DNA of 64,000 nucleotides from Desulfobacteraceae bacterium. GTDB taxonomy: Bacteria; Desulfobacterota; Desulfobacteria; Desulfobacterales; RPRI01. The stretch spans positions 1-64,000 of the forward strand of contig JAABQB010000001.1 in NCBI GenBank assembly GCA_011391695.1. Direction: 5' to 3'. A model generated the notes under the pieces. The model saw only the letters and a list, made by a program, of their open reading frames with translations, searched no databases and was not told where the DNA came from. Position numbers and translations under genes: made by a program. Shown here in pieces: positions 1-64,000 of this stretch (the stretch's first letter is position 1; every line of letters starts with the position of its first letter).

Positions 1-25
1 TGATAGCCGCGGGAGTTATTGAGGC

Positions 26-168
26 AGTGAATAGTCGATAGTGAACAGTAAATAGTGAAAAGTGAAAAGGAATAAGGCTGAAGGTAGATAGGCTGAAGGC
101 TGAAGTTACTAATAGTCTTCAGTCTAAAAGCCTTCAGCCTATTAAACCAGAAACCAGAGACCAGAAAT
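26..168. repeat. Cluster of short dispersed repeat words
   Basis: Three word families lie side by side: GTGAATAGTGAACAGT-type words (about 26-68), an imperfect inverted repeat of GGCTGAAGG / CCTTCAGCC words (about 77-142), and AAACCAGAGACCAGAAA words that end at the start codon of the next gene. The same families recur in other gaps of this window. Confidence 0.8.
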
Positions 169-867
169 TTGAACATTAAGCAATTCCGTTATTCATCCGA
201 CAATCTTGGTTATCTGCTTTATGCGGAAAAATCTGCTATTGCCATAGATGGAGGCGCGGTTGATCAGATATGTTCATTTGCAGGGGATAACGGTCTGAAT
301 ATCGAATATGTTACAAATACTCACTCACATCCCGACCATACTATGGGACTAAAATCACTTCTTGGCAGGTCAGGCGCTGTATATCTTGATCATAACACTC
401 TTCCGGCAAAAGGATTTATCGGACTGGCCGGCGAAAATATTGACGTATATCATACACCGGGGCATACGGATGATTCTGTATCATTTCATGCCGGAAATTT
501 TCTTATTACCGGGGACACCCTGTTTAACGGCACGGTCGGGAACTGCTTTTCCGGCGACCTTTTCGCCTTTTATAATTCGATAGTAAGGCTCATCTCTTTT
601 CCGAAAGATACAATTATATATGCAGGGCATGATTATGTTGAGTATTCCATGTCTTTTGCAAGGCTTATTGAACCCGGTAACGGGGATATCGACAGCTTCC
701 TGAAAAAATATAATCCTGAACTTGTCAGCTCAAAGCTTGAAGATGAGTTTAGAGTCAACCCGTATCTGAGGTTTAATGATCCTGAAATGATATCCGTTCT
801 TAAGGCAAAAGGGCTGCCGGTTTCAACCGAGTTTGAACGCTGGGAATCTTTGATGGGATTGGGATAG
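169..867 (+). CDS. MBL-fold hydrolase, glyoxalase II-like
   Basis: Metallo-beta-lactamase-fold hydrolase of 232 residues, most like hydroxyacylglutathione hydrolase (glyoxalase II). The binuclear metal site is visible: THSHPDH at residues 51-57, H99 in TPGHT, D116 in GDTLF and H154 in GHDY. A C-terminal NPYLRF segment resembles the glyoxalase II C-terminal domain. Known members hydrolyse thioesters such as S-lactoylglutathione; the substrate here is not readable, and many anaerobes have such proteins without glutathione. The start is TTG, directly after a repeat cluster, with no clear ribosome-binding site. The following PPOX gene is separated by another repeat cluster, so an operon is uncertain. 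Confidence 0.8.
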   Translation: MNIKQFRYSSDNLGYLLYAEKSAIAIDGGAVDQICSFAGDNGLNIEYVTNTHSHPDHTMGLKSLLGRSGAVYLDHNTLPAKGFIGLAGENIDVYHTPGHTDDSVSFHAGNFLITGDTLFNGTVGNCFSGDLFAFYNSIVRLISFPKDTIIYAGHDYVEYSMSFARLIEPGNGDIDSFLKKYNPELVSSKLEDEFRVNPYLRFNDPEMISVLKAKGLPVSTEFERWESLMGLG

Positions 868-970
868 AGGGCGGCAGTCGGTGGTCAGCTGTCAGGGACC
901 GGCGATTCATGACCCCTGATTACTGGCAGCTGGATACTGGCAACTGATAATATCCTGTCAGATAAACTTT
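868..970. repeat. GGTCAG/CTGTCAG dispersed repeat words
   Basis: The gap carries GGTCAGCTGTCAGG and CTGGCAGCTGGATACTGGCAACTG words, the same family as at 8.3, 18.1, 21.2 and 45.8 kb. No promoter or small gene is recognisable. Confidence 0.65.
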
Positions 971-973
971 TAT

Positions 974-1444
974 ATGAGGAGAGATGAGTTGATTAGAAAA
1001 GACAGGGAAATAACCTCCAGGGATGAGATAGAATCGATAATAAACAAAGCTTTTGTATGCCGCCTCGGGATGGCGGATGAAAACGGGCCGTATATCGTTC
1101 CGCTCTCTTTCGGCTACCGAGAAAGGTCTCTTTATTTTCATTGCGCAAGAAAAGGCAGAAAACTGGACATCATGAAAAAGGATAAAAGGGTGTGCTTTGA
1201 GATTGATACCGACCATGAGATTGTTGAGTCTGACAAAGCATGCAAATGGGGCATGAAATACAAAAGTGTTATCGGTTTAGGAAACGCATTTTTTATCGAA
1301 GATATGGAATCAAAGAAAATAGCGCTTGATATCATAATGCGCCATTATTCCGGGCTGTCTTTTGAGTTTGAGAAAAAAGAAATAGACAGAGTCGTTATTT
1401 TTCGAGTTGATATAGAAAGTATGACAGGGAAAAAGAAGGAGTAA
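974..1444 (+). CDS. PPOX/NimA-like flavin-binding protein
   Basis: Small split-barrel protein of 156 residues in the pyridoxamine 5'-phosphate oxidase-like superfamily. The core (VCRLGMADENGPYIVPLSFGY, near residues 28-48, followed by LYFHCARKGRKLDIM) is typical of the NimA / nitroimidazole-resistance subgroup, which binds FMN or related cofactors. Its reaction is unknown; these proteins usually act as cytoplasmic redox enzymes. The ATG at 974 is preceded by TATATGAGGAG, which could serve as a ribosome-binding site. It is flanked by repeat words on both sides and seems monocistronic. Confidence 0.75.
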   Translation: MRRDELIRKDREITSRDEIESIINKAFVCRLGMADENGPYIVPLSFGYRERSLYFHCARKGRKLDIMKKDKRVCFEIDTDHEIVESDKACKWGMKYKSVIGLGNAFFIEDMESKKIALDIIMRHYSGLSFEFEKKEIDRVVIFRVDIESMTGKKKE

Positions 1445-1528
1445 AAACCGAATAGCGAATGTCGAACATCGAATATCGAAGAACAAAAAGGCGATGTACG
1501 AAGTTCGATGTACGATATACGAGCAAAA
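1445..1528. repeat. TACGAAGTTCGATATTCGA-family repeat
   Basis: AATATCGAA, GTACGAAGTTCGATGTACGATATACGA words repeat in alternating orientation. This cluster supplies an in-frame ATG (1494) and twelve spurious codons in front of the HD-domain gene. Confidence 0.8.
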
Positions 1529-1529
1529 A

Positions 1530-2168
1530 ATGAATATTGCTGATTTTGTAAAAGAACAGGCGGAAAAGCTTTTTGACGGAGCAAAGGGAAGTCACGACTG
1601 GGAGCACACCTTGAGGGTTTGCAGCCTGTGCGAGCGCATAGGTCCGGCGGAGAAGGCGGACATGGATGTGCTGCGTGTAGCGGCTTACCTGCATGATATC
1701 GGAAGGTCCGGCCAGGATTCGGCATTAGGCGCGGTATGCCACGCGGAGAAAGGCGCTGAGATGGCCTGGCCGATAGTTGAGAAGCTTCCCCTTTCCGAAG
1801 AACAGAAGGCGAATGTTATCCACTGCATAAGGGCTCACCGATTCAGGGGGAAATGCCGGCCTGAGACTGCCGAAGCGAAAGTGCTGTTCGATGCCGACAA
1901 GCTCGATGCTATAGGAGCGGTCGGAGTTGCGAGGGCTTTTCTGTTTGCTGGTGAAGTTGGTGCAAGTCTACACATTCCCGGGATGAATATTGAAGAGACA
2001 AAGCCATATACTATAGAAGACACCGGCTTCAGGGAGTTTACGGTCAAGCTTTGCAAAATCAGGGAAAGGATATTGACAAAAGAGGGGAGAAAACTTGCGG
2101 ATGAAAGGCATGCTTTCATGGAAGGATTCTTTAACCGTTTTCTGGAAGAATATGAGGGAAAGAGGTAG
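1530..2168 (+). CDS. HD-domain phosphohydrolase
   Basis: Cytoplasmic HD-superfamily metal-dependent phosphohydrolase of about 212 residues. Metal ligands are visible as H26 in SHDWEHTLRV, the HD pair in AYLHDIGR (residues 55-56) and a later FDADKLDAIG aspartate. Members hydrolyse nucleotides or cyclic dinucleotides, but the substrate here is unknown. An in-frame ATG exists 36 bases upstream at 1494, but the extra residues (MYEVRCTIYEQK) are translated repeat words, so I place the start at 1530. It ends 5 bases before purH-N and may be cotranscribed with it. Confidence 0.8.
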   Translation: MNIADFVKEQAEKLFDGAKGSHDWEHTLRVCSLCERIGPAEKADMDVLRVAAYLHDIGRSGQDSALGAVCHAEKGAEMAWPIVEKLPLSEEQKANVIHCIRAHRFRGKCRPETAEAKVLFDADKLDAIGAVGVARAFLFAGEVGASLHIPGMNIEETKPYTIEDTGFREFTVKLCKIRERILTKEGRKLADERHAFMEGFFNRFLEEYEGKR

Positions 2169-2173
2169 ATGAT

Positions 2174-2848
2174 ATGAGCATTAATACAGTTGATAAAATT
2201 GACGATTGGGTTAAGGTAAAACATCTGCTTGTCAGTGTTTCGGATAAGAAGGGTCTTGAATCTTTTATCCCGGAGCTTGTCGGCATAAATCCGGGCGTAA
2301 GGATTTTTTCAACCGGCGGAACCTTTTCAAAGCTGAAAGAGATTCTCGGCAGCAAGGCTTCATGCTTAACCCAGGTGTCGGACTACACTGGCCAGCCTGA
2401 AACCCAGGGCGGCCTTGTTAAGACGCTCGATTTTAAGATATATCTCGGCCTTCTTACTGAAACCTATAATGGCTCTCACCGGGCGGATCTTGAAAGGACA
2501 AAAAGCGTTCCCATAGACATGGTAGTCGTCAACCTCTATCCTTTTAAAGAGACGATATCCAGACAGGGCGTTACGCCGGAAGAGGCCCGCGGGAACATAG
2601 ATATCGGCGGGCCGTGCATGATAAGGGCCTCAGCCAAGAATTTCCTGCGAGTGGCTTCGGTTGTCGACCCCGGTGACTACGGCAGGATAGTATCCGAGCT
2701 GAAAGAAAACGATAATAAGATATCCTTGAAGAGTAGGTTTAAGCTTGCGGTAAAAGCTTTTGAGCACACGGCGACATATGATCGCACGATTGCCGATTAT
2801 CTTGCCGGAAGAACATTCGAGGAAGTAAGTAATTGCTATAGAACATAG
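2174..2848 (+). CDS. purH: IMP cyclohydrolase, N-terminal half of PurH
   Basis: Matches the MGS-like IMP cyclohydrolase domain of PurH, which closes FAICAR to IMP in the last step of purine synthesis. VSVSDKKGLE (near residues 20-29), FSTGGTFSKL and the VNLYPF segment are family hallmarks, as is NIDIGGPCMIRASAKN. The protein is 224 residues and stops at TAG after the cyclohydrolase domain. The transformylase domain is a separate gene 148 bases downstream in a different frame, so this is a split PurH rather than a single frameshift. Split forms are known in some deltaproteobacteria, so both halves are probably functional. Confidence 0.88.
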   Translation: MSINTVDKIDDWVKVKHLLVSVSDKKGLESFIPELVGINPGVRIFSTGGTFSKLKEILGSKASCLTQVSDYTGQPETQGGLVKTLDFKIYLGLLTETYNGSHRADLERTKSVPIDMVVVNLYPFKETISRQGVTPEEARGNIDIGGPCMIRASAKNFLRVASVVDPGDYGRIVSELKENDNKISLKSRFKLAVKAFEHTATYDRTIADYLAGRTFEEVSNCYRT

Positions 2849-2857
2849 GTGAAATAT

Positions 2858-2978
2858 TTAGACAGGATTAACAGGATGGACAGGATTTTTGAATATATAT
2901 TTCAGGCCGCTCTTCCGGAGCGGGCTGAAAAATTATCATGTTAATCATGTTAATCCTGTCTGACAAAATTTATTACGA
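2858..2978. repeat. Inverted repeat between purH halves
   Basis: GACAGGATTAACAGGATGGA on the left faces TTAATCATGTTAATCCTGTC on the right. A second hairpin is nested between them, built from TTCAGGCCGCTC and GGAGCGGGCTGAA. The element sits exactly where the two PurH domains are joined in ordinary PurH proteins. It lacks a terminal T-run, so it is not a typical terminator. Confidence 0.75.
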
Positions 2979-2996
2979 TTTGTAAAGGAGGCTCAG

Positions 2997-4247
2997 ATGG
3001 CTGAAGATCTGCGGAAGATGTATAAAACCATTATGGATGACCATTTCCCGCCTGCAATGGAAATTAGTTTTGTCGATGGCGGTAAAAGACAGACCCTTTT
3101 TTACGAAAAGATGGTATGGACTATAGATGATGTCATAAAAGGATTGCGGTACGGGGAGAACCCGGGACAGGAAGCCGCCCTTTACAAGCTGACAAACGGG
3201 AACCTGGTTCTTGGTGATATACAGACAATTCTGCCGGGCAATCATCTTGCCTCCGACGTCGAACTGCTTCAGTCTGGAAAGCATCCCGGCAAGACTAATC
3301 TTACAGATGCAGACAATGCCCTGAATATTCTCCGGTATTTTACGGATCAACCCGCGGCGGTTATCGTTAAACATAACAATCCATGCGGAGTTGCCCTCTC
3401 CGATGCGCTTCTTGACGCGTATCTGAAAGCAAATATGGCAGACAGGGTCGCGGCATTCGGCGGATGCATTGCGTTGAACCGGTCTGTTGATATCGAGACA
3501 GCCGAAGCGATAAACATGCAGTATGCCGAAGTGGTGGTGGCGCCTGAATTTGAAAATGGAGTCATGGATGTCTTCGCGAGGAAGAAAAATCTGAGGGTGA
3601 TAAGGATCAGGAACATAGAAAGACTTCAGAACTTTGTCGGGAAAAGGTGCGTTGAGTTCAAAAGCCTCATTGACGGGGGAATTGTCGCCCAGTGGTCTTT
3701 TGTGCCCGAAGCCCGGTCAAAAGAGGCCCTGCGTCCCGCCGAATGCACATACAAGGGTAAGATTTACAAAGTAAGGAGAGATCCGACGGAAAGAGAATAT
3801 GAAGACATGCTTTTCGGGTGGCTTGTCGAATCGGGAGTTACTTCCAATTCGGTTATCTACGTAAAGGATAAAGTGACGGTCGGGATAGGCACCGGCGAGC
3901 AGGACAGAGTCGGTGTCGCCGAGATTGCAAGGGATAAAGCCTACAGGAAACTCGCCGACAGGTACTGCTTTGAAACATACGGAATTGCCTATAATGACTT
4001 TAAGGATAAAGACAAAAAAGCGGAAATAGATGAAAGAGTAGCACGGGAAAAAGGAGGGCTTATCGGAGCCGCCATGGTCAGTGACGCATTCTTTCCTTTC
4101 CGGGATGGAGTTGATGTGGGGATCAGGGAGGGAATCTCATGCGTTATCCAGCCGGGCGGGTCGGATAATGACTACCAGTCTATCGAAGCCTGCAACGAGG
4201 CTGGTGTTGCGATGGTTTACACCGGGCAGAGAAGCTTTAAACACTAA
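2997..4247 (+). CDS. purH: AICAR transformylase, C-terminal half of PurH
   Basis: Formyltransferase domain of PurH, which transfers a formyl group from 10-formyl-tetrahydrofolate to AICAR. The catalytic Lys-His motif is visible in VIKGLRYGENPGQ and in the VKHNNPCGVA segment. The C-terminal SDAFFPFRDG and GISCVIQPGGS segments match the family. At 416 residues it is longer than the usual transformylase part, with an extra segment around YKGKIYKVRRDPTERE. The start ATG at 2997 has a strong AAAGGAGG site. It uses folate one-carbon units, as does the acs pathway further on. Confidence 0.88.
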   Translation: MAEDLRKMYKTIMDDHFPPAMEISFVDGGKRQTLFYEKMVWTIDDVIKGLRYGENPGQEAALYKLTNGNLVLGDIQTILPGNHLASDVELLQSGKHPGKTNLTDADNALNILRYFTDQPAAVIVKHNNPCGVALSDALLDAYLKANMADRVAAFGGCIALNRSVDIETAEAINMQYAEVVVAPEFENGVMDVFARKKNLRVIRIRNIERLQNFVGKRCVEFKSLIDGGIVAQWSFVPEARSKEALRPAECTYKGKIYKVRRDPTEREYEDMLFGWLVESGVTSNSVIYVKDKVTVGIGTGEQDRVGVAEIARDKAYRKLADRYCFETYGIAYNDFKDKDKKAEIDERVAREKGGLIGAAMVSDAFFPFRDGVDVGIREGISCVIQPGGSDNDYQSIEACNEAGVAMVYTGQRSFKH

Positions 4248-4288
4248 TGCCTTGTTGGCAAACACTTAAGGAGTAAGGAGGAGAAAAC

Positions 4289-4855
4289 ATGAATATAACT
4301 GAACGTATCAAAGGAATTTTGTTAAGACCCAGAGAGGAATGGCAGATAATTGCGGGAGAAACAACACCTATTGCCGAGTTATATAAAAACTATATTATTA
4401 TACTGGCAGCCATCGGACCGGTTGCCTTTTTTATCGGCATGTCCCTCTTTGGAGTCAGCCTGCCTATGGGAGGAGCATTCAGGGTACCAATAATATCAGG
4501 TATTATGAATGCGGTGGTTCATTACGGCCTAACCCTTGTCGGGGTATATGCCCTCGCTATTATTATCGATGCCCTTGCCCCTACCTTTTCAGGGGAGAAA
4601 AATCTCAACCAGGCATTCAAGGTGGCCATGTATTCTTCTATACCCGGTTGGCTGGCTGGCATATTTGCGCTTATCCCCGCACTTGGCGTCCTCGGTATTT
4701 TGGGGTTATACGGTCTATATCTTCTCTATCTCGGATTACCGGTTCTCATGAAATCTCCAAAAGAAAAATCTACAGTGTACACGATTGCCGTAATCATCGC
4801 AGCGATCGTCATTTTTGTTGTGATAGGGGCCATTTCACGAGTCTTCATTTCCTGA
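4289..4855 (+). CDS. Yip1-family membrane protein
   Basis: Integral membrane protein of 188 residues, opening with MNITERIKGILLRPREEWQ, the usual amphipathic N-terminus of bacterial Yip1-domain proteins. About five hydrophobic segments follow (near residues 36-58, 70-90, 112-140, 142-155 and 162-185). Function in bacteria is unknown. An AAGGAGGAG site lies just before the ATG. The gene stands alone between purH and a decayed region. Confidence 0.72.
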   Translation: MNITERIKGILLRPREEWQIIAGETTPIAELYKNYIIILAAIGPVAFFIGMSLFGVSLPMGGAFRVPIISGIMNAVVHYGLTLVGVYALAIIIDALAPTFSGEKNLNQAFKVAMYSSIPGWLAGIFALIPALGVLGILGLYGLYLLYLGLPVLMKSPKEKSTVYTIAVIIAAIVIFVVIGAISRVFIS

Positions 4856-4948
4856 CATACGCAGAATATGATGAGCTAATTGACCTGGCTTGTGATGGGA
4901 TTGCGACTATGCCGCGATAGAGGGAATGGTAACGGTTATCTTTTCGAT

Positions 4949-5223
4949 ACGGGCCGGTCAACATCTATGAGCTAATGTTGTTGGCTGATGCCAAAGCGCG
5001 TGAAGCGATTCTGTCCCGGTTCACCACAGGGTTGAAGCATTATTACGCTGGTGACATCCCAGCCGCTGATCATCTCTTCGCCGCTATTGCGAACTAGGAT
5101 GGCCAGACGTCACACTGTCTGACCAAATGCCGGTCTCTATCAGAATCCATGCCGGCGGACTGGCAGGGCATATGGGTCATGCCGGCAAGTAGGGAATGGG
5201 CGGGTCATTCCCTATTTTGGTGA
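4949..5223 (+). pseudogene. Remnant of a class III adenylate cyclase C-terminus
   Basis: One frame encodes GPVNIYEL, a gap, then AREAILSRFTTGLKHYYAGD, and ends PADWQGIWVM. From memory this is the order in the C-terminal tail of many class III adenylate/guanylate cyclases. The frame is broken by TAG at 5095-5097, where a CAG (Gln) is expected (AIAN-stop-DGQTS). No upstream cyclase domain is present. I read it as a decayed gene end. The rest of the gap between 4856 and 5310 holds nothing recognisable. Confidence 0.5.
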
Positions 5224-5310
5224 GTTGACGAAAAAATTCAGCCCCATTGTATGTCTTCCTGAAAGAAAGAATTGATCTGATACTATGTTTCCTGTAGATT
5301 TCACATTATA

Positions 5311-5907
5311 ATGAACACTGTAACAGAAAATATGGGCGGCGCCCTTGATTTGCAAGCTTTACTGGATGTTGTCCCGGCTGACAGGACAGTCGCCTGCCTG
5401 CCAACACATGAATCCCTCATCTTGCACGACGGCGAAAAAGAGCTCGGGAGAATTCCCCTCGACGGCGTGATCGATGTCTCGATTCTCGACGATTCCTCGG
5501 TCCAAAAACGCTATACAGTAACTCGTTCTCTAATTCTGGGCCCTCTCGTTTTGCTTTTTCCGAAAAAGACTATTCGCGAGGCTTACCGTCTCTGCATTCA
5601 ATGGAAAGATCCAAAGGGCGACTACCATTTCACCCACATCCGCATCGCAAGACGGATCATGGCTGAACATATGCTGAACACTATTAAGCATTCGCTTACC
5701 CCGGAAGTCCGCGCGGATTTGGCTATGAGGGCATCAGAGATCAAGAATCGGGCCGCTGTCTCAGAAAAAGAACAACACAGACCCATCAAAGAGACTTCGC
5801 CGTTTATCACCTGTGAGCACTGCGGGATAGAGTTTAGGAAAACCGACCTGCCGCCCGGTGGCAAGTGCCCGGTGTGCGGCCGAAGGCTTAATGTCGTTGC
5901 AGGCTAG
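5311..5907 (+). CDS. Hypothetical protein with C-terminal zinc ribbon
   Basis: Not recognised as a named family. The 198-residue product has a soluble N-terminal half containing a short hydrophobic stretch (LILGPLVLLF, near residue 70). The C-terminus carries a two-pair cysteine zinc ribbon, CEHCGIEF...CPVCGRRL (about residues 169-193). A role as a small regulatory or scaffold protein is possible but cannot be shown. There is no good ribosome-binding site before the ATG. It lies in a region with two gene remnants, yet its own frame is intact. Confidence 0.6.
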   Translation: MNTVTENMGGALDLQALLDVVPADRTVACLPTHESLILHDGEKELGRIPLDGVIDVSILDDSSVQKRYTVTRSLILGPLVLLFPKKTIREAYRLCIQWKDPKGDYHFTHIRIARRIMAEHMLNTIKHSLTPEVRADLAMRASEIKNRAAVSEKEQHRPIKETSPFITCEHCGIEFRKTDLPPGGKCPVCGRRLNVVAG

Positions 5908-5975
5908 AATTGCTTGCGAATGTTCCAACGCCGGCCCAATGAAAAACCCGAATTTATCTGACGACACCCGGAATA

Positions 5976-6203
5976 TTGAAGGCATCAAATTATGTTTATA
6001 ATCTGTGCAGCAAACGAAAGGGCACTCTCTACGCTGGTGTTACATCAGACCCTGTAAAGCGCATTGATAAACATAAAAACAGCATGACTGATGGTTTCAC
6101 AAATAAATTTGATGTCCATCACCTGTTATGGTATGAAAACCTCAAGACATCCAAATCAGCAATCACAAGAGAGATACAGGGATTAGTGACCAGTGATCAG
6201 TAA
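5976..6203 (+). pseudogene. Truncated GIY-YIG endonuclease-like gene
   Basis: The frame starts at TTG and reads YVYNLCSKRKGTLYAGVTSD, then a KFDVHHLLWYE segment, matching small stand-alone GIY-YIG (YhbQ-type) proteins of about 90 residues. It follows the family to SAITREIQ, where KREKQIKxW is expected. There the sequence changes to TTAGTGACCAGTGATCAGTA repeat words and stops at residue 75. The last conserved helix is lost, so the product is probably inactive. Confidence 0.65.
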
Positions 6204-6245
6204 TCAGTGACGATATTCGAAGTACGATGTACGAACAACTGTCCA
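6180..6245. repeat. GTGATCAG and TACGATGTACGA repeat words
   Basis: GACCAGTGATCAGTAATCAGTG words pass directly into CGATATTCGAAGTACGATGT words. The cluster forms the 3' end of the truncated GIY-YIG gene. Confidence 0.75.
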
Positions 6246-6299
6246 CAAGAACAAACCGGTAACTTATAAACCATTGACTAATTTACAGGGGAGCTTGGC

Positions 6300-8255
<1,956 letters not shown>

Positions 8256-8454
8256 TAAGGCTGAAGGCGGAAGGCGTGAGGCGTGAGTCTGAAGGAAAAG
8301 CAAGTTGCAAGAGTGTGAGCCTAATATTGAATATAGAATATCAGGGGTCAGTGGTCAGTAGTCAGGGGCCAGGAGAAAGAAAAGGTTTTTCACTTGAACC
8401 CTCGAATCCTTTATCACCTTCGATATTCGAAATTCGATGTTCGGACCGTAAACT
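8256..8454. repeat. Mixed dispersed repeat words
   Basis: In order: GGCTGAAGGCGGAAGGCGTG words, GGGGTCAGTGGTCAGTAGTC words, TTTTTCACTTGAACCCTCGA words and ATTCGAAATTCGATGTTCGG words. The array ends at the recD2 start codon. Confidence 0.75.
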
Positions 8455-10653
8455 ATGAACCAGAAACCAGAAACCATCTTTTTAACCGGTCGGATAGAGA
8501 AAATAACATATACAAGCGAAGAGACCGGCTATACGGTCGCGAAGGTTATTGTCCAGGGAAGAAAAGACCCCGTCACCATCGTAGGAAACCTTATCTCTCC
8601 CGTTCCGGGTGAAACGCTCACTATGAAGGGCGAATGGACAAGGCACCCAAAATTCGGCGAGCAGTTCAAAGTCTCAGAATTTTCAAGCGCGTCCCCCGAA
8701 AGCCCTGCCGGAATCGAAAAATATCTCGGTTCCGGTCTTGTAAAGGGTATCGGGCCGGTCATGGCTGAACGGATCGTAAAAAAATTCGGAATAAAAACGC
8801 TTGATATAATAGAAAATGATACTGGCAAGCTCTCATCCGTTGAAGGGATTGGAGAAAAGCGGATTGCCACGATCAGAAAGGCCTGGGACGAGCAGAAAGA
8901 GATCCGCAATCTCATGCTTTTTCTCCACGCTTACGGCCTCGGCGCAGGATACGCCATAAAAATTTTCAGAAAGTACGGGAACAGGGCGACGGCAATTATG
9001 AAAGAAAACCCGTACCGCCTTGCTGTCGATATATCGGGGATAGGATTTATTACCGCTGACAGGATCGGCGCAAAGCTCGGCTTTGCAAAAGATTCGAAGG
9101 AAAGAATCGAATCCGGAATAGTATATGTTCTTTTTACTCTCTCTGAAGAGGGGCATGTTTATTATCCGCTGCCGTCCTTAATCGAAAACTGCGCGGCAAT
9201 GCTCGATGTTGAAAGAGAGAATGTTAAGAAAGGGATTGATGCGGCTGCCGCGTCAGGGAAAATAGTTATTGAAGAGCTCGAAGGCGATATTGGAAAGACG
9301 GAGGAGGAGAGAAAGGGCGTCTTTCTCGCGAAATATCATTACTGCGAAGCCGGCACATCAAAATTATTAAAGGTAATTGTCGGTTCGGTTAAATCTTATA
9401 AGAACGTTATTCCGGACAAGGCAATCGAATGGGCACAGCATGAACTCTCTATTACCCTTGCCGGAAAACAGATCGAGGCCGTCCGGAGTGCTCTTGAAGA
9501 AAAGGTTCTCGTAATCACCGGAGGGCCCGGTACCGGAAAGACGACCATCATAAACGCCATCCTTAAGATATTCAAAAGACTTAAGATGAGCATCCTGCTT
9601 GGTGCGCCTACCGGGAGAGCTGCAAAGCGAATGAGCGAGGCGACAGGGTGCGTGGCGAAAACAATTCACAGGATGCTTGAATACAACCCGGAAAAGGGAG
9701 GGTTCCGGAGAAATGAGAAGAATCCTCTTGAGTGCAATCTTCTGGTTGTTGATGAAGCCTCCATGATAGACAATATCCTGATCTTCAGCCTGCTCAAGGC
9801 CGTGCCTCCGGAATCAGTTTTAATTCTTGTGGGAGATGTCAACCAGCTTCCTTCGGTGGGGGCCGGAAATGTTTTGAATGATATAATCGAATCGGGCATC
9901 GCGCCTGTTGTTACTCTTACCGAAATATTCCGTCAGGCAAAAGAGAGCCGTATCGTAATTAACGCCCACAGGATAAATGACGGAATAATGCCTTTTTTGA
10001 AAGCGGGTGAAAAGAGCAGCGATTTTTATTTCATTGAGCAGGATAATCCGGAAAAGGTAATTGAAATAATCAGGGAGCTTGTAGCAGAGCGGATTCCGGG
10101 GCACTTTGGTTTTGATTCTTTCAATGACATACAGGTCTTAACACCCATGCACAGGGGCGTTCTCGGATCCTCCTCACTTAATGCTGTTTTGCAGGAGGCG
10201 CTCAATCCGGGAGATGCCCTGCTTGTACGCGGAGAAAAAAAATATAAAACAGGCGATAAGGTAATGCAGGTAAGAAACAATTATGATAAGGAGGTTTTCA
10301 ACGGCGATATCGGACGGATCAAGTCGATCGATTCCGAGGATCGGAAGATGATTGTATCTTTCGATGGACGGCCGGTTGAGTACGATTTTCATGAGCTTGA
10401 CGATATTGTCTTATCCTATGCCGTTTCGGTCCACAAGTCACAGGGCTCCGAATATCCTGCAGTAGTGATGCCGGTTCATACGCAGCATTATATGCTTCTC
10501 CAGCGCAACCTTATATATACGGCGCTCACAAGAGGACGAAGGCTTGTCGTTATGGTTGGCACAAAGAAGGCTCTTGCAATCGGAATAAATAATAACAGAA
10601 CGCAGAAGCGATATACATTTCTTAAGGACAGGCTTAAAAAAAACAGTGAATAG
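8455..10653 (+). CDS. recD2: RecD2-type ATP-dependent DNA helicase
   Basis: Superfamily 1B 5'-3' DNA helicase of 732 residues, full length for RecD2. An OB-like N-terminal domain (about 10-75) is followed by helix-hairpin-helix repeats (GIGPVMAERIVKKFG, GIGEKRIATI). Walker A is GGPGTGKT (356-363), Walker B is VVDEASM (near 435), and the C-terminal VHKSQGSEYPAVV motif is intact. RecD2 acts in DNA repair outside RecBCD. The first residues, MNQKPETIF, are translated AACCAGAAACCAGAAACC repeat words. No later start is obvious before FLTGRIEKITY, so the repeat seems to have supplied the start codon. Confidence 0.9.
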   Translation: MNQKPETIFLTGRIEKITYTSEETGYTVAKVIVQGRKDPVTIVGNLISPVPGETLTMKGEWTRHPKFGEQFKVSEFSSASPESPAGIEKYLGSGLVKGIGPVMAERIVKKFGIKTLDIIENDTGKLSSVEGIGEKRIATIRKAWDEQKEIRNLMLFLHAYGLGAGYAIKIFRKYGNRATAIMKENPYRLAVDISGIGFITADRIGAKLGFAKDSKERIESGIVYVLFTLSEEGHVYYPLPSLIENCAAMLDVERENVKKGIDAAAASGKIVIEELEGDIGKTEEERKGVFLAKYHYCEAGTSKLLKVIVGSVKSYKNVIPDKAIEWAQHELSITLAGKQIEAVRSALEEKVLVITGGPGTGKTTIINAILKIFKRLKMSILLGAPTGRAAKRMSEATGCVAKTIHRMLEYNPEKGGFRRNEKNPLECNLLVVDEASMIDNILIFSLLKAVPPESVLILVGDVNQLPSVGAGNVLNDIIESGIAPVVTLTEIFRQAKESRIVINAHRINDGIMPFLKAGEKSSDFYFIEQDNPEKVIEIIRELVAERIPGHFGFDSFNDIQVLTPMHRGVLGSSSLNAVLQEALNPGDALLVRGEKKYKTGDKVMQVRNNYDKEVFNGDIGRIKSIDSEDRKMIVSFDGRPVEYDFHELDDIVLSYAVSVHKSQGSEYPAVVMPVHTQHYMLLQRNLIYTALTRGRRLVVMVGTKKALAIGINNNRTQKRYTFLKDRLKKNSE

Positions 10654-10908
10654 TGAATGGTGAACAGTGAATAGAAGGGAGTAAGGATTCAGCCAGGGAA
10701 TATTCGGTCAAAATCCTCTGGTCAAAATCATCTTGACATAAAAAATCCTTATTCGTATACTCCCATCACGAAAAAACAGTATAGTTTTGATTATAAGCTG
10801 CACGATTTATGATGTAATTACAAGGATATGGAGAGAGCAGGCTTTGATCCGTTTTGTAACTATTTGTGAACAGTTTTATTTAACTTTTCTTTAAACTGGA
10901 AGGTGACT

Positions 10909-11469
10909 ATGATTGAAAAGGGTGGAAAAATTGTAACCGGCGGCCACGAACTTGAAAATGCTTTTTTCCTGAAACAGGATAAAAAACTTACTGAGCAGCT
11001 TGCGGCAATGAAAAAAATGAAGGAAACAAAAGAAAACCTGAAGAAGGTTTCAGGTATCGAGAATGAGGCTGTTCTGCAAAAACTTATTGATTTAAAGATC
11101 CCCGCACATATTGTTGCTTCGCTCTCCATGATACCGCTTGTGGAAGTAGCATGGGCAGATGGTACTATCGGAGAAAAAGAGCATGAAGCAATTCTTAAGG
11201 CTGCAAAGCTGGACAGCGATATTGACCGCGAACTGCTTAAAAGCTGGCTTTCTCATAAACCGGAACCGGCTTTGCTTGAAGCCTGGACATTGTATATTAA
11301 CGGGATATGTGAAAAAATAAGTGATGATGAAAAAAAGCTTTTACAAAAGACCTTACTCTCACATGCATATAATATAGCAAATGCTGAAGGCGGTTTTCTT
11401 GGAGTTGGCTCAAAATTATCAAAACTGGAAAAAGCCATGCTTAAAAAACTCGAGGCATCATTTAAATAA
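10909..11469 (+). CDS. TerB-like domain protein
   Basis: Soluble, mostly helical protein of 186 residues. The segment LVEVAWADGTIGEKEHEAI (near residues 78-96), with an acidic second half, matches TerB/DjlA-type metal-binding folds. It is charged and coiled-coil-like at the N-terminus (EQLAAMKKMKETKENLKKV). Function is unknown; tellurite resistance should not be assumed. I chose the ATG at 10909, which has GGAAGGTG just upstream, over the GTG at 10903. The gene is monocistronic, with a hairpin downstream. Confidence 0.65.
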   Translation: MIEKGGKIVTGGHELENAFFLKQDKKLTEQLAAMKKMKETKENLKKVSGIENEAVLQKLIDLKIPAHIVASLSMIPLVEVAWADGTIGEKEHEAILKAAKLDSDIDRELLKSWLSHKPEPALLEAWTLYINGICEKISDDEKKLLQKTLLSHAYNIANAEGGFLGVGSKLSKLEKAMLKKLEASFK

Positions 11470-11512
11470 ATAGAATAGATTAGAAATAATCATGATGCAG
11501 GCAGAATGAAGC

Positions 11513-11573
11513 ATGAGAATACAGGAGCCAGGAGCCAGAATAACTACGGACTGTTTTTCTTCTGTATTCTCAT
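11513..11573. repeat. Perfect 12-bp inverted repeat downstream of TerB-like gene
   Basis: ATGAGAATACAG at 11513-11524 pairs with CTGTATTCTCAT at 11562-11573, around a 37-base loop containing GAGCCAGGAGCCAG words. No T-run follows, so a factor-independent terminator is doubtful. Confidence 0.65.
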
Positions 11574-11752
11574 ATAAACCTTATAGCCAAATTGTCTTGG
11601 CTTTCAGGAACACATTCGTCTATAATCGAGCCGAAAAGAAACGGAATTGATGTCAAATCAAACCAATCAGGACAACCGGTGGGTCTGTACAACTTGGTCG
11701 CTTTGTCAGGCTTATGGTTATCCGGGGAGTGAGAAACTCCAGAGGAGGTGCC

Positions 11753-12202
11753 ATGAGGGTATTTACTGTCATTCTTGCTTTTTTGTTTATGAGTGTGTCT
11801 TCTTCCGCCATTGCCGCTGTTAAGGAAATCGGGGTGATAAAAAATATTAAGGGCCCCGTGTCCATTGAAAGGGATAAAGCGTCTATTACCGCAAAACAGG
11901 GCGACAAGCTTTTTGAAAACGACACTATTATAACAGGCAAGGGCGGGTCTATGGGAGCCGTTTTAAATGACAACAGCCTGATTTCAAGCGGTTCCGATTC
12001 AAAACTCATCCTGTCCCAGTTCGCTTTCAGTCCCGCAGAAAAAAAACTATCCAGCACTTTCCATATAATGCGTGGCACTACGACCTATCTATCAGGTTTA
12101 ATTGGGTTACGAGACAACAAGGCTGTTAAGTTCGTCACGCCTACCGCTGTCTGCGGCCTTCGCGGGACACATCTTGCCATATATGTAGTTGAGGGCGATT
12201 AG
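11753..12202 (+). CDS. FecR-domain secreted protein
   Basis: Short exported protein of 149 residues with a signal peptide (MRVFTVILAFLFMSVSSSAI, then Ala-Ala) and a FecR domain. IKGPVSIERDKASITAKQGD and TPTAVCGLRGTHLAI are characteristic. It has no sensor transmembrane helix or peptidoglycan-binding domain, and stops soon after the RGTH motif, as small deltaproteobacterial FecR proteins do. It is probably periplasmic. The start is the ATG at 11753, with AGAGGAGG upstream. The OmpA-like lipoprotein gene follows after 55 bases, so the two are probably one envelope operon. Confidence 0.75.
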   Translation: MRVFTVILAFLFMSVSSSAIAAVKEIGVIKNIKGPVSIERDKASITAKQGDKLFENDTIITGKGGSMGAVLNDNSLISSGSDSKLILSQFAFSPAEKKLSSTFHIMRGTTTYLSGLIGLRDNKAVKFVTPTAVCGLRGTHLAIYVVEGD

Positions 12203-12257
12203 CAGAAAGGGGAATGCGATCGCTGTTTCTGTTCAACAAATGAAGGAGCTTAATATC

Positions 12258-13226
12258 ATGAGAAAAATAATTCCAGCATCTCTTATTTTTTTTGCCTTCC
12301 TGTTTCCTTTTCTTTTAATATCTTGTGCCGGATTTTCGACTCCGGTAATTGTCGATTCGGATAAGGATAGCGTACCAGATAATTACGATAACCGCCATAA
12401 TTTTACAACACCGCAGTATTACGACAAATGCCCCACCACAACGCCACCAGGAGTCAAAGTTGATAACTATGGCTGTCCACCGGATGCCGACGACGACGGT
12501 GTTCCCGACTATCTGGACAAATGCCCCGGAACTCCTTCTGGTGTGAAGGTGGACAAGAACGGTTGCCCCCTTGATACCGACGGTGACGGCGTTCCCGACT
12601 ATCTGGACAAGTGCCCTGGTACTCCTTCTGGTGTGAAGGTGGACAAGGACGGATGTCCTCCCCCGCCGCCCCCGGTTGCTCAAACTTCCAAAACGCTGTT
12701 TGTTCTCCTTCCTGATCCGGACGGTAAAATCGGCCAGGTAGAGGTAAACACTTCCGCCGGATCGCAAGTCCTGGGCAAAGCCTTTGAGTCGACGGAGGTC
12801 GTAAGCTCTGATAAGATCCCCGGCCCCCCGAAAGTCATGGATGAAAAAGCAGTAAGAGATATGTTTAAAGATGCTCTTGCTGCAGAATCAGCTCCTCCTT
12901 CCTCTTTCATCATATACTTTGAGAGCGGAAAAGCCACTCAGACAAAAAAATCCATGCAATTGATTCCGGAAATCCTGGAGGCGATCAAGGCGCGAAAAAC
13001 AAACAGTGTGGTTGTCGCTGGCCATACCGACACGGTTGGTTCGGTTGAATATAATCAGAAGCTTTCTGAGCGGCGGGCCAAATCTGTTACCGACGCCATT
13101 GTTGCTAAGGGTGTTGACAAAGCAATTATAGCTATTGAATTTTATGGTGAGGAGCGACTATTGGTGGAAACACCTGATAATGTGGCTGAACCTGGGAATC
13201 GTCGGGTCGAAATCATAGTAAGATAA
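12258..13226 (+). CDS. OmpA-family lipoprotein with calcium-binding type 3 repeats
   Basis: Outer-membrane lipoprotein of 322 residues. The N-terminus has a lipobox (FLLISCAG), so processing would leave an acylated Cys. Thrombospondin type 3-like, Asp-rich repeats follow (DSDKDSVPDNYDN, DADDDGVPDYLDKCPGTP, DTDGDGVPDYLDKCPGTP; about residues 33-135). The C-terminal OmpA domain (near 225-322) has the peptidoglycan-binding GHTDTVGS and LSERRAKSV motifs. It probably anchors the outer membrane to peptidoglycan. The ATG at 12258 has GAAGGAG upstream. Confidence 0.85.
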   Translation: MRKIIPASLIFFAFLFPFLLISCAGFSTPVIVDSDKDSVPDNYDNRHNFTTPQYYDKCPTTTPPGVKVDNYGCPPDADDDGVPDYLDKCPGTPSGVKVDKNGCPLDTDGDGVPDYLDKCPGTPSGVKVDKDGCPPPPPPVAQTSKTLFVLLPDPDGKIGQVEVNTSAGSQVLGKAFESTEVVSSDKIPGPPKVMDEKAVRDMFKDALAAESAPPSSFIIYFESGKATQTKKSMQLIPEILEAIKARKTNSVVVAGHTDTVGSVEYNQKLSERRAKSVTDAIVAKGVDKAIIAIEFYGEERLLVETPDNVAEPGNRRVEIIVR

Positions 13227-13331
13227 AATTAGAGCGAAAGCAGGAATTTTTGCAGAAGTTTTAAAAAGAAATTATGGCATAAAGCTGATTTAAGATCACA
13301 AAAAAAGTTATCTGAAGGCAGCAATGAAAAG

Positions 13332-13370
13332 AAAAAGGGGTCGCGGTATTTTTCCGTAACCCCTTTTTTA
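13332..13370. terminator. Bidirectional rho-independent terminator
   Basis: AAAAAGGGGT and ACCCCTTTTTT pair, with an inner GCGG/CCG stem and an AT-rich loop. T-runs occur on both strands. It lies between the convergent OmpA-like and DUF4124 genes. Confidence 0.85.
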
Positions 13371-13404
13371 TCTGTACCACGATATGGTGATAGAGTCCGC
13401 CTTG

Positions 13405-13842
13405 TTACGGAAACTTTCTAAGAGGCGCCAGCGTATCAAGAACATCGGCGGCTTTGTTTTTTGATTCTTTAACTGATTTGACGAATTTATCGGTCTCTGC
13501 ATCTGATTTTTTCAACTTATCAATCAGCTCAGCCTCTGTCCCGGATTTTTTCCCCGCCTCCATTTTTTTGTTATCAGTATTTTGGTCCTGTCTTTCCTTC
13601 TCTTCCGTCTTTGGCTGTATACTCTCTTTATCCGTGACACCTTTGTAACTCTCAATTTTCATGGCTTTATCTCTGACTTTGTCAGGCAAAGGCGTATTCG
13701 TTATAACAGTGACACCGTTCTCATCAGTATAGCTGTACACATCGCCGGATTCTGATTGAAGCGGAAAGAGTGAAAATGTGATTGTAGAGAGGATGATAAT
13801 TCCCGACATTAAAAGAAAGAGGGATGTCTTTTGTCTAAACAT
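13405..13842 (-). CDS. DUF4124-domain exported protein
   Basis: Exported protein of 145 residues. An N-terminal hydrophobic signal or anchor (about 7-29) is followed by VYSYTDENGVTVITNTPLP, the hallmark of DUF4124. The rest is a charged Lys/Glu-rich tail (about 60-145) likely to form a coil. Function is unknown; such proteins are periplasmic. The AAGGAGAA-type site before the ATG supports this start. It shares a bidirectional terminator with the OmpA-like gene. Confidence 0.72.
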   Translation of the reverse strand: MFRQKTSLFLLMSGIIILSTITFSLFPLQSESGDVYSYTDENGVTVITNTPLPDKVRDKAMKIESYKGVTDKESIQPKTEEKERQDQNTDNKKMEAGKKSGTEAELIDKLKKSDAETDKFVKSVKESKNKAADVLDTLAPLRKFP

Positions 13843-14031
13843 GAAATGTTCTCCTTCTCACCTGATAGGCAATCTTCTTATTATGAACGGATCGATATTA
13901 TTATAAATGAATGGGCTTTTTTATCACGAATTACCGGTAACGTAAACAGTGTAATTCGGGAACTGTTGTAAAATCCCCTTGACATACAAGGCTTCTTTCC
14001 GTAACTTCAACCCAAGCGAAAGCAACCCCCA

Positions 14032-14289
14032 GACCCCCACGCGGGAAGAGCCGGGTCGGCGGGCGTGGATTTCGATCCGGGCAGCACCGGTATATACCTG
14101 GGGCCAGCGAAGGTCCTCTCCGGTGGGTCGAGCATGAAAACCTTCGACAAGGAGAAGGTGAGGGAGTATACAAAAGATTGGAAGGTATTTATAAAGGTGG
14201 ATCTAAAGAGTGGCAATGATTCAGCCACTGCCTGGACCTGTGACTTTCCGAAAGAGTATGTGACGATAAACTCGGAGTATTCGACATGA
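14032..14289 (+). pseudogene. argJ: 3' fragment of argJ
   Basis: From 14032 one frame reads DPHAGRAGSAGVDFDPG, then a segment containing IYLG and, near its end, ATAWTCDFPKEYVTINSEY. This matches the last 85 or so residues of ArgJ (glutamate N-acetyltransferase), where family members read DPNWGR...GVDFDP...DATAWTCD. No argJ sequence precedes it, and the upstream DNA is AT-rich and unrelated. Only a GTG at 14065 could serve as a start. The stop TGA overlaps the argB ATG, the arrangement expected of an argJB operon whose 5' part was lost. Confidence 0.8.
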
Positions 14290-15143
14290 TGAAAGAGGCC
14301 ATCAGGAAGAGCGGCGTATTGATAGAAGCGCTTCCGTATATAAAAAAGTTCTTCGGCAAGATCGTCGTGATCAAGTACGGCGGAGCGGCGGTAGATGAAA
14401 AAGGCATTGATAGGGGGATACTCAGGGACATAATGTTCATGCACTACGCCGGTATGCACCCGATAGTCGTACACGGAGGAGGGCCGTTCATCTCGAAGAT
14501 GATGAAGAAGGCCGGCCTTGAACCGAAGTTCATAAACGGCCGGCGCTATACCGACGAGCAGGCCGTCAGGATTATAGACAAAGCTCTCTCCGTTATAAAC
14601 AGGAAGATAGTGAGTGAACTTAGAGGAATGGGAGCCCGGGCCTTCGGTTTGAGCGGCAGAGAGAACAACCTAATAAAGGTAAAGAAGATGACTCCCGGCT
14701 ACGATCTTGGTTTTGTTGGTGAGGTCACATCCGTTGATACGACAGTATTGAAAAGGCTCGTAAAAGACAACATTGTGCCGGTCATATATCCGCTCGGGCT
14801 TGGCCGTGACGGCAAACTTTATAACGTGAATGCGGATGACATGGCAAGCGCGATAGCGGCAAAGCTCAAAGCCGAGAAATTTGTCCTGCTTACCAACGTG
14901 ATGGGCATAATGAAGGATAAAGGGAACCCGAAGACACTCTACAAGACGCTGAACTCTGCGGACGTTCAGCGCCTTATAAATGATAAGGCGATAGATTCCG
15001 GTATGATACCGAAGGCCGAAGCATGCTCGAAGGCCATAAGGGGCGGAGTAAAGAAGGCCCATATCCTCAATGCCGGCATCGAGCACGCAATGCTCCTGGA
15101 GATATTCACAGACAAGGGAATAGGAACGGAAATCGTGAATTGA
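14286..15143 (+). CDS. argB: Acetylglutamate kinase
   Basis: Phosphorylates N-acetylglutamate in arginine biosynthesis. The 285-residue product has the amino-acid kinase motifs VVIKYGGAAV (near 27-36) and IVVHGGGPFISKMM (59-72), plus FVLLTNVMGI and SGMIPKAEAC; it is full length. It overlaps the argJ fragment by four bases. Base use differs from its neighbours: AAG, GGC and CGG codons dominate and the stretch is visibly richer in G+C. Together with the broken argJ, this suggests acquisition or rearrangement. No promoter is obvious, so expression from the remnant junction is uncertain. Confidence 0.92.
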   Translation: MMKEAIRKSGVLIEALPYIKKFFGKIVVIKYGGAAVDEKGIDRGILRDIMFMHYAGMHPIVVHGGGPFISKMMKKAGLEPKFINGRRYTDEQAVRIIDKALSVINRKIVSELRGMGARAFGLSGRENNLIKVKKMTPGYDLGFVGEVTSVDTTVLKRLVKDNIVPVIYPLGLGRDGKLYNVNADDMASAIAAKLKAEKFVLLTNVMGIMKDKGNPKTLYKTLNSADVQRLINDKAIDSGMIPKAEACSKAIRGGVKKAHILNAGIEHAMLLEIFTDKGIGTEIVN

Positions 15144-15439
15144 CAGGATTTAAAATTCGGGATATTGAAAAATAATGGAATTTTCGGGATATCTCACACT
15201 TTTTGATTTTAACAAAGTTCTGTTTTTTCAAAGATTATTTTTGTGCGGTTTGATTTGATTCTTTATTTCCTCTAAAATATGCGGGATTTAGAAAACTCAA
15301 GGTTATTTCATTCCATCCTTAATTCTCAATTTTGACAAACTACCCGCTACAGAAAAGTTTTGAAAAGAATCAATCATGGATGAGATAAAGTTCATTTGAG
15401 GTCACGAAAACTTTCTCTGTGGGGTAGCAGTAGGGTAGC
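15144..15439. other. Gene-less AT-rich stretch
   Basis: No coding frame, RNA or repeat-word cluster is recognised. CTACCCGCTAC near 15347 faces GGGTAGCAGTAGGGTAGC near 15422-15439, a weak inverted relation next to the tRNA-Lys terminator. It could be a remnant integration boundary, but no integrase is visible. Confidence 0.4.
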
Positions 15440-15480
15440 AAAAAAAAGAAAAAGGGGTTAACCTTAACTTGGCTAACCCC
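15440..15480 (-). terminator. Terminator of tRNA-Lys
   Basis: Read on the minus strand, GGGGTTAGCC and GGTTAACCCC pair, followed by TTTTTCTTTTTTTTG. It begins about 10 bases after the encoded CCA end of the tRNA. Confidence 0.88.
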
Positions 15481-15490
15481 TTGATTTATT

Positions 15491-15567
15491 TGGTGGGCCG
15501 TGTTGGAATCGAACCAACAACCTACTGATTAAGAGTCAGGTGCTCTACCTAGTTGAGCTAACGGCCC
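15491..15567 (-). tRNA. tRNA-Lys (CTT)
   Basis: The minus strand starts GGGCCGTTAGCTCAACTAGG and folds as a cloverleaf with anticodon loop CTCTTAA, so the anticodon is CTT. The T arm contains GGTTCGATTCC, and the acceptor end ACGGCCC is followed by A and an encoded CCA. Confidence 0.95.
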
Positions 15568-15673
15568 GGATGTTCTTTTTACCTTAAAAAAGCGGATATG
15601 CTCGTACCAGCATTAATTAAGCTTGTCAAATTTTTTATGCCTGCTTATGCCAAATGTTGCAAGTCTTATTTTT

Positions 15674-15800
15674 GACGGCTTCCTAAAAAGCCATTCTGCT
15701 GTGTTACGCTTCATCTTTCGTCATTGCAGCGTACCTATATTTACGCTTCATTTCTCAAGATTTGCGCGCCTTGCATAATGAGCTTTTTATTTTGCCGTCC
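15674..15800 (+). repeat. 127-bp dispersed element, copy 1
   Basis: Bounded by GACGGC and GCCGTC. The body includes CATTCTGCTGTGTTACGCTT and CATCTTTCGTCATTGCAGCG, and later CTTGCATAATGAGCTTTTT. A closely similar copy in opposite orientation lies at 49471-49597. No coding capacity. Confidence 0.85.
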
Positions 15801-15844
15801 AAAGTCCGACCTTATCTTAAAATCTGAGGCTTCCTAAAAAATCA

Positions 15845-16579
15845 TCAATATTTGATCCTGCTTGCGCGTTTCCTCTCTTTTTTCCAGTCGATCTCTTTTT
15901 TTTCTCTCTGAAGTTGTGTTCTTCGTTTTTTGTCATCATCCGGTTCTATATTGAGGATATAGCTCCCGGGCATGGTTTTTAAGGCGGATTCCTTATGTTT
16001 ATCGGCAGGTTTGGATTCTTCTTTCTGTTTCGGAGGAGGCGGACCTGTGAAGCATGAGGGCGGAATAATGTCTGCGCAATATAATTCGCCTGAGGAATAG
16101 AAGGCAACGCCTGAATCAAGAGCTTTCCGGACAAGAACCGTAAGGAGCAGCGGCGCCTGGTCGAAGCGTTTTCCAATTCTTTCAGCCATCTCTTTTGTTG
16201 CCGACAAAACGACTCTGTCGTTCCCGACAGGATGGATTCCTTTTTCCAAAACAAAAACATAGGCCTTTCCCCGGACGCAGGTAAAAAGAAGCTTCGGAGG
16301 ATTAAGGGCTATGACCTGCTTAGGAAGATTATCAATGTTTTTCGCGCGGATTAAAGAATCCTTTATATCAACCTGAAAGTCGGGATATAAAGCAAAAATA
16401 TCATCTATATGGAAAGGCCTCACATAATTGAAGCCTTCTTCCTCGTTGACTGCCCGAAGAAGAGATTTTATTTTTATGTAACCTTCATTGTCAGGAACAA
16501 GGCCGAATTCGTCCGGTCTTCTTTCGAGTACGTATAAAATAAGACGGGCAAGTCTTTTAAGGGATTTTAATGCATCCAT
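15845..16579 (-). CDS. KptA/Tpt1-like protein lacking the usual histidine motif
   Basis: Product of 244 residues resembling RNA 2'-phosphotransferase (KptA/Tpt1). The N-terminal winged-helix part (LARLILYVLERRPDEFGLVP) and the C-terminal ADP-ribosyltransferase-like part (VVLSATKEMAERIGKRF, then FYSSGELYCADIIPP) are in the right order. The expected QGHS motif after IRA is replaced by KNIDN, and the usual LYHGT is LLFTCV, so the normal NAD+-dependent activity is doubtful. A basic, charged tail of about 55 residues (KKRRTQLQREKKEIDWKK) may bind nucleic acid. It stands alone, with repeat words at its 5' side. Confidence 0.68.
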   Translation of the reverse strand: MDALKSLKRLARLILYVLERRPDEFGLVPDNEGYIKIKSLLRAVNEEEGFNYVRPFHIDDIFALYPDFQVDIKDSLIRAKNIDNLPKQVIALNPPKLLFTCVRGKAYVFVLEKGIHPVGNDRVVLSATKEMAERIGKRFDQAPLLLTVLVRKALDSGVAFYSSGELYCADIIPPSCFTGPPPPKQKEESKPADKHKESALKTMPGSYILNIEPDDDKKRRTQLQREKKEIDWKKERKRASRIKY

Positions 16580-16584
16580 AATAA

Positions 16585-16625
16585 GCAGTGAATAGTGAAT
16601 AGTGAACAGTAAATAGTGAACAGCT
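16585..16625. repeat. GTGAATAGTGAACAGT repeat words
   Basis: AGTGAATAGTGAATAGTGAA words followed by CAGTAAATAGTGAACAG. Same family as at 26, 10650, 32845, 42705 and 61595. Confidence 0.8.
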
Positions 16626-16658
16626 GTAAAGAACCATAAATTCTAATTCTAATATTTT

Positions 16659-16687
16659 TTGACTATCCGTTTAACATCATTTATATA
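16659..16687 (+). promoter_or_regulatory. Candidate sigma-70 promoter for hemL
   Basis: TTGACT (16659-16664) and TATATA (16682-16687) are separated by 17 bases, ahead of hemL at 16806. The match is good, but the region is AT-rich, so chance is possible. Confidence 0.5.
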
Positions 16688-16805
16688 TATTCTCGCATAT
16701 AAACATGATCTTTTCAATTTATAATATATGGATAATTTCCAAAAAAATTGGTGATCGTAATAAAATTGGGAAAAGAACCTTAAACATAAAGGATACGTTG
16801 TTAAA

Positions 16806-18098
16806 ATGAAACGGGAAAAATCTGACAGATTTTTTGAGCAGGCAAAGAAACTGATTCCGGGGGGCGTTAACAGTCCTGTACGGGCATGTAAATCTGTCGG
16901 CGCGGACCCTGTTTTTATCGACCTGGCCGAGGGATGTCTGGTTTTTGATGCGGACGGGAACGGTTATATTGATTATGTGGGCTCATGGGGGCCCATGATC
17001 CTGGGACACAGGCATCCTGCAGTGGTTGAAGAAATAAAATCGGCCCTGAACAAAGGAACAAGTTTCGGGGCGCCAACGGAGCTTGAAATCAAGCTCGCCG
17101 GAATGATTGTTGAAGCAGTTCCATCCATTGAAATGGTTCGAATGGTCAATTCGGGGACTGAAGCCACGATGAGCGCGATCCGCCTTGCGCGCGGCTTTAC
17201 CCGAAGAGATATGATTATCAAATTTGACGGGTGCTATCACGGTCATTCGGATTCTCTTCTTGTTGAAGCCGGATCGGGCGTGGCGACTCTCGGCATTCCG
17301 GGAAGCCCCGGAGTTCCTGAATCTTTTGTCGCGGGCACAATATCCCTTCCCTACAATGATATCAAAAGCGTAGAGAAAACCATGAAAAAGCACGGACCAA
17401 AGATTGCCTGCATAATAGTCGAACCGGTTGCCGGCAACATGGGCCTTGTGCCGCCTGCCGATGGATTTTTAGCTGCCCTGAGAGAACTCACTGAAAAATA
17501 TCGAAGCCTGCTAATATTCGATGAAGTCATGACAGGCTTCAGGGTTGCTTACGGCGGCGCCCAGTCATTGTATGGAATATCGCCCGACCTGACCTGCCTT
17601 GGGAAAATAATAGGAGGGGGTCTCCCGGTAGGCGCCTACGGCGGTAAGCGTGAAATAATGGAAATGATTGCACCACGGGGGCCAGTTTATCAGGCAGGTA
17701 CATTGTCAGGAAATCCGCTTGCAATGGCGGCAGGAATTGCGACCTTAACACAGATAAAAAAGCCCGGCTTTTATGATAAGCTGGAGGCGATGTCGGAAAA
17801 GCTCGGGAACGGGCTTCAGGATGCAGCCCGCAAGGCCGGGATTAAAGTCGCTGTGGAAAGAACAGGTTCCATGCTCGGCATGTTTTTTACCGGCAGAAAG
17901 GTTGTCGATTTTAAGAGCGCCAAAACAAGCGACCTTAAGATGTTTTCAGCTTATTACAGGCAAATGCTTGAAGAGGGAATCTATCTTGCTCCATCCCAGT
18001 TTGAGGCCCTCTTTGTATCTTCCGCCCACGGGACGGAGCACATTGAACGCACGATTGAAGCGGCAGAGAAAGTAATGCATGGGCTGAGGCGAATGTAG
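16806..18098 (+). CDS. hemL: Glutamate-1-semialdehyde 2,1-aminomutase
   Basis: PLP-dependent aminomutase of 430 residues that makes 5-aminolevulinate in the C5 heme/corrinoid pathway. The opening [27 protein letters not shown], the [10 protein letters not shown] segment and the [16 protein letters not shown] segment with the PLP lysine are all present; the protein is full length. Corrinoid supply matters here, because the acs pathway uses a corrinoid protein. A good promoter-like sequence lies about 120 bases upstream, and the gene seems monocistronic. Confidence 0.95.
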
Positions 18099-18255
18099 AA
18101 TATCGGACATCGAATATCGGGGGTCAGTGGTCAGGGCTCAGGTATCAGTGGAAAGAGATGATTTTTCACTTGAATCCTTGAATCCTCGGCCCCTCGAATC
18201 CTTCATCTCCTTCGATATTCGAATTACGATGTACGAACGACGATCTACGAACAAC
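18094..18255. repeat. Mixed dispersed repeat words
   Basis: ATCGGACATCGAATATCGG, GGTCAGTGGTCAGGGCTCAG, CACTTGAATCCTTGAATCCT and ATTCGAATTACGATGTACGA words follow one another and end 10 bases before the htpX start codon. Confidence 0.8.
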
Positions 18256-18264
18256 GGAGGCAGT

Positions 18265-19188
18265 ATGGGAAATAATTTCAAAACTATGATTTTACTTGCC
18301 GTAATGACGGCATTTATAGTCTGGGTCGGTCAGATGATGGGCGGCACAAACGGAATGTTGATAGCTCTTGTTCTGGCAGCGGGCATGAATTTTTTCAGCT
18401 ACTGGTTTTCAGACAAGATTGTTTTAAGGATGTACAAAGCACGGGAGGCAACCCCTGATGAGGCGCCACAGGTATATGAAACAGTCAAAAAGCTGACAAT
18501 TCGTGCTGAGCTTCCCATGCCTAAAATATATATTATTCCTGAAGAATCGCCCAATGCATTTGCTACAGGCAGAAACCCGGAACATGCCGTTGTAGCGGTT
18601 ACCGAAGGGCTTCTTAAGCTGATGGGCAGAGAAGAGGTTGAAGGCGTTCTCGCCCATGAGCTCGCGCACATAAAAAACAGGGATATACTTATAGGCTCTA
18701 TTGCCGCCACGCTTGCCGGCGCCATCATGGTGCTTGCGAATATGGCGCGCTGGGCGGCAATGTTCGGAGGATCAAGAAGAGATAATGAAAATGGGGGAGG
18801 CGGTATTATCGGGCTGGTTGTAATGTCAATTATGGCGCCCATAGCAGCCATGCTCATTCAGATGGCCATTTCCCGGTCAAGAGAATATGTTGCGGATTCC
18901 ACCGGGGCTTCTTTTGCGGGTAGTCCGAAAGGACTCGCCGGTGCGCTTGCCAAACTCGGGGCCTATTCCGGAAGGCTGCCTATGAATGCCAATCCTTCAA
19001 CGGCTCATATGTTTATTGTAAACCCGTTATCGGGTAAAAGTCTTATGAATCTATTTTCGACCCACCCTCCGCTGGAAGAGAGAATCAGCCGCTTAACAGG
19101 AGTTCGTCCGGAAGATAAACAGAGCGGATCCGGAGCAGGCAGGGGCAAACAGGATGCCAGGTCGGTGTGGGACAATATTTCCCGTTAA
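18265..19188 (+). CDS. htpX: HtpX-family membrane zinc protease
   Basis: Membrane-bound M48 metalloprotease of 307 residues, involved in quality control of membrane proteins. Two N-terminal transmembrane segments (about 7-24 and 28-48) precede the zinc motif HELAH (131-135), with the third ligand in SREYVADSTGA. Two more hydrophobic segments lie near 146-168 and 180-202. An in-frame ATG 138 bases upstream only adds translated repeat words; the ATG at 18265 with CGGAGG is the real start. Confidence 0.92.
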   Translation: MGNNFKTMILLAVMTAFIVWVGQMMGGTNGMLIALVLAAGMNFFSYWFSDKIVLRMYKAREATPDEAPQVYETVKKLTIRAELPMPKIYIIPEESPNAFATGRNPEHAVVAVTEGLLKLMGREEVEGVLAHELAHIKNRDILIGSIAATLAGAIMVLANMARWAAMFGGSRRDNENGGGGIIGLVVMSIMAPIAAMLIQMAISRSREYVADSTGASFAGSPKGLAGALAKLGAYSGRLPMNANPSTAHMFIVNPLSGKSLMNLFSTHPPLEERISRLTGVRPEDKQSGSGAGRGKQDARSVWDNISR

Positions 19189-19266
19189 ATGTGATTTAAT
19201 AAAAAGCTCCCGCCGCATGCAGCGTGTATGATCCCGCTGTTTCGGTTCAAGGGGCAAAGGAGAAAA

Positions 19267-21141
19267 ATGGCCGTATCAACCTACTGGGCTGACAAATATG
19301 TCGAAAACAAAAAAAGTGCAAGGGACGCGATAAGCCTTATAAAACCCGGAAAGAGAGTCTTTATAGGCTCATCATGCGGGGAGCCACAGCACCTTGTAAG
19401 AGTTTTATCGGAATATTCAGATAATTTTACCGACATCGAGATTGTGCGTCTCCTGACTTTGGAGACCACCCCGCTGACTCTTATCGCGAACAAGACAAAA
19501 AGCCAGAGTCTTAATATAAGGTCTTTCTACCTTGGTTCTGCCAAAACCCAGGGACTTGCAAGGAATATGCGGTTTATAACTCCAATCAACCTTTCCGCTA
19601 TTCCGCGCCTGTTTAAAAGCCGTCTTCTTCCAATTCATGTCGCACTTATCCAGGTTTCTCCTCCTGATGATTTCGGCTGGATGAGTCTTGGCGTTTCAGT
19701 CGATATTACCCATGCTGCGGCTTCTTCAGCCGATTTTGTGATAGCGCAGGTTAACCCAAGGATGCCGAGGGCACTGGGAAGGAGTTTTATCCATGTAAAC
19801 GACGTGGACGTATTCGTGGAAAAAGAGGAGGAACTTCTGACAATAGGTGAACTTCCCGACCTTGAATCGGCAAATAAAATAGCCGGGCATATATCAAGGC
19901 TCGTAAGTGACGGGTCAACTTTACAGATGAGCCTCGGGGTGACTCCCGGAGCAGTTCTTCTCGCCTTTTCTGATAAGAACGATCTTGGAATTCATACACA
20001 GTACCTTACGGACAGTGTCATGCACCTTTTTTCAAAGGGCGTGATCACAAACAGGAAAAAAGGATTCAATGAAGGGAAAATAGTGGCAAGCAGCGCAATA
20101 GGATCCAGGAATCTTTACGATTTTATGCACGACAATCCGGCAATAGAATTTCACCCATCCGATTATGTGAATGATTCAGGAATAATAGCAAAACACAGCA
20201 GGATGGTTTCGCTGAATGTTGCCATGACCATGGACCTTACAGGCCAGGTTGCCGCGGATGCCCTTCCATATAACCATTTTTCCGGAGTGACCGGCATGGT
20301 TGATTTTATGAGGGGTGCATCCCAGGCTGATGGAGGAAAATCGATTCTCATGATTACTTCCACAACCAGTAACGGCAAGAAAAGCAGGATAGTTCCTTTG
20401 CTTACTGATACTGCCATAGTCGTTCCGAGGGGAGATGTTCATTATGTGGTTTCAGAATATGGCGCGGTGAATCTTTTCGGAAAGAGCATCCAGGAAAGGG
20501 CGATGGCTTTGATAAGCATAGCTCATCCGGATTTCAGGGAACAGCTGTTCCATAATGCCAAGAGACTGGGGCTTCTTGGCGCGGAACGGACACTGAAGGA
20601 ATCCATACACGGTGTGTACCCCGCCAAGCTGGAAGAAACTTTTGAAATAGACGGCGAATCTGTGACCGTAAGACCGGCAAAACCGGTAGATGTAAGAAGG
20701 ATACAGGAACATTTTTATGGTCTTAATAAAAATGATATTGCTTCACGCTTTTTCCATGAAAAAACAAGATTTGTCAGTGACGAAATCGGAGATGTGTCCC
20801 AGGTAGATTATGTTAAGGATCTTACAATGGTGGCTATTGTGGGAGAATTCGGTTTCGGGAGGGTGGTAGCTGTCGGGGAATATCTTCTTGATCCGGGGAA
20901 AAACATGGCGGAGGTTGCTTTTTCGGTAAGCGGTGATTATCAGGGAAAGAGACTCGGGAAAATTTTGCTCAGAAAATTGTCTGAAACGGCAATGGAAAAT
21001 GGAATCGGGGGACTGTATGCGTACACATCTCCGGGCAACCAGGGCATGATAAAGCTGTTTAACAGTTTGCCTTACAGGATCAGGACGAACTTTGAGGAGG
21101 ATATGGTAGTTTTAAGCTGCAGATTTGATGAGCCTAGATAG
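19267..21141 (+). CDS. Acetyl-CoA hydrolase/transferase fused to GNAT acetyltransferase
   Basis: Fusion of 624 residues. Residues 1 to about 450 match the acetyl-CoA hydrolase/transferase family (ARDAISLIKPGKRVFIGSSC near 20-39, then VAQVNPRMPR-like and VSEYGAVNLFGKS segments). From about 465 a GNAT domain begins (VTVRPAKPVDVRRIQEHFY), with an acetyl-CoA loop at SGDYQGKRLGKILL. The first part would exchange or hydrolyse acyl-CoA; the second would acylate an amine or protein, perhaps sensing acetyl-CoA. The start is the ATG at 19267, with AAAGGAG upstream. It lies just before the acs region, but repeat words separate them. Confidence 0.85.
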   Translation: MAVSTYWADKYVENKKSARDAISLIKPGKRVFIGSSCGEPQHLVRVLSEYSDNFTDIEIVRLLTLETTPLTLIANKTKSQSLNIRSFYLGSAKTQGLARNMRFITPINLSAIPRLFKSRLLPIHVALIQVSPPDDFGWMSLGVSVDITHAAASSADFVIAQVNPRMPRALGRSFIHVNDVDVFVEKEEELLTIGELPDLESANKIAGHISRLVSDGSTLQMSLGVTPGAVLLAFSDKNDLGIHTQYLTDSVMHLFSKGVITNRKKGFNEGKIVASSAIGSRNLYDFMHDNPAIEFHPSDYVNDSGIIAKHSRMVSLNVAMTMDLTGQVAADALPYNHFSGVTGMVDFMRGASQADGGKSILMITSTTSNGKKSRIVPLLTDTAIVVPRGDVHYVVSEYGAVNLFGKSIQERAMALISIAHPDFREQLFHNAKRLGLLGAERTLKESIHGVYPAKLEETFEIDGESVTVRPAKPVDVRRIQEHFYGLNKNDIASRFFHEKTRFVSDEIGDVSQVDYVKDLTMVAIVGEFGFGRVVAVGEYLLDPGKNMAEVAFSVSGDYQGKRLGKILLRKLSETAMENGIGGLYAYTSPGNQGMIKLFNSLPYRIRTNFEEDMVVLSCRFDEPR

Positions 21142-21142
21142 T

Positions 21143-21385
21143 GAAAAAGCGGAATATCGTACATCGTACATCGTACATCGAATATCGAAAATTGAAAGTC
21201 GAATATAAGGGATCAGGGATCAGGGATCAGGGGTCAGTAGTCAGTAATCAGTGGCCAGTGATCAGTAATCAGGGGCGAGAGGCGAATATCGAATATCAGG
21301 GATCAGGGATCAGGGGTCAGTGGTCAGGATAAAAAATGCTTTTGCCGGTAACTGACGGCTGGACCCTGACAGCTGACATCATGGG
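21143..21385. repeat. Long mixed dispersed repeat array
   Basis: ATCGTACATCGTACATCGAA words, then GGGATCAGGGATCAGGGGTC, CAGTAGTCAGTAATCAGTGG and again GAATATCGAATATCAGGGAT words. Nothing else is recognised in this gap of about 250 bases. It ends a few bases before the ribosome-binding site of acsV. Confidence 0.8.
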
Positions 21386-21397
21386 ATCAGGAAACAA

Positions 21398-23380
21398 ATG
21401 AATCGATCGGTAAAACCAACAGGAAATGAAGATATGCAAAAGGTAACGTTTTACCCTCACAATATAAGTATATCAGCGGAAGATGGAGATAATCTCCTGC
21501 GTGTCGCGATGGAAGCAGGAGTTCATGTGAATGCTTCCTGCGGCGGTGAAGGCATTTGCGGAAAGTGCCGGGTTATAATCGAAGAAGGAACTGTTGAAGG
21601 CGGAATTACCGAAAAGCTGAGTGATGATGACATCAAAAAAGGGTACAGGCAGGCCTGCCTTTCAAATGTCAGGAGCGATCTCGTTGTCCGGATTCCGGTT
21701 GAATCCGCCATAGATGCAAGCGTTCTCAACATGCCTCTCAGTCCGAGGAAAACAGCGCGTATAAAGGAATTCAATTTTGAAGAATTAAAGGAGAAAGGCC
21801 TTTTTGTGCCTCCCGTTGAAAAGAGGTACCTTGAGCTTCCCGAGCCGACGGTCCAGGACAATCTTCCGGATGTTTCACGCCTTGTAAGCTATCTGAAAGC
21901 CACGTTCGACGAGCACCGCCTTCTTGTAGAACTCCCTGTAATCAGAAAAGTGCCCGACATTTTCAGAAAGGAGGGTTTCAGAGTAACTGCCACCCTTGCG
22001 CGTCCTGTTCATGAAGGAAGGAAGACCCACATAATAAATATACAGCCCGGAGATACGACTGACCGGAACTATGCAATTGCAATGGATATAGGAACCACTA
22101 CCGTTTACGGCCAGATGATCGACCTTATAACAGGAAATGTTCTTGCCCAGCACGGTGAATTCAACGGCCAGATAAGTTACGGCGAAGACGTGATCAGCAG
22201 GATCGTGTATGCCGAAAAACCGGGCGGTCTTGACAAGCTCCATGATGTCGTAATCAAGACCATGAACGGGATTATTAAAAAGATAGTGGCACAGGCAAAA
22301 ATTGATCCCGATGAAATTTCAACTATAACAATTGCGGGCAACACTACCATGACCCAGCTTTTGCTGAAGGTCAACCCCCGTTACATGCGCCGTTCTCCCT
22401 ACGTTCCGGCCTCTACACTCTATCCGCCCGTAAAAGCCGTTTCCCTGGGAATAGACCTTGGTGATCATGTGGCCGCACTTGTCTATCCGCAGATTTCGAG
22501 CTATGTCGGCGGGGATATAGTAGCAGGAGTCATGGGTTCAGGCATATACAGGTCGGAAGAGCTTACTCTTTACATGGATATAGGGACAAATGCCGAGATA
22601 GTGATAGGGAACAAAGATTGGCTTGCCTGCGCGGCATGTTCGGCCGGCCCCGCCTTTGAGGGAGGAGGCGTAAAATTCGGGATGCGTGCCACAAAGGGAG
22701 CTATCGAGGATTTTTCAATAGATCCTGTCACATTTGAGCCGATGAATATAACAATCGGAAATGTCAGGCCTAAAGGCATATGCGGTTCGGGGCTGATAAC
22801 CATGGTTGCGACTCTTTTTGAAGCGGGTGTCATAAATAATCTTGGAAAATTCAACAGGGATCTTAACACCCGGCGGATTCGTGAAACAGACGGTGTTTAT
22901 GAATATGTGCTAGCATGGGCAAATGAAACTCAGATTGACAGGGATGTGGTCATTGCCGAGCCCGATATCGACAACCTGATACGTGCAAAAGGGGCCATAT
23001 ACAGCGGTTGCATGACACTTCTTGAAGAGGTCGGCCTTACCGTTCAGAACCTTGAGCGCATTATACTGGCCGGAGGATTCGGGAGTTTTGTCGATCTTGA
23101 GAAATCGATAACGATAGGGCTCCTGCCTGAAATAGACCTTGATAAGATTACCTTTATCGGAAATGGTTCTCTTCTTGGAGCAAAGATGAGCTGCCTTACA
23201 AACCGTATCAGGAGTGATGTGGTTGAGGTGACGAGAAAAATGACAAATTTTGAGCTTTCGGAAACGGCATCTTATATGGAAAACTACATTGCTGCGTTGT
23301 TTCTCCCGCATACCGACATGAACAACTTTCCAAAGGTGAAAGAGCGTTTTGAGGCAAGAAAAAAAATGAGTAATATTTAA
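21398..23380 (+). CDS. acsV: RACo-type activator of the corrinoid iron-sulfur protein
   Basis: ATP-dependent reductive activator (RACo) that returns the inactive Co(II) corrinoid of AcsC/AcsD to Co(I). The 660-residue protein has a 2Fe-2S ferredoxin domain with Cys 48, 54, 57 and 87 (CGGEGICGKC), a linker, and a DUF4445/ASKHA ATPase domain with YAIAMDIGTTTVYGQ, TLYMDIGTNAEIV and IILAGGFGSFVD. A second possible start is the ATG at 21434. It is about 275 bases upstream of acsD and is probably regulated with the acs genes. Confidence 0.9.
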   Translation: MNRSVKPTGNEDMQKVTFYPHNISISAEDGDNLLRVAMEAGVHVNASCGGEGICGKCRVIIEEGTVEGGITEKLSDDDIKKGYRQACLSNVRSDLVVRIPVESAIDASVLNMPLSPRKTARIKEFNFEELKEKGLFVPPVEKRYLELPEPTVQDNLPDVSRLVSYLKATFDEHRLLVELPVIRKVPDIFRKEGFRVTATLARPVHEGRKTHIINIQPGDTTDRNYAIAMDIGTTTVYGQMIDLITGNVLAQHGEFNGQISYGEDVISRIVYAEKPGGLDKLHDVVIKTMNGIIKKIVAQAKIDPDEISTITIAGNTTMTQLLLKVNPRYMRRSPYVPASTLYPPVKAVSLGIDLGDHVAALVYPQISSYVGGDIVAGVMGSGIYRSEELTLYMDIGTNAEIVIGNKDWLACAACSAGPAFEGGGVKFGMRATKGAIEDFSIDPVTFEPMNITIGNVRPKGICGSGLITMVATLFEAGVINNLGKFNRDLNTRRIRETDGVYEYVLAWANETQIDRDVVIAEPDIDNLIRAKGAIYSGCMTLLEEVGLTVQNLERIILAGGFGSFVDLEKSITIGLLPEIDLDKITFIGNGSLLGAKMSCLTNRIRSDVVEVTRKMTNFELSETASYMENYIAALFLPHTDMNNFPKVKERFEARKKMSNI

Positions 23381-23655
23381 TAGATACTACTGAATCATAT
23401 TTATTAATATACATCTATTGACAAACTTTAAATCTCAATATAAGGCATTTCAGTGGCATTTAAAAATAATGTTTGTTTTTTCTTGAATAATTCTATCAAA
23501 CTATATGATATCATAATAAAAACGGAATGAAAGGGGGCTGATATTTTTTTAGGCAGAGGCAGTTGTTTTTTACCCACCCAATTTTTTTCGTTAATTCCCA
23601 AGGGTTCTGTTCGTTTAATCCTCGGTAATTAACTGTTTATCAAAAGGAGGTAACA
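23381..23655 (+). promoter_or_regulatory. acs operon leader region
   Basis: AT-rich gap with a TTGACA (about 23418) followed 15 bases later by TATAAG, and a perfect palindrome TATGATATCATA near 23504. Either could belong to the acs promoter or an operator. No riboswitch fold is recognised. AAAGGAGG at 23643-23650 serves acsD. Confidence 0.4.
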
Positions 23656-25224
23656 TTGGGTTTTGAAATCTTTAAAGAATCCTATTCCGGCGGTATCAAA
23701 AATATCACGATAGGAAAAGGGAAGAGTGCCGTTACCGTCGGCGGCGAGACGTGCTATCCTTTCTATCTGTTTGAAGGAAGCATGCCTAACAAGCCCAGGG
23801 TCGCTATGGAAATCTGGGACATGGAACCGGAAGACTGGCCGGAATCCGTCCTTTGCTGTTTTAAGGACGTTGTTTCTGATCCCGCTGCCTGGGCTAAAAA
23901 GTGTGTTAAAGATTATGGCGCCGAAATGATCGTACTCCAGTTAAAGAGTACGGATCCAAACGGCAAAAACGCATCGCCCGAAGAAGCTGCCGCGACAGTG
24001 AAGAAAGTCAGCGCGGCTATTAAGGTGCCCCTGATTATCTGGGGATGTGCCAATGCCAAGAAGGATGAAGAGGTCTTAAAAAAGATTTCTGAAGAATGCC
24101 AGGGCGGAAACCTCACAATGGGACCTGTCGATGACAAGAACTACAAGAGTATCGGCGCAAGTGCCATGGGCTACGGCCATACGGTTATCTCGTCCTCTCC
24201 CATCGATGTCAACCTCGCAAAGCAGATAAACATTCTTCTTGAAAATCTAGGTGTTTCAACAGAGAAACTGGTTGTTGATCCCACGACAGGCGGTCTCGGA
24301 TACGGCATGGAATATTCATATTCCGTAATGGAACGTCTGAGAATGGCCGCTCTTTCACAGGGTGACGACAAACTGCAGTACCCGCTTATCAACAATCTTG
24401 GAAATGAGGTCTGGAAATGCAAGGAAGCAAAACTGACTGAAAAGGAAGCCCCAACCCTTGGTGATCCTGAAAAACGCGGAATTCTCATGGAGTCTGTCGG
24501 CGCTGTAAGTTATCTTATGGCAGGATCAGACATTCTTATCATGAGGCATCCGGAGGCAGTCCGCTTAGTCAAGTCTTTTATTGATCTCCTTGCAGACGGA
24601 GGCTCGGCCGCAAAGGTTGAATCCATAAAAAAGAAACTGAGTGATGTCTCCATAGATTACAAGAAATTATCTCCCGAACCCAATCTTACTATAGAGGAAG
24701 AGAAGGTTAAAAAGGCGGAACCGGCTAAAAAGGAAGCGGCTCCGAAAGCAGAAGCAAAACCGGCAGCCGTAAAAGCCGAGGTAAAGGTAGCGCCTGTGGC
24801 AAAGGCCGAAGCACCGGCTGCGCCGAAAGCGGCTGCCAAGGCAGTAGCTCAGGATGATGCCGCCGCAAAAGCAAAGGCCGAAGCGGATGCAAAAGCAAAA
24901 GCAGAAGCGGACTCAACAGCCAAAGCGGAAGTCGAGGCAAAGGCAAAGGCCGATGCTGAAGCAAAAGCCAAAGCTGAATCGGCCGCGAAAGCCAAAGCAG
25001 AGGCTGATGTGAAAGCTAAAGTTGAAGCGGATGCAAGGGCTAAAAAAGAGGCCGAAGAGGAAGCCCTGAGGGGAATCAGAGCAAAAGAGCGCGAAGAGCG
25101 CCTTGCGGCAAAGAAAACGGCTCCCGTTAAAGGCAAAAAGGTTTCCATGACGCCTGCCGCCGAGCAGAAGTCGGAACTCGACAGGATGCTGGAAAGACTG
25201 AACAGGACACACAGAAGATTTTAA
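23656..25224 (+). CDS. acsD: Corrinoid iron-sulfur protein small subunit, with long charged tail
   Basis: Small (delta) subunit of the corrinoid/Fe-S protein that carries the methyl group to acetyl-CoA synthase. Residues 1 to about 338 form the family TIM barrel (VGGETCYPFYLFEG, VDPTTGGLGYGMEYS, AVSYLMAGSDILIMRHP). The usual protein ends there at roughly 320 residues. Here about 185 residues follow, mostly Ala, Lys and Glu in KAEA/KAKAEAD repeats, ending in a charged helix (AEQKSELDRMLERLNRTHRR). The tail could be a coiled coil or flexible arm. The start is TTG, with AAAGGAGG upstream. First gene of the acs operon. Confidence 0.9.
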   Translation: MGFEIFKESYSGGIKNITIGKGKSAVTVGGETCYPFYLFEGSMPNKPRVAMEIWDMEPEDWPESVLCCFKDVVSDPAAWAKKCVKDYGAEMIVLQLKSTDPNGKNASPEEAAATVKKVSAAIKVPLIIWGCANAKKDEEVLKKISEECQGGNLTMGPVDDKNYKSIGASAMGYGHTVISSSPIDVNLAKQINILLENLGVSTEKLVVDPTTGGLGYGMEYSYSVMERLRMAALSQGDDKLQYPLINNLGNEVWKCKEAKLTEKEAPTLGDPEKRGILMESVGAVSYLMAGSDILIMRHPEAVRLVKSFIDLLADGGSAAKVESIKKKLSDVSIDYKKLSPEPNLTIEEEKVKKAEPAKKEAAPKAEAKPAAVKAEVKVAPVAKAEAPAAPKAAAKAVAQDDAAAKAKAEADAKAKAEADSTAKAEVEAKAKADAEAKAKAESAAKAKAEADVKAKVEADARAKKEAEEEALRGIRAKEREERLAAKKTAPVKGKKVSMTPAAEQKSELDRMLERLNRTHRRF

Positions 25225-25312
25225 TTTAACGTTATTAATGTCCGGTGGTTGAAGCCGCTTATTGTTCGGCGGATAAAATCCCGGAATAAAAAAATGTGAG
25301 GAGGAACCTCTA

Positions 25313-27352
25313 ATGGCAGAAGAAACAAAAGAAAAGGTTGTCAAGGCTCCCAAGGAGAAAAAGGTCGCCGATCCGGTAGCCGCATCCATGGACCTTGCGA
25401 CCCAGATTATGATCAAGCGCGCCCAGGAACTGGGTGTTGAAACTGTTTTTGACAGGGCTGAAAGTATGAAACCCTGTAATATAGGAATCCAGGGAACCTG
25501 CTGTAAAAACTGTGCCATGGGACCCTGCCGCCTGCCCCTGACCAAATCCGTTGAAGACGGACCCGACGAACGCAAAGGACTTTGCGGGGCTACGGCAAAC
25601 ACGATTGCTGCGCGAAATTTCGCAAGAATGGTGGCAGCCGGCGCTTCGGCACATTCCGACCACGGACGCGGCGTAGCTGAAGTCTTTATGTCGGTTGCCA
25701 AAAAAGAGACCAACGATTACAAAATAAAAGATCCGCAGAAACTGATCGCCATTGCACCATATCTGGATGTTGCCACAACAGTTGAAGTCGATGGAAAAAC
25801 CGTTGACCGGGATCTGGACGAAATCGCCCTTGAAGTGGCAGAAAACGCTCTGAATGAATGGGGAAAACCCTCCGGAGAACTGCGATACCTGAAAAGAGCT
25901 CCCCAACCACTTTACGAACGCTGGAAAAAACTCGGTGTTCTGCCCCGAAACATCGATCGGGAAACCGTTGAAATCATGCACCGAACCCACATGGGAGTCG
26001 ATCAGGATTATAAAAACCTGATCAAACAATGTACCCGCTGCGCTCTTGGTGACGGTTGGGGTGGATCCATGCTGGCGACAGACCTTCAGGATGTTATGTT
26101 CGGAACGCCTTATCCTCTCCAGTCCGAGGCGAACCTCGGAATAATGAAACAGGATCATGTAAATATAATAATCCACGGCCATGAGCCCATTCTTTCGGAA
26201 ATGATAGTTGCTGCAGCACAGTCAAAAGAGATGATTGATCATGCAAAAACGGTCGGAGCAAAAGGCATACAGCTCGGCGGCATATGCTGTACCGGGAACG
26301 AGATGCTCCAGCGCCACGGTGTACCGCCGGCAGGCACATTCCTGCAGCAGGAGCTCGCGATAATAACAGGCGCCTGTGAAGCTATGGTTGTCGATGTTCA
26401 GTGTATTTTTCAGAACCTTGCCAATGTCGCAAAGTGCTTCCATACAAAACTGATTACTACCCATCCTATCGCGAAGATGGAGCAGGAGAATGTCGTCCAT
26501 ATCGAGTTTGACGAACACCATGCCATGGAAGACGCCAAGCGCATTGTAAAGATGGCCATAGATAACTTCAAGAACAGAAGGGCCGAGGTTATGATTCCGC
26601 GCCAGAAAGCCACGCAGATTGCCGGCTTTGGCGTTGAGTCTATAAAGTATCATCTGGGCGGGACTTTCCGCGGCGACTATTACACGCTGAATGACAACAT
26701 CATCAACGGCCGCATCAGAGGCATCGCGGGCGTTGTGGGATGCAACAATGCGAGGACGCGCCATAACGAGGCGCATATAGCCATAGTAAAAGAGCTTATC
26801 AAAAACGATGTAATTGTTCTCACAACGGGATGCAACGGAATAGCCTGTGCCATGGAAGGGCTTCTTTCGCCTGAAACCGCAGCCGTATTCTGCGGACCTG
26901 GTCTTGCAGAAGTCTGTGAAACCGTCGGTATTCCGCCCGTTCTTCATCTAGGATCGTGCGTTGACAACAGCCGGATTCTTCTTGCGGCAACCGAAGTTGT
27001 TAAGGCAGGCGGTCTTGGAAAAGACATATGCGATCTTCCGGCAGCCGGCAGCGCTCCAGAGTGGATGAGTGAAAAGGCCATCAGTATCGGCCATTATTTT
27101 GTCACTTCAGGCGTCTATACGGTATTCGGCCTCCATCTGCCGATGAGCGGTGCACCGGTTTTCCAGGACTACATGTACAATGAACTGGAAAAGATTTATG
27201 GCGGTATGTGGGACTGCGAAGCCGATCCCATCAAGCATGCCCATAAGATGATCGCCCACATTGATAAGAAGCGCAAGGCTCTCGGCATAGACAAAGCGAG
27301 GGACAGAGTGCTCATGGATATGGCCGACCGTCAGAAACTTGAAGCAATGTGA
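25313..27352 (+). CDS. acsA: CO dehydrogenase catalytic subunit
   Basis: Ni-Fe carbon monoxide dehydrogenase of 679 residues; it interconverts CO2 and CO for acetyl-CoA synthase. Cysteines of the D and B clusters are visible at 55, 63, 64, 67 and 72 (CNIGIQGTCCKNCAMGPC). C-cluster ligands are suggested by IIHGHEP, GICCTGNE, GVVGCNNAR, TTGCNGIACAM and LGSCVDNSR. The N-terminal 25 residues are Lys-rich, like the AcsD tail. AGGAGGAA precedes the ATG. It forms the core complex with the acsB product. Confidence 0.95.
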   Translation: MAEETKEKVVKAPKEKKVADPVAASMDLATQIMIKRAQELGVETVFDRAESMKPCNIGIQGTCCKNCAMGPCRLPLTKSVEDGPDERKGLCGATANTIAARNFARMVAAGASAHSDHGRGVAEVFMSVAKKETNDYKIKDPQKLIAIAPYLDVATTVEVDGKTVDRDLDEIALEVAENALNEWGKPSGELRYLKRAPQPLYERWKKLGVLPRNIDRETVEIMHRTHMGVDQDYKNLIKQCTRCALGDGWGGSMLATDLQDVMFGTPYPLQSEANLGIMKQDHVNIIIHGHEPILSEMIVAAAQSKEMIDHAKTVGAKGIQLGGICCTGNEMLQRHGVPPAGTFLQQELAIITGACEAMVVDVQCIFQNLANVAKCFHTKLITTHPIAKMEQENVVHIEFDEHHAMEDAKRIVKMAIDNFKNRRAEVMIPRQKATQIAGFGVESIKYHLGGTFRGDYYTLNDNIINGRIRGIAGVVGCNNARTRHNEAHIAIVKELIKNDVIVLTTGCNGIACAMEGLLSPETAAVFCGPGLAEVCETVGIPPVLHLGSCVDNSRILLAATEVVKAGGLGKDICDLPAAGSAPEWMSEKAISIGHYFVTSGVYTVFGLHLPMSGAPVFQDYMYNELEKIYGGMWDCEADPIKHAHKMIAHIDKKRKALGIDKARDRVLMDMADRQKLEAM

Positions 27353-27413
27353 TAGGAGCTTGTTCGTTAAAAAACACCTGAGGTTATAACAATCCTCAAC
27401 GAAGGAGGAACAT

Positions 27414-29627
27414 ATGTCAAGATTAGTAGCATTTGCCGCCATTCAGGGCGGGTATAATATAGTCTCAAAGGTCGAGGGGCAGTACAAGAAAGCCCTTGAA
27501 ACCTACAGCGCAACTACAAAAGTCGGTTTTCCGAATACCGCGTATTACCTTCCGGTAATATACTCTCTTCTGGGGTTGAAAGTCGAAACCCTTGAAGACA
27601 TGAAAAAACCCTTGGATTTTGCAAGGGGGCTTCTGCCTCCGCATGTGAAGGGGAGCCATCATCTTCCGTACCTTGGGCCTCTTCTTGATGCAGGCATGGC
27701 GGCCCTTTTTGCCTTTGAAATTAAGGAGGCGCTAAGATATCTGAATGAACCCGATTTTTATCTTCATTCGGAAGATATAGATCAGGAAGCCGGAAAGATC
27801 TGGCTCGGAGCTGCCGATGACACAGTTTTCAGGAAAAGAGGCGTTGAATTCGTCGACGGTTCTGCTCCCGGATTTGCGGCAATAGTCGGTGCGGCGCCAA
27901 ACCCTGAAATTGCAAAATTAATTGTTGAAGAATATCAGAAGAGAAGTCTCTACATATTCCTTGCAGCAAACCAGAACGGAACAACGGTCGCGGAACAGCT
28001 TCTTGAAGCAGGCGTTCAGATCGGATGGAATACAAGAATTGTTCCTTTCGGGCCGGATATCTCTTCCGCCATCTTTGCCCTTGGTTTTGCAAACAGGGCC
28101 ACAATGGCTTTCGGCGGGATCAAACCCGGAGACTACAAAAAGGTGTTGCTGTATAACAAAAACAGAATCTTTGCTTTCGTAAACGCTCTCGGCGACGTCA
28201 ATGCGGAATGGGCGGCTGCCGCTGCAGGTTGCGTAAACTGGGGATTCCCGACACTTGCCGATACCGATATTCCGGAAATTCTTCCCACCGGTATCTGCAC
28301 ATACGAACATGTTGTGGCCAATGTCAAACATGAGGATATGGTTCAGAAATCTGTTGAAGTCAGGGGGCTCAAGGTCTCGGTTTCCAAGATCGATATCCCA
28401 TGCGCATTCGGTCCGGCTTATGAAGGTGAGCGCGTAAGAGGCGCCGATCTTTTCTGCCAGATGGGCGGCGGCAAGACGCAGGCTACTGAGCTTGTAAAAC
28501 TGGCTCAGATGAATGAAATTGAAGACGGGAAGGTTGAAGTTATCGGACCTGATATCAAGGATGTAAAGGCGGGTGGATCTTTTCCGCTTGGAATCTATGT
28601 CCAGATTGCAGGCCGTGAATTCCAGGCCGATTTTGAGCCGATTCTGGAGCGCCAGATTCACCACCTCATCAACTACATCCAAGGTGTAATGCATATCGGG
28701 CAGAGGGATATAGCATGGATTCGCGTGGGCAAGGCCGCCGTTGACAAGGGTTTTTCTCTCAAGGATATCGGCGTTGTGCTCCATGCCAAGTTCCATCAGG
28801 ATTTCCAGAAAATAGTCGACAAGGTACAGGTAACTCTTTTCACCAATAAGGCCGATGTTGATAAACTTACAAAACGCGCAAGAGATGAATACAGGACAAG
28901 AGATGAGCGGGTTGAAAAGATGACCGACGAGTCTGTGGAAACATACTATTCATGCACACTCTGCCAGTCCTTTGCTCCCAACCATGTCTGCACGGTCAGC
29001 CCTGAAAGAACAGGCCTTTGCGGCGCATATAACTGGATGGACTGCAAGGCTTCTTTTGAAATCAACCCGACCGGGCCCAACCAGCCGATCGAAAAAGGGG
29101 AATGTCTTGATACTGTTCTCGGTCAGTGGAAAGGTGTCAATGACTTTATTTTCAAGGCATCGAGAGGGGCCGTTACCCATTATAACTTCTACTCGATGAT
29201 AAAAGATCCTATGACTACATGCGGCTGCTGCGAAGCTATTGCCGCAACTCTTCCCACCTGCAACGGAATAATGACTGTCCACAGGGATTACACCGGTGAA
29301 ACGCCATGCGGCATGAAGTTTACCACCCTGGCAGGTGTTATGGGCGGAGGAGCATCGTCTCCCGGATTTGTCGGGCATTCAAAATTCAACGTTACCCAGG
29401 GAAAATTTCTTGTGGGTGACGGCGGACTTTTAAGGATGGTATGGATGCCTAAGAGCCTCAAGGAAGAGATCAAAGACAGGATTAATAAGAGGGGAGAAGC
29501 TCTCGGATATCCCAACCTGTATGATATGATAGCCGATGAAACCGTCGGAATAACCGAAGAGGAGATTATGCCGTTCCTGCAGAAAGTGGGGCATCCGGCT
29601 CTTTCAATGCCTTCGCTTCTCGGTTGA
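27414..29627 (+). CDS. acsB: Acetyl-CoA synthase subunit
   Basis: Joins CO, a methyl group and CoA into acetyl-CoA (or the reverse). All A-cluster ligands are present: Cys 514, 517, 526 and 536 for the 4Fe-4S cluster and the CGC motif at 603-605 for the distal nickel. The spacing is the same as in the Moorella enzyme (506/509/518/528 and 595/597). At 737 residues it has the bacterial N-terminal CODH-contacting domain. AAGGAGGAA lies before the ATG. It follows acsA by 61 bases. Confidence 0.96.
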   Translation: MSRLVAFAAIQGGYNIVSKVEGQYKKALETYSATTKVGFPNTAYYLPVIYSLLGLKVETLEDMKKPLDFARGLLPPHVKGSHHLPYLGPLLDAGMAALFAFEIKEALRYLNEPDFYLHSEDIDQEAGKIWLGAADDTVFRKRGVEFVDGSAPGFAAIVGAAPNPEIAKLIVEEYQKRSLYIFLAANQNGTTVAEQLLEAGVQIGWNTRIVPFGPDISSAIFALGFANRATMAFGGIKPGDYKKVLLYNKNRIFAFVNALGDVNAEWAAAAAGCVNWGFPTLADTDIPEILPTGICTYEHVVANVKHEDMVQKSVEVRGLKVSVSKIDIPCAFGPAYEGERVRGADLFCQMGGGKTQATELVKLAQMNEIEDGKVEVIGPDIKDVKAGGSFPLGIYVQIAGREFQADFEPILERQIHHLINYIQGVMHIGQRDIAWIRVGKAAVDKGFSLKDIGVVLHAKFHQDFQKIVDKVQVTLFTNKADVDKLTKRARDEYRTRDERVEKMTDESVETYYSCTLCQSFAPNHVCTVSPERTGLCGAYNWMDCKASFEINPTGPNQPIEKGECLDTVLGQWKGVNDFIFKASRGAVTHYNFYSMIKDPMTTCGCCEAIAATLPTCNGIMTVHRDYTGETPCGMKFTTLAGVMGGGASSPGFVGHSKFNVTQGKFLVGDGGLLRMVWMPKSLKEEIKDRINKRGEALGYPNLYDMIADETVGITEEEIMPFLQKVGHPALSMPSLLG

Positions 29628-29684
29628 TGTGAAACAGCGGCATATAACTAACATGTGTTTTAATTTGTAACTGCTCTGGTGTGT

Positions 29685-29745
29685 AGGCTGTAGGCGTTTA
29701 GGCTGTAGGTTTTTAGCTGACAGCCTACAGCCTGAAAAGCCTGAG
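29685..29745 (+). repeat. Intercistronic hairpin between acsB and acsC
   Basis: TTTAGGCTGTAGG faces CCTACAGCCTGAAA, preceded by another TGTAGGCTGTAGG word. The fold is strong but has no T-run, so it may set mRNA stability or partial termination. The words resemble the window-wide GGCTGAAGG family. Confidence 0.7.
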
Positions 29746-29777
29746 TACTTACTTTAATTTTAAATAAGGAGATAAAA

Positions 29778-31118
29778 ATGGCATTAACCGGTATTCAGAT
29801 TTTCAAACTCCTGCCGAAAACCAACTGCAAGGAATGCGGGGTTCCCACATGCCTTGCATTTGCCATGAACCTCGCATCAGGTAAGGCCGAGCTTGATAGC
29901 TGTCCATATGTATCTGAAGAGGCCAGGGAAAAACTTTCAGAGGCTTCAGCGCCCCCGATCCGTCCTGTTGCCGTTGGGAAAGGTGTTCGCGCATTCACGA
30001 CCGGCGGCGAGACAGTGCAATACCGTCATGAGAAGACTTTTTTCAACCCGACGGCATTTGCGGCCCTTGTAAATTCGGATATAAAGGATTCGGATCTTAA
30101 AAATAAACTTAAGATATGGAACGCATTTCAGTACGAAAGAGTCGGGCTGAACTTAAGGCCTGAACTGGTGGCGCTAAAGGATGTAAAAGGTGATAAGAAA
30201 GAATTTGCGCAGAAGGCGAAGATAGTTGCCGAAACTTCCGAATTCAACCTTATCCTTATGAGTGAAAACGCTGATGTAATGAAGGCGGGCATAGAGGCGT
30301 GCAAATTCAAGAAACCAGTCATATATGCCGCTACGGCAGGCAATGCAGATGCTTTCGGAGCGGTGGCGAAGGAAAACAACCTGCCGCTTGCAGTCAAGGC
30401 CGGTTCCGTTGACGGGCTTATTCCACTCACGGACAAGCTGACAGGCATGGGACTGAAAGATCTCATTCTTGATCCCGGATCGAGGGAAATCAAGAAATCC
30501 CTGGAGGATCTTGTTGCCATAAGGCGTGCCGCGCTCAAGGCAGGGAACAGGTCTCTCGGTTTCCCGACAATAACATTTCCCTGCGAGATGGCTTCGAACC
30601 TCGACATGGAAACGCTTATCGCCGGAATGCACGTCGCAAAGTACGGCGGCATCGTTGTGATGTCTGATTTCACGGGCGATAATATTTTTCCGCTTCTTCT
30701 TGAGAGGCTTAATATTTTCACTGATCCCCAGAGGCCGATGACCGTTACACAGGGAATCTATCCTATCGGGAATCCGGATGAAAATTCGCCGGTGCTTGTT
30801 ACGACAAATTTCGCCCTTACCTATTTTATAGTTTCGGGTGAAATTGAAGGAAGCAAAGTTCCGTCCTGGCTCCTTATCAAGGATTCGGAAGGCCTTTCGG
30901 TAATGACTGCCTGGGCTGCCGGAAAGTTTTCAGGGGATGATGTCGGATCATTCGTCAAAAAAAGCGGTATTTCAGACAAAGTCAAGCATCAGCAGATAAT
31001 CATTCCAGGCTATGCCGCGGCAATAGCAGGCGATATGGAAGAAGAACTTCCCGGGTGGACTATTACAGTCGGGCCTCGTGAAGCAGCTCATATCCCGGCA
31101 TTTTTAAAGTCGAGGTAA
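29778..31118 (+). CDS. acsC: Corrinoid iron-sulfur protein large subunit
   Basis: Large (gamma) subunit of the corrinoid/Fe-S protein, 446 residues. The N-terminal 4Fe-4S motif has Cys 17, 20, 25 and 42 (CKECGVPTCLAFAMNLASGK). The central TIM barrel and the C-terminal corrinoid-binding domain (TNFALTYFIVSGEIEGSKVP, then IPGYAAAIAGDMEEELPGW) are complete. It passes methyl groups from AcsE to AcsB and is the target of RACo. AAGGAG is 7 bases before the ATG. Confidence 0.95.
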   Translation: MALTGIQIFKLLPKTNCKECGVPTCLAFAMNLASGKAELDSCPYVSEEAREKLSEASAPPIRPVAVGKGVRAFTTGGETVQYRHEKTFFNPTAFAALVNSDIKDSDLKNKLKIWNAFQYERVGLNLRPELVALKDVKGDKKEFAQKAKIVAETSEFNLILMSENADVMKAGIEACKFKKPVIYAATAGNADAFGAVAKENNLPLAVKAGSVDGLIPLTDKLTGMGLKDLILDPGSREIKKSLEDLVAIRRAALKAGNRSLGFPTITFPCEMASNLDMETLIAGMHVAKYGGIVVMSDFTGDNIFPLLLERLNIFTDPQRPMTVTQGIYPIGNPDENSPVLVTTNFALTYFIVSGEIEGSKVPSWLLIKDSEGLSVMTAWAAGKFSGDDVGSFVKKSGISDKVKHQQIIIPGYAAAIAGDMEEELPGWTITVGPREAAHIPAFLKSR

Positions 31119-31130
31119 TGAATATTAACC

Positions 31131-31176
31131 GGCGGCACGCCTGGTATTCCTTTCCGGAATAAGGGTCTGCCGCCGA
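31131..31176 (+). repeat. Intercistronic hairpin between acsC and acsE
   Basis: CGGCGGCA (31131-31138) pairs with TGCCGCCG (31169-31176), with an inner TATTCC/GGAATA stem. It is GC-rich with no T-run, so it is more likely an mRNA-stability or processing element than a terminator. Confidence 0.75.
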
Positions 31177-31208
31177 TTTAAACCGCGAGAAAAAAACGGG
31201 GAGGTTGT

Positions 31209-32090
31209 ATGTTACTAATTGGTGAAAGTTTAAACGTTATTTCAAAAAAGATCGGGAAAGCTTACAAGGAGAGGGATCCCAAGCCGATCCAGGAAGAAGC
31301 CCTTTTGCAAAAAGAAAAGGGTATGGATTACATAGACATCAACCTCGGACCGGCAAAAAAAGACGGGCATGAACTGATGCCATGGGTGGTTCAGGTTGTC
31401 CAGGAGGTCGTTGATGATATTCCGCTGGTTCTTGATACCTCCAATATAGATGCTATTGAAGCGGCTTTAAAAGTTTGCAAGCTTCCGCCGCTTATCAATT
31501 CCATCATGTGCCGTCCCGCGCGCTATGAGAAGATGATTCCTATTGCCGCACAATACAAAGCTGATTTCATCGCCCTCTTGTGGGGACCCGAAGGTTTGCC
31601 GCGTGACGAGAATGAACGTGCGTCCCTTTGTGTTGAGCTTGTTTATGCGGCAAATGAGGCTGGTATTCCGAATGAGAAGATCTGGGTTGACGGCATCGTG
31701 ACTCCTGTCAATATCCAGCAGCCCCAGCTTATAAGCCTGATGGAGTTCCAGGGAATGGTGCAGGATATCGCTCCCGGTGCCAAGAGCACCTGCGGACTGT
31801 CAAACATTTCAAATGGTCCGCCTGTCCACCTGCGCCCGATCCTGAATCAGACGTACATGGTTATGCTCCAGAAAAAGGGTATGTATTCGGTTATTTCGGA
31901 TCCTCTTGATGAAAAGCTGACCGAGATAGCAAAAGGGAAACGCCCGGATATCGTCGATCTGATATACTCGATAGTTGATGGTAATGACCCTGATGTAAGT
32001 TCTCTTTCAAAAGAGCTGCAGGAATATGCAAAGACAGCCAGTGTAATCCTTGGAAAGACACTTTACTCCGATTCATGGCTTGAGGTCTGA
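31209..32090 (+). CDS. acsE: Methyltetrahydrofolate:corrinoid protein methyltransferase
   Basis: Moves the methyl group between methyl-tetrahydrofolate and the AcsC/AcsD corrinoid. The 293-residue pterin-binding TIM barrel shows GESLNVISKKIGKAY at the N-terminus, DYIDINLGPAKKDG, LVLDTSNIDAIEAAL and the GLSNISNGPP loop, all typical of AcsE/MeTr. GGGGAGG precedes the ATG. It is the last gene before the operon terminator. Confidence 0.94.
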   Translation: MLLIGESLNVISKKIGKAYKERDPKPIQEEALLQKEKGMDYIDINLGPAKKDGHELMPWVVQVVQEVVDDIPLVLDTSNIDAIEAALKVCKLPPLINSIMCRPARYEKMIPIAAQYKADFIALLWGPEGLPRDENERASLCVELVYAANEAGIPNEKIWVDGIVTPVNIQQPQLISLMEFQGMVQDIAPGAKSTCGLSNISNGPPVHLRPILNQTYMVMLQKKGMYSVISDPLDEKLTEIAKGKRPDIVDLIYSIVDGNDPDVSSLSKELQEYAKTASVILGKTLYSDSWLEV

Positions 32091-32111
32091 TTTTTATATT
32101 TTAAACGAAGA

Positions 32112-32148
32112 AAAAAAGCCTCTCCCTTATCCGGGGTGAGGCTTTTTT
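32112..32148 (+). terminator. Rho-independent terminator of the acs operon
   Basis: GCCTC plus CCC pairs with GGGG and GAGGC, framed by AAAAAAA on the left and TTTTTT on the right. It sits 20 bases after acsE. Confidence 0.9.
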
Positions 32149-32223
32149 GTTATCATGACCGGCAAAATGTATTTGAAATATCAGATTTCAAATTTGAAAT
32201 TGACGGTGCGGGGAGATATTATC

Positions 32224-32838
32224 ATGGCGCGTGTTGACGATTATATTAATGCAAAAAAAATTGCTGTGGAAGAGCTTTCCATTGAGCCTTTGGATGAGAC
32301 AGCAGAAAGGTCGGGGTACAGCCTGATAGAGAAGAACAAACTGAAAATTCCTTTTTTAAACAGGGTCTTTCTCGTTGCCTGGCCGGGATTTGAATTCGAA
32401 GACGAATCTTCTGAAAAAAAGGATGTGCCTCTTCAGGAGCAGGTTCTTATACTCCATTATCTTGCTGCAAAAGGTGAAAAAAAATCATCCGGCAGATGGA
32501 TATCCTTCCGTGAAATTCCGGGAGCAGCCTTTTATTATGCCGCTTTTGTCAAAAGAGCGGTAGATCCGTTCAAAAAAACTTTCGGGAAAGAAGCCGGCTT
32601 GTTTATTAAAGCCGCAAAAAGTCTGAACGGAAAAGCAATTGATGCGGGGAATGCCGGTTTTGAGTTCCGCATTTTTCCGCATGTTTCATTGCAGGTTATT
32701 CTCTGGGAAGGAGATGAGGAGTTTTCGCCTGAAGCAAATATATTGTTTTGTGATACAATAGGTGATATTTTATCACCCGAGGATGTTGCGTGGCTTGCCG
32801 GTATGCTGGTTTACAGGCTTATGGCACTGGCGAGATGA
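32224..32838 (+). CDS. DUF3786-type protein
   Basis: Soluble protein of 204 residues, matching what I recall as DUF3786: a conserved middle with LQEQVLILHYLAAKGEKKSS and GRWISFREIPGAAFY (near 72-107), and FPHVSLQVILWEGDEEFSPE near 160. These proteins often lie beside acs or methyl-branch genes in anaerobes. Function is unknown. An in-frame ATG at 32155 lies right behind the acs terminator, but GGGGAGA before 32224 and the conserved N-terminus favour the later start. Confidence 0.7.
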   Translation: MARVDDYINAKKIAVEELSIEPLDETAERSGYSLIEKNKLKIPFLNRVFLVAWPGFEFEDESSEKKDVPLQEQVLILHYLAAKGEKKSSGRWISFREIPGAAFYYAAFVKRAVDPFKKTFGKEAGLFIKAAKSLNGKAIDAGNAGFEFRIFPHVSLQVILWEGDEEFSPEANILFCDTIGDILSPEDVAWLAGMLVYRLMALAR

Positions 32839-32840
32839 GG

Positions 32841-33056
32841 AGCGGTGAATAGTGTACAGTGAATAGTGAAAAGTTAATAGACAACAGGCAATAGGGAATA
32901 GGCAATAGGGGAGACGATACCGCTTAACCATTTTTTACTATTGCCTAATGCCTTGTGCCTGATGCCTACTATCACTTGAATCCCTGAACCCTCGGTCCCC
33001 CGAATCCTTCATCTCCTTCGATATTCGATGTACGAAGTACGATATTCGAATTTAAA
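32841..33056. repeat. Mixed dispersed repeat array
   Basis: GTGAATAGTGTACAGTGAAT words, an inverted pair CAATAGGGAATAGGCAATAG / CTATTGCCTAATGCC, CACTTGAATCCCTGAACCCT words and CGATGTACGAAGTACGATAT words. The last family provides a false upstream start (33028) for the next gene. Confidence 0.8.
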
Positions 33057-33072
33057 CGGAGCATTTAGGGTT

Positions 33073-36000
33073 ATGATCAAATCAAAAGCCCTTGAAGTCA
33101 ATCTGGCAAGCTATTATGTGGATGTTGCCGTTGACTCTAAATATTCGGTACTTGAAGAAGTTTTTTCAAGATACCAGGGGCTTAAGGAAGGTCTGAACAC
33201 TTTCCTAAAAGAGCTTTCCCATCCTTACAAAAACTGGCAGTTTATAGTTAAAGAAGCAAGAAGTTACAGCCTCGATTATTTTCATTTCATCTACAATCAT
33301 CCAAGAGGTCCAAAGGCAGCCGAAATATTTGTCGATATCTTTATCAGCGTCGTCGAATCTGCCGCTGACAGGAATATCAAGGCGGATGCTGTTGATAACC
33401 TGCTTCTATTCCTGAATAAGATAATAAAGGAATCAGGAGTGAATCTTGGAGGGTTCCTGCCGGTTTTAGATGCCGCCTTTATTCGCATCCGGGATTTTGA
33501 GGACGAACAATTTTTTCTTTTTGTGAAAAGCTTCTACCAGATCAAGAAACTTGCAAGAGACCTTGCAGAAACCCGGCCGAAAGATTCGTTCAGTTGCGAC
33601 GCCCTCAATTCGCTCTTTATAAAATATTTTAAATATACTTATTCATACTGGCTGAGCGTGCCTGATCCAATCTCCTGGTTTCAGAAAGAGGCAAGCGAGA
33701 TAAGAAGCCAGAAAACGATTGATGAACTGACGCGAGATATATCCCACAGGCAGATTAAAAATTATCAGAGAAAGCTTGAAAAGATTGCCTCCCGCGCTGA
33801 AACAGATTCCGGAGAAGCCACAGCCGAACTGCTCGAGTTTCCAGGCTACAGGCAATTCATAGAGGATTACAGGGAAATGCCGCAGAAACTTCTTGAGTCT
33901 GAAGCAGGAAGCAGCAAGGGATATCAGTACAAACTCCTTTTTCTTCTCCATTTGATGAGTATATCGGGACTTTCCATGATACATGAAGAGGTCCTTGCGG
34001 AGATAAGCAAAACACTTGAATGGATTATAGCCCATGAAAATTATCGTAATGTTCAGGAGCTTATCAGGCAGACCTTTTCGGTGCTCAAAGAGCGGACGGA
34101 CAGATATCCTGAAACGGTTTTAAACTGCGTTCTCAACATGGGAAAGGGTGTCTATAAGACAGGTGATATTGAGCTTGTGAATTATTTCCTGGATTCAGTC
34201 ATGGCGCTTGGTTTTCAGAGTCCCATGATAAAAGGCGTGGGGAATGACTGGCAGATAAGGGCTAACAGAGCCCATATTCAAAATATAAGGACATGGCTTG
34301 AAATTATAGAGCTTAAGCCGAAATGGTCAACGGGGCTTCTTTCGGCGCTGGTGGTAAACCTCGCGCTTTGCGGTGTATTCATAAGGGACATAGACCTGTT
34401 TCCAAGAGATATTACTCGTTTTTTAAACAGTGATGTAGGGCCTGTTTACAATCTTGCCAAGCAGCTTGCGAGACTATTCCCCGTGTATTTTAATGATATA
34501 GGGGCCGAGGGAAGATTAAGAGAGATCTCGACCATGCTCGATGAAATAACATCGAGGAAAGATGTTCTTCTCCATTGTTTAAGGAAGCAAAGTCATGTCG
34601 AAAGCAGCAACAGGACAATATCTTTCATGGAGGCGACCCTTAATTTCTGGAAAACAAAAGACAAGAAGTTTATTGAGCCCTTTGTTCCTCCCGCCGTATA
34701 CAACCAGATTGAATCAACGGGGCAGTATATTGACGGTCTTTTTACGGCGTTTTCAAAGCTGGAAGAGAAGGGGGTGGTCATACCCGGCGATCTTCTTGGA
34801 ATAAACGAGGGAAGCCTGAGCAGGATTCTTGAAAATGTTGACGAGGTGTCCGACAAGGATAAGGAGAGGGTAAAACTTGCCGTTGTTTTTTATCAGCTGC
34901 TCCATCACAAGTATAATCTCGATTTTATCGAAATGGATAATTACCTTTCCCAGCTTGATTCACATTCATTTCCAGGGATCAGCCTGATAAAAAACGCCCT
35001 TGACGAACCTGATTCAAAAAAGAAGCTCTTTAAACTGCTTGATTGCCTTGACTCTTTAAACAGGCTTATATTGTCTCCCGGCTCTTATGAGGCAAGGGAG
35101 GATATATACAAGAAGAGGCATATCGCGCTGAATATCCCGTCCATGTACGGAAGTTACCATGAAAATAAGTTTGATGCCCTGGGGCTTGTATTCCGCCTCG
35201 AATCTCTGATCAATGTTCTTTTTGAAGAGCTTATCGAGAAGATTGAACTTGCCCTCATAACCAAGGCAACATTTTATCAGATTTATGACAGATTGAGGCT
35301 CTTTGAAAAGGCGCTGAAGCTGGACGGCATCTCATCATTTGAATTTGAGCGTCAGCTCGATTTTCTTTTGCATTCATTAGAGGTGAGAGGCTTTACCTTC
35401 ACACAGTACCTCGATATCTTCAAGGGATTCGCCCAGGCCGTAAAAAACATCATCAATGATTATTACAACAATATCCACGATCGAAATTTAAACCGCATTC
35501 TTTCCAGGCTGAAAAATGAAGAGATTCTGACAAAATATCTTCCCCGGGAAGATGGTGTCCCGGATTCTGAAAAACTGAAGCACAGAATATCCGAAGTTTT
35601 TTTCAGAGAGAGAATAGCTCTTTCGCTGGGACTCCAGCAGCTCGACCTTTTTTTAAGCAGGATTCTGAAAATCCTTTTCGATCAGTCTGAAAAGCTGAGC
35701 AAATACAGGCTTCGCCTTCTTTTAAACTATGATCCGCATATTGCCATGACTCCCATTGACGAAGCAAAAGGAAAGGTTTCGGGTATCATTTATCTCGGGA
35801 ATAAAGGGCTTAACATGGTCAAGCTCAAAAAATACGGCCTCCCTATTCCTCCGGGTTTTATAATAACAACCGAGGTTTTCAGGTGCAGGGAGATAATAGA
35901 CAGTTACCCTCCGGCGGAGCAGAATTTCAAGGAACAGCTTGCGTATAATATTTATTACCTTGAAAAAATAACAGGTAAAACATTCGGGGATCCTTCCAAT

Positions 36001-37257
36001 CCATTGCTTCTTTCAGTGAGAAGCGGCTCTTCAATTTCCCAGCCCGGGATGATGGACTCTTTCTTAAATGTCGGTATAAACGAAGAAATAGCTGAAGGGA
36101 TAGCGGCAAAGACCGGTAATGTTTGGTTCACCTGGGATAATTACAGGCGTTTCCTTCAGGGATACGGAATGGCCTTTGACCTTGAAAGGGATCTGTTTGA
36201 TGCGATAATAGGCGAGTTCAAGCAGAAGAAGGGAGTTCCTTATAAGAGGTATTTCACGGGCGAGCAGATGAGGGAAGTGGCATTTCTATACAGAGATCTT
36301 ATAAGAGATTCGGGAATCGAGATCGAGAACGCTCCTTTTGAACAGCTCAGGGTTATAATAAACAAGGTTTTCGATTCATGGGAATCTTCCAAGGCCAAGG
36401 CATACAGGAAGATCATGGGAATATCGGATGACTGGGGTACGGCGGTTACTATCCAGACGATGGTTTTCGGGAATATTTCGAAACAATCGGGAACCGGCGT
36501 ATTCTTTACACATAATCCAAGATGGTCCGGGGATACCCTGAGACTTTGGGGCGATTTTACAATTGAAAATCAGGGAGAAGACGTTGTTTCAGGACTTGTA
36601 AGGACGCTTCCGATTTCAGTTTTCCAGCAGGAGATTGAAAAAAGAGAAACGGATATAACTCTTGAAACTCATTTTCCTGATATTTACACGGCACTTAGAG
36701 ACTGGTCAAAAGATCTGTTGTATGAAAAAGGATGGAGTCCCCAGGAGATAGAATTCACATTTGAGGGACCTTCAAGGGATCAGCTCTATCTTCTACAGAC
36801 AAGAGACATGGCCATGCGGCAAAGAAAAAAAGCCCTTGCATTTCATTTTGAAGGATCCCAGGAGGAGATATTCCTGGGGCATGGAATTGGGGTGAGCGGA
36901 GGGGCAATGAGCGGCCGCATTGTTTTTAGCCTTGAGGAGATTAACAGCTTGAGGTTAAAAGAACCTGAAACTCCCCTTATTCTCGTTAGAAGCGATACCG
37001 TGCCGGATGATATAAGGGAGATATATGCAGCCGACGGCCTCCTGACCGGGAGGGGCGGGTTGACATCGCATGCAGCCGTTGTGGCTCACAGGCTCGGAAA
37101 GACATGCGTGGTCGGCTGCGGAAATCTTGTCTGCGATGAAAGTGCAAAGACAAGTCTTTTCGGGGAGGTGATGCTTGGTTCCGGTGATTACATAAGTATC
37201 GACGGCCAGGAAGGCTCGGTGTATCATGGCCTCATTAAAATCGAAGAAAACGTGTAA
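33073..37257 (+). CDS. Giant PPDK-like ATP-grasp/phosphohistidine protein without PEP barrel
   Basis: Product of 1394 residues. About 880 N-terminal residues are helical with no family I recognise. From about 905 the ATP-grasp domain of pyruvate phosphate dikinase follows: GNKGLNMVKLKKYGLPIPPG, SVRSGSSISQPGMMDSF (near 981), DDWGTAVTIQTMVFGN (near 1120), SGTGVFFTHNP, and EIEFTFEG with LYLLQTRD. The swivelling domain carries His1333 in GRGGLTSHAAVV. It ends soon afterwards, so the PEP/pyruvate TIM barrel of true PPDK is absent. It probably transfers a phosphate from ATP to His and then to an unknown acceptor. GAPDH and a channel gene follow closely. Confidence 0.82.
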   Translation: MIKSKALEVNLASYYVDVAVDSKYSVLEEVFSRYQGLKEGLNTFLKELSHPYKNWQFIVKEARSYSLDYFHFIYNHPRGPKAAEIFVDIFISVVESAADRNIKADAVDNLLLFLNKIIKESGVNLGGFLPVLDAAFIRIRDFEDEQFFLFVKSFYQIKKLARDLAETRPKDSFSCDALNSLFIKYFKYTYSYWLSVPDPISWFQKEASEIRSQKTIDELTRDISHRQIKNYQRKLEKIASRAETDSGEATAELLEFPGYRQFIEDYREMPQKLLESEAGSSKGYQYKLLFLLHLMSISGLSMIHEEVLAEISKTLEWIIAHENYRNVQELIRQTFSVLKERTDRYPETVLNCVLNMGKGVYKTGDIELVNYFLDSVMALGFQSPMIKGVGNDWQIRANRAHIQNIRTWLEIIELKPKWSTGLLSALVVNLALCGVFIRDIDLFPRDITRFLNSDVGPVYNLAKQLARLFPVYFNDIGAEGRLREISTMLDEITSRKDVLLHCLRKQSHVESSNRTISFMEATLNFWKTKDKKFIEPFVPPAVYNQIESTGQYIDGLFTAFSKLEEKGVVIPGDLLGINEGSLSRILENVDEVSDKDKERVKLAVVFYQLLHHKYNLDFIEMDNYLSQLDSHSFPGISLIKNALDEPDSKKKLFKLLDCLDSLNRLILSPGSYEAREDIYKKRHIALNIPSMYGSYHENKFDALGLVFRLESLINVLFEELIEKIELALITKATFYQIYDRLRLFEKALKLDGISSFEFERQLDFLLHSLEVRGFTFTQYLDIFKGFAQAVKNIINDYYNNIHDRNLNRILSRLKNEEILTKYLPREDGVPDSEKLKHRISEVFFRERIALSLGLQQLDLFLSRILKILFDQSEKLSKYRLRLLLNYDPHIAMTPIDEAKGKVSGIIYLGNKGLNMVKLKKYGLPIPPGFIITTEVFRCREIIDSYPPAEQNFKEQLAYNIYYLEKITGKTFGDPSNPLLLSVRSGSSISQPGMMDSFLNVGINEEIAEGIAAKTGNVWFTWDNYRRFLQGYGMAFDLERDLFDAIIGEFKQKKGVPYKRYFTGEQMREVAFLYRDLIRDSGIEIENAPFEQLRVIINKVFDSWESSKAKAYRKIMGISDDWGTAVTIQTMVFGNISKQSGTGVFFTHNPRWSGDTLRLWGDFTIENQGEDVVSGLVRTLPISVFQQEIEKRETDITLETHFPDIYTALRDWSKDLLYEKGWSPQEIEFTFEGPSRDQLYLLQTRDMAMRQRKKALAFHFEGSQEEIFLGHGIGVSGGAMSGRIVFSLEEINSLRLKEPETPLILVRSDTVPDDIREIYAADGLLTGRGGLTSHAAVVAHRLGKTCVVGCGNLVCDESAKTSLFGEVMLGSGDYISIDGQEGSVYHGLIKIEENV

Positions 37258-37268
37258 GGAGAGGAAAG

Positions 37269-38528
37269 ATGGATTCCAGAAATAAGGGAAAGGGCTTTAA
37301 GCTTGGATTAAACGGTTTTGGCAGAATCGGAAAACTTACGGCATGGCATCATATCGGGCGAAAATTTTTCGATGAAATCATAGTGAACATTGGACGCGAA
37401 GCCGGAACGTCGATATCTGACATAGCGCATTACCTTGAAACGGATTCCACATATGGAACACTTCATCAATTTTTATATGGACAAAAGGCATCTTCGGTCG
37501 TAAACGATATCGATGAAAAAAACGGGACTATTGTTGCTGACGGGATAAAAATCAAATTTTTACGTAATTCACGGAATCCGGCAAAAATCAGATGGAGCGA
37601 TCAGGGCGTAAAACTGGTAGTTGAGACAACCGGACAGTTCCTTGACCCCACACTTGCTCCAGATCATCCGGGCGGATCTGTGCGGGGGCATCTTGAGTCA
37701 GGAGCAGATAAAGTAATAGTTTCCGCTCCTTTCAAAATAGCCGACAAGGGGAAAGCCATGCCGGAAGATGTTGTAACGACGGTCATGGGGATAAACGCTA
37801 ATGATTATGACCCGAGACGCCATAAGATAGTGTCAGGAGCGTCATGCACGACCACGTGCCTTGCGCACATGATAAAACCCATAATCAATTATTTTGGTTC
37901 AAAGAGGATACTCTCTGCGTCCATGGCGACAGTTCACGCGGTTACCGGCTCCCAGGAAGTTCTGGACCGCCTGCCGAAAACAGGGGCAAAAGATTTAAGG
38001 AAAAACCGGAGCGTGATGAACAACATTATTCTGACTACAACAGGCGCTGCCAATGCCTTAAGGCTTGTGATTCCCGAGATGAAACAGATAGGATTTATTG
38101 CCGAATCGGTGAGAATTCCAACCAGCACTGGATCTCTTATCATTCTGGTGCTCAATCTTCAGGAGGAGATATCAGGTGAGTCGATAAGAAGGGAACTGAT
38201 AAAAGAGATTTACAGGCAGGCTGCCGCTGAGGATCCGAAAGGATATCTCGTCTATTCGGACAAGCAGAATGTATCATGTGACATTATCGGGATGCCGGGT
38301 GTTGCGGCCCTGATAGAAGGACATGAAACTCACACCCGTACTGCCGAGGTCACATTTGATCTGGAAAAGGTGCCGGGGCTTGAAAAGGATATTATCTCGT
38401 CCCTCAAGGAGAAGATTATTAAAATACCGGTTACACAGGCAGTCATATACGGATGGTACGACAACGAGATGGGCGGTTATGTAAATATCCTGGGCGACAG
38501 GACGGTCTCTGCCGCAGAAAACATGTAG
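37269..38528 (+). CDS. gap: Glyceraldehyde-3-phosphate dehydrogenase, long form
   Basis: Oxidises glyceraldehyde-3-phosphate using NAD(P)+. The Rossmann motif LGLNGFGRIGKLT (12-24), catalytic Cys in SGASCTTTCLAH (near 193) and SMATVHAVTGSQEVLD are present. At 419 residues it is longer than the usual 335, with insertions near 75-90 and 120-135. The usual YDNEWGY signature is YDNEMGGYVN. AAGGAGAGG precedes the ATG, 11 bases after the giant PPDK-like gene, so the two are surely cotranscribed. Confidence 0.9.
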   Translation: MDSRNKGKGFKLGLNGFGRIGKLTAWHHIGRKFFDEIIVNIGREAGTSISDIAHYLETDSTYGTLHQFLYGQKASSVVNDIDEKNGTIVADGIKIKFLRNSRNPAKIRWSDQGVKLVVETTGQFLDPTLAPDHPGGSVRGHLESGADKVIVSAPFKIADKGKAMPEDVVTTVMGINANDYDPRRHKIVSGASCTTTCLAHMIKPIINYFGSKRILSASMATVHAVTGSQEVLDRLPKTGAKDLRKNRSVMNNIILTTTGAANALRLVIPEMKQIGFIAESVRIPTSTGSLIILVLNLQEEISGESIRRELIKEIYRQAAAEDPKGYLVYSDKQNVSCDIIGMPGVAALIEGHETHTRTAEVTFDLEKVPGLEKDIISSLKEKIIKIPVTQAVIYGWYDNEMGGYVNILGDRTVSAAENM

Positions 38529-38540
38529 GAGTTTATTGAA

Positions 38541-39359
38541 ATGCAGGCAATAATCCACAGGCTTAAAATACTTCTTGCAGTATTACTCGTTATTATGGTT
38601 GTCGGCACAGCCGGTTTTGTTCTGATTGAGAAGAAATCAGTCGTGGAAGCCGCTTACTTTATCATCGTTACCGTGGCTACGGTCGGATACGGCGATATTC
38701 ATCCGGCAACGCAACTTGGGAGGATTTTTACGATCATTCTCATTGTGACGGGGGTCGGCACATTTCTCGGTGTGATCGCGAACATAACGGAGATGATGCT
38801 GGCTAAAAGAGAGATCGAAAGCAGGATGAATAAGCTCAACATGGTAATCGGAGTTTTCTTCAGCGAAGTAGGTCTGCAACTCATGGCCTTATTTGCCCAG
38901 AGTGATCGTGAGGTAGATAAGATAAGATCCGACCTCCTTGTGACAGCCGTCTGGACCGATGAAAGGTTCAGAACAGCAATCAATGATCTTAATAAATACG
39001 ATTACAGTGTTGAAATTGAATTAATCGACCTTGCCGTCATGAAAGATTTTATATGCAGTAAACGGGATTTTCTCGTCCGGCTCCTTGAAAATCCAATCCT
39101 CCTGGAGCACCAGTCTTTTACCGATCTGCTCCGGGCGGTTTTTCATTGCATGGAGGAGCTTGCCTACCGGGATGATGTGAAAAATATTCCGCAATCGGAT
39201 AGAAATCATATTGCAAATGATTTTAATAGGGCGTACCAGTTGCCTTTGAATGAGTGGCTCGACTACATGAGATACCTCAAGGAGAATTATCCTTTTCTTT
39301 TTCATCTCGCAATGAGGACAAATCCCTTCGACCGTTCGGCATCGATTACGGTAACATAA
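38541..39359 (+). CDS. Two-TM potassium channel family protein
   Basis: Inner-membrane ion channel subunit of 272 residues. TM1 lies near residues 8-28, the selectivity filter is TVGYGD (47-52), and TM2 is near 58-82. The 190-residue cytosolic tail is not the usual RCK/TrkA-N domain: I see no GxGxxG Rossmann motif. It may sense another ligand. It begins 12 bases after gap and probably belongs to that operon. Confidence 0.82.
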   Translation: MQAIIHRLKILLAVLLVIMVVGTAGFVLIEKKSVVEAAYFIIVTVATVGYGDIHPATQLGRIFTIILIVTGVGTFLGVIANITEMMLAKREIESRMNKLNMVIGVFFSEVGLQLMALFAQSDREVDKIRSDLLVTAVWTDERFRTAINDLNKYDYSVEIELIDLAVMKDFICSKRDFLVRLLENPILLEHQSFTDLLRAVFHCMEELAYRDDVKNIPQSDRNHIANDFNRAYQLPLNEWLDYMRYLKENYPFLFHLAMRTNPFDRSASITVT

Positions 39360-39490
39360 AAGGGAATGTCCGGAGAGAGGCAGGTTGGAGGTATTGACTG
39401 ATGTGTGTTACCCGAAAATTATGTGAGAACGTAATAAACGCCACCGATTTCATCAACTTTCAAATGCCCTGTAAAAGGAGGAAGCTGTAA

Positions 39491-39901
39491 ATGGCAAAAA
39501 TGACCGAACGCATGATTGAATTATTCAAGAAAGTGCCTAACGCAATCCTTGCAACATCCACGGTTGATGGAACCCCCAATGCCGTTCCCGTGGGCGCGAA
39601 AAAAATCATCGACAGCGAAACCATTCTCATCTCGGACCAGTTTTTTAAAAAAACCCTGGCCAATTTGAAAGTCAACCCGAAAATGGCGATAACTTTCTGG
39701 GAAGGCCGCGAAGGATACCAGTTGAAAGGTTCAGTTGTTATAGAAACAACAGGCCAGCGATATGAAGATACTGCCAAATGGATAGAAGAATTGGGCAACA
39801 AGGCGGGGTTCCCCCTTAAATCAAAAGGCGCTGTTATTTTAAAGATAGAAGAAATCTACAGTGTGGCGCCAGGGCCTGGTGCCGGCAAGAAACTGGCGTA
39901 A
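39491..39901 (+). CDS. PPOX-class flavin-binding protein
   Basis: Split-barrel FMN-binding protein of 136 residues. MIELFKKVPNAILATSTVDG (8-27) and TPNAVPVGAKKIID match the pyridoxamine 5'-phosphate oxidase-like superfamily. Its reaction is unknown, but in anaerobes such proteins are often tied to oxidative-stress defence. AAAGGAGGAAG precedes the ATG. The next gene, on the same strand, is a selenoprotein peroxiredoxin, which fits a redox pair. Confidence 0.8.
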   Translation: MAKMTERMIELFKKVPNAILATSTVDGTPNAVPVGAKKIIDSETILISDQFFKKTLANLKVNPKMAITFWEGREGYQLKGSVVIETTGQRYEDTAKWIEELGNKAGFPLKSKGAVILKIEEIYSVAPGPGAGKKLA

Positions 39902-39996
39902 ACCAAATATTTGTTTACCTGCTGAAGACATATATACTTCCACGAAGATTATGCGTTTTTGAATCTTAATTTCTTTATTAAAAAGGAGGTTTGCCT

Positions 39997-40716
39997 ATGC
40001 CTGAGGAATTCAAAGCCGGGTGTGCCCGTCCAACCGGCGGGCCGGTGGGAGAAGCTGTTGCTCCGGAAGAAACAAAGGATAATAAAAAACCAAAGGAGGT
40101 TGCGAAAATGATAAAAGTTGGAAGAAAAGCGCCAGATTTTTCAGCGCCGGCGTACTTAAACGGAAAATTTGTAAATATTAAACTATCAGAATACCTGGGC
40201 AAATGGGTGGTTTTATGTTTTTATCCGGGTGATTTCACATTCGTCTGAGCTACTGAAATTTCAGCAGTTGCTGAAAAATTTCCTGAATTCCAGAAACTGG
40301 GAGTCGAAGTGCTTTCAATGAGTATCGACAGCGTGTTTGTTCATAAAATGTGGAACGATCACGAACTTTCAAAAATGGTTTCAGGCGGAGTTCCCTATCC
40401 AATGTTGTCGGATGGCGGCGGAAAAGTGGGTTCTGTATACGGCGTATATGATGAGGATGCAGGTGTGGAAACAAGGGGCAGGTTTATCATTGATCCTGAC
40501 GGCGTAATACAGGGATTCGAAGTGTTGACGCCCCCTGTTGGAAGAAACGTAAACGAGTCCTTGAGACAAATTCAGGCATTTCAACTGGTAAGAAACAGCA
40601 AAGGCACGGAAGCAACCCCTTCAGGATGGAAACCTGGCAAGATGACTCTTAAGCCGGGCCCAGGCCTTGTCGGAAAAGTATGGGAAGTCTGGAAGACAGA
40701 AATGGCATTTGATTAG
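39997..40716 (+). CDS. prxU: Selenocysteine-containing peroxiredoxin
   Basis: Reduces peroxides; a selenoprotein read through an in-frame TGA. The frame runs through TGA at 40246-40248, in [18 protein letters not shown], exactly where peroxiredoxins have the peroxidatic Cys in FTFVCPTE. Both sides are conserved ([18 protein letters not shown] before, [11 protein letters not shown] after). Sec is residue 84 of 239 from the ATG at 39997. A second ATG at 40108 has its own AAAGGAGG and gives a standard-length enzyme with Sec at 47. A SECIS-like hairpin follows the TGA. Gene finders would split or truncate it. Confidence 0.93.
40255..40282 (+). promoter_or_regulatory. Bacterial SECIS hairpin
   Basis: Starting 7 bases after the TGA, GAAATT (40255-40260) pairs with AATTTC (40277-40282) and TCAGC (40261-40265) with GCTGA (40270-40274). 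An AA bulge lies between the stems and the loop is AGTT, which includes the expected G. Distance and loop suit SelB recognition. Confidence 0.85.
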
Positions 40717-40735
40717 AGGGTGTTGCCGGTTTTTT

Positions 40736-41584
40736 CTATCCGGCGCTTTTCGGAATAACGTTGCTGAGCTTTACGAATTCCTCAACTGTCAGGGTTTCGG
40801 CGCGCCGCACAGGATCAATTCCGGCGCTGTTTAAGGCCAAAACCGCGGTTTGTGCGTCAATTCCAAGCTCGCTTCCTGAAAGGGAATTTTTGAGGGTTTT
40901 GCGCCTTTTCCCGAAAGCGGCCTTGATTACTCTGAAAAAAAACTTCTCGTCGTCAACCGGGAAATCAGGACTCTCCTTGAATCTAATTTCAATGATCTGG
41001 GAATCTATCTTAGGCTTCGGGAAAAAAAGGGAGGCTTTTACATCGGCGATTTTACTTATATCGGAGCAGTACCTGAGCATGACAGATATCCTGCCGTAAT
41101 CTTTGCCGCCCGGTTTTGCGCAGATCCTTTCAGAAAGTTCCTTCTGGAACATCAGTACGGCGCGGCTCACATAACTCCTTTGGATGATGAGCCTTATAAG
41201 CACCTGGGATGAGATGTTATAAGGAAGATTCCCGATAACAAATATTTTACGGCCATGCTTTGCCGCTGCCCTTTCAATATCGATTTCCAGGATGTTTTCA
41301 TTGATTATATCGACATTATTGATATTTTTTGCAAGAAGCTCGCTTTTTAACAGGGGCACGAGATTTATATCCTTTTCGACCGCAAATACTTTTTCTGCGG
41401 CAAGAGCAAGCGGAACGGTGAGGGCTCCGAGGCCTGCTCCTATCTCAAGAACAATATCTTCTTTAGATATGCCTGAGCGGGAGACTATCATTTCAGCCGT
41501 GGAAGGATCAGAGAGAAAATTCTGGCCTAACTGTTTTTTTGGCGAAAGATTAAACGCTGCAAAGAGCGTTCTTGGTGATGTCAT
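40736..41584 (-). CDS. rsmA: 16S rRNA dimethyladenosine transferase
   Basis: Dimethylates A1518/A1519 in 16S rRNA helix 45 using S-adenosylmethionine. The 282-residue product has the FNLSPKKQLGQNFLSDPSTA opening, EIGAGLGALT (SAM-binding), ENILEID and the catalytic NLPYN motif, with the small C-terminal domain complete. It overlaps the upstream DUF2062 gene by 4 bases and converges with prxU; only 19 bases separate the two stop codons. Confidence 0.95.
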   Translation of the reverse strand: MTSPRTLFAAFNLSPKKQLGQNFLSDPSTAEMIVSRSGISKEDIVLEIGAGLGALTVPLALAAEKVFAVEKDINLVPLLKSELLAKNINNVDIINENILEIDIERAAAKHGRKIFVIGNLPYNISSQVLIRLIIQRSYVSRAVLMFQKELSERICAKPGGKDYGRISVMLRYCSDISKIADVKASLFFPKPKIDSQIIEIRFKESPDFPVDDEKFFFRVIKAAFGKRRKTLKNSLSGSELGIDAQTAVLALNSAGIDPVRRAETLTVEEFVKLSNVIPKSAG

Positions 41585-42060
41585 GAGACAGATTTTTCCT
41601 GCTGCTTTGCCGACAATCTTCTTCTGGAGCGAAATTTTTTTACAAACCGCCGGGTTAAAAAATACGCTGCTACGGCAGGCACTATCCCTATTATTATTCC
41701 ACCCGTAATCAAGGCAAAGGTTGCGTCAATTCCGAGCTTGGTCAGTTCGGTCAATGTCGTGTATTTTGTGTCGAAAGGAATCGAGGTGCCCAGGATCAGG
41801 GATCCGGTCTTATAACTCCCCATGTATATGAAAGGGATGGTAAGGGGATTTCCGATCCAGACTCCTATTGCCGCTGCCGCCTTGCTTGCCCTCAGGATGT
41901 ACGCGAGAGCTAATGCAAGGACAGTATGAAAAGGGAAAGTTGGGGTTATTCCAATAAAAATTCCTATCGCCATCCCCGACGCTATAAAATTCGGATCTCC
42001 CTTGAGCTGCTTTATGCTTTCAATAAATTGGCTGGTTTTTTTCTTCAGATACGTGTTCAT
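41581..42060 (-). CDS. DUF2062 membrane protein
   Basis: Membrane protein of 159 residues. GIFIGITPTFPFHTVLALAL and IGVWIGNPLTIPFIYMGSYK are DUF2062 signatures. Three hydrophobic segments are visible, near 26-54, 62-80 and 115-135. Function is unknown. The stop codon overlaps the rsmA start (ATGA), so the genes are translationally coupled. Confidence 0.8.
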   Translation of the reverse strand: MNTYLKKKTSQFIESIKQLKGDPNFIASGMAIGIFIGITPTFPFHTVLALALAYILRASKAAAAIGVWIGNPLTIPFIYMGSYKTGSLILGTSIPFDTKYTTLTELTKLGIDATFALITGGIIIGIVPAVAAYFLTRRFVKKFRSRRRLSAKQQEKSVS

Positions 42061-42205
42061 AAATTGCTTTTTCCATAAAAATCTTGCATGATCATATCTA
42101 CTTATTTAATATGATATTTATATCATAGGCCATATTATATACAAGATTATTGTTTGGCAGTAAAATATCTTGGATCATCTTCAAAAGAATCAGTGATTAT
42201 ATCAG

Positions 42206-42262
42206 GATTCAAGATGTCCCGCCATAAAGATTGGCTGGCCTTCGGCAGGGTTCAAGGATTCC
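42206..42262. repeat. GGATTCAAG / CCCGCCATAA repeat
   Basis: GGATTCAAGATGTCCCGCCA, then TTGGCTGGCCTTCGGCAGGG. The reverse complement of nearly the same sequence lies at about 45919-45962, so this is a second dispersed family. Confidence 0.75.
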
Positions 42263-42313
42263 AGTGAAAGGAAAAGTGGAAGAAGAGCCAATATCATTAT
42301 CAAGGAGGATGAG

Positions 42314-42697
42314 ATGGTCAGAAAAAAAGGAAAATCGATAAGCTTTGATGCAATGGTCAAATTTTTTATGATGAACTATGATATCCCATCCAGAAAAGAT
42401 ATTCAGAAGATTATAATCAGGCTGGATAACCTCGAGACTTTAATCAGAAATTCAGTAGTTTCCCCCAAAGGCGGCCGTTTTCTCACAGGTGACGGGAAGG
42501 TCAGGAACAGCAGAACTGTCAAAACAGCTTTTGAAGTAGTTTATGACGCAATCAAGAGCTTTGAACATGGGGCGGATTTTGCTGAAATTCAGGCCAAAAC
42601 CGGTTTCGGTGAAAAGAAAATCCGCAACATCATTTTCAGGCTTAACAAATTCGGCAGGATTAAAAGGAAAAACAGAGGGATTTACATCGCGGTGTAG
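42314..42697 (+). CDS. Small helix-turn-helix protein
   Basis: Basic protein of 127 residues. The C-terminal half (about 67-125) reads as a winged helix: AFEVVYDAIKSFEHGADFAE, then TGFGEKKIRNIIFRLNKFGR with a basic KRKNRGIY end. The N-terminal part contains YDIPSRKDIQKIIIRLDNLE, which may be a dimerising helix. It could bind DNA or RNA, but its family is not known to me. CAAGGAGGATG precedes the ATG. Confidence 0.65.
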   Translation: MVRKKGKSISFDAMVKFFMMNYDIPSRKDIQKIIIRLDNLETLIRNSVVSPKGGRFLTGDGKVRNSRTVKTAFEVVYDAIKSFEHGADFAEIQAKTGFGEKKIRNIIFRLNKFGRIKRKNRGIYIAV

Positions 42698-42702
42698 AAG
42701 AC

Positions 42703-42795
42703 AGTGAATAGTGAATGGTGAAGAGTGAATAGGAAAAGCAATAAGGCTGAAGTTGCTAAAAGTCTTCAGCCTAATAACCTTCAGTCTATTATACA
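42703..42795. repeat. GTGAATAG and GGCTGAAG repeat words
   Basis: AGTGAATAGTGAATGGTGAA words are followed by GGCTGAAGTTGCTAAAAGTC, facing CTTCAGCC and CCTTCAGTC. The array closely matches the cluster at 26-142 and ends near the start of the M16 protease gene. Confidence 0.8.
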
Positions 42796-42817
42796 AAACA
42801 GTAAATCAGTGAGTTAA

Positions 42818-45799
42818 ATGAATATACAAAACGATCGCAATGATGAAGGCATCTATGCAGAGGATGTCATATCCGGTTATATTGTCAGACGTGTTACACC
42901 ACTTAAAGAGATAAAATCCTTTTTTTATGAACTTGAGCATTCTGCAACAGGCGCAAGGCATGTGCATATAAGCAATGATGACAGTGAAAATACGTTCGGA
43001 GTTGCTTTCAAGACTGTGCCTGCCGATTCAACCGGAGTTGCCCACATCCTTGAGCATACCGCTTTGTGCGGATCTAAAAAGTTTCCGGTGCGCGATCCTT
43101 TCTTTTCAATGATTAAAAGAAGCCTTAATACATTCATGAATGCATTTACTGCTTCCGACTGGACCATGTATCCTTTTTCTACGCAGAATCAAAAAGATTT
43201 TTACAACCTTATGGAGGTTTATCTTGACGCGGCGTTTTATCCGCTTCTTGACGAGCTGAGTTTCAGGCAGGAGGGGCATCGCCTCGAAATTGAAGAAGAC
43301 GGAAACAACGGCAGCTCAAAGCTCGTTTACAAGGGTATTGTGTATAATGAAATGAAAGGCGCCATGTCATCACCGGAACAGGTCCTGTCCCGCTCAGTAT
43401 TAAACGCCCTCTATCCACTTACAACGTACAGTTTCAATTCCGGAGGAGATCCCGCCGTAATCCCGGCACTGACATATGATGATTTAAAAAAATTTCACGG
43501 CAGGCATTATCATCCAAGCAATGCGTATTTCTATACCTACGGGAATCTTTCTTTGCGGGAGACCCTTTATTTTATTAATGAGAAAGTCCTGAAGAATTTT
43601 GAGCGCATCGATCCGGGAACTGATGTGCCTTCCCATCCGAGATGGAACGAATCACGAAAGGGCTGTTATTTTTATCCTCTGGCGAAAAGCGAAGATCCTC
43701 TCAAAAAAAACCAGGCATGTCTTGCGTGGCTGACATCAGACATAACAGACTCGTTCGAAGTTCTTTTACTTGTGATTCTTGAGCATATTCTCCTTGGAAA
43801 TTCAGCTTCTCCGCTTCGAAAAGCCCTCATAGATTCGGGACTTGGTTCTTCCCTTTGCGATTCCGCAGGCTATGATCCGGGAAACAGGGATACGCTGTTT
43901 GCCTGCGGCTTAAAGGATGTAAAAGAATCGGACGCCGAAGAGATTGAGAAGATAATATTCGGTGTTTTTTCAGATCTTTCGGAAAAGGGCATTGACAAAG
44001 AGCTTATTGAATCTGCTCTTCACCAGATAGAGTTCCACCGCAAGGAGGTGACAAATACGCCGTATCCTTACGGAATAAAACTTTTAACCTCTTTTGCGGG
44101 AAGCTGGCTTCATGGTGGAGATCCCGCAAGGATCCTCGATTTCGATGCGGACCTCAAGAGACTGCGCGAGGAAATGTCAAAAGGGCCCCTTTTTGAAAAC
44201 AGGATAAGAGAATACTTTATAAATAATCAACACAGGGTGCTTTTGACTCTTGTCCCTGACCGGGAGATGGAACAGAAGGAGAGCGACAGGGTTGCTATTG
44301 AACTTGAAAGCGTTTTCAGGGGTTTGACGGAAGCCGGTATCGAAAAAATAAAAAATGATTCGAAAAGCCTTGAGGCGCTGCAGGGGAAAAAAGAAAATCT
44401 CTCATGCCTTCCGACGCTGGCGCTTTCCGATATTCCTCCGTCTGTGCAGTCGGTAAAGGAGGCATCTTCATACGGCGATGTTCCTGTTTCCTGCTACGAG
44501 CAGATCACAGGAGGTATACTCTATTTCACATCTGCCGCCGGAACAGGGAATCTTGATGTTAGTCTGATGCCCCTTGTCCCGTTTTTCTGTTTCGCTTTTT
44601 CGAAAGCAGGTACATCCTTAAGGGATTATTCGGACATGGCCCGGCGTATTGATGCATATACCGGCGGCATAGGCCTTTCAGCCAATGCCCGGACCGGCTT
44701 CGGTATGTCCGGATCATGTGTTCCCTTTGTTTCATTTAACGGAAAATGCCTTGCAAGGAATACGGGCATGATGTTTGATATAATAAGCGAATTATTGTTG
44801 AAACATGATTTTTCCGACCTGACCCGTTTAAAGAATCTGCTTCTCGAATACAGGGCCGGGCTTGAATCAATGGTAGTCCCGGGCGGCCACAGGCTGGCCC
44901 TCTCGCTGGCCTCGAGGAGTTTTTCAAATGCTTCCGCTTTGAGTGAAAACTGGCATGGAATTCACCAGCTTCTGTATATCAAGAATGTAACCGAAGATAT
45001 TTCTGAAGATAATTTGAGAAAAATTGCACGGGATCTCTCCCTGATAACTTCAGAGGTCATGACAAGAAGTAATTTGAAAACAGCCCTTATCGGTGATAAT
45101 ACAGCGCTCACAGAAGCGCTTCCCCATGTTCTTTCCCTGCGGGAAGGACTCGCCGCTGAAGGCCGCAGCGGGTTTTCATCGGGGAATATTTCAACTGAGG
45201 ATGATTTGCCGAAAGAAGGATGGAGCACATCGACATCCGTATCTTTCGTGGCATATGTTTTTGACGCCGTTCGGCTGGAGCATGAAGACGCTCCTCTGCT
45301 TGCGGTTATCAGCAAGCTGCTTAAATCGATGTACCTGCACCGTGAGATACGTGAAAAGGGGGGAGCGTACGGCGGTTTTTCAATTTACAATTCAGAAGAA
45401 GGCCTGTTTTCATATGCTTCGTACAGGGATCCTCACATAGTTAATACTCTCAAGATTTATGAGGGAGCTCCGGCTTTCATGAGACCGGAAAACATCGGCG
45501 ACGAGGACGTGAAGGAAGCCATTCTCCAGGTCTGTTCCGAAACAGACAGGCCGGACCCTCCGGGACCTGCCGCAAAAAAAGCATTTTACAGAAAAATTGT
45601 AAATCTTTCGGATGAGTTGAGGATGCGCTTTAAAAGTGGGGTGCTTTCGGTTACACGCGAAAAAGTGATAGATGCCGCAGGCAGGTATCTTACGGTAGAG
45701 AATAACAGGTGTGGAATCGCGGTGATATCGGGCGAAGAGAATCTTAAATCGGCTAATGAACAGCTTGCCGGCTCACCCTTGAAGCTGTTTAGAATATGA
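42818..45799 (+). CDS. PreP-type M16C zinc metalloprotease
   Basis: Full-length presequence-protease-like peptidase of 993 residues with two M16 halves. The inverted zinc motif HILEH is at 76-80 (H76 and H80 ligands, E79 catalytic), followed by LCGSKKFPVRDPFFSMIKRS and NTFMNAFTASDWTMYPF. The C-terminal half has EKGGAYGGFSIYN. Bacterial members degrade peptides in the cytosol. The start codon lies next to repeat words, without a strong ribosome-binding site. Confidence 0.9.
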   Translation: MNIQNDRNDEGIYAEDVISGYIVRRVTPLKEIKSFFYELEHSATGARHVHISNDDSENTFGVAFKTVPADSTGVAHILEHTALCGSKKFPVRDPFFSMIKRSLNTFMNAFTASDWTMYPFSTQNQKDFYNLMEVYLDAAFYPLLDELSFRQEGHRLEIEEDGNNGSSKLVYKGIVYNEMKGAMSSPEQVLSRSVLNALYPLTTYSFNSGGDPAVIPALTYDDLKKFHGRHYHPSNAYFYTYGNLSLRETLYFINEKVLKNFERIDPGTDVPSHPRWNESRKGCYFYPLAKSEDPLKKNQACLAWLTSDITDSFEVLLLVILEHILLGNSASPLRKALIDSGLGSSLCDSAGYDPGNRDTLFACGLKDVKESDAEEIEKIIFGVFSDLSEKGIDKELIESALHQIEFHRKEVTNTPYPYGIKLLTSFAGSWLHGGDPARILDFDADLKRLREEMSKGPLFENRIREYFINNQHRVLLTLVPDREMEQKESDRVAIELESVFRGLTEAGIEKIKNDSKSLEALQGKKENLSCLPTLALSDIPPSVQSVKEASSYGDVPVSCYEQITGGILYFTSAAGTGNLDVSLMPLVPFFCFAFSKAGTSLRDYSDMARRIDAYTGGIGLSANARTGFGMSGSCVPFVSFNGKCLARNTGMMFDIISELLLKHDFSDLTRLKNLLLEYRAGLESMVVPGGHRLALSLASRSFSNASALSENWHGIHQLLYIKNVTEDISEDNLRKIARDLSLITSEVMTRSNLKTALIGDNTALTEALPHVLSLREGLAAEGRSGFSSGNISTEDDLPKEGWSTSTSVSFVAYVFDAVRLEHEDAPLLAVISKLLKSMYLHREIREKGGAYGGFSIYNSEEGLFSYASYRDPHIVNTLKIYEGAPAFMRPENIGDEDVKEAILQVCSETDRPDPPGPAAKKAFYRKIVNLSDELRMRFKSGVLSVTREKVIDAAGRYLTVENNRCGIAVISGEENLKSANEQLAGSPLKLFRI

Positions 45800-45985
45800 A
45801 AGGAATAAGGCTGAAGGCGAAAGGCGGAAGGCAGGGATCAGTGGTCAGTGATCAGTAATCAGGGTAATACATGCTTTTCCTGACAACTTACATCAGGGGA
45901 AAGAGATGTTTTTCACTTGAATCCTGCCGAAGGCCCGCCAATCATTATGGCGGGAATCCTTGAATCCTCGGCCCCTCGAATCTTT
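45799..45985. repeat. Mixed dispersed repeat array
   Basis: GGCTGAAGGCGAAAGGCGGA, GATCAGTGGTCAGTGATCAG and CACTTGAATCCTGCCGAAGG words, with an internal CCCGCCAATCATTATGGCGG inverted pair. It fills the gap between two convergent genes and reaches the 3' end of the next gene. Confidence 0.8.
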
Positions 45986-45987
45986 TA

Positions 45988-46860
45988 TCAACTCTGAAAA
46001 AGATCCTCGAGACGCTTCCCGACGGCTTCGCTTATGGATCCTTTCCCCTTTGCAATCTCAACTGTATGCAGCCCTAATGTTCTGTAAAGGGAAAGTAGCC
46101 GGGGAGCTTTGGACTCAATCTCTGACAGGTGCTTTTCAATTGTCAGAATATCACCTCTTGCAATCGGACCTGTCAACGCATTCTGAACGCCCATCTTTTC
46201 TACGTTTGAAATAGTCCCTTCAATCAGGGGTTTTAGTCCCCTTAATGCATCCTCACCGGTCATCCCGGCAAGTTTTATGAGGCTTAAGGAAAGATCAAGT
46301 AGTGTAACAAGATAATTTGATGCAACAACCGCGGAGGCATGGTAAAGCATCTTTTCTTCAGTTTTTATGGTAACGCAGTGTGAGCCAAGGTCCTCTGTAA
46401 CATATTTTGCTGCTTCGACAGCTTCCCTGTCGCCTTCGACGGATGTTACAACGCCTGAAAACGGATTGAATTCATATTCGGTTGAGGCAAAGCTTTGCAG
46501 GGGATGCATTGATCCGATATATGCCCCGCAGGTTTTCGCAGATAATAATTCTGTCGAGGAAAGGGCGCCGCTGCAATGAAGAACAACGGAACCGGATTTG
46601 AAGCCGTTCTTTTCCGAGATGTTATCACAGACGCTTTTTATAGCGCCATCCGGTGTTGTGATGAAAACAATGTCAGCTTTTTTTGCAGCTTCCCATAAAA
46701 CATTGCTGAAACCAAAAGCGCCTATAAGATCGGCTATCCTTTTTGCGGAGGCAAGATTTTTACTGGCAAGTCCGACGGAAACATATCCGCTTTTTGCAAG
46801 GTATTTTGCAAGGGCTGTGCCGACTCTGCCGCAACCAATTACTGCGAACGAAGGTTTCAT
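45988..46860 (-). CDS. Rossmann/DUF2520 oxidoreductase-like protein
   Basis: NAD(P)-binding protein of 290 residues. FAVIGCGRVGTALAKYLAKS (5-24) is the nucleotide-binding loop. FITTPDGAIKSVCDNI and VLHCSGALSS follow, and a C-terminal helical DUF2520 domain contains YHASAVVASNYLVTLLDLSL. The fold resembles ketopantoate and 6-phosphogluconate dehydrogenases. It is divergent from panB, so a role as ketopantoate reductase (compare PanG proteins) is a reasonable inference. No panE is seen in the window. Confidence 0.78.
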   Translation of the reverse strand: MKPSFAVIGCGRVGTALAKYLAKSGYVSVGLASKNLASAKRIADLIGAFGFSNVLWEAAKKADIVFITTPDGAIKSVCDNISEKNGFKSGSVVLHCSGALSSTELLSAKTCGAYIGSMHPLQSFASTEYEFNPFSGVVTSVEGDREAVEAAKYVTEDLGSHCVTIKTEEKMLYHASAVVASNYLVTLLDLSLSLIKLAGMTGEDALRGLKPLIEGTISNVEKMGVQNALTGPIARGDILTIEKHLSEIESKAPRLLSLYRTLGLHTVEIAKGKGSISEAVGKRLEDLFQS

Positions 46861-47040
46861 ACGCCCGTTCCCTTTTTTGACATTTTTGCATCAAGGTGAT
46901 ATCGCTGAACTCACTTAAACGATGTTTACAATACTTTAATTTGCCGCGCAACAGGGAATAAGTCAAAAAAACATTTGTGGCGCAATATAAACCGCGGTTT
47001 GACCGGCAGACTGACGGGAAAAACAAAGGAGGCAAGTAAG

Positions 47041-47910
47041 ATGGAACCAAAGAAAGTGACCGCACCGGATATAAAGGATAGGAAAAAGAGCGGCGGGAAG
47101 ATAACAATGCTTACCGCCTATGATTATCCCACGGCTCTGCTTGTTGACAGGGCCGGGATTGATATGATTCTCGTGGGGGATTCTCTGGGAATGGTCGTGC
47201 TTGGTTACAAGGATACAGTATCGGTTACCATGGACGAAATGGTTCATCATGTGAAATCGGTTTCCTCGGCTGTTCAGAGGGCTCTTGTTGTAGGCGACAT
47301 GCCATTCGGATCTTATAATGTCTCGGTTGAAAAGGCTGTAGAAAACGCCAACAGGATGATGAAAGAGGCAAGGGCGGACGGCATAAAGCTTGAAGGAGGA
47401 AAGCAGATGGCGCGTATTGCTGAGGCCATCGTAAATGCAGGCATTCCCGTCCAGGGACATATCGGTCTCACTCCCCAGACCGCTTCATCCCTCGGGGGCT
47501 TCAAGGTGCAGGGAAAAAGTTTTGAGGCCGCCATGGCTCTCATCGAAGATGCCAGGGCTCTTGAAGATGCCGGATGTTTCTCTATAGTGCTTGAAGCCAT
47601 CCCTTCTCCCATTGCAAAGATGGTTACGGAGGCAATATCGATTCCCACCATAGGGATAGGCGCCGGTATCGACTGCGACGGCCAGGTTCTTGTAATTCAT
47701 GATCTCATAGGGCTCTTTGAAAGGTTTACACCCAAGTTTGTCAAGCAGTACGCCAAAATCAGCGATGTTATCTTTTCGGCCGTGAGTCAGTATAAGTCCG
47801 ATGTTGAGAACCTGAAATTCCCCGAGGAAAAGCACAGTTTTTCAATGAACCCGAAAGAGCTTGAAAAACTTAAGTCAAAAAAGAAAATACGCCCGGTAAA
47901 AAAGGGATAA
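47041..47910 (+). CDS. panB: Ketopantoate hydroxymethyltransferase
   Basis: Forms ketopantoate from 2-ketoisovalerate and methylene-tetrahydrofolate in pantothenate/CoA synthesis. The 289-residue protein has TMLTAYDYPTALLVDRAGID, ILVGDSLGMVVLGYKDT, GDMPFGSY and VQGHIGLTPQ, all intact. The start is the ATG at 47041, with AAAGGAGG upstream; an earlier in-frame ATG at 46975 has no ribosome-binding site. It ties folate one-carbon units to CoA supply. The C-terminal 30 residues are Lys-rich. Confidence 0.93.
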   Translation: MEPKKVTAPDIKDRKKSGGKITMLTAYDYPTALLVDRAGIDMILVGDSLGMVVLGYKDTVSVTMDEMVHHVKSVSSAVQRALVVGDMPFGSYNVSVEKAVENANRMMKEARADGIKLEGGKQMARIAEAIVNAGIPVQGHIGLTPQTASSLGGFKVQGKSFEAAMALIEDARALEDAGCFSIVLEAIPSPIAKMVTEAISIPTIGIGAGIDCDGQVLVIHDLIGLFERFTPKFVKQYAKISDVIFSAVSQYKSDVENLKFPEEKHSFSMNPKELEKLKSKKKIRPVKKG

Positions 47911-48199
47911 AGGATATCGATCCGGACGAACTTGCTGAAAGACTGGAAAGATTTGGCAGAGAGATGCAACAAGGAGATTTTCAGGCCGACTGAAAAGATA
48001 AAGAGCGGGGGATATAAATAAATGCGTCAGGCGGTTTGTAAAATTTCTTTGACTTTATTTGAAGAAATAGATGATAAGTAAAATTTGAATTATCTCAAAA
48101 AGAGTTGATGATTACATACGGGCCTTCTTTGTCTTATTTCGACAAATTGTAAGAAGCTCCGGAATTAAATATTTATATTAGGAGCCCAGACAGATAATA

Positions 48200-49456
48200 A
48201 TGATCCAGTTAATTAGAGGTTTTAAAGACGTACTTCCGGGTGAGGTTGAACTGTGGCAGATGATTGAAAAGACCGCGGCCTCCCTTTTTGAAGATTTCGG
48301 GTTCAGGGAGATTCGTGTCCCGATTCTCGAACATACTGAACTCTTTGCAAGAAGTATCGGTAAGGATACCGATATAGTTGAAAAGGAGATGTATACCTTC
48401 GAAGACAGCAAAAGTGATCTGGTAACCCTGCGTCCGGAAGCAACGGCTTCAATCGTAAGGGCTTATATCCAGCACAGACTTTATGCCGTTGACCCTGTTC
48501 AGAAATTTTACACAATTGGCCCTATGTTTCGCAGAGAAAGACCTCAAAAGGGAAGATACAGACAATTTTACCAGATCAATGCAGAAGTTTTAGGTGCAGA
48601 ATCACCTCTTGTTGACGCCCAGCTGATATTCATGCTGGTTGAATTCCTTAGAAGGCTGCGCGTTTCTGATACCAGTGTTCATTTAAATACCCTCGGGTGT
48701 CCCAAGTGTCGCCCGGCTTTCCAGAAAGAACTTCACAGGTTCCTCTCCAAGATTAAAACACAGCTTTGCGCAGACTGTGAAAGAAGGAAAGTGAAAAATC
48801 CCTTAAGAGTTCTTGACTGCAAGGTTCTTGCCTGCAGGGAAGCTGTGGCTGACGCCCCCGCCATGATTGACCACCTTTGTGAAGAGTGCAAAGGGCATTT
48901 TGAAACAGTGCAAAAGTCCCTTAAAAAGCTTGATATCCAGTTTGAGATAGATAAACGCCTTGTAAGGGGACTTGACTATTACACAAGGACCACCTTCGAG
49001 ATACAGACAGGATTACTGGGCGCCCAGAGCGCTGTAGCGGGAGGAGGGCGTTATGACAGACTTATAGAGGAACTGGGAGGCCCGGTGCAGCCGGCCATAG
49101 GTTTTGCCATAGGATTTGACAGGCTTGCCGAGATCGTTAGCGCAAACAATATTAGTGCCCCTGAAATTGACCTGTTTATAGCGACTCTCGGTGAACAGGC
49201 AAAGACCGCCGCATTTGAATGGTCGTGCAGCATTGCTGTTTCAGGAATAAAGACTGAAATGGATTTTTCCGACAAGGGTTTAAAGGGGCAGATGAAGAAA
49301 GCGGACAGGCTCGGAGCCCGTTATGTTCTGATTCTCGGGGACAAGGAAATCGGGGAAGAAACCGCGGTATTGAGGAACATGACGACAAAAGAGCAAACCC
49401 CCGTTCCGTTTGAAGGTATTGTTGAAAATCTCAAAATAAAACTTAAAAACTCATAA
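48200..49456 (+). CDS. hisS: Histidyl-tRNA synthetase
   Basis: Class II aminoacyl-tRNA synthetase of 418 residues. RGFKDVLPGE opens the protein. Motif 2 is FYTIGPMFRRERPQKGRYRQ (near 100-120), and the His-binding LVRGLDYYTRTTFE and AVAGGGRYDRLIEELGG with GFAIGFDRL (motif 3) follow. The C-terminal anticodon domain is complete. It has the CPKCR...CADCERR insertion with paired cysteines (near 171-200) found in many bacterial HisRS. It precedes aspS, separated by the 127-bp element. Confidence 0.95.
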   Translation: MIQLIRGFKDVLPGEVELWQMIEKTAASLFEDFGFREIRVPILEHTELFARSIGKDTDIVEKEMYTFEDSKSDLVTLRPEATASIVRAYIQHRLYAVDPVQKFYTIGPMFRRERPQKGRYRQFYQINAEVLGAESPLVDAQLIFMLVEFLRRLRVSDTSVHLNTLGCPKCRPAFQKELHRFLSKIKTQLCADCERRKVKNPLRVLDCKVLACREAVADAPAMIDHLCEECKGHFETVQKSLKKLDIQFEIDKRLVRGLDYYTRTTFEIQTGLLGAQSAVAGGGRYDRLIEELGGPVQPAIGFAIGFDRLAEIVSANNISAPEIDLFIATLGEQAKTAAFEWSCSIAVSGIKTEMDFSDKGLKGQMKKADRLGARYVLILGDKEIGEETAVLRNMTTKEQTPVPFEGIVENLKIKLKNS

Positions 49457-49470
49457 AAAGTTCAAATCCA

Positions 49471-49597
49471 GACGGCAAAGCAAAAAGCTCATTATGCAAG
49501 GCGCCGCGAATCTTGAGGAATGAAGCGTACATATTAGTACGCTGCAATGACGAAAGATGAAGCGCAACACAGCAGAATGACTTCTTGGGAAGCCATC
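49471..49597 (-). repeat. 127-bp dispersed element, copy 2
   Basis: Inverted copy of 15674-15800. It contains a perfect internal hairpin AGCGTAC-ATATTA-GTACGCT and ends GCCATC in place of GCCGTC. It lies between hisS and aspS. Confidence 0.85.
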
Positions 49598-49619
49598 AAA
49601 ATTGAAAGGATCCAATTAA

Positions 49620-51407
49620 TTGACTGACATGCTTGGAAAAATGAGAAGAACCCATAACTGCCGTGAACTCGGAAGAGATGATGCGGGCAGGGAAGTAGTT
49701 CTTATGGGGTGGGTTCAGCGAAGAAGAGATCACGGAGGAGTAATATTTGTCGATATGAGGGACAGGGAAGGAATTACACAGGTCGTTTTCAACCCTGATT
49801 TAAATAAGGAAGTCCATGAAAAGGCACATGCAATAAGAAGTGAATTCGTCATAGGCATAACAGGCAAGGTGGAGAAACGCCCCGAGGGAATGACGAATCC
49901 CAATTTAAAGACCGGCGAGATCGAAGTTTTTGCAACGGAACTTAAAATATTGAATCCTGCGAACACTCCTCCTTTCCTGATCGAAGATACGGTGGATGTT
50001 TCTGAAAATGTACGTTTAAAATACAGGCACATCGATTTGAGGCGCCCGAATATTCAGAAAAATCTTATTCTAAGGCACAAAGCCGCGGCATCGGTCCGGC
50101 AGTATTTGAACAATCTGGGTTTTATCGATATTGAAACGCCTGTTTTGACGAAAAGCACTCCTGAAGGCGCGCGGGATTATCTTGTTCCGAGCCGGGTAAA
50201 CCCTGGCATGTTCTATGCCCTTCCCCAGTCTCCGCAGCTTTTCAAGCAGCTTCTTATGATATCCGGTTTCGACAGGTATTATCAGATTGTGCGTTGCTTC
50301 AGAGACGAGGATTTAAGAGCCGACCGCCAGCCTGAATTCACCCAGATAGATCTCGAGATGAGTTTCGTTGGGGAAGAGGATGTCATGCGTATTTCTGAAG
50401 GTATGATAAACACACTTTTTAAAGAAGTTCTCGATAAAAATATTGAAATACCGTTTGAAAGGCTCTCATATGCCGAGGCGATAGACCGTTTCGGGCTTGA
50501 CAAACCGGACCTCCGTTTCGGGCTGGAGCTGAAAGATATTTCTGATATTGTAAAAACTTCCGGGTTCAAGGTCTTTGCAAATGTTGTCGAAAAGGGGGGC
50601 ATAGTAAAAGTCTTAAATGCAAAAGGATGTTTTGAATTCTCGAGAAAAGAGATAGACGACCTGACTGAATTTGCAGCCGTTTACAAGGCAAAGGGTCTTG
50701 CCTGGGTCAAGGTGAAAGAAGACGGGTGGCAGTCTCCGATTGCCAAGTTCTTTACTGAAGACGAGAAGGGAAAACTGGCTGAACGTATTGGGATGGAGAA
50801 GGGCGACCTTGTGTTTTTTGTGGCCGACGAGTCCAAAATAGCAAATGACGCTCTGGGGCATTTAAGAAATCATCTTGCCGGAAAGCTGAAACTGATAGAT
50901 GAAACTGAATTCAGGTTCCTTTGGGTAACTCAATTCCCGATGATGGAATATGATGAAAATGAAAAAAGATACCAGGCGATGCACCATCCATTTACAGCGC
51001 CCCTTGAAGACGATTATGCCCTGCTTGAGAAAAGCCCCCTTGCGGTCCGTTCAAGAGCATATGACCTTGTATTAAACGGTTCTGAAATCGGGGGAGGCAG
51101 CATACGTATTCATCAGAAAGAGCTGCAGGAAAAGGTTTTTGAAGCTCTCGGGATGACGCCGGAATCATACAATGAAAAATTCGGATTTTTGCTTTCTGCT
51201 CTTGATTCCGGAGCTCCGCCTCATGGAGGCATTGCCTTTGGTTTCGACAGGCTGGTAATGATGTTGTGCGGAGGATCTTCAATAAGGGACGTCATAGCTT
51301 TTCCGAAGACTCAGAAGGCGGCATGTCTTCTGACGAATGCTCCGTCTGAGACGAGCAAATCTCAACTTGACGAGCTTTGCCTGAGAATCAAAGCTGTTAC
51401 AAGTTGA
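49620..51407 (+). CDS. aspS: Aspartyl-tRNA synthetase
   Basis: Class IIb synthetase of 595 residues, bacterial type with a GAD insertion domain. The N-terminal OB fold ([20 protein letters not shown]), motif 2 region ([20 protein letters not shown]) and C-terminal [16 protein letters not shown] are complete. The TTG at 49620 has GAAAGGAT about 12 bases upstream; ATGs at 49629 and 49641 are alternatives. Whether it charges Asn-tRNA too cannot be told. Confidence 0.95.
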
Positions 51408-51477
51408 CAACCCTGCTTCCCTCATGCTTCTGCCCTGCTTCATCCGGCATCAGATAATCAGTCTGCCATTTACTTCG

Positions 51478-51504
51478 GGAACATTTAGCAGTATAAATTG
51501 TCTA
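51478..51504 (+). promoter_or_regulatory. Candidate ECF-sigma promoter of the sigma gene
   Basis: GGAACAT (51478-51484), 16 bases, then TCTA (51501-51504). The same elements with the same spacing occur at 53390-53416 before the vWA gene. The -10 element lies only 6 bases before the ATG at 51511. Confidence 0.65.
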
Positions 51505-51510
51505 AAACAT

Positions 51511-52131
51511 ATGAGCAGCGCAGAAGATCAAAATAGGGCACATATTGAGGAAGATCCGGATGCCGATCTGATTTCCGCCTTTAACTCCGGGAATACCCAT
51601 GCTTTTGATCAACTGGTTTTGCGGTATAAGGACCGGATCTTTAACCTGTGCTACCGATCCCTCGGTGATTATCAGGAAGCCTACGATACGGCTCAGGAGA
51701 TTTTCATCAAGGTATACAAAAATCTGCAATCCTTCAGAGGTGAGGCCTCCTTTTTAACCTGGCTTTACACGATTGCCGGCAATACGTGTAAAAACAGATT
51801 GAAATCATTGGAATACAGGTATCGCAACAAAAAAGTTTCATTGCATAATCCGTATAATCATGAAGATGGAAGTAAGGACAGGGAGATTGAGGATGAAAGC
51901 GGATCGCCGCTTGTTGTGCTTGAAAAAAAAGAGATGATGAAAATTATCCAGGGAGCGATCGATTCATTGCCCGCAGAACAGAAACTGGTGGTGATTTTGC
52001 GCGATATCGAAGGGCTTTCTTACGAGGAGATTATAAACATTACCGGTCACAGGTCCGGCACGGTTAAATCCAAACTGGCACGTGCCAGGCTTGTCTTGCG
52101 CGAAAAACTAAGGGGTATAATTAAAGGATGA
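51511..52131 (+). CDS. ECF-family RNA polymerase sigma factor
   Basis: RpoE-like ECF sigma factor of about 206 residues. Region 2 includes FDQLVLRYKDRIFNLCYRSL and DAQEIFIKVYKNLQSFRGEA-like DNA-melting residues; region 4 has LPAEQKLVVILRDIEGLSYE and RSGTVKSKLARARLVLREKL. Upstream in-frame codons from 51424 are not conserved and overlap the promoter. The ATG at 51511 has no ribosome-binding site and may be leaderless. The stop overlaps the anti-sigma start by four bases, so both are made together. Confidence 0.88.
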   Translation: MSSAEDQNRAHIEEDPDADLISAFNSGNTHAFDQLVLRYKDRIFNLCYRSLGDYQEAYDTAQEIFIKVYKNLQSFRGEASFLTWLYTIAGNTCKNRLKSLEYRYRNKKVSLHNPYNHEDGSKDREIEDESGSPLVVLEKKEMMKIIQGAIDSLPAEQKLVVILRDIEGLSYEEIINITGHRSGTVKSKLARARLVLREKLRGIIKG

Positions 52132-53297
52132 ATTGTTCCCGTATAAATGAACTCCTTTCAGAGTATATTGACGGTCAGCTTGACAAAGAGCAGGAAGCTC
52201 TTGTCAAAGATCATCTTTTACTATGCGGGGATTGCAGGGATGAATTTGAATCGATTAAGGCGATCGTCCGGGAAATGGGTTCGCTGGATACGATTAAGGC
52301 CCCTGATGATTTTCTCGTCAGCCTGCACGGGCGCATAAAAAGCGATTCATGGTTTCAAAGAATTAAAGACTTCTTATATATACCAGCCCGCATCAGGATT
52401 CCTGTGGAGCTTGCCACCCTGGCAACTGCCGTAGTGGTAGGCTTTTTCATCTTTCATATAGTTCCGCCTATGATACCTTCAAATAAGGCGCCTTCAAATA
52501 TGACACCTTTAAATACAGTGCCTTCAAAAAGTCCTGACGACTTAAAAGATAAAAAAACTGAGCTTGAAATCAGGTCAAGTGAAAAGGTGCCGGTTTCCGG
52601 CTCCGGAATAAAACCGCCTGAACAGGTTGTCGTGACTGATAAAATCATGCCGCCGCCTCAAAAAAAACAGGAACATTATGATCGTGAACCCCTGTCATCA
52701 CCACCTTCAGTACTTCCGGCAACTCAGATATTGAAAGCAGCAGAAGCAGAGCATATTTCCATGCCTGTAAAAGCAGGAGGATTTCCTGTATCTGCTAATA
52801 TTAATGAACCGCTTCAAATGGTGCTTTTGCTGAAACCGGTTTTTAAAAAAGAGCTTGTATCTGAAGAAAGTAAAGATATCAAAGGGTTATATCAGGGAAA
52901 ACCGGAGGAGAAGGAAGCGGATAAAGCGGCGTCGGTCAGATTCAAAACGCAGGCAATGCCCGGTGTGGTTGGATCAATGAGCAGGGCAGAAACTCCGGTT
53001 GGCGAAAAATTGAAAAAATCGCTTGATGAAGAGAAAAAGACCTTTTCTTATCAGGAAGGACTTTTATTTAATATTATGGAGCATATTAAAAGCGCGGGAG
53101 GAAGCATATTAAAAACAGATATAAATAATGAGACCGGTCAGCCGGAATATCTTTTAATTGAAATATCCGGCCAGGATTATCAGAAACTTGTTGAAAAATT
53201 AGGTGAGTCAGGAAAAATTCAAACGAAGCCCGCAGGCGATGTCAGTCAATTCAAAGAGCCAATCCATGTCCGCATAAAGATTATTTTACCAAACTGA
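52128..53297 (+). CDS. zf-HC2 anti-sigma factor
   Basis: Single-pass membrane anti-sigma factor of 389 residues. The zinc-binding HxxxCxxC is at H29, C33 and C36 (HLLLCGDC). A transmembrane segment lies near 92-113 (LATLATAVVVGFFIFHIV). The outer part is long, Pro- and Lys-rich, with a PSNKAPSNMTPLNTVPSK run and a terminal domain (about 320-389) containing GGSILKTDINNETGQPEYLL. It probably holds the upstream sigma factor until an envelope signal releases it. Confidence 0.85.
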   Translation: MNCSRINELLSEYIDGQLDKEQEALVKDHLLLCGDCRDEFESIKAIVREMGSLDTIKAPDDFLVSLHGRIKSDSWFQRIKDFLYIPARIRIPVELATLATAVVVGFFIFHIVPPMIPSNKAPSNMTPLNTVPSKSPDDLKDKKTELEIRSSEKVPVSGSGIKPPEQVVVTDKIMPPPQKKQEHYDREPLSSPPSVLPATQILKAAEAEHISMPVKAGGFPVSANINEPLQMVLLLKPVFKKELVSEESKDIKGLYQGKPEEKEADKAASVRFKTQAMPGVVGSMSRAETPVGEKLKKSLDEEKKTFSYQEGLLFNIMEHIKSAGGSILKTDINNETGQPEYLLIEISGQDYQKLVEKLGESGKIQTKPAGDVSQFKEPIHVRIKIILPN

Positions 53298-53317
53298 TAA
53301 AATCAATTCCGGATATC

Positions 53318-53375
53318 CATCTCCCATCTTCCATCTCCAATCTTCAAACTCCTATCTCCCATCTCCCTTTTTTCT
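53318..53375. repeat. CATCTCCCATCTTCC repeat words
   Basis: CATCTCCCATCTTCCATCTC words continue as CAATCTTCAAACTCCTATCT and CCCATCTCCC. A pyrimidine-rich family seen only here in the window. Confidence 0.6.
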
Positions 53376-53389
53376 TTGAAAAATTTTTT

Positions 53390-53418
53390 GGAACTTTTTT
53401 GACGGATAATTGTCTATC
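53390..53418 (+). promoter_or_regulatory. Candidate ECF-sigma promoter of the VIT/vWA gene
   Basis: GGAACTT (53390-53396), 16 bases, then TCTATC (53413-53418), overlapping the palindrome CGGATAATTGTCTATCCG. Matches the promoter before the sigma gene. Confidence 0.68.
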
Positions 53419-53455
53419 CGGATAAAAGCAGTAAATCCAAAAGGAGGGACAAAAC

Positions 53456-55795
53456 ATGCAAAAGAAAAAAATGACATCGGTTTTTTTATTAATGAGTATC
53501 TTTATGATCCTTGTCTCCACGGCTTATGCGGAGAAAGGGGCGGAGACGGATAAAACCCTGTCACCATATTTTTTCATAAAGAGTGATGATCCGGAAACAG
53601 ACCGGCTTCCTTTAAAATCTACAACAGCAAAGGTGAATATTGCCGGAGTAATTGCTGATGTGGTTGTGACACAGGTTTACAAAAACGAGGGTCACAAACC
53701 ACTGGAAGCGATCTATGTGTTTCCGGCATCAACGAAAGCGGCTGTGTACGCTATGAAGATGACGATCGGAGAGAGGGTTATCGTTGCTGATATCCGTAAA
53801 CGCGATGACGCACGGAAGGCTTATGAGCAGGCAAAGCAGGATGGAAAAAGCGCGTCTTTACTCGAACAGCAGAGGCCGAATGTTTTTCAGATGAATGTGG
53901 CCAACATTCTCCCGGGAGATGTTATAAAAGTTGAATTGAAATATACCGAACTGCTTGTTCCGGATAACGGTTTGTATGAATTCATGTATCCTACTGTAGT
54001 TGGGCCCCGCTACTCCAGCCAGCCTGCCGAAGGGGCGCCTGCTTCCGAAAAATGGATATCGAATCCCTATCTTCGCGAAGGTGAGTTGCCGACTTATAAA
54101 TTTGACATCTCGATGCAGCTTGCAGCAGGATTGCCGATTCGTGAGATCACATGCTCATCGCACAAGGTTATTATTGATTATGACGGGCCAAACCAGGCGG
54201 CTGTGAAGCTTGACTCCACTGAAAAATCCGGCGGCAACAGGGATTTCATATTAGGGTACAGGTTGTCAGGCGGAAAGATTGAGTCGGGGTTGCTCTTATT
54301 CGAGGGAAAAGACGAAAACTTTTTCCTGCTTATGCTGCAGCCTCAGAAGAGAGTAACGGAAAACCAGATTCCTCCACGCGAATATATTTTTATAGTGGAT
54401 GTTTCAGGATCGATGCATGGATTTCCGCTTGATATATCAAAAAAATTATTAAGAGATTTAATCGGGAAACTAAGACCCTATGATCTGTTCAACATCCTTC
54501 TCTTCTCTGGAGGATCATCCCTCATGGCCGAACAGTCGTTACCCGCCACAACTGATAATATTCAAAAAGCCATCTATTTAATCGAACATCAGCAGGGAGG
54601 AGGCGGGACAGAATTGCTGCCGGCCCTGAAAAAGGCGTTATCTCTTCCAAAGAGTGAAGGCTTTTCGCGGAATGTGATTATTGCAACCGACGGATATGTC
54701 AGTATTGAAAAAGAAGCCTTTGATCTGATACGTAATTCTCTTGGGAAGGCGAATTTTTTTCCTTTTGGAATCGGTTCAGGTGTTAACCGGTTTTTGATTG
54801 AAGGGATGGCAAGGGCCGGCATTGGCGAACCTTTTATAGTAACAAAACCTGAAGAAGCGCAAAAAGAGGCCGAAAAATTGCGCATGCTTATTCAAAAGCC
54901 TGTTTTAACAGGAATTAGAATGGAGCATGAACAGTTTGACATATATGATGTCGAACCGCCGGGAATTCCTGATGTACTTGCAGAAAGGCCTGTAATAGTT
55001 TTCGGAAAATGGCGCGGAAAGGCACATGGCAAGATTATTCTGACCGGCTTTGCGGGTAATGAAAAAATCAAAAATGTAATTGATGTTGGTGGTGTGAAAC
55101 CGCTCGAAATAAACGGGGCTCTCCGTTATCTCTGGGCGCGGCATCGCATAGCCCATCTTTCCGATTATAATCTTTTGAGTCCGAATGATAAGAGAATAAG
55201 TGAAGTGACGGATCTCGGGTTGAAATATAATCTTCTAACTGAATATACATCGTTTGTAGCGATTGATTCCGAGGTACGCCTGAAAGACGGGCAGGCGACA
55301 ACTGTAACACAGCCCCTTCCGTTACCCCAGGGAGTCTCTGATCTTGCTGTCGGCGGAAGAGGTATGATGCAATACAGTAAGAATATGGGTATGAGTTTGC
55401 CGGCACTCTCCGGACCGGTGCAGGAAGCATTAGTTTCAAAAGAAGATAAGAATGAAAAGGATAAGAAATCGGCGATAATCCGTCTGGAAAAAGTTATTGT
55501 TTCAAGTGGGTTATCAAAAGAAATCGTCCAAAGATTAATAGAAGGGCAAATGAATCCGGTTCAAAGCTGTTACAATAAAGAGGTTCGCAACCTTTTGAAA
55601 AATAAAGGCAAAATAGTTTTAAAAATTGATATTGATTCAAAAGGCGCAATTGTTAAGATCTCTGTTGAAAGGGATGATTTGAAAAGCAATCCGGTTATGA
55701 CCTGCATCACACGGGAGCTTCTCAAGTTACATATGCCGCCTTCATCGGGTGGTAAGAATGAAATGATAACTGTTACATTAAGTTTCGGACAGTGA
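53456..55795 (+). CDS. Exported VIT/vWA protein with AgmX-like C-terminus
   Basis: Exported protein of 779 residues. The signal peptide ends at AYA (near 27). A VIT domain follows (about 45-190; ADVVVTQVYKNEGHKPLEAI and RDDARKAYEQAKQDGKSASL). The vWA domain has an intact MIDAS motif, DVSGSM at 315-320. The last 100 residues (IEGQMNPVQSCYNKEVRNL) look like the AgmX/PglI C-terminal domain of TonB-like proteins, so the protein may span the periplasm. AAAGGAGGG precedes the ATG. It is the likely main target of the neighbouring ECF sigma factor. Confidence 0.85.
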   Translation: MQKKKMTSVFLLMSIFMILVSTAYAEKGAETDKTLSPYFFIKSDDPETDRLPLKSTTAKVNIAGVIADVVVTQVYKNEGHKPLEAIYVFPASTKAAVYAMKMTIGERVIVADIRKRDDARKAYEQAKQDGKSASLLEQQRPNVFQMNVANILPGDVIKVELKYTELLVPDNGLYEFMYPTVVGPRYSSQPAEGAPASEKWISNPYLREGELPTYKFDISMQLAAGLPIREITCSSHKVIIDYDGPNQAAVKLDSTEKSGGNRDFILGYRLSGGKIESGLLLFEGKDENFFLLMLQPQKRVTENQIPPREYIFIVDVSGSMHGFPLDISKKLLRDLIGKLRPYDLFNILLFSGGSSLMAEQSLPATTDNIQKAIYLIEHQQGGGGTELLPALKKALSLPKSEGFSRNVIIATDGYVSIEKEAFDLIRNSLGKANFFPFGIGSGVNRFLIEGMARAGIGEPFIVTKPEEAQKEAEKLRMLIQKPVLTGIRMEHEQFDIYDVEPPGIPDVLAERPVIVFGKWRGKAHGKIILTGFAGNEKIKNVIDVGGVKPLEINGALRYLWARHRIAHLSDYNLLSPNDKRISEVTDLGLKYNLLTEYTSFVAIDSEVRLKDGQATTVTQPLPLPQGVSDLAVGGRGMMQYSKNMGMSLPALSGPVQEALVSKEDKNEKDKKSAIIRLEKVIVSSGLSKEIVQRLIEGQMNPVQSCYNKEVRNLLKNKGKIVLKIDIDSKGAIVKISVERDDLKSNPVMTCITRELLKLHMPPSSGGKNEMITVTLSFGQ

Positions 55796-55910
55796 CATAA
55801 CACCCCTGTTAATGGACTAAAAATAAGAGAATATGGCAAATATAAATGAAAAATTATTTCTTGACTTTGAGCGTAATCTCTAATAAACAAACAGTCCTTT
55901 CGAAGACTGA

Positions 55911-55986
55911 TCCCCAGTAGCTCAGTCGGTAGAGCAAGTGGCTGTTAACCACTGGGTCCGCGGTTCGAGTCCGTGCTGGGGAGCCA
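55911..55986 (+). tRNA. tRNA-Asn (GTT)
   Basis: Cloverleaf starting TCCCCAGTAGCTCAGTCGGT, anticodon GTT at 55944-55946 in loop CTGTTAA, T arm GGTTCGAGTCC, acceptor CTGGGGA then G and encoded CCA. Confidence 0.96.
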
Positions 55987-55996
55987 AACAATCAGA

Positions 55997-56029
55997 GCCT
56001 GGCCTTTTTATAAAGGGCCGGGCTTTTTT
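55997..56029 (+). terminator. Terminator of tRNA-Asn
   Basis: GCCTGGCC pairs with GGGCCGGGC, followed by TTTTTT, 10 bases after the tRNA. Confidence 0.9.
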
Positions 56030-56045
56030 AATTGGTATCCACCTT

Positions 56046-56324
56046 ATGCCTTACTATGTCTATATCTTAAGAAACGAGGAATCCGGCGCACTTTATACCG
56101 GACATACATCAGATTCAGAGAAACTCCTTGCAAGGCACAATCATAAATCCCGGGTAACAAAAAGATATACCAAGAAGTGCGAATGGAATTGACTTGTTGT
56201 ACATTCTAAAGAATATAAAACAAAATCGGAAGCTATGCAGAGGGAGTATTTTCTAATATCCGGGCATGAGAGACAGTTAGTTGAGCATATAAATTTGGAG
56301 AAGAACATAATATATTTGATTTAA
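56046..56324 (+). pseudogene. GIY-YIG endonuclease-like gene with in-frame TGA
   Basis: MPYYVYILRNEESGALYTGH and SKEYKTKSEAMQREYFLISG match a complete small GIY-YIG protein of 92 codons. A TGA stops it at codon 49 (56190-56192), where family members usually have Trp or Lys before LVY. No SECIS-like hairpin is obvious, so I call it a nonsense mutation. A second damaged GIY-YIG gene lies at 5976. Confidence 0.75.
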
Positions 56325-56393
56325 TCGATTAATTAGATTATTAAAAATCATGTTGTCTCCAATATTGAAAATTTATCCTTGAAGGAAATATCA

Positions 56394-58232
56394 ATGAATC
56401 GCTTTATCAGATTACCCAAACATATATTCCCGGCCCGGTATTATTTTACCCTCTCTTTTTTTATAATACTTTTCCTCTTATCTTTTGCTTTTGCACAGGA
56501 AATGAATCTTCCTAAAGAGCAGGCGAAGGAGAAAATACATGTCACGGCGGACACTCTTAGCTCAGAAAGCAATGCAAGGGTTGCCGAGTTTAAAGGCAAT
56601 GTTAAAGTAACCCAGGGGAATTTTATTATTGAATCTGACAGGCTGAAAATATTTTACAAGGAAAGCGGAGGAGAGAAAAAGGCCGGTACGACCGAATCGA
56701 TAGATAAGATTATTGCTATCGGGGACGTTAAAATAGAATCGGAAGAAGCGACCGCTTTTTCAGAGCAGGCCGAATACGATACAAACACAATGATTATGGT
56801 TTTAACCGGAGAAAATTCCAGGGTGCTTGACAAAAAGAATTCTGTTACAGGCTCCAGAATAACCTTCAACAGGAAAGACGGTCATGTGAAAGCTGTCGGG
56901 GACAGCAAAAAAAGAGTTAATGCCGTATTTTTTCCTGATGAAAAAACAACTCCAAAAAAAGAGCCTGGAAAAAAAGAAGCAGTTAGCTCTGCGGCAGTCA
57001 AAGGGGCAGTATCAGAAAAATCAAAAGCAAGCGATACACGGAAAAAGCCCGAAAGCCCCGTCAAAAGTCCTGCTCCCGAAAAATATTCCGGCGCATTAAA
57101 AGAAGAAATAAAACCTATAGTTCAGGCAAAGGCTGACGCACAGTCTCAGGCCGAAAGCTCTGTTAAAAATCCTGCTCCTGAAAAATATTCCGGCGCATTA
57201 AAAGAAGAAATAAAACCTGCAGTTCAGGCAAAGGCTGATACACAGCCTCAGGCCGAAAGCCCTGTTAAAAATCCTGCTCCTGAAAAATCTTTGAGCGTAT
57301 TAAAAGAAGAAATGAAACCTGCGGTTCAGGCAAAGGCTGATGTACAGCCTCAATCAGCTCCGGTTAATGTTGTTTTCGTTACGGCAGAGGTTGAAAAACC
57401 AAAGACAAGTGAACCGGCCATACAAAAAATTGCGTATGGAACTCTTATAAAAAGCATAGGCATTTCAATTATAGAAAATAAGACCGGTAACTCTTCTATC
57501 GCTTTTAAGGAGGATATACATAAACAACTTTCAGGAGCTTTGGGGCGCAGTTGTTCAGATCTTCAACTATTCCAAGAAGGCGATGAAAATTTCCCTGCCG
57601 ATTTTGTCAAACTGCCGAAGAAGCCATCCGGCAGCATAGACAGCTTCAGGATATGCGAAACCGGAAGAAAATTTGGATTGTCTGCAATCTTAGCCGGTTC
57701 TATAATATCAATAACAACAGGTGAGGAGACGCGCGGAATACTCTGGTACAGAGATTCATATCCTTTTATCAGCATATCCGTTCACCTTGATATTTACGAT
57801 ACCGAGGCTGGCGCAAAACTTCTTGATGAGAATTTTATTTATAAAAGAGATTCGGATGAACTCGAAATTGAGTCGGTCAAGGCAGGCAGGATAGAGCCTG
57901 CTTTATTAAAGGATGCATTTGAACATATATCTAAAAATGCAGGCAGGAAGATCTGTGAAATAATGAAAAAGCAAGCCTGGAAAGGATATGTTTCTGCTGT
58001 TTCAGGGGACAATATTTTAATATCTTCCGGGAGTAACACAGGGATTGTTCCAGGCAACGTATTTGAGGTTTATGTAAACAGCATGCTTGAAGGAAAGGAT
58101 GGCCAGAAATTTTATATTCCAGGCTCCAGGGCAGGCCTGATTAAAATAACAGCAGTAAATAAAAACGACTCTGAAGCAATACTTGTAACAGGTGATTCTG
58201 TGAAAAAGGGATATATTATAAGGCCAAAATGA
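56394..58232 (+). CDS. LptA/OstA-like exported protein with tandem repeats
   Basis: Exported protein of 612 residues. A signal peptide (to about 34) is followed by an OstA/LptA domain (residues about 44-180; IHVTADTLSSESNARVAEFK, then FNRKDGHVKAVGD). LptA-type domains move lipopolysaccharide. Three tandem 34-residue units follow (57057-57362; PAPEKYSGALKEEIKP core). The last 290 residues contain a FlgT/CsgG-like periplasmic region (VSAVSGDNILISSGSNTGIV). The ATG at 56394 has AAGGAA upstream. It is 70 bases after the broken GIY-YIG gene. Confidence 0.78.
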   Translation: MNRFIRLPKHIFPARYYFTLSFFIILFLLSFAFAQEMNLPKEQAKEKIHVTADTLSSESNARVAEFKGNVKVTQGNFIIESDRLKIFYKESGGEKKAGTTESIDKIIAIGDVKIESEEATAFSEQAEYDTNTMIMVLTGENSRVLDKKNSVTGSRITFNRKDGHVKAVGDSKKRVNAVFFPDEKTTPKKEPGKKEAVSSAAVKGAVSEKSKASDTRKKPESPVKSPAPEKYSGALKEEIKPIVQAKADAQSQAESSVKNPAPEKYSGALKEEIKPAVQAKADTQPQAESPVKNPAPEKSLSVLKEEMKPAVQAKADVQPQSAPVNVVFVTAEVEKPKTSEPAIQKIAYGTLIKSIGISIIENKTGNSSIAFKEDIHKQLSGALGRSCSDLQLFQEGDENFPADFVKLPKKPSGSIDSFRICETGRKFGLSAILAGSIISITTGEETRGILWYRDSYPFISISVHLDIYDTEAGAKLLDENFIYKRDSDELEIESVKAGRIEPALLKDAFEHISKNAGRKICEIMKKQAWKGYVSAVSGDNILISSGSNTGIVPGNVFEVYVNSMLEGKDGQKFYIPGSRAGLIKITAVNKNDSEAILVTGDSVKKGYIIRPK

Positions 58233-58274
58233 GAGGGTGGAGAGGCAAGAGGCGCGAGGCTTAAGCCGGATCAC

Positions 58275-59645
58275 TTATCTTTTCCAGGATTCGTAAACCT
58301 TCTGCCTTGACGCGGCGGCGGCTTTCAGGATATCAACTTTTGCATCAACGTAATCATAAATAACGGCTTTATTTTTTCCTGGAGCAGGCCTTAAGACCCT
58401 TCCTAAATACTGAAGCACTCTCCCGCTGAATTTTATAGGTGTGACTATAAAAAGGGTAGAGAGATTCCTGCAGTCGAATCCTTCTCCAATGAGCTGGCCT
58501 GTGGCCACAAGGACTTTTATTTCCCCGTTATTAAGGCGGTTAAGAACCTCTTTCCTGTCGGCATCCGGCACATCGCCGGTGAGAAGTTCGGATGATATTT
58601 TATGCCTGAATTTGAGAAGCGCCCTGAGTGTATCGCAGTGTTTTTTCCTGTCCGTCAGAACCAGGCAGCAGGTTCCTGTTCCGTTTTTCACTTCATTTGC
58701 AATATCAGATGCTATAAGATGATTCCTGCCGTCATTTGAGGTTAATTCCGAGAGCATTCTGCTGTATTCGTTGACAGGATCGAAAAAAGGGCTGAAATCC
58801 GTATCTCTTACAACAACTTCCGCGGGCACTATGTCTCCAGTTTCAACCAGCCCGGCTTTTTCCACTTCATGCTGGACATCTCCAAGATGCCAGAAAATAA
58901 GCTTCGACAGGTTATCCCTGCGCCAGGGTGTTGCCGACAATCCAAGCATATATTTCGAATCAAAACCTGTGACTGCCTCCGTGAATGTCCTGCTGGGCGT
59001 TCTGTGGCATTCGTCCACCAGGAGAAAACCGGTGTTCAAAGATACTTCTTCGACACACTTGTATATGGACTGAACAAGGGCAACTGTAATCTTATCGCCT
59101 ATTATTTTCTTTCCTGCACCGATTATACCTATTTCTTCTTTCGGAATTCCAAGAAATGTTTCAATCCGCTCGGTCCACTGGGAGGCGAGCTCTTTTGTAT
59201 GGACTATTATCAATGCTGGTTGTATCCGCTGCGCTATGATATAAAGCGCCATGATGGTCTTGCCGCTTCCGGTCGGTGCGCTTAATGTGCCGAAATCCTT
59301 GGAAAGCATGACTTTGACCGCCTGATTCTGAAATGGTTTTAAAGATCCGTTGAATTTAAAATCAACAGGTGGGAGCGAGCGTCTTTTGTCTGCAATTTCG
59401 CATTCTATTCCGTGGCTTTTGCAGAGGAATATGAGCTGACGCATAAAGCCTCTCGGAATCCACAGCCCGCCCCCTTTTATTCTGTCGTATAAACGCAGAA
59501 TCCTGGGAGTTCCCCTGTTCCAGCGCCCCATTTTCTCATTTTCCACCCATTTGGGGTTTGATATTGTAAGTCTTTCCATAAGTATCTGATATAACTGGGT
59601 TGGAATTCCGGAAAGCCTCAGGTTGTTTGTAATTATTATTTTCAA
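58275..59645 (-). CDS. XPB/SSL2-type DEAD-family helicase
   Basis: Superfamily 2 DNA helicase of 456 residues. Walker A is PTGSGKT (124-130), the DECH box is at 211-214, and LGLSATPWR, then LVATGQLIGEGFDC and LQYLGRVLRP show the C-terminal motifs. Such short XPB-like helicases occur in many bacteria, in repair or defence. No nuclease or methylase partner is nearby, so a restriction role is not supported. Monocistronic. Confidence 0.85.
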   Translation of the reverse strand: MKIIITNNLRLSGIPTQLYQILMERLTISNPKWVENEKMGRWNRGTPRILRLYDRIKGGGLWIPRGFMRQLIFLCKSHGIECEIADKRRSLPPVDFKFNGSLKPFQNQAVKVMLSKDFGTLSAPTGSGKTIMALYIIAQRIQPALIIVHTKELASQWTERIETFLGIPKEEIGIIGAGKKIIGDKITVALVQSIYKCVEEVSLNTGFLLVDECHRTPSRTFTEAVTGFDSKYMLGLSATPWRRDNLSKLIFWHLGDVQHEVEKAGLVETGDIVPAEVVVRDTDFSPFFDPVNEYSRMLSELTSNDGRNHLIASDIANEVKNGTGTCCLVLTDRKKHCDTLRALLKFRHKISSELLTGDVPDADRKEVLNRLNNGEIKVLVATGQLIGEGFDCRNLSTLFIVTPIKFSGRVLQYLGRVLRPAPGKNKAVIYDYVDAKVDILKAAAASRQKVYESWKR

Positions 59646-59826
59646 GCTGTCATCCTGGGATATGATGTTACAATAAAGGGTTTATAATTGAGCGCGGCAG
59701 TTTCTTTTTTTAAATATATAAATCGCTTAATTTAGGCAATAGATATTTGCCGTGATAAACCGGCATATAGGTGATTGACCGGGGAAGACGGGAATGGTAT
59801 AAAAACAAAAGCAGAAAGGAGGTCAT

Positions 59827-60246
59827 ATGAAAAAATTCATGATATTTTTTATTATTTTGTCCATTTTCCTGATTGTTTCAGCACCTTCACAGGCGGGCAA
59901 CAGGGATATGGTTGAAAACAGAATTGATACGCTTGATAAATTGAACAAAGAAGCTGTAAATCAAATTGCCGGAAAACCTGGAAGCGGGATAATAAATATT
60001 AAGGTAAGAGCAATTCCAGGAAAGGACGGTTACAGATTCGAACCCATAGATAAAGAAACGACTCCTTCCGTGCCGGAGACCTTATTGCCGGAGGAAAACG
60101 GTGGCAAGTATTTTAGTTTCCGGGATGGGATAGCAAGGCTTGCAAACAATAAACCTGCAATTACTCCCTACAAGAGCTATGGCAATGAGGGTGAATATAT
60201 CTCATTCAAAGATGCTATTTTAAGGCTGAGCGGGAGCAAAAAATAA
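59827..60246 (+). CDS. Small secreted protein of unknown function
   Basis: Exported protein of 139 residues. A clear signal peptide (MKKFMIFFIILSIFLIVSAP, cleaved near QAG) precedes a hydrophilic body with two similar stretches, GGKYFSFRDGIARLANNK and GEYISFKDAILRLSGSKK, so an internal duplication of about 35 residues is likely. No named family is recognised. AAAGGAGG precedes the ATG. The stop overlaps the next start by one base. Confidence 0.7.
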   Translation: MKKFMIFFIILSIFLIVSAPSQAGNRDMVENRIDTLDKLNKEAVNQIAGKPGSGIINIKVRAIPGKDGYRFEPIDKETTPSVPETLLPEENGGKYFSFRDGIARLANNKPAITPYKSYGNEGEYISFKDAILRLSGSKK

Positions 60247-61595
60247 TGCAGAACCCCCGTGCTGTCCGTACCCTTCGAACACTGAGAAAGGATGCTTCCG
60301 GGATTTTTTACGCGGGTATTGATGCGGTTGAACCAAGGGCTGCCGTCAGACGGTTCTGCCGCCGCGAAAATAAATATCTGTTTGCAGGAGAAGTAAAATA
60401 TAACCTTGATAAGCTGAATAACATATTCATAATCGGTGCGGGGAAGGCTGGAGCGCCCATGTCTTCCGCTCTTGAAGATATTCTTGGTGAGAGAATTACG
60501 GAAGGGATAGTTAATGTCAAGTATGGTCATGTTGCCGATTTAAAATATGTGAAGCTTATTGAAGCAGGTCATCCTGTCCCGGATAAAAACGGCCAGGCAG
60601 GCGCATCGGCCATCCTGGATCTGGCAACAAGGGCAAAAAAAGATGACCTTGTAATATGTCTTGTCTCAGGAGGCGGTTCAGCCCTTCTTCCCCTCCCGGT
60701 GCCCGGACTTGTCCTAAAAGATAAGCAGAATACCATAAAAAAACTTATTTCCTGCGGAGCAACCATCCACGAAATAAATTCGATTCGAAAGCATACTTCA
60801 CTTTTAAAAGGCGGAGGGCTTGCAAAAGCGGTTTTCCCCGCGAACCTTCTTACCCTGATTCTTTCCGATGTTGTAGGTGATAACCTTGATGTTATTGCGT
60901 CGGGCCCGACAGTTTGCGACTCAAGCACTTTTGACGATTGCCTAAGAATGATTGCAAAATACGATATAGAAGATAAACTGCCTGCAAAAGTTGTAAAATA
61001 TTTATATGACGGCGCGAAAGGAAAGATTCCTGAAACTCCGAAAGCTGGTGACGGTATCTTTGAAAAAACAACAAATCTTATAGTCGGGAGCAACATAGAG
61101 GCTGTGAAGTCCGCAAAAAAGAAGGCTGAAAGTTTGAAATATAATACTCTTGTGCTTTCCTCAATGATAGAGGGAAACACGAAAGATGCAGCTTGTTTTC
61201 ACTGCGCTATAGCAAAAGAGATTTTAAAAACAGGCATTCCTGCTTCACTTCCTGCATGTATCATTTCAGGGGGGGAGACTACCTTGAAAGTCACGGGAAA
61301 AGGCCTGGGAGGAAGAAACCAGGAATTTGTCCTTGAAGCGGCGCTTGAGATTGCAGGGCTTGAAAATATGGTTGTTTTGAGCGGAGGAACTGACGGAACC
61401 GACGGGCCAACGGATGCGGCAGGAGCATTTGCCGATTCGGAGACATTAAATAGGGCTTGTGCCCTGGGAATGGATCCGCTTAAATATCTTTCGGACAATG
61501 ATTCATATAATTTTTTCAAGAGGCTCGACGATCTTTTTATTACAGGTCCGACGAACACGAATGTCATGGATTTAAGGATTATTCTGGTAAAGTAG
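60246..61595 (+). CDS. Glycerate 2-kinase (MOFRL family)
   Basis: Phosphorylates D-glycerate to 2-phosphoglycerate. The 449-residue protein has the GckA/TtuD N-terminal domain (IIGAGKAGAPMSSALEDILG near 61-80, then LVSGGGSALLPLPVPGL) and the C-terminal MOFRL domain (SGGETTLKVTGKGLGGRNQE, LSGGTDGTDGPTDAAG). Both are complete. It could recycle serine or glyoxylate carbon into glycolysis, near the GAPDH step. It is coupled to the small secreted-protein gene upstream. Confidence 0.9.
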   Translation: MQNPRAVRTLRTLRKDASGIFYAGIDAVEPRAAVRRFCRRENKYLFAGEVKYNLDKLNNIFIIGAGKAGAPMSSALEDILGERITEGIVNVKYGHVADLKYVKLIEAGHPVPDKNGQAGASAILDLATRAKKDDLVICLVSGGGSALLPLPVPGLVLKDKQNTIKKLISCGATIHEINSIRKHTSLLKGGGLAKAVFPANLLTLILSDVVGDNLDVIASGPTVCDSSTFDDCLRMIAKYDIEDKLPAKVVKYLYDGAKGKIPETPKAGDGIFEKTTNLIVGSNIEAVKSAKKKAESLKYNTLVLSSMIEGNTKDAACFHCAIAKEILKTGIPASLPACIISGGETTLKVTGKGLGGRNQEFVLEAALEIAGLENMVVLSGGTDGTDGPTDAAGAFADSETLNRACALGMDPLKYLSDNDSYNFFKRLDDLFITGPTNTNVMDLRIILVK

Positions 61596-61840
61596 TGAAT
61601 AGTGGATAGTGATGGTTTAAAGAAGGGGTCAAGGGGTCGAGGATTCGAGGGTTCAGGAGGAAAGGCCTGAAATAGAATATCGAAGATCGTACATCGAACT
61701 TCGTACATCGGTATGGCTTTTAAATCGTTCATCGTAGATCGAAGTACGGCTTTTAAAGCGAAGTACGAAGTACGATATTCGAAGTACAAACAACCACGGA
61801 GAACAAACAACTGACAACTGACCACAAACAACTGATGAAA
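61595..61840. repeat. Mixed dispersed repeat array
   Basis: GTGAATAGTGGATAGTGATG, GGGGTCAAGGGGTCGAGGAT, AATATCGAAGATCGTACATC and CAACTGACAACTGACCACAA words. It fills the 250-base gap before the DUF2156 gene. No other element is recognised. Confidence 0.8.
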
Positions 61841-61847
61841 AGCAAAT

Positions 61848-62726
61848 ATGAAACTGGAATATGAACCGATAAATATTGAAAGGCAGAAGGATTACCTGGA
61901 GCTTTTTCAGCGATGCACGCAGAAGGCATCCGATTATAGTTTTGTTAATATCTGGGGATGGGCGGATGAATACGGCCTTATGTGGGCATGGGATGAAAGT
62001 CTCGTATGGATAAAGCAGACAAAACCTGAAACCGTTTTCTGGGCGCCTGTCGGGCCTTGGAAAGATACGGACTGGAAAAGAATTCTCGGATCGAAATTTT
62101 CCGCTCCTCCAGTGTTTATAAGGATTCCGGAAGAGCTTATGTCAATCTGGAAAAATTGCGGGCATAGCTCAATGACCATAGAAGAGGCAAGGGGGCACTG
62201 GGATTACCTTTATTCGATCGAGGAGCTTGTCGAACTTAAAGGTAATCGCTTTCATAAGAAAAAAAATCTTCTTTCTCAGTTCATGAAAGCATACAAATAC
62301 GATTATATTCCCCTGAGCCACTATATAGTTGAGAAGGCTCTTTCTATGCAGAAGGACTGGTGCACATGGCGTGATTGTGAAGCATCCGAGACCCTTTCTT
62401 CCGAAAACCGGGTTGTAGAAAAAGTCCTCAGAGAGTGGTATAAGCTTCCGGGCCTGAAAGGCGGAACAGTTGTTGTGGATGATAAAATAGCAGCATATAC
62501 GATTGCGGAGAACCTGAGCGATGATACACTCCTGATTCATTTTGAGAAGGGAAATCAGGATTACAAGGGTGCATACCAGGCAATAAACCAGATGTTTCTT
62601 GAGCATAACCGGAATGGATTCAAAATGGTAAACAGGGAGCAGGATCTCGATGACGATGGCCTGAGGAAGGCAAAACTTTCATACAATCCGGTCGGTTTTC
62701 TGAAAAAATACAAAATTCGAATATAG
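61848..62726 (+). CDS. DUF2156 (phosphatidylglycerol lysyltransferase-like) protein
   Basis: Soluble protein of 292 residues with the GNAT-like DUF2156 fold. YSFVNIWGWADEYGLMWAWD (near 29-48) and RFHKKKNLLSQFMKAY (near 133) match the family. The C-terminus ends in a typical NPVGFLKKYKIRI. In MprF proteins this domain transfers lysine to lipid, but free-standing members have unknown substrates. It lies between two repeat arrays. Confidence 0.78.
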   Translation: MKLEYEPINIERQKDYLELFQRCTQKASDYSFVNIWGWADEYGLMWAWDESLVWIKQTKPETVFWAPVGPWKDTDWKRILGSKFSAPPVFIRIPEELMSIWKNCGHSSMTIEEARGHWDYLYSIEELVELKGNRFHKKKNLLSQFMKAYKYDYIPLSHYIVEKALSMQKDWCTWRDCEASETLSSENRVVEKVLREWYKLPGLKGGTVVVDDKIAAYTIAENLSDDTLLIHFEKGNQDYKGAYQAINQMFLEHNRNGFKMVNREQDLDDDGLRKAKLSYNPVGFLKKYKIRI

Positions 62727-62880
62727 AACATCGTACATCGAATATCGAATATCGTACATCGAATATCGGGCCCGTTACACGAGTACATCTTACATAGAAC
62801 ATCGTACATCGAAAAGCGAAGGACTAAATTCGAAGTACGAAGTACTGTCTACGATGTACGGATCAGAAATCGGAAGCCCG
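62722..62880. repeat. ATCGTACATCGAATATCG repeat array
   Basis: About ten ATCGTACATCGAATATCG-type words, then CGAAGTACGAAGTACTGTCT and GATGTACGG words in the opposite sense. It lies just before the tex promoter/leader. Confidence 0.8.
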
Positions 62881-62922
62881 AATCCCTAATAGTTGCCAAT
62901 CCGGAAATCAATAAGGAAAGAT

Positions 62923-64000
62923 ATGAACGAAAAACATATATCGGACATAACCGATGATCTTAATTTAAATATATCGCAGGTAAGGGCTGTTTCGGCGCTT
63001 CTTGAAGAGGGTGCTACGATACCTTTTATTGCACGGTACAGGAAAGAGGTTACAGGAAGCCTCGACGAAGTTGCGGTTACCGCAATCAGGGACATGCTTG
63101 CCCGATTTGAAGAGCTTGATAACCGCAGGCAGGCGGTTTTAAAATCATTGGAGCAGAATGGCCATCTCACGGAGGAGCTTCGTGAAAAGGTCATGGCCGC
63201 ATCTAACCTTGCAGTTCTTGAGGATATTTATCTGCCGTTCAGGCCGAAAAGGCGGACAAAAGCGACCATAGCAAAGGAAAAAGGCCTTGAACCTCTCGCA
63301 CTTCTTATCTTTAAACAGGAGGGCGTGGATCCGGATAAAGAGGCGGAACAGTTTGTTGATCCGGAAAAGGGTGTTGAAAATAAAGAAGATGCTCTTTCCG
63401 GCGCAAGAGACATAATCGCGGAAATGGTAAGTGAAGATCAGAATGCACGCGCCGCATTAAGGAATCTGTTCACTGCCAGGGGAAAGTTCATATGCAAAGT
63501 GGCGACGGACAAGGAGCAGGAAGGATCAAAATACAGGGATTATTTCGACTGGGAGGAGCAGGCTGCGACCGCTCCTTCACACAGGATTCTCGCAATGCGG
63601 AGAGGAGAAAAGGAAGATATTCTTAACCTGACCATTACTCCTCCCGAGGATGAGGCTATAATAATACTTGAAGAGATATTTGTAAAGAGTGACGGGGACG
63701 ATTCGAAACAGGTCCGGATTGCCGTGAATGATAGTTACAGGAGACTCCTTTCGCGTTCAATGGAGACTGAAGCAAGACTTTTAACAAAAGAGAGGGCTGA
63801 TTCTGAAGCCATAAGGGTATTTGCTGAAAATCTCCGCAACCTGCTTTTGGCTCCGCCCCTTGGAGCAAAGCGCATATTGGGGATCGACCCAGGTTTCAGA
63901 ACAGGGTGCAAAGTAATCTGTCTGGACAGGCAGGGCAAGCTCCTTCATCACACCACCATTTATCCTCATTTTTCAGATAAGGGCTCAAATGATGCGGCGT
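62923..64000 (+). CDS. tex: Tex-family RNA-binding transcription accessory protein (partial)
   Basis: The open frame runs off the window after 359 residues; Tex proteins have about 720-780. VRAVSALLEEGATIPFIARY (near 20-39) and the LEDIYLPFRPKRRTKATIAK core (near 105) are Tex hallmarks. The YqgF/RuvC-like domain starts at LGIDPGFRTGCKV (near 322). Tex binds nucleic acid through an S1 domain that would lie beyond the window. ATAAGGAAAG precedes the ATG at 62923. Confidence 0.92.
   Translation, partial: MNEKHISDITDDLNLNISQVRAVSALLEEGATIPFIARYRKEVTGSLDEVAVTAIRDMLARFEELDNRRQAVLKSLEQNGHLTEELREKVMAASNLAVLEDIYLPFRPKRRTKATIAKEKGLEPLALLIFKQEGVDPDKEAEQFVDPEKGVENKEDALSGARDIIAEMVSEDQNARAALRNLFTARGKFICKVATDKEQEGSKYRDYFDWEEQAATAPSHRILAMRRGEKEDILNLTITPPEDEAIIILEEIFVKSDGDDSKQVRIAVNDSYRRLLSRSMETEARLLTKERADSEAIRVFAENLRNLLLAPPLGAKRILGIDPGFRTGCKVICLDRQGKLLHHTTIYPHFSDKGSNDAA

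Follow-up and report, generated by a model that had tools for sequence, protein, structure and literature searches.

Among described systems, the closest to the locus presented here are the SigW/RsiW and RpoE/RseA-type pairs, which control broad envelope regulons. Our locus resembles them in its two-domain ECF sigma factor, its membrane anti-sigma factor (RsiW is the top fold match of the N-terminal domain), its promoters of the GGAAC/GTC type, and its predicted autoregulation. It differs from them in that its promoter motif marks essentially one target and in that the start codon of the sigma gene directly follows the promoter. The sigma factor also falls below the equivalog cut-offs for both RpoE and SigW; against the RpoE model TIGR02939, for example, it scored 144 bits with a cut-off of 236. 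The target protein has relatives of its own in the TIGR03788 (marine proteobacterial sortase target) and exosortase K clusters, which likewise encode a secreted protein with VIT and vWA domains, about 55% identical to ours. It scored 412 bits against TIGR03788, short of the equivalog cut-off of 552. Unlike in those clusters, the VIT/vWA protein here ends in an AgmX/PglI (TonB-C-like) tail and is encoded next to an ECF pair; paralogs in the order have no ECF motif. With the AgmX/PglI proteins of myxobacterial gliding (GltG), the likeness is limited to the C-terminal domain NF033768, and the GltG equivalog score was 36 against 650. All parts of the locus belong to known classes, namely an ECF sigma factor, a class I anti-sigma factor, probable autoregulation, and a TIGR03788-related VIT/vWA protein. 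A 2021 review (PMC8103513) puts the autoregulated share of ECFs with predicted regulons at about 55%, so autoregulation is by itself ordinary. In the literature that we searched, we came across no ECF circuit paired with a VIT/vWA-AgmX protein, though the 2021 ECF re-classification may already list this pairing.

The locus lies on the forward strand of the window, by which we mean the whole 64,000-nucleotide stretch of DNA that was analyzed. The sigma gene (51511 to 52131) encodes 206 amino acids with the Pfam domains Sigma70_r2 (residues 37-101) and Sigma70_r4_2 (147-196) and no region 3, the domain composition of ECF (group IV) sigma factors; the protein scored 107 bits against TIGR02937 (cut-off 42.9). 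It overlaps by 4 nt a gene for a membrane anti-sigma factor with an N-terminal zf-HC2 domain (52128 to 53297, 389 amino acids), and this adjacency, which is typical of ECF neighborhoods, is conserved in relatives. The HxxxCxxC zinc motif of the anti-sigma factor (H29, C33, and C36) is invariant in 19 sequences, and the structure model places one predicted transmembrane helix at residues 93-111, followed by a confidently modelled alpha-beta domain at the C-terminus. Zinc motif and transmembrane helix together place the protein among the class I zinc-binding (ZAS) membrane anti-sigma factors. A fold search with the C-terminal domain gave no significant match, the best weak ones being PilO and PulM; some orthologs of the anti-sigma factor weakly match DUF4349 and DUF2275. 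At one contig end (L134:3732-3815, genome G007), the 3′ end of the anti-sigma gene is present a second time in inverted orientation, which probably reflects an assembly artefact.

The VIT/vWA gene follows at 53456 to 55795 and encodes 779 amino acids with Pfam VIT and VWA_3 domains. Its C-terminal domain scored 57.1 bits against NCBIfam NF033768 (AgmX/PglI; cut-off 40), and a signal-like N-terminal helix was modelled at residues 2-20, in a structure model of low mean confidence (62.8). In the order, paralogous VIT/vWA genes (about 55% identity) have no copy of the ECF motif upstream; where their neighborhoods were examined, they lie in clusters with exosortase K and response-regulator genes. 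Two such paralogs (L047, L053) have exosortase K and also a response regulator of the CreB type as neighbors. VIT/vWA homologs in Bacteroidota had no GGAAC motif at the conserved position. Seven of these Bacteroidota loci (L275, L286, L291, L292, L294, L296, and L297) have a distant ECF sigma gene nearby on the opposite strand.

Two ECF-type promoters, which we call P1 and P2, precede the sigma gene (51478 to 51504, GGAACATTTAGCAGTATAAATTGTCTA) and the VIT/vWA gene (53390 to 53416, GGAACTTTTTTGACGGATAATTGTCTA), both on the forward strand. The preliminary description had placed matched sites of identical spacing at these positions, and both indeed read GGAAC-N18-TCTA; the sequence that they have in common, AATTGTCTA, is one base longer than had been claimed. 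In P1, the -35 element is GGAAC and the -10 element GTCTA. Under the general rule for ECF promoters, the -35 element contains AAC and the -10 element CGT (PMC8103513); here AAC lies within GGAAC, and the -10 element has TGTC rather than CGT. Scans with sigma-70 promoter consensus sequences yielded nothing above shuffles. The interval between the anti-sigma gene and P2 (53298-53380) carries degenerate pyrimidine-rich repeats (ATCTCCCATCTTCC...), and three other loci (L136, L139, L184) have other simple repeats between P2 and the VIT/vWA gene.

ECF transcripts begin about 5-6 nt downstream of the -10 element. The sigma gene of the window has its ATG 6 nt after TCTA, and in all 26 sigma genes in which the matching promoter is conserved, the start codon lies 5-6 nt after TCTA (ATG in 25, GTG in 1). 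Given the usual ECF start distance, the sigma mRNA should therefore begin at or near the start codon, and from this -10 geometry we predict a leaderless sigma mRNA. The same TCTA-to-start spacing occurs in a further homolog (L199), and in a lineage with a 19-bp spacer, some loci (L244, L234, L235) show the leaderless spacing and others are ambiguous. VIT/vWA genes typically start at least 37 nt downstream of their promoter, after AGGAGG-like sites; the one in the window has the Shine-Dalgarno sequence AAAGGAGG.

The prediction of a leaderless message has one competitor of some weight, in which both promoters depend on the sigma factor, but a distant promoter gives a leadered sigma mRNA or translation begins at a later codon. 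This would suit the reading frame in the window, which extends upstream without a stop as far as an ATG at 51424, as well as the 9 of 26 orthologs with another possible in-frame start within the first 25 codons. It is harder to reconcile with the other 17, which have no such codon, or with the 8 of 26 that have an in-frame stop between the -10 element and the ATG and in which an upstream start is thereby excluded. The distance from TCTA to the start codon is moreover fixed at 5-6 nt, and any ribosome-binding site would necessarily share sequence with the -10 box. We consider this competitor unlikely.

Next, we followed the promoter across 389 genomes of the order, using the extended form of the motif, GGAACnTTT-N11-TTGTCTA. 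Orthologs of the sigma factor were present in 24 genomes, and the exact extended motif occurred at 48 sites in 29 genomes; 44 of these sites are located upstream of the gene for either this sigma factor or the VIT/vWA protein. The exact motif was found in 20 of the 24 sigma-positive genomes versus 9 of the 365 sigma-negative genomes, and 8 of these 9 are assemblies that hold the VIT/vWA gene. Our Fisher tests ignore phylogeny, and we did not rely on their p values. Of the four sigma-positive genomes without the exact motif, three (G073, G167, G323) carry a close variant at each of the two genes, and one (G183) carries such a variant at the sigma gene. The remaining 4 of the 48 sites comprise two without an assignable target (in G051 and G046:C504) and two in G194. 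No such promoter precedes at least six of the order's VIT/vWA-AgmX genes, suggesting that the target can also exist under other control.

When 53 promoters (26 of sigma genes, 27 of VIT/vWA genes) were compared, GGAAC and GTC were invariant and TTT nearly so; as these promoters were collected by a GGAAC-N18-TC search, GGAAC and the spacing are partly imposed, a bias of which the exact-motif genome counts are free. The flanks are weakly conserved and carry little information on the sigma side. The 27 VIT/vWA promoters have additional A/T tracts upstream, as does P2 itself, and a pyrimidine-rich spacer.

The two promoters persist when the genes are no longer neighbors. In G024, 62 kilobases separate the sigma/anti-sigma pair from the VIT/vWA gene, and in G088, they lie on different contigs; each retains the promoter at both places. 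Two further genomes (G126, G310) have an extra gene between the anti-sigma and VIT/vWA genes, again with both promoters in place. The promoters also change in concert: GTCTG replaces GTCTA at both promoters in two genomes of one family (G073 and G167), and both promoters have GTCTT in locus L252 and GTCTC in L259. A scan of named genomes recovered the same arrangement of genes and promoters in Syntrophales, Syntrophobacterales, and Nitrospirota, and most of the loci from Syntrophales and Nitrospirota have one extra spacer base in each of the two promoters (19 versus 18 bp). Across the 38 loci or genomes in which both promoters could be read, the distance from GGAAC to GTC at the sigma and VIT/vWA promoters was 22/22 nt in 29, 23/23 in 8, and 24/23 in 1, meaning that spacer length was equal in 37 of 38. 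A maximum-likelihood tree built from 32 sigma factors requires at least two changes of spacer length, since L261, with 23 nt at both its promoters, falls inside the 22-nt group.

The preliminary description proposed that the sigma factor drives both its own gene and the VIT/vWA gene. We accept this reading on the strength of the conservation of both sites across genomes, the co-occurrence of the motif with the sigma gene, its persistence at unlinked loci, the concerted change of the two promoters, and the lack of the motif at paralogous VIT/vWA genes. Such a pattern argues strongly for an ECF sigma circuit that is positively autoregulated and dedicated to one main target, which we regard as very probable from comparative sequence evidence. 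In an alternative reading, the promoters are real, but a different, RpoE-like ECF sigma factor of the cell recognizes them, and the linked sigma gene is just one of its targets. GGAACTT and TCTAA resemble the general RpoE/SigW promoter type, and G194, a genome that is 91% complete, carries three such promoters, at its VIT/vWA gene and two other genes. The sigma homologs in G194 are distant (34% identity), and none is a close ortholog of the linked sigma factor. The motif nonetheless tracks the presence of the linked sigma gene across the 389 genomes, spacer length and -10 base change together at both promoters within lineages of that sigma factor, and with a general sigma factor at work, one would expect the genome to contain more than two targets. 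We therefore think it improbable that another RpoE-like sigma factor is responsible. As for the two additional exact promoters of G194, one (L180:1923-5035) precedes a gene for a second protein with a VIT domain, which also has TPR and DUF2135 parts, and the other (L179:1953-3576) a gene for a DUF4139 protein; neither target gene was found in the genome of the window or in eleven sigma-positive relatives.

The preliminary description had also suggested a genome-wide count of the short motif GGAAC-N18-TCTA, with background frequency to be read as evidence against it. A pattern search of the 2.8 Mb genome returned 11 copies where about 23 are expected by composition, and the neighboring spacings of 16, 17, 19, and 20 gave 5-11 copies each. 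The short motif is thus at background frequency, and its count is uninformative; taken at face value, this test would wrongly have rejected control of both genes by the sigma factor. The extended motif, with about 0.008 exact copies expected by composition, was found twice, and a search allowing up to one mismatch returned only P1 and P2. That P1 and P2 resemble each other by chance, with the genes transcribed from other promoters, would agree with the background count of the short motif but has a negligible probability given the extended motif, which is found at these genes only, and its conservation across families and phyla, which effectively refutes it.

Under the dedicated-circuit reading, the membrane anti-sigma factor would at rest use its cytoplasmic zinc-finger domain to retain the sigma factor. 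The RsiW-like N-terminus, the H-C-C motif, and the membrane helix fit the idea that the sigma factor is sequestered at the membrane until the arrival of a signal. Such a signal, perceived outside the cytoplasm, would then release the sigma factor, and the sigma-RNA polymerase complex would read the two near-identical promoters. From P1, it would produce a sigma/anti-sigma mRNA whose 5′ end lies at or beside the sigma start codon and which, judging by the spacing, may be translated without a leader; from P2, it would produce the mRNA of the VIT/vWA protein, which is presumably secreted, with an ordinary ribosome-binding site. An envelope-response role, also part of the original proposal, is plausible in view of the domain architecture. 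The model as a whole, in which a near single-target circuit makes its sigma and anti-sigma factors from a leaderless mRNA and its target from an mRNA with a normal leader, such that feedback loop and output use different routes of translation initiation, and in which the sigma factor and both promoters evolve together throughout Desulfobacterota and Nitrospirota to give natural specificity variants (18- or 19-bp spacer, TCTA or TCTG), seems to us about evenly balanced between holding and failing.

The most interesting features of the locus are the predicted leaderless expression of the sigma factor and the concerted promoter variants. The first amounts to a conserved prediction of leaderless sigma-factor translation. 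The second provides a natural series of matched sigma factors and promoters, varying in spacer length and -10 base, that is useful for the study of ECF specificity. For the VIT/vWA proteins that uncultured sulfate reducers and related bacteria encode, the locus offers a concrete candidate regulator and a testable promoter pair. Finally, downstream of the VIT/vWA gene, a tRNA gene (55911-55983) directly precedes a GIY-YIG-like reading frame (56048-56325, YYVYILRNEESGALYTGHT) that appears to be interrupted by a TGA near 56193.
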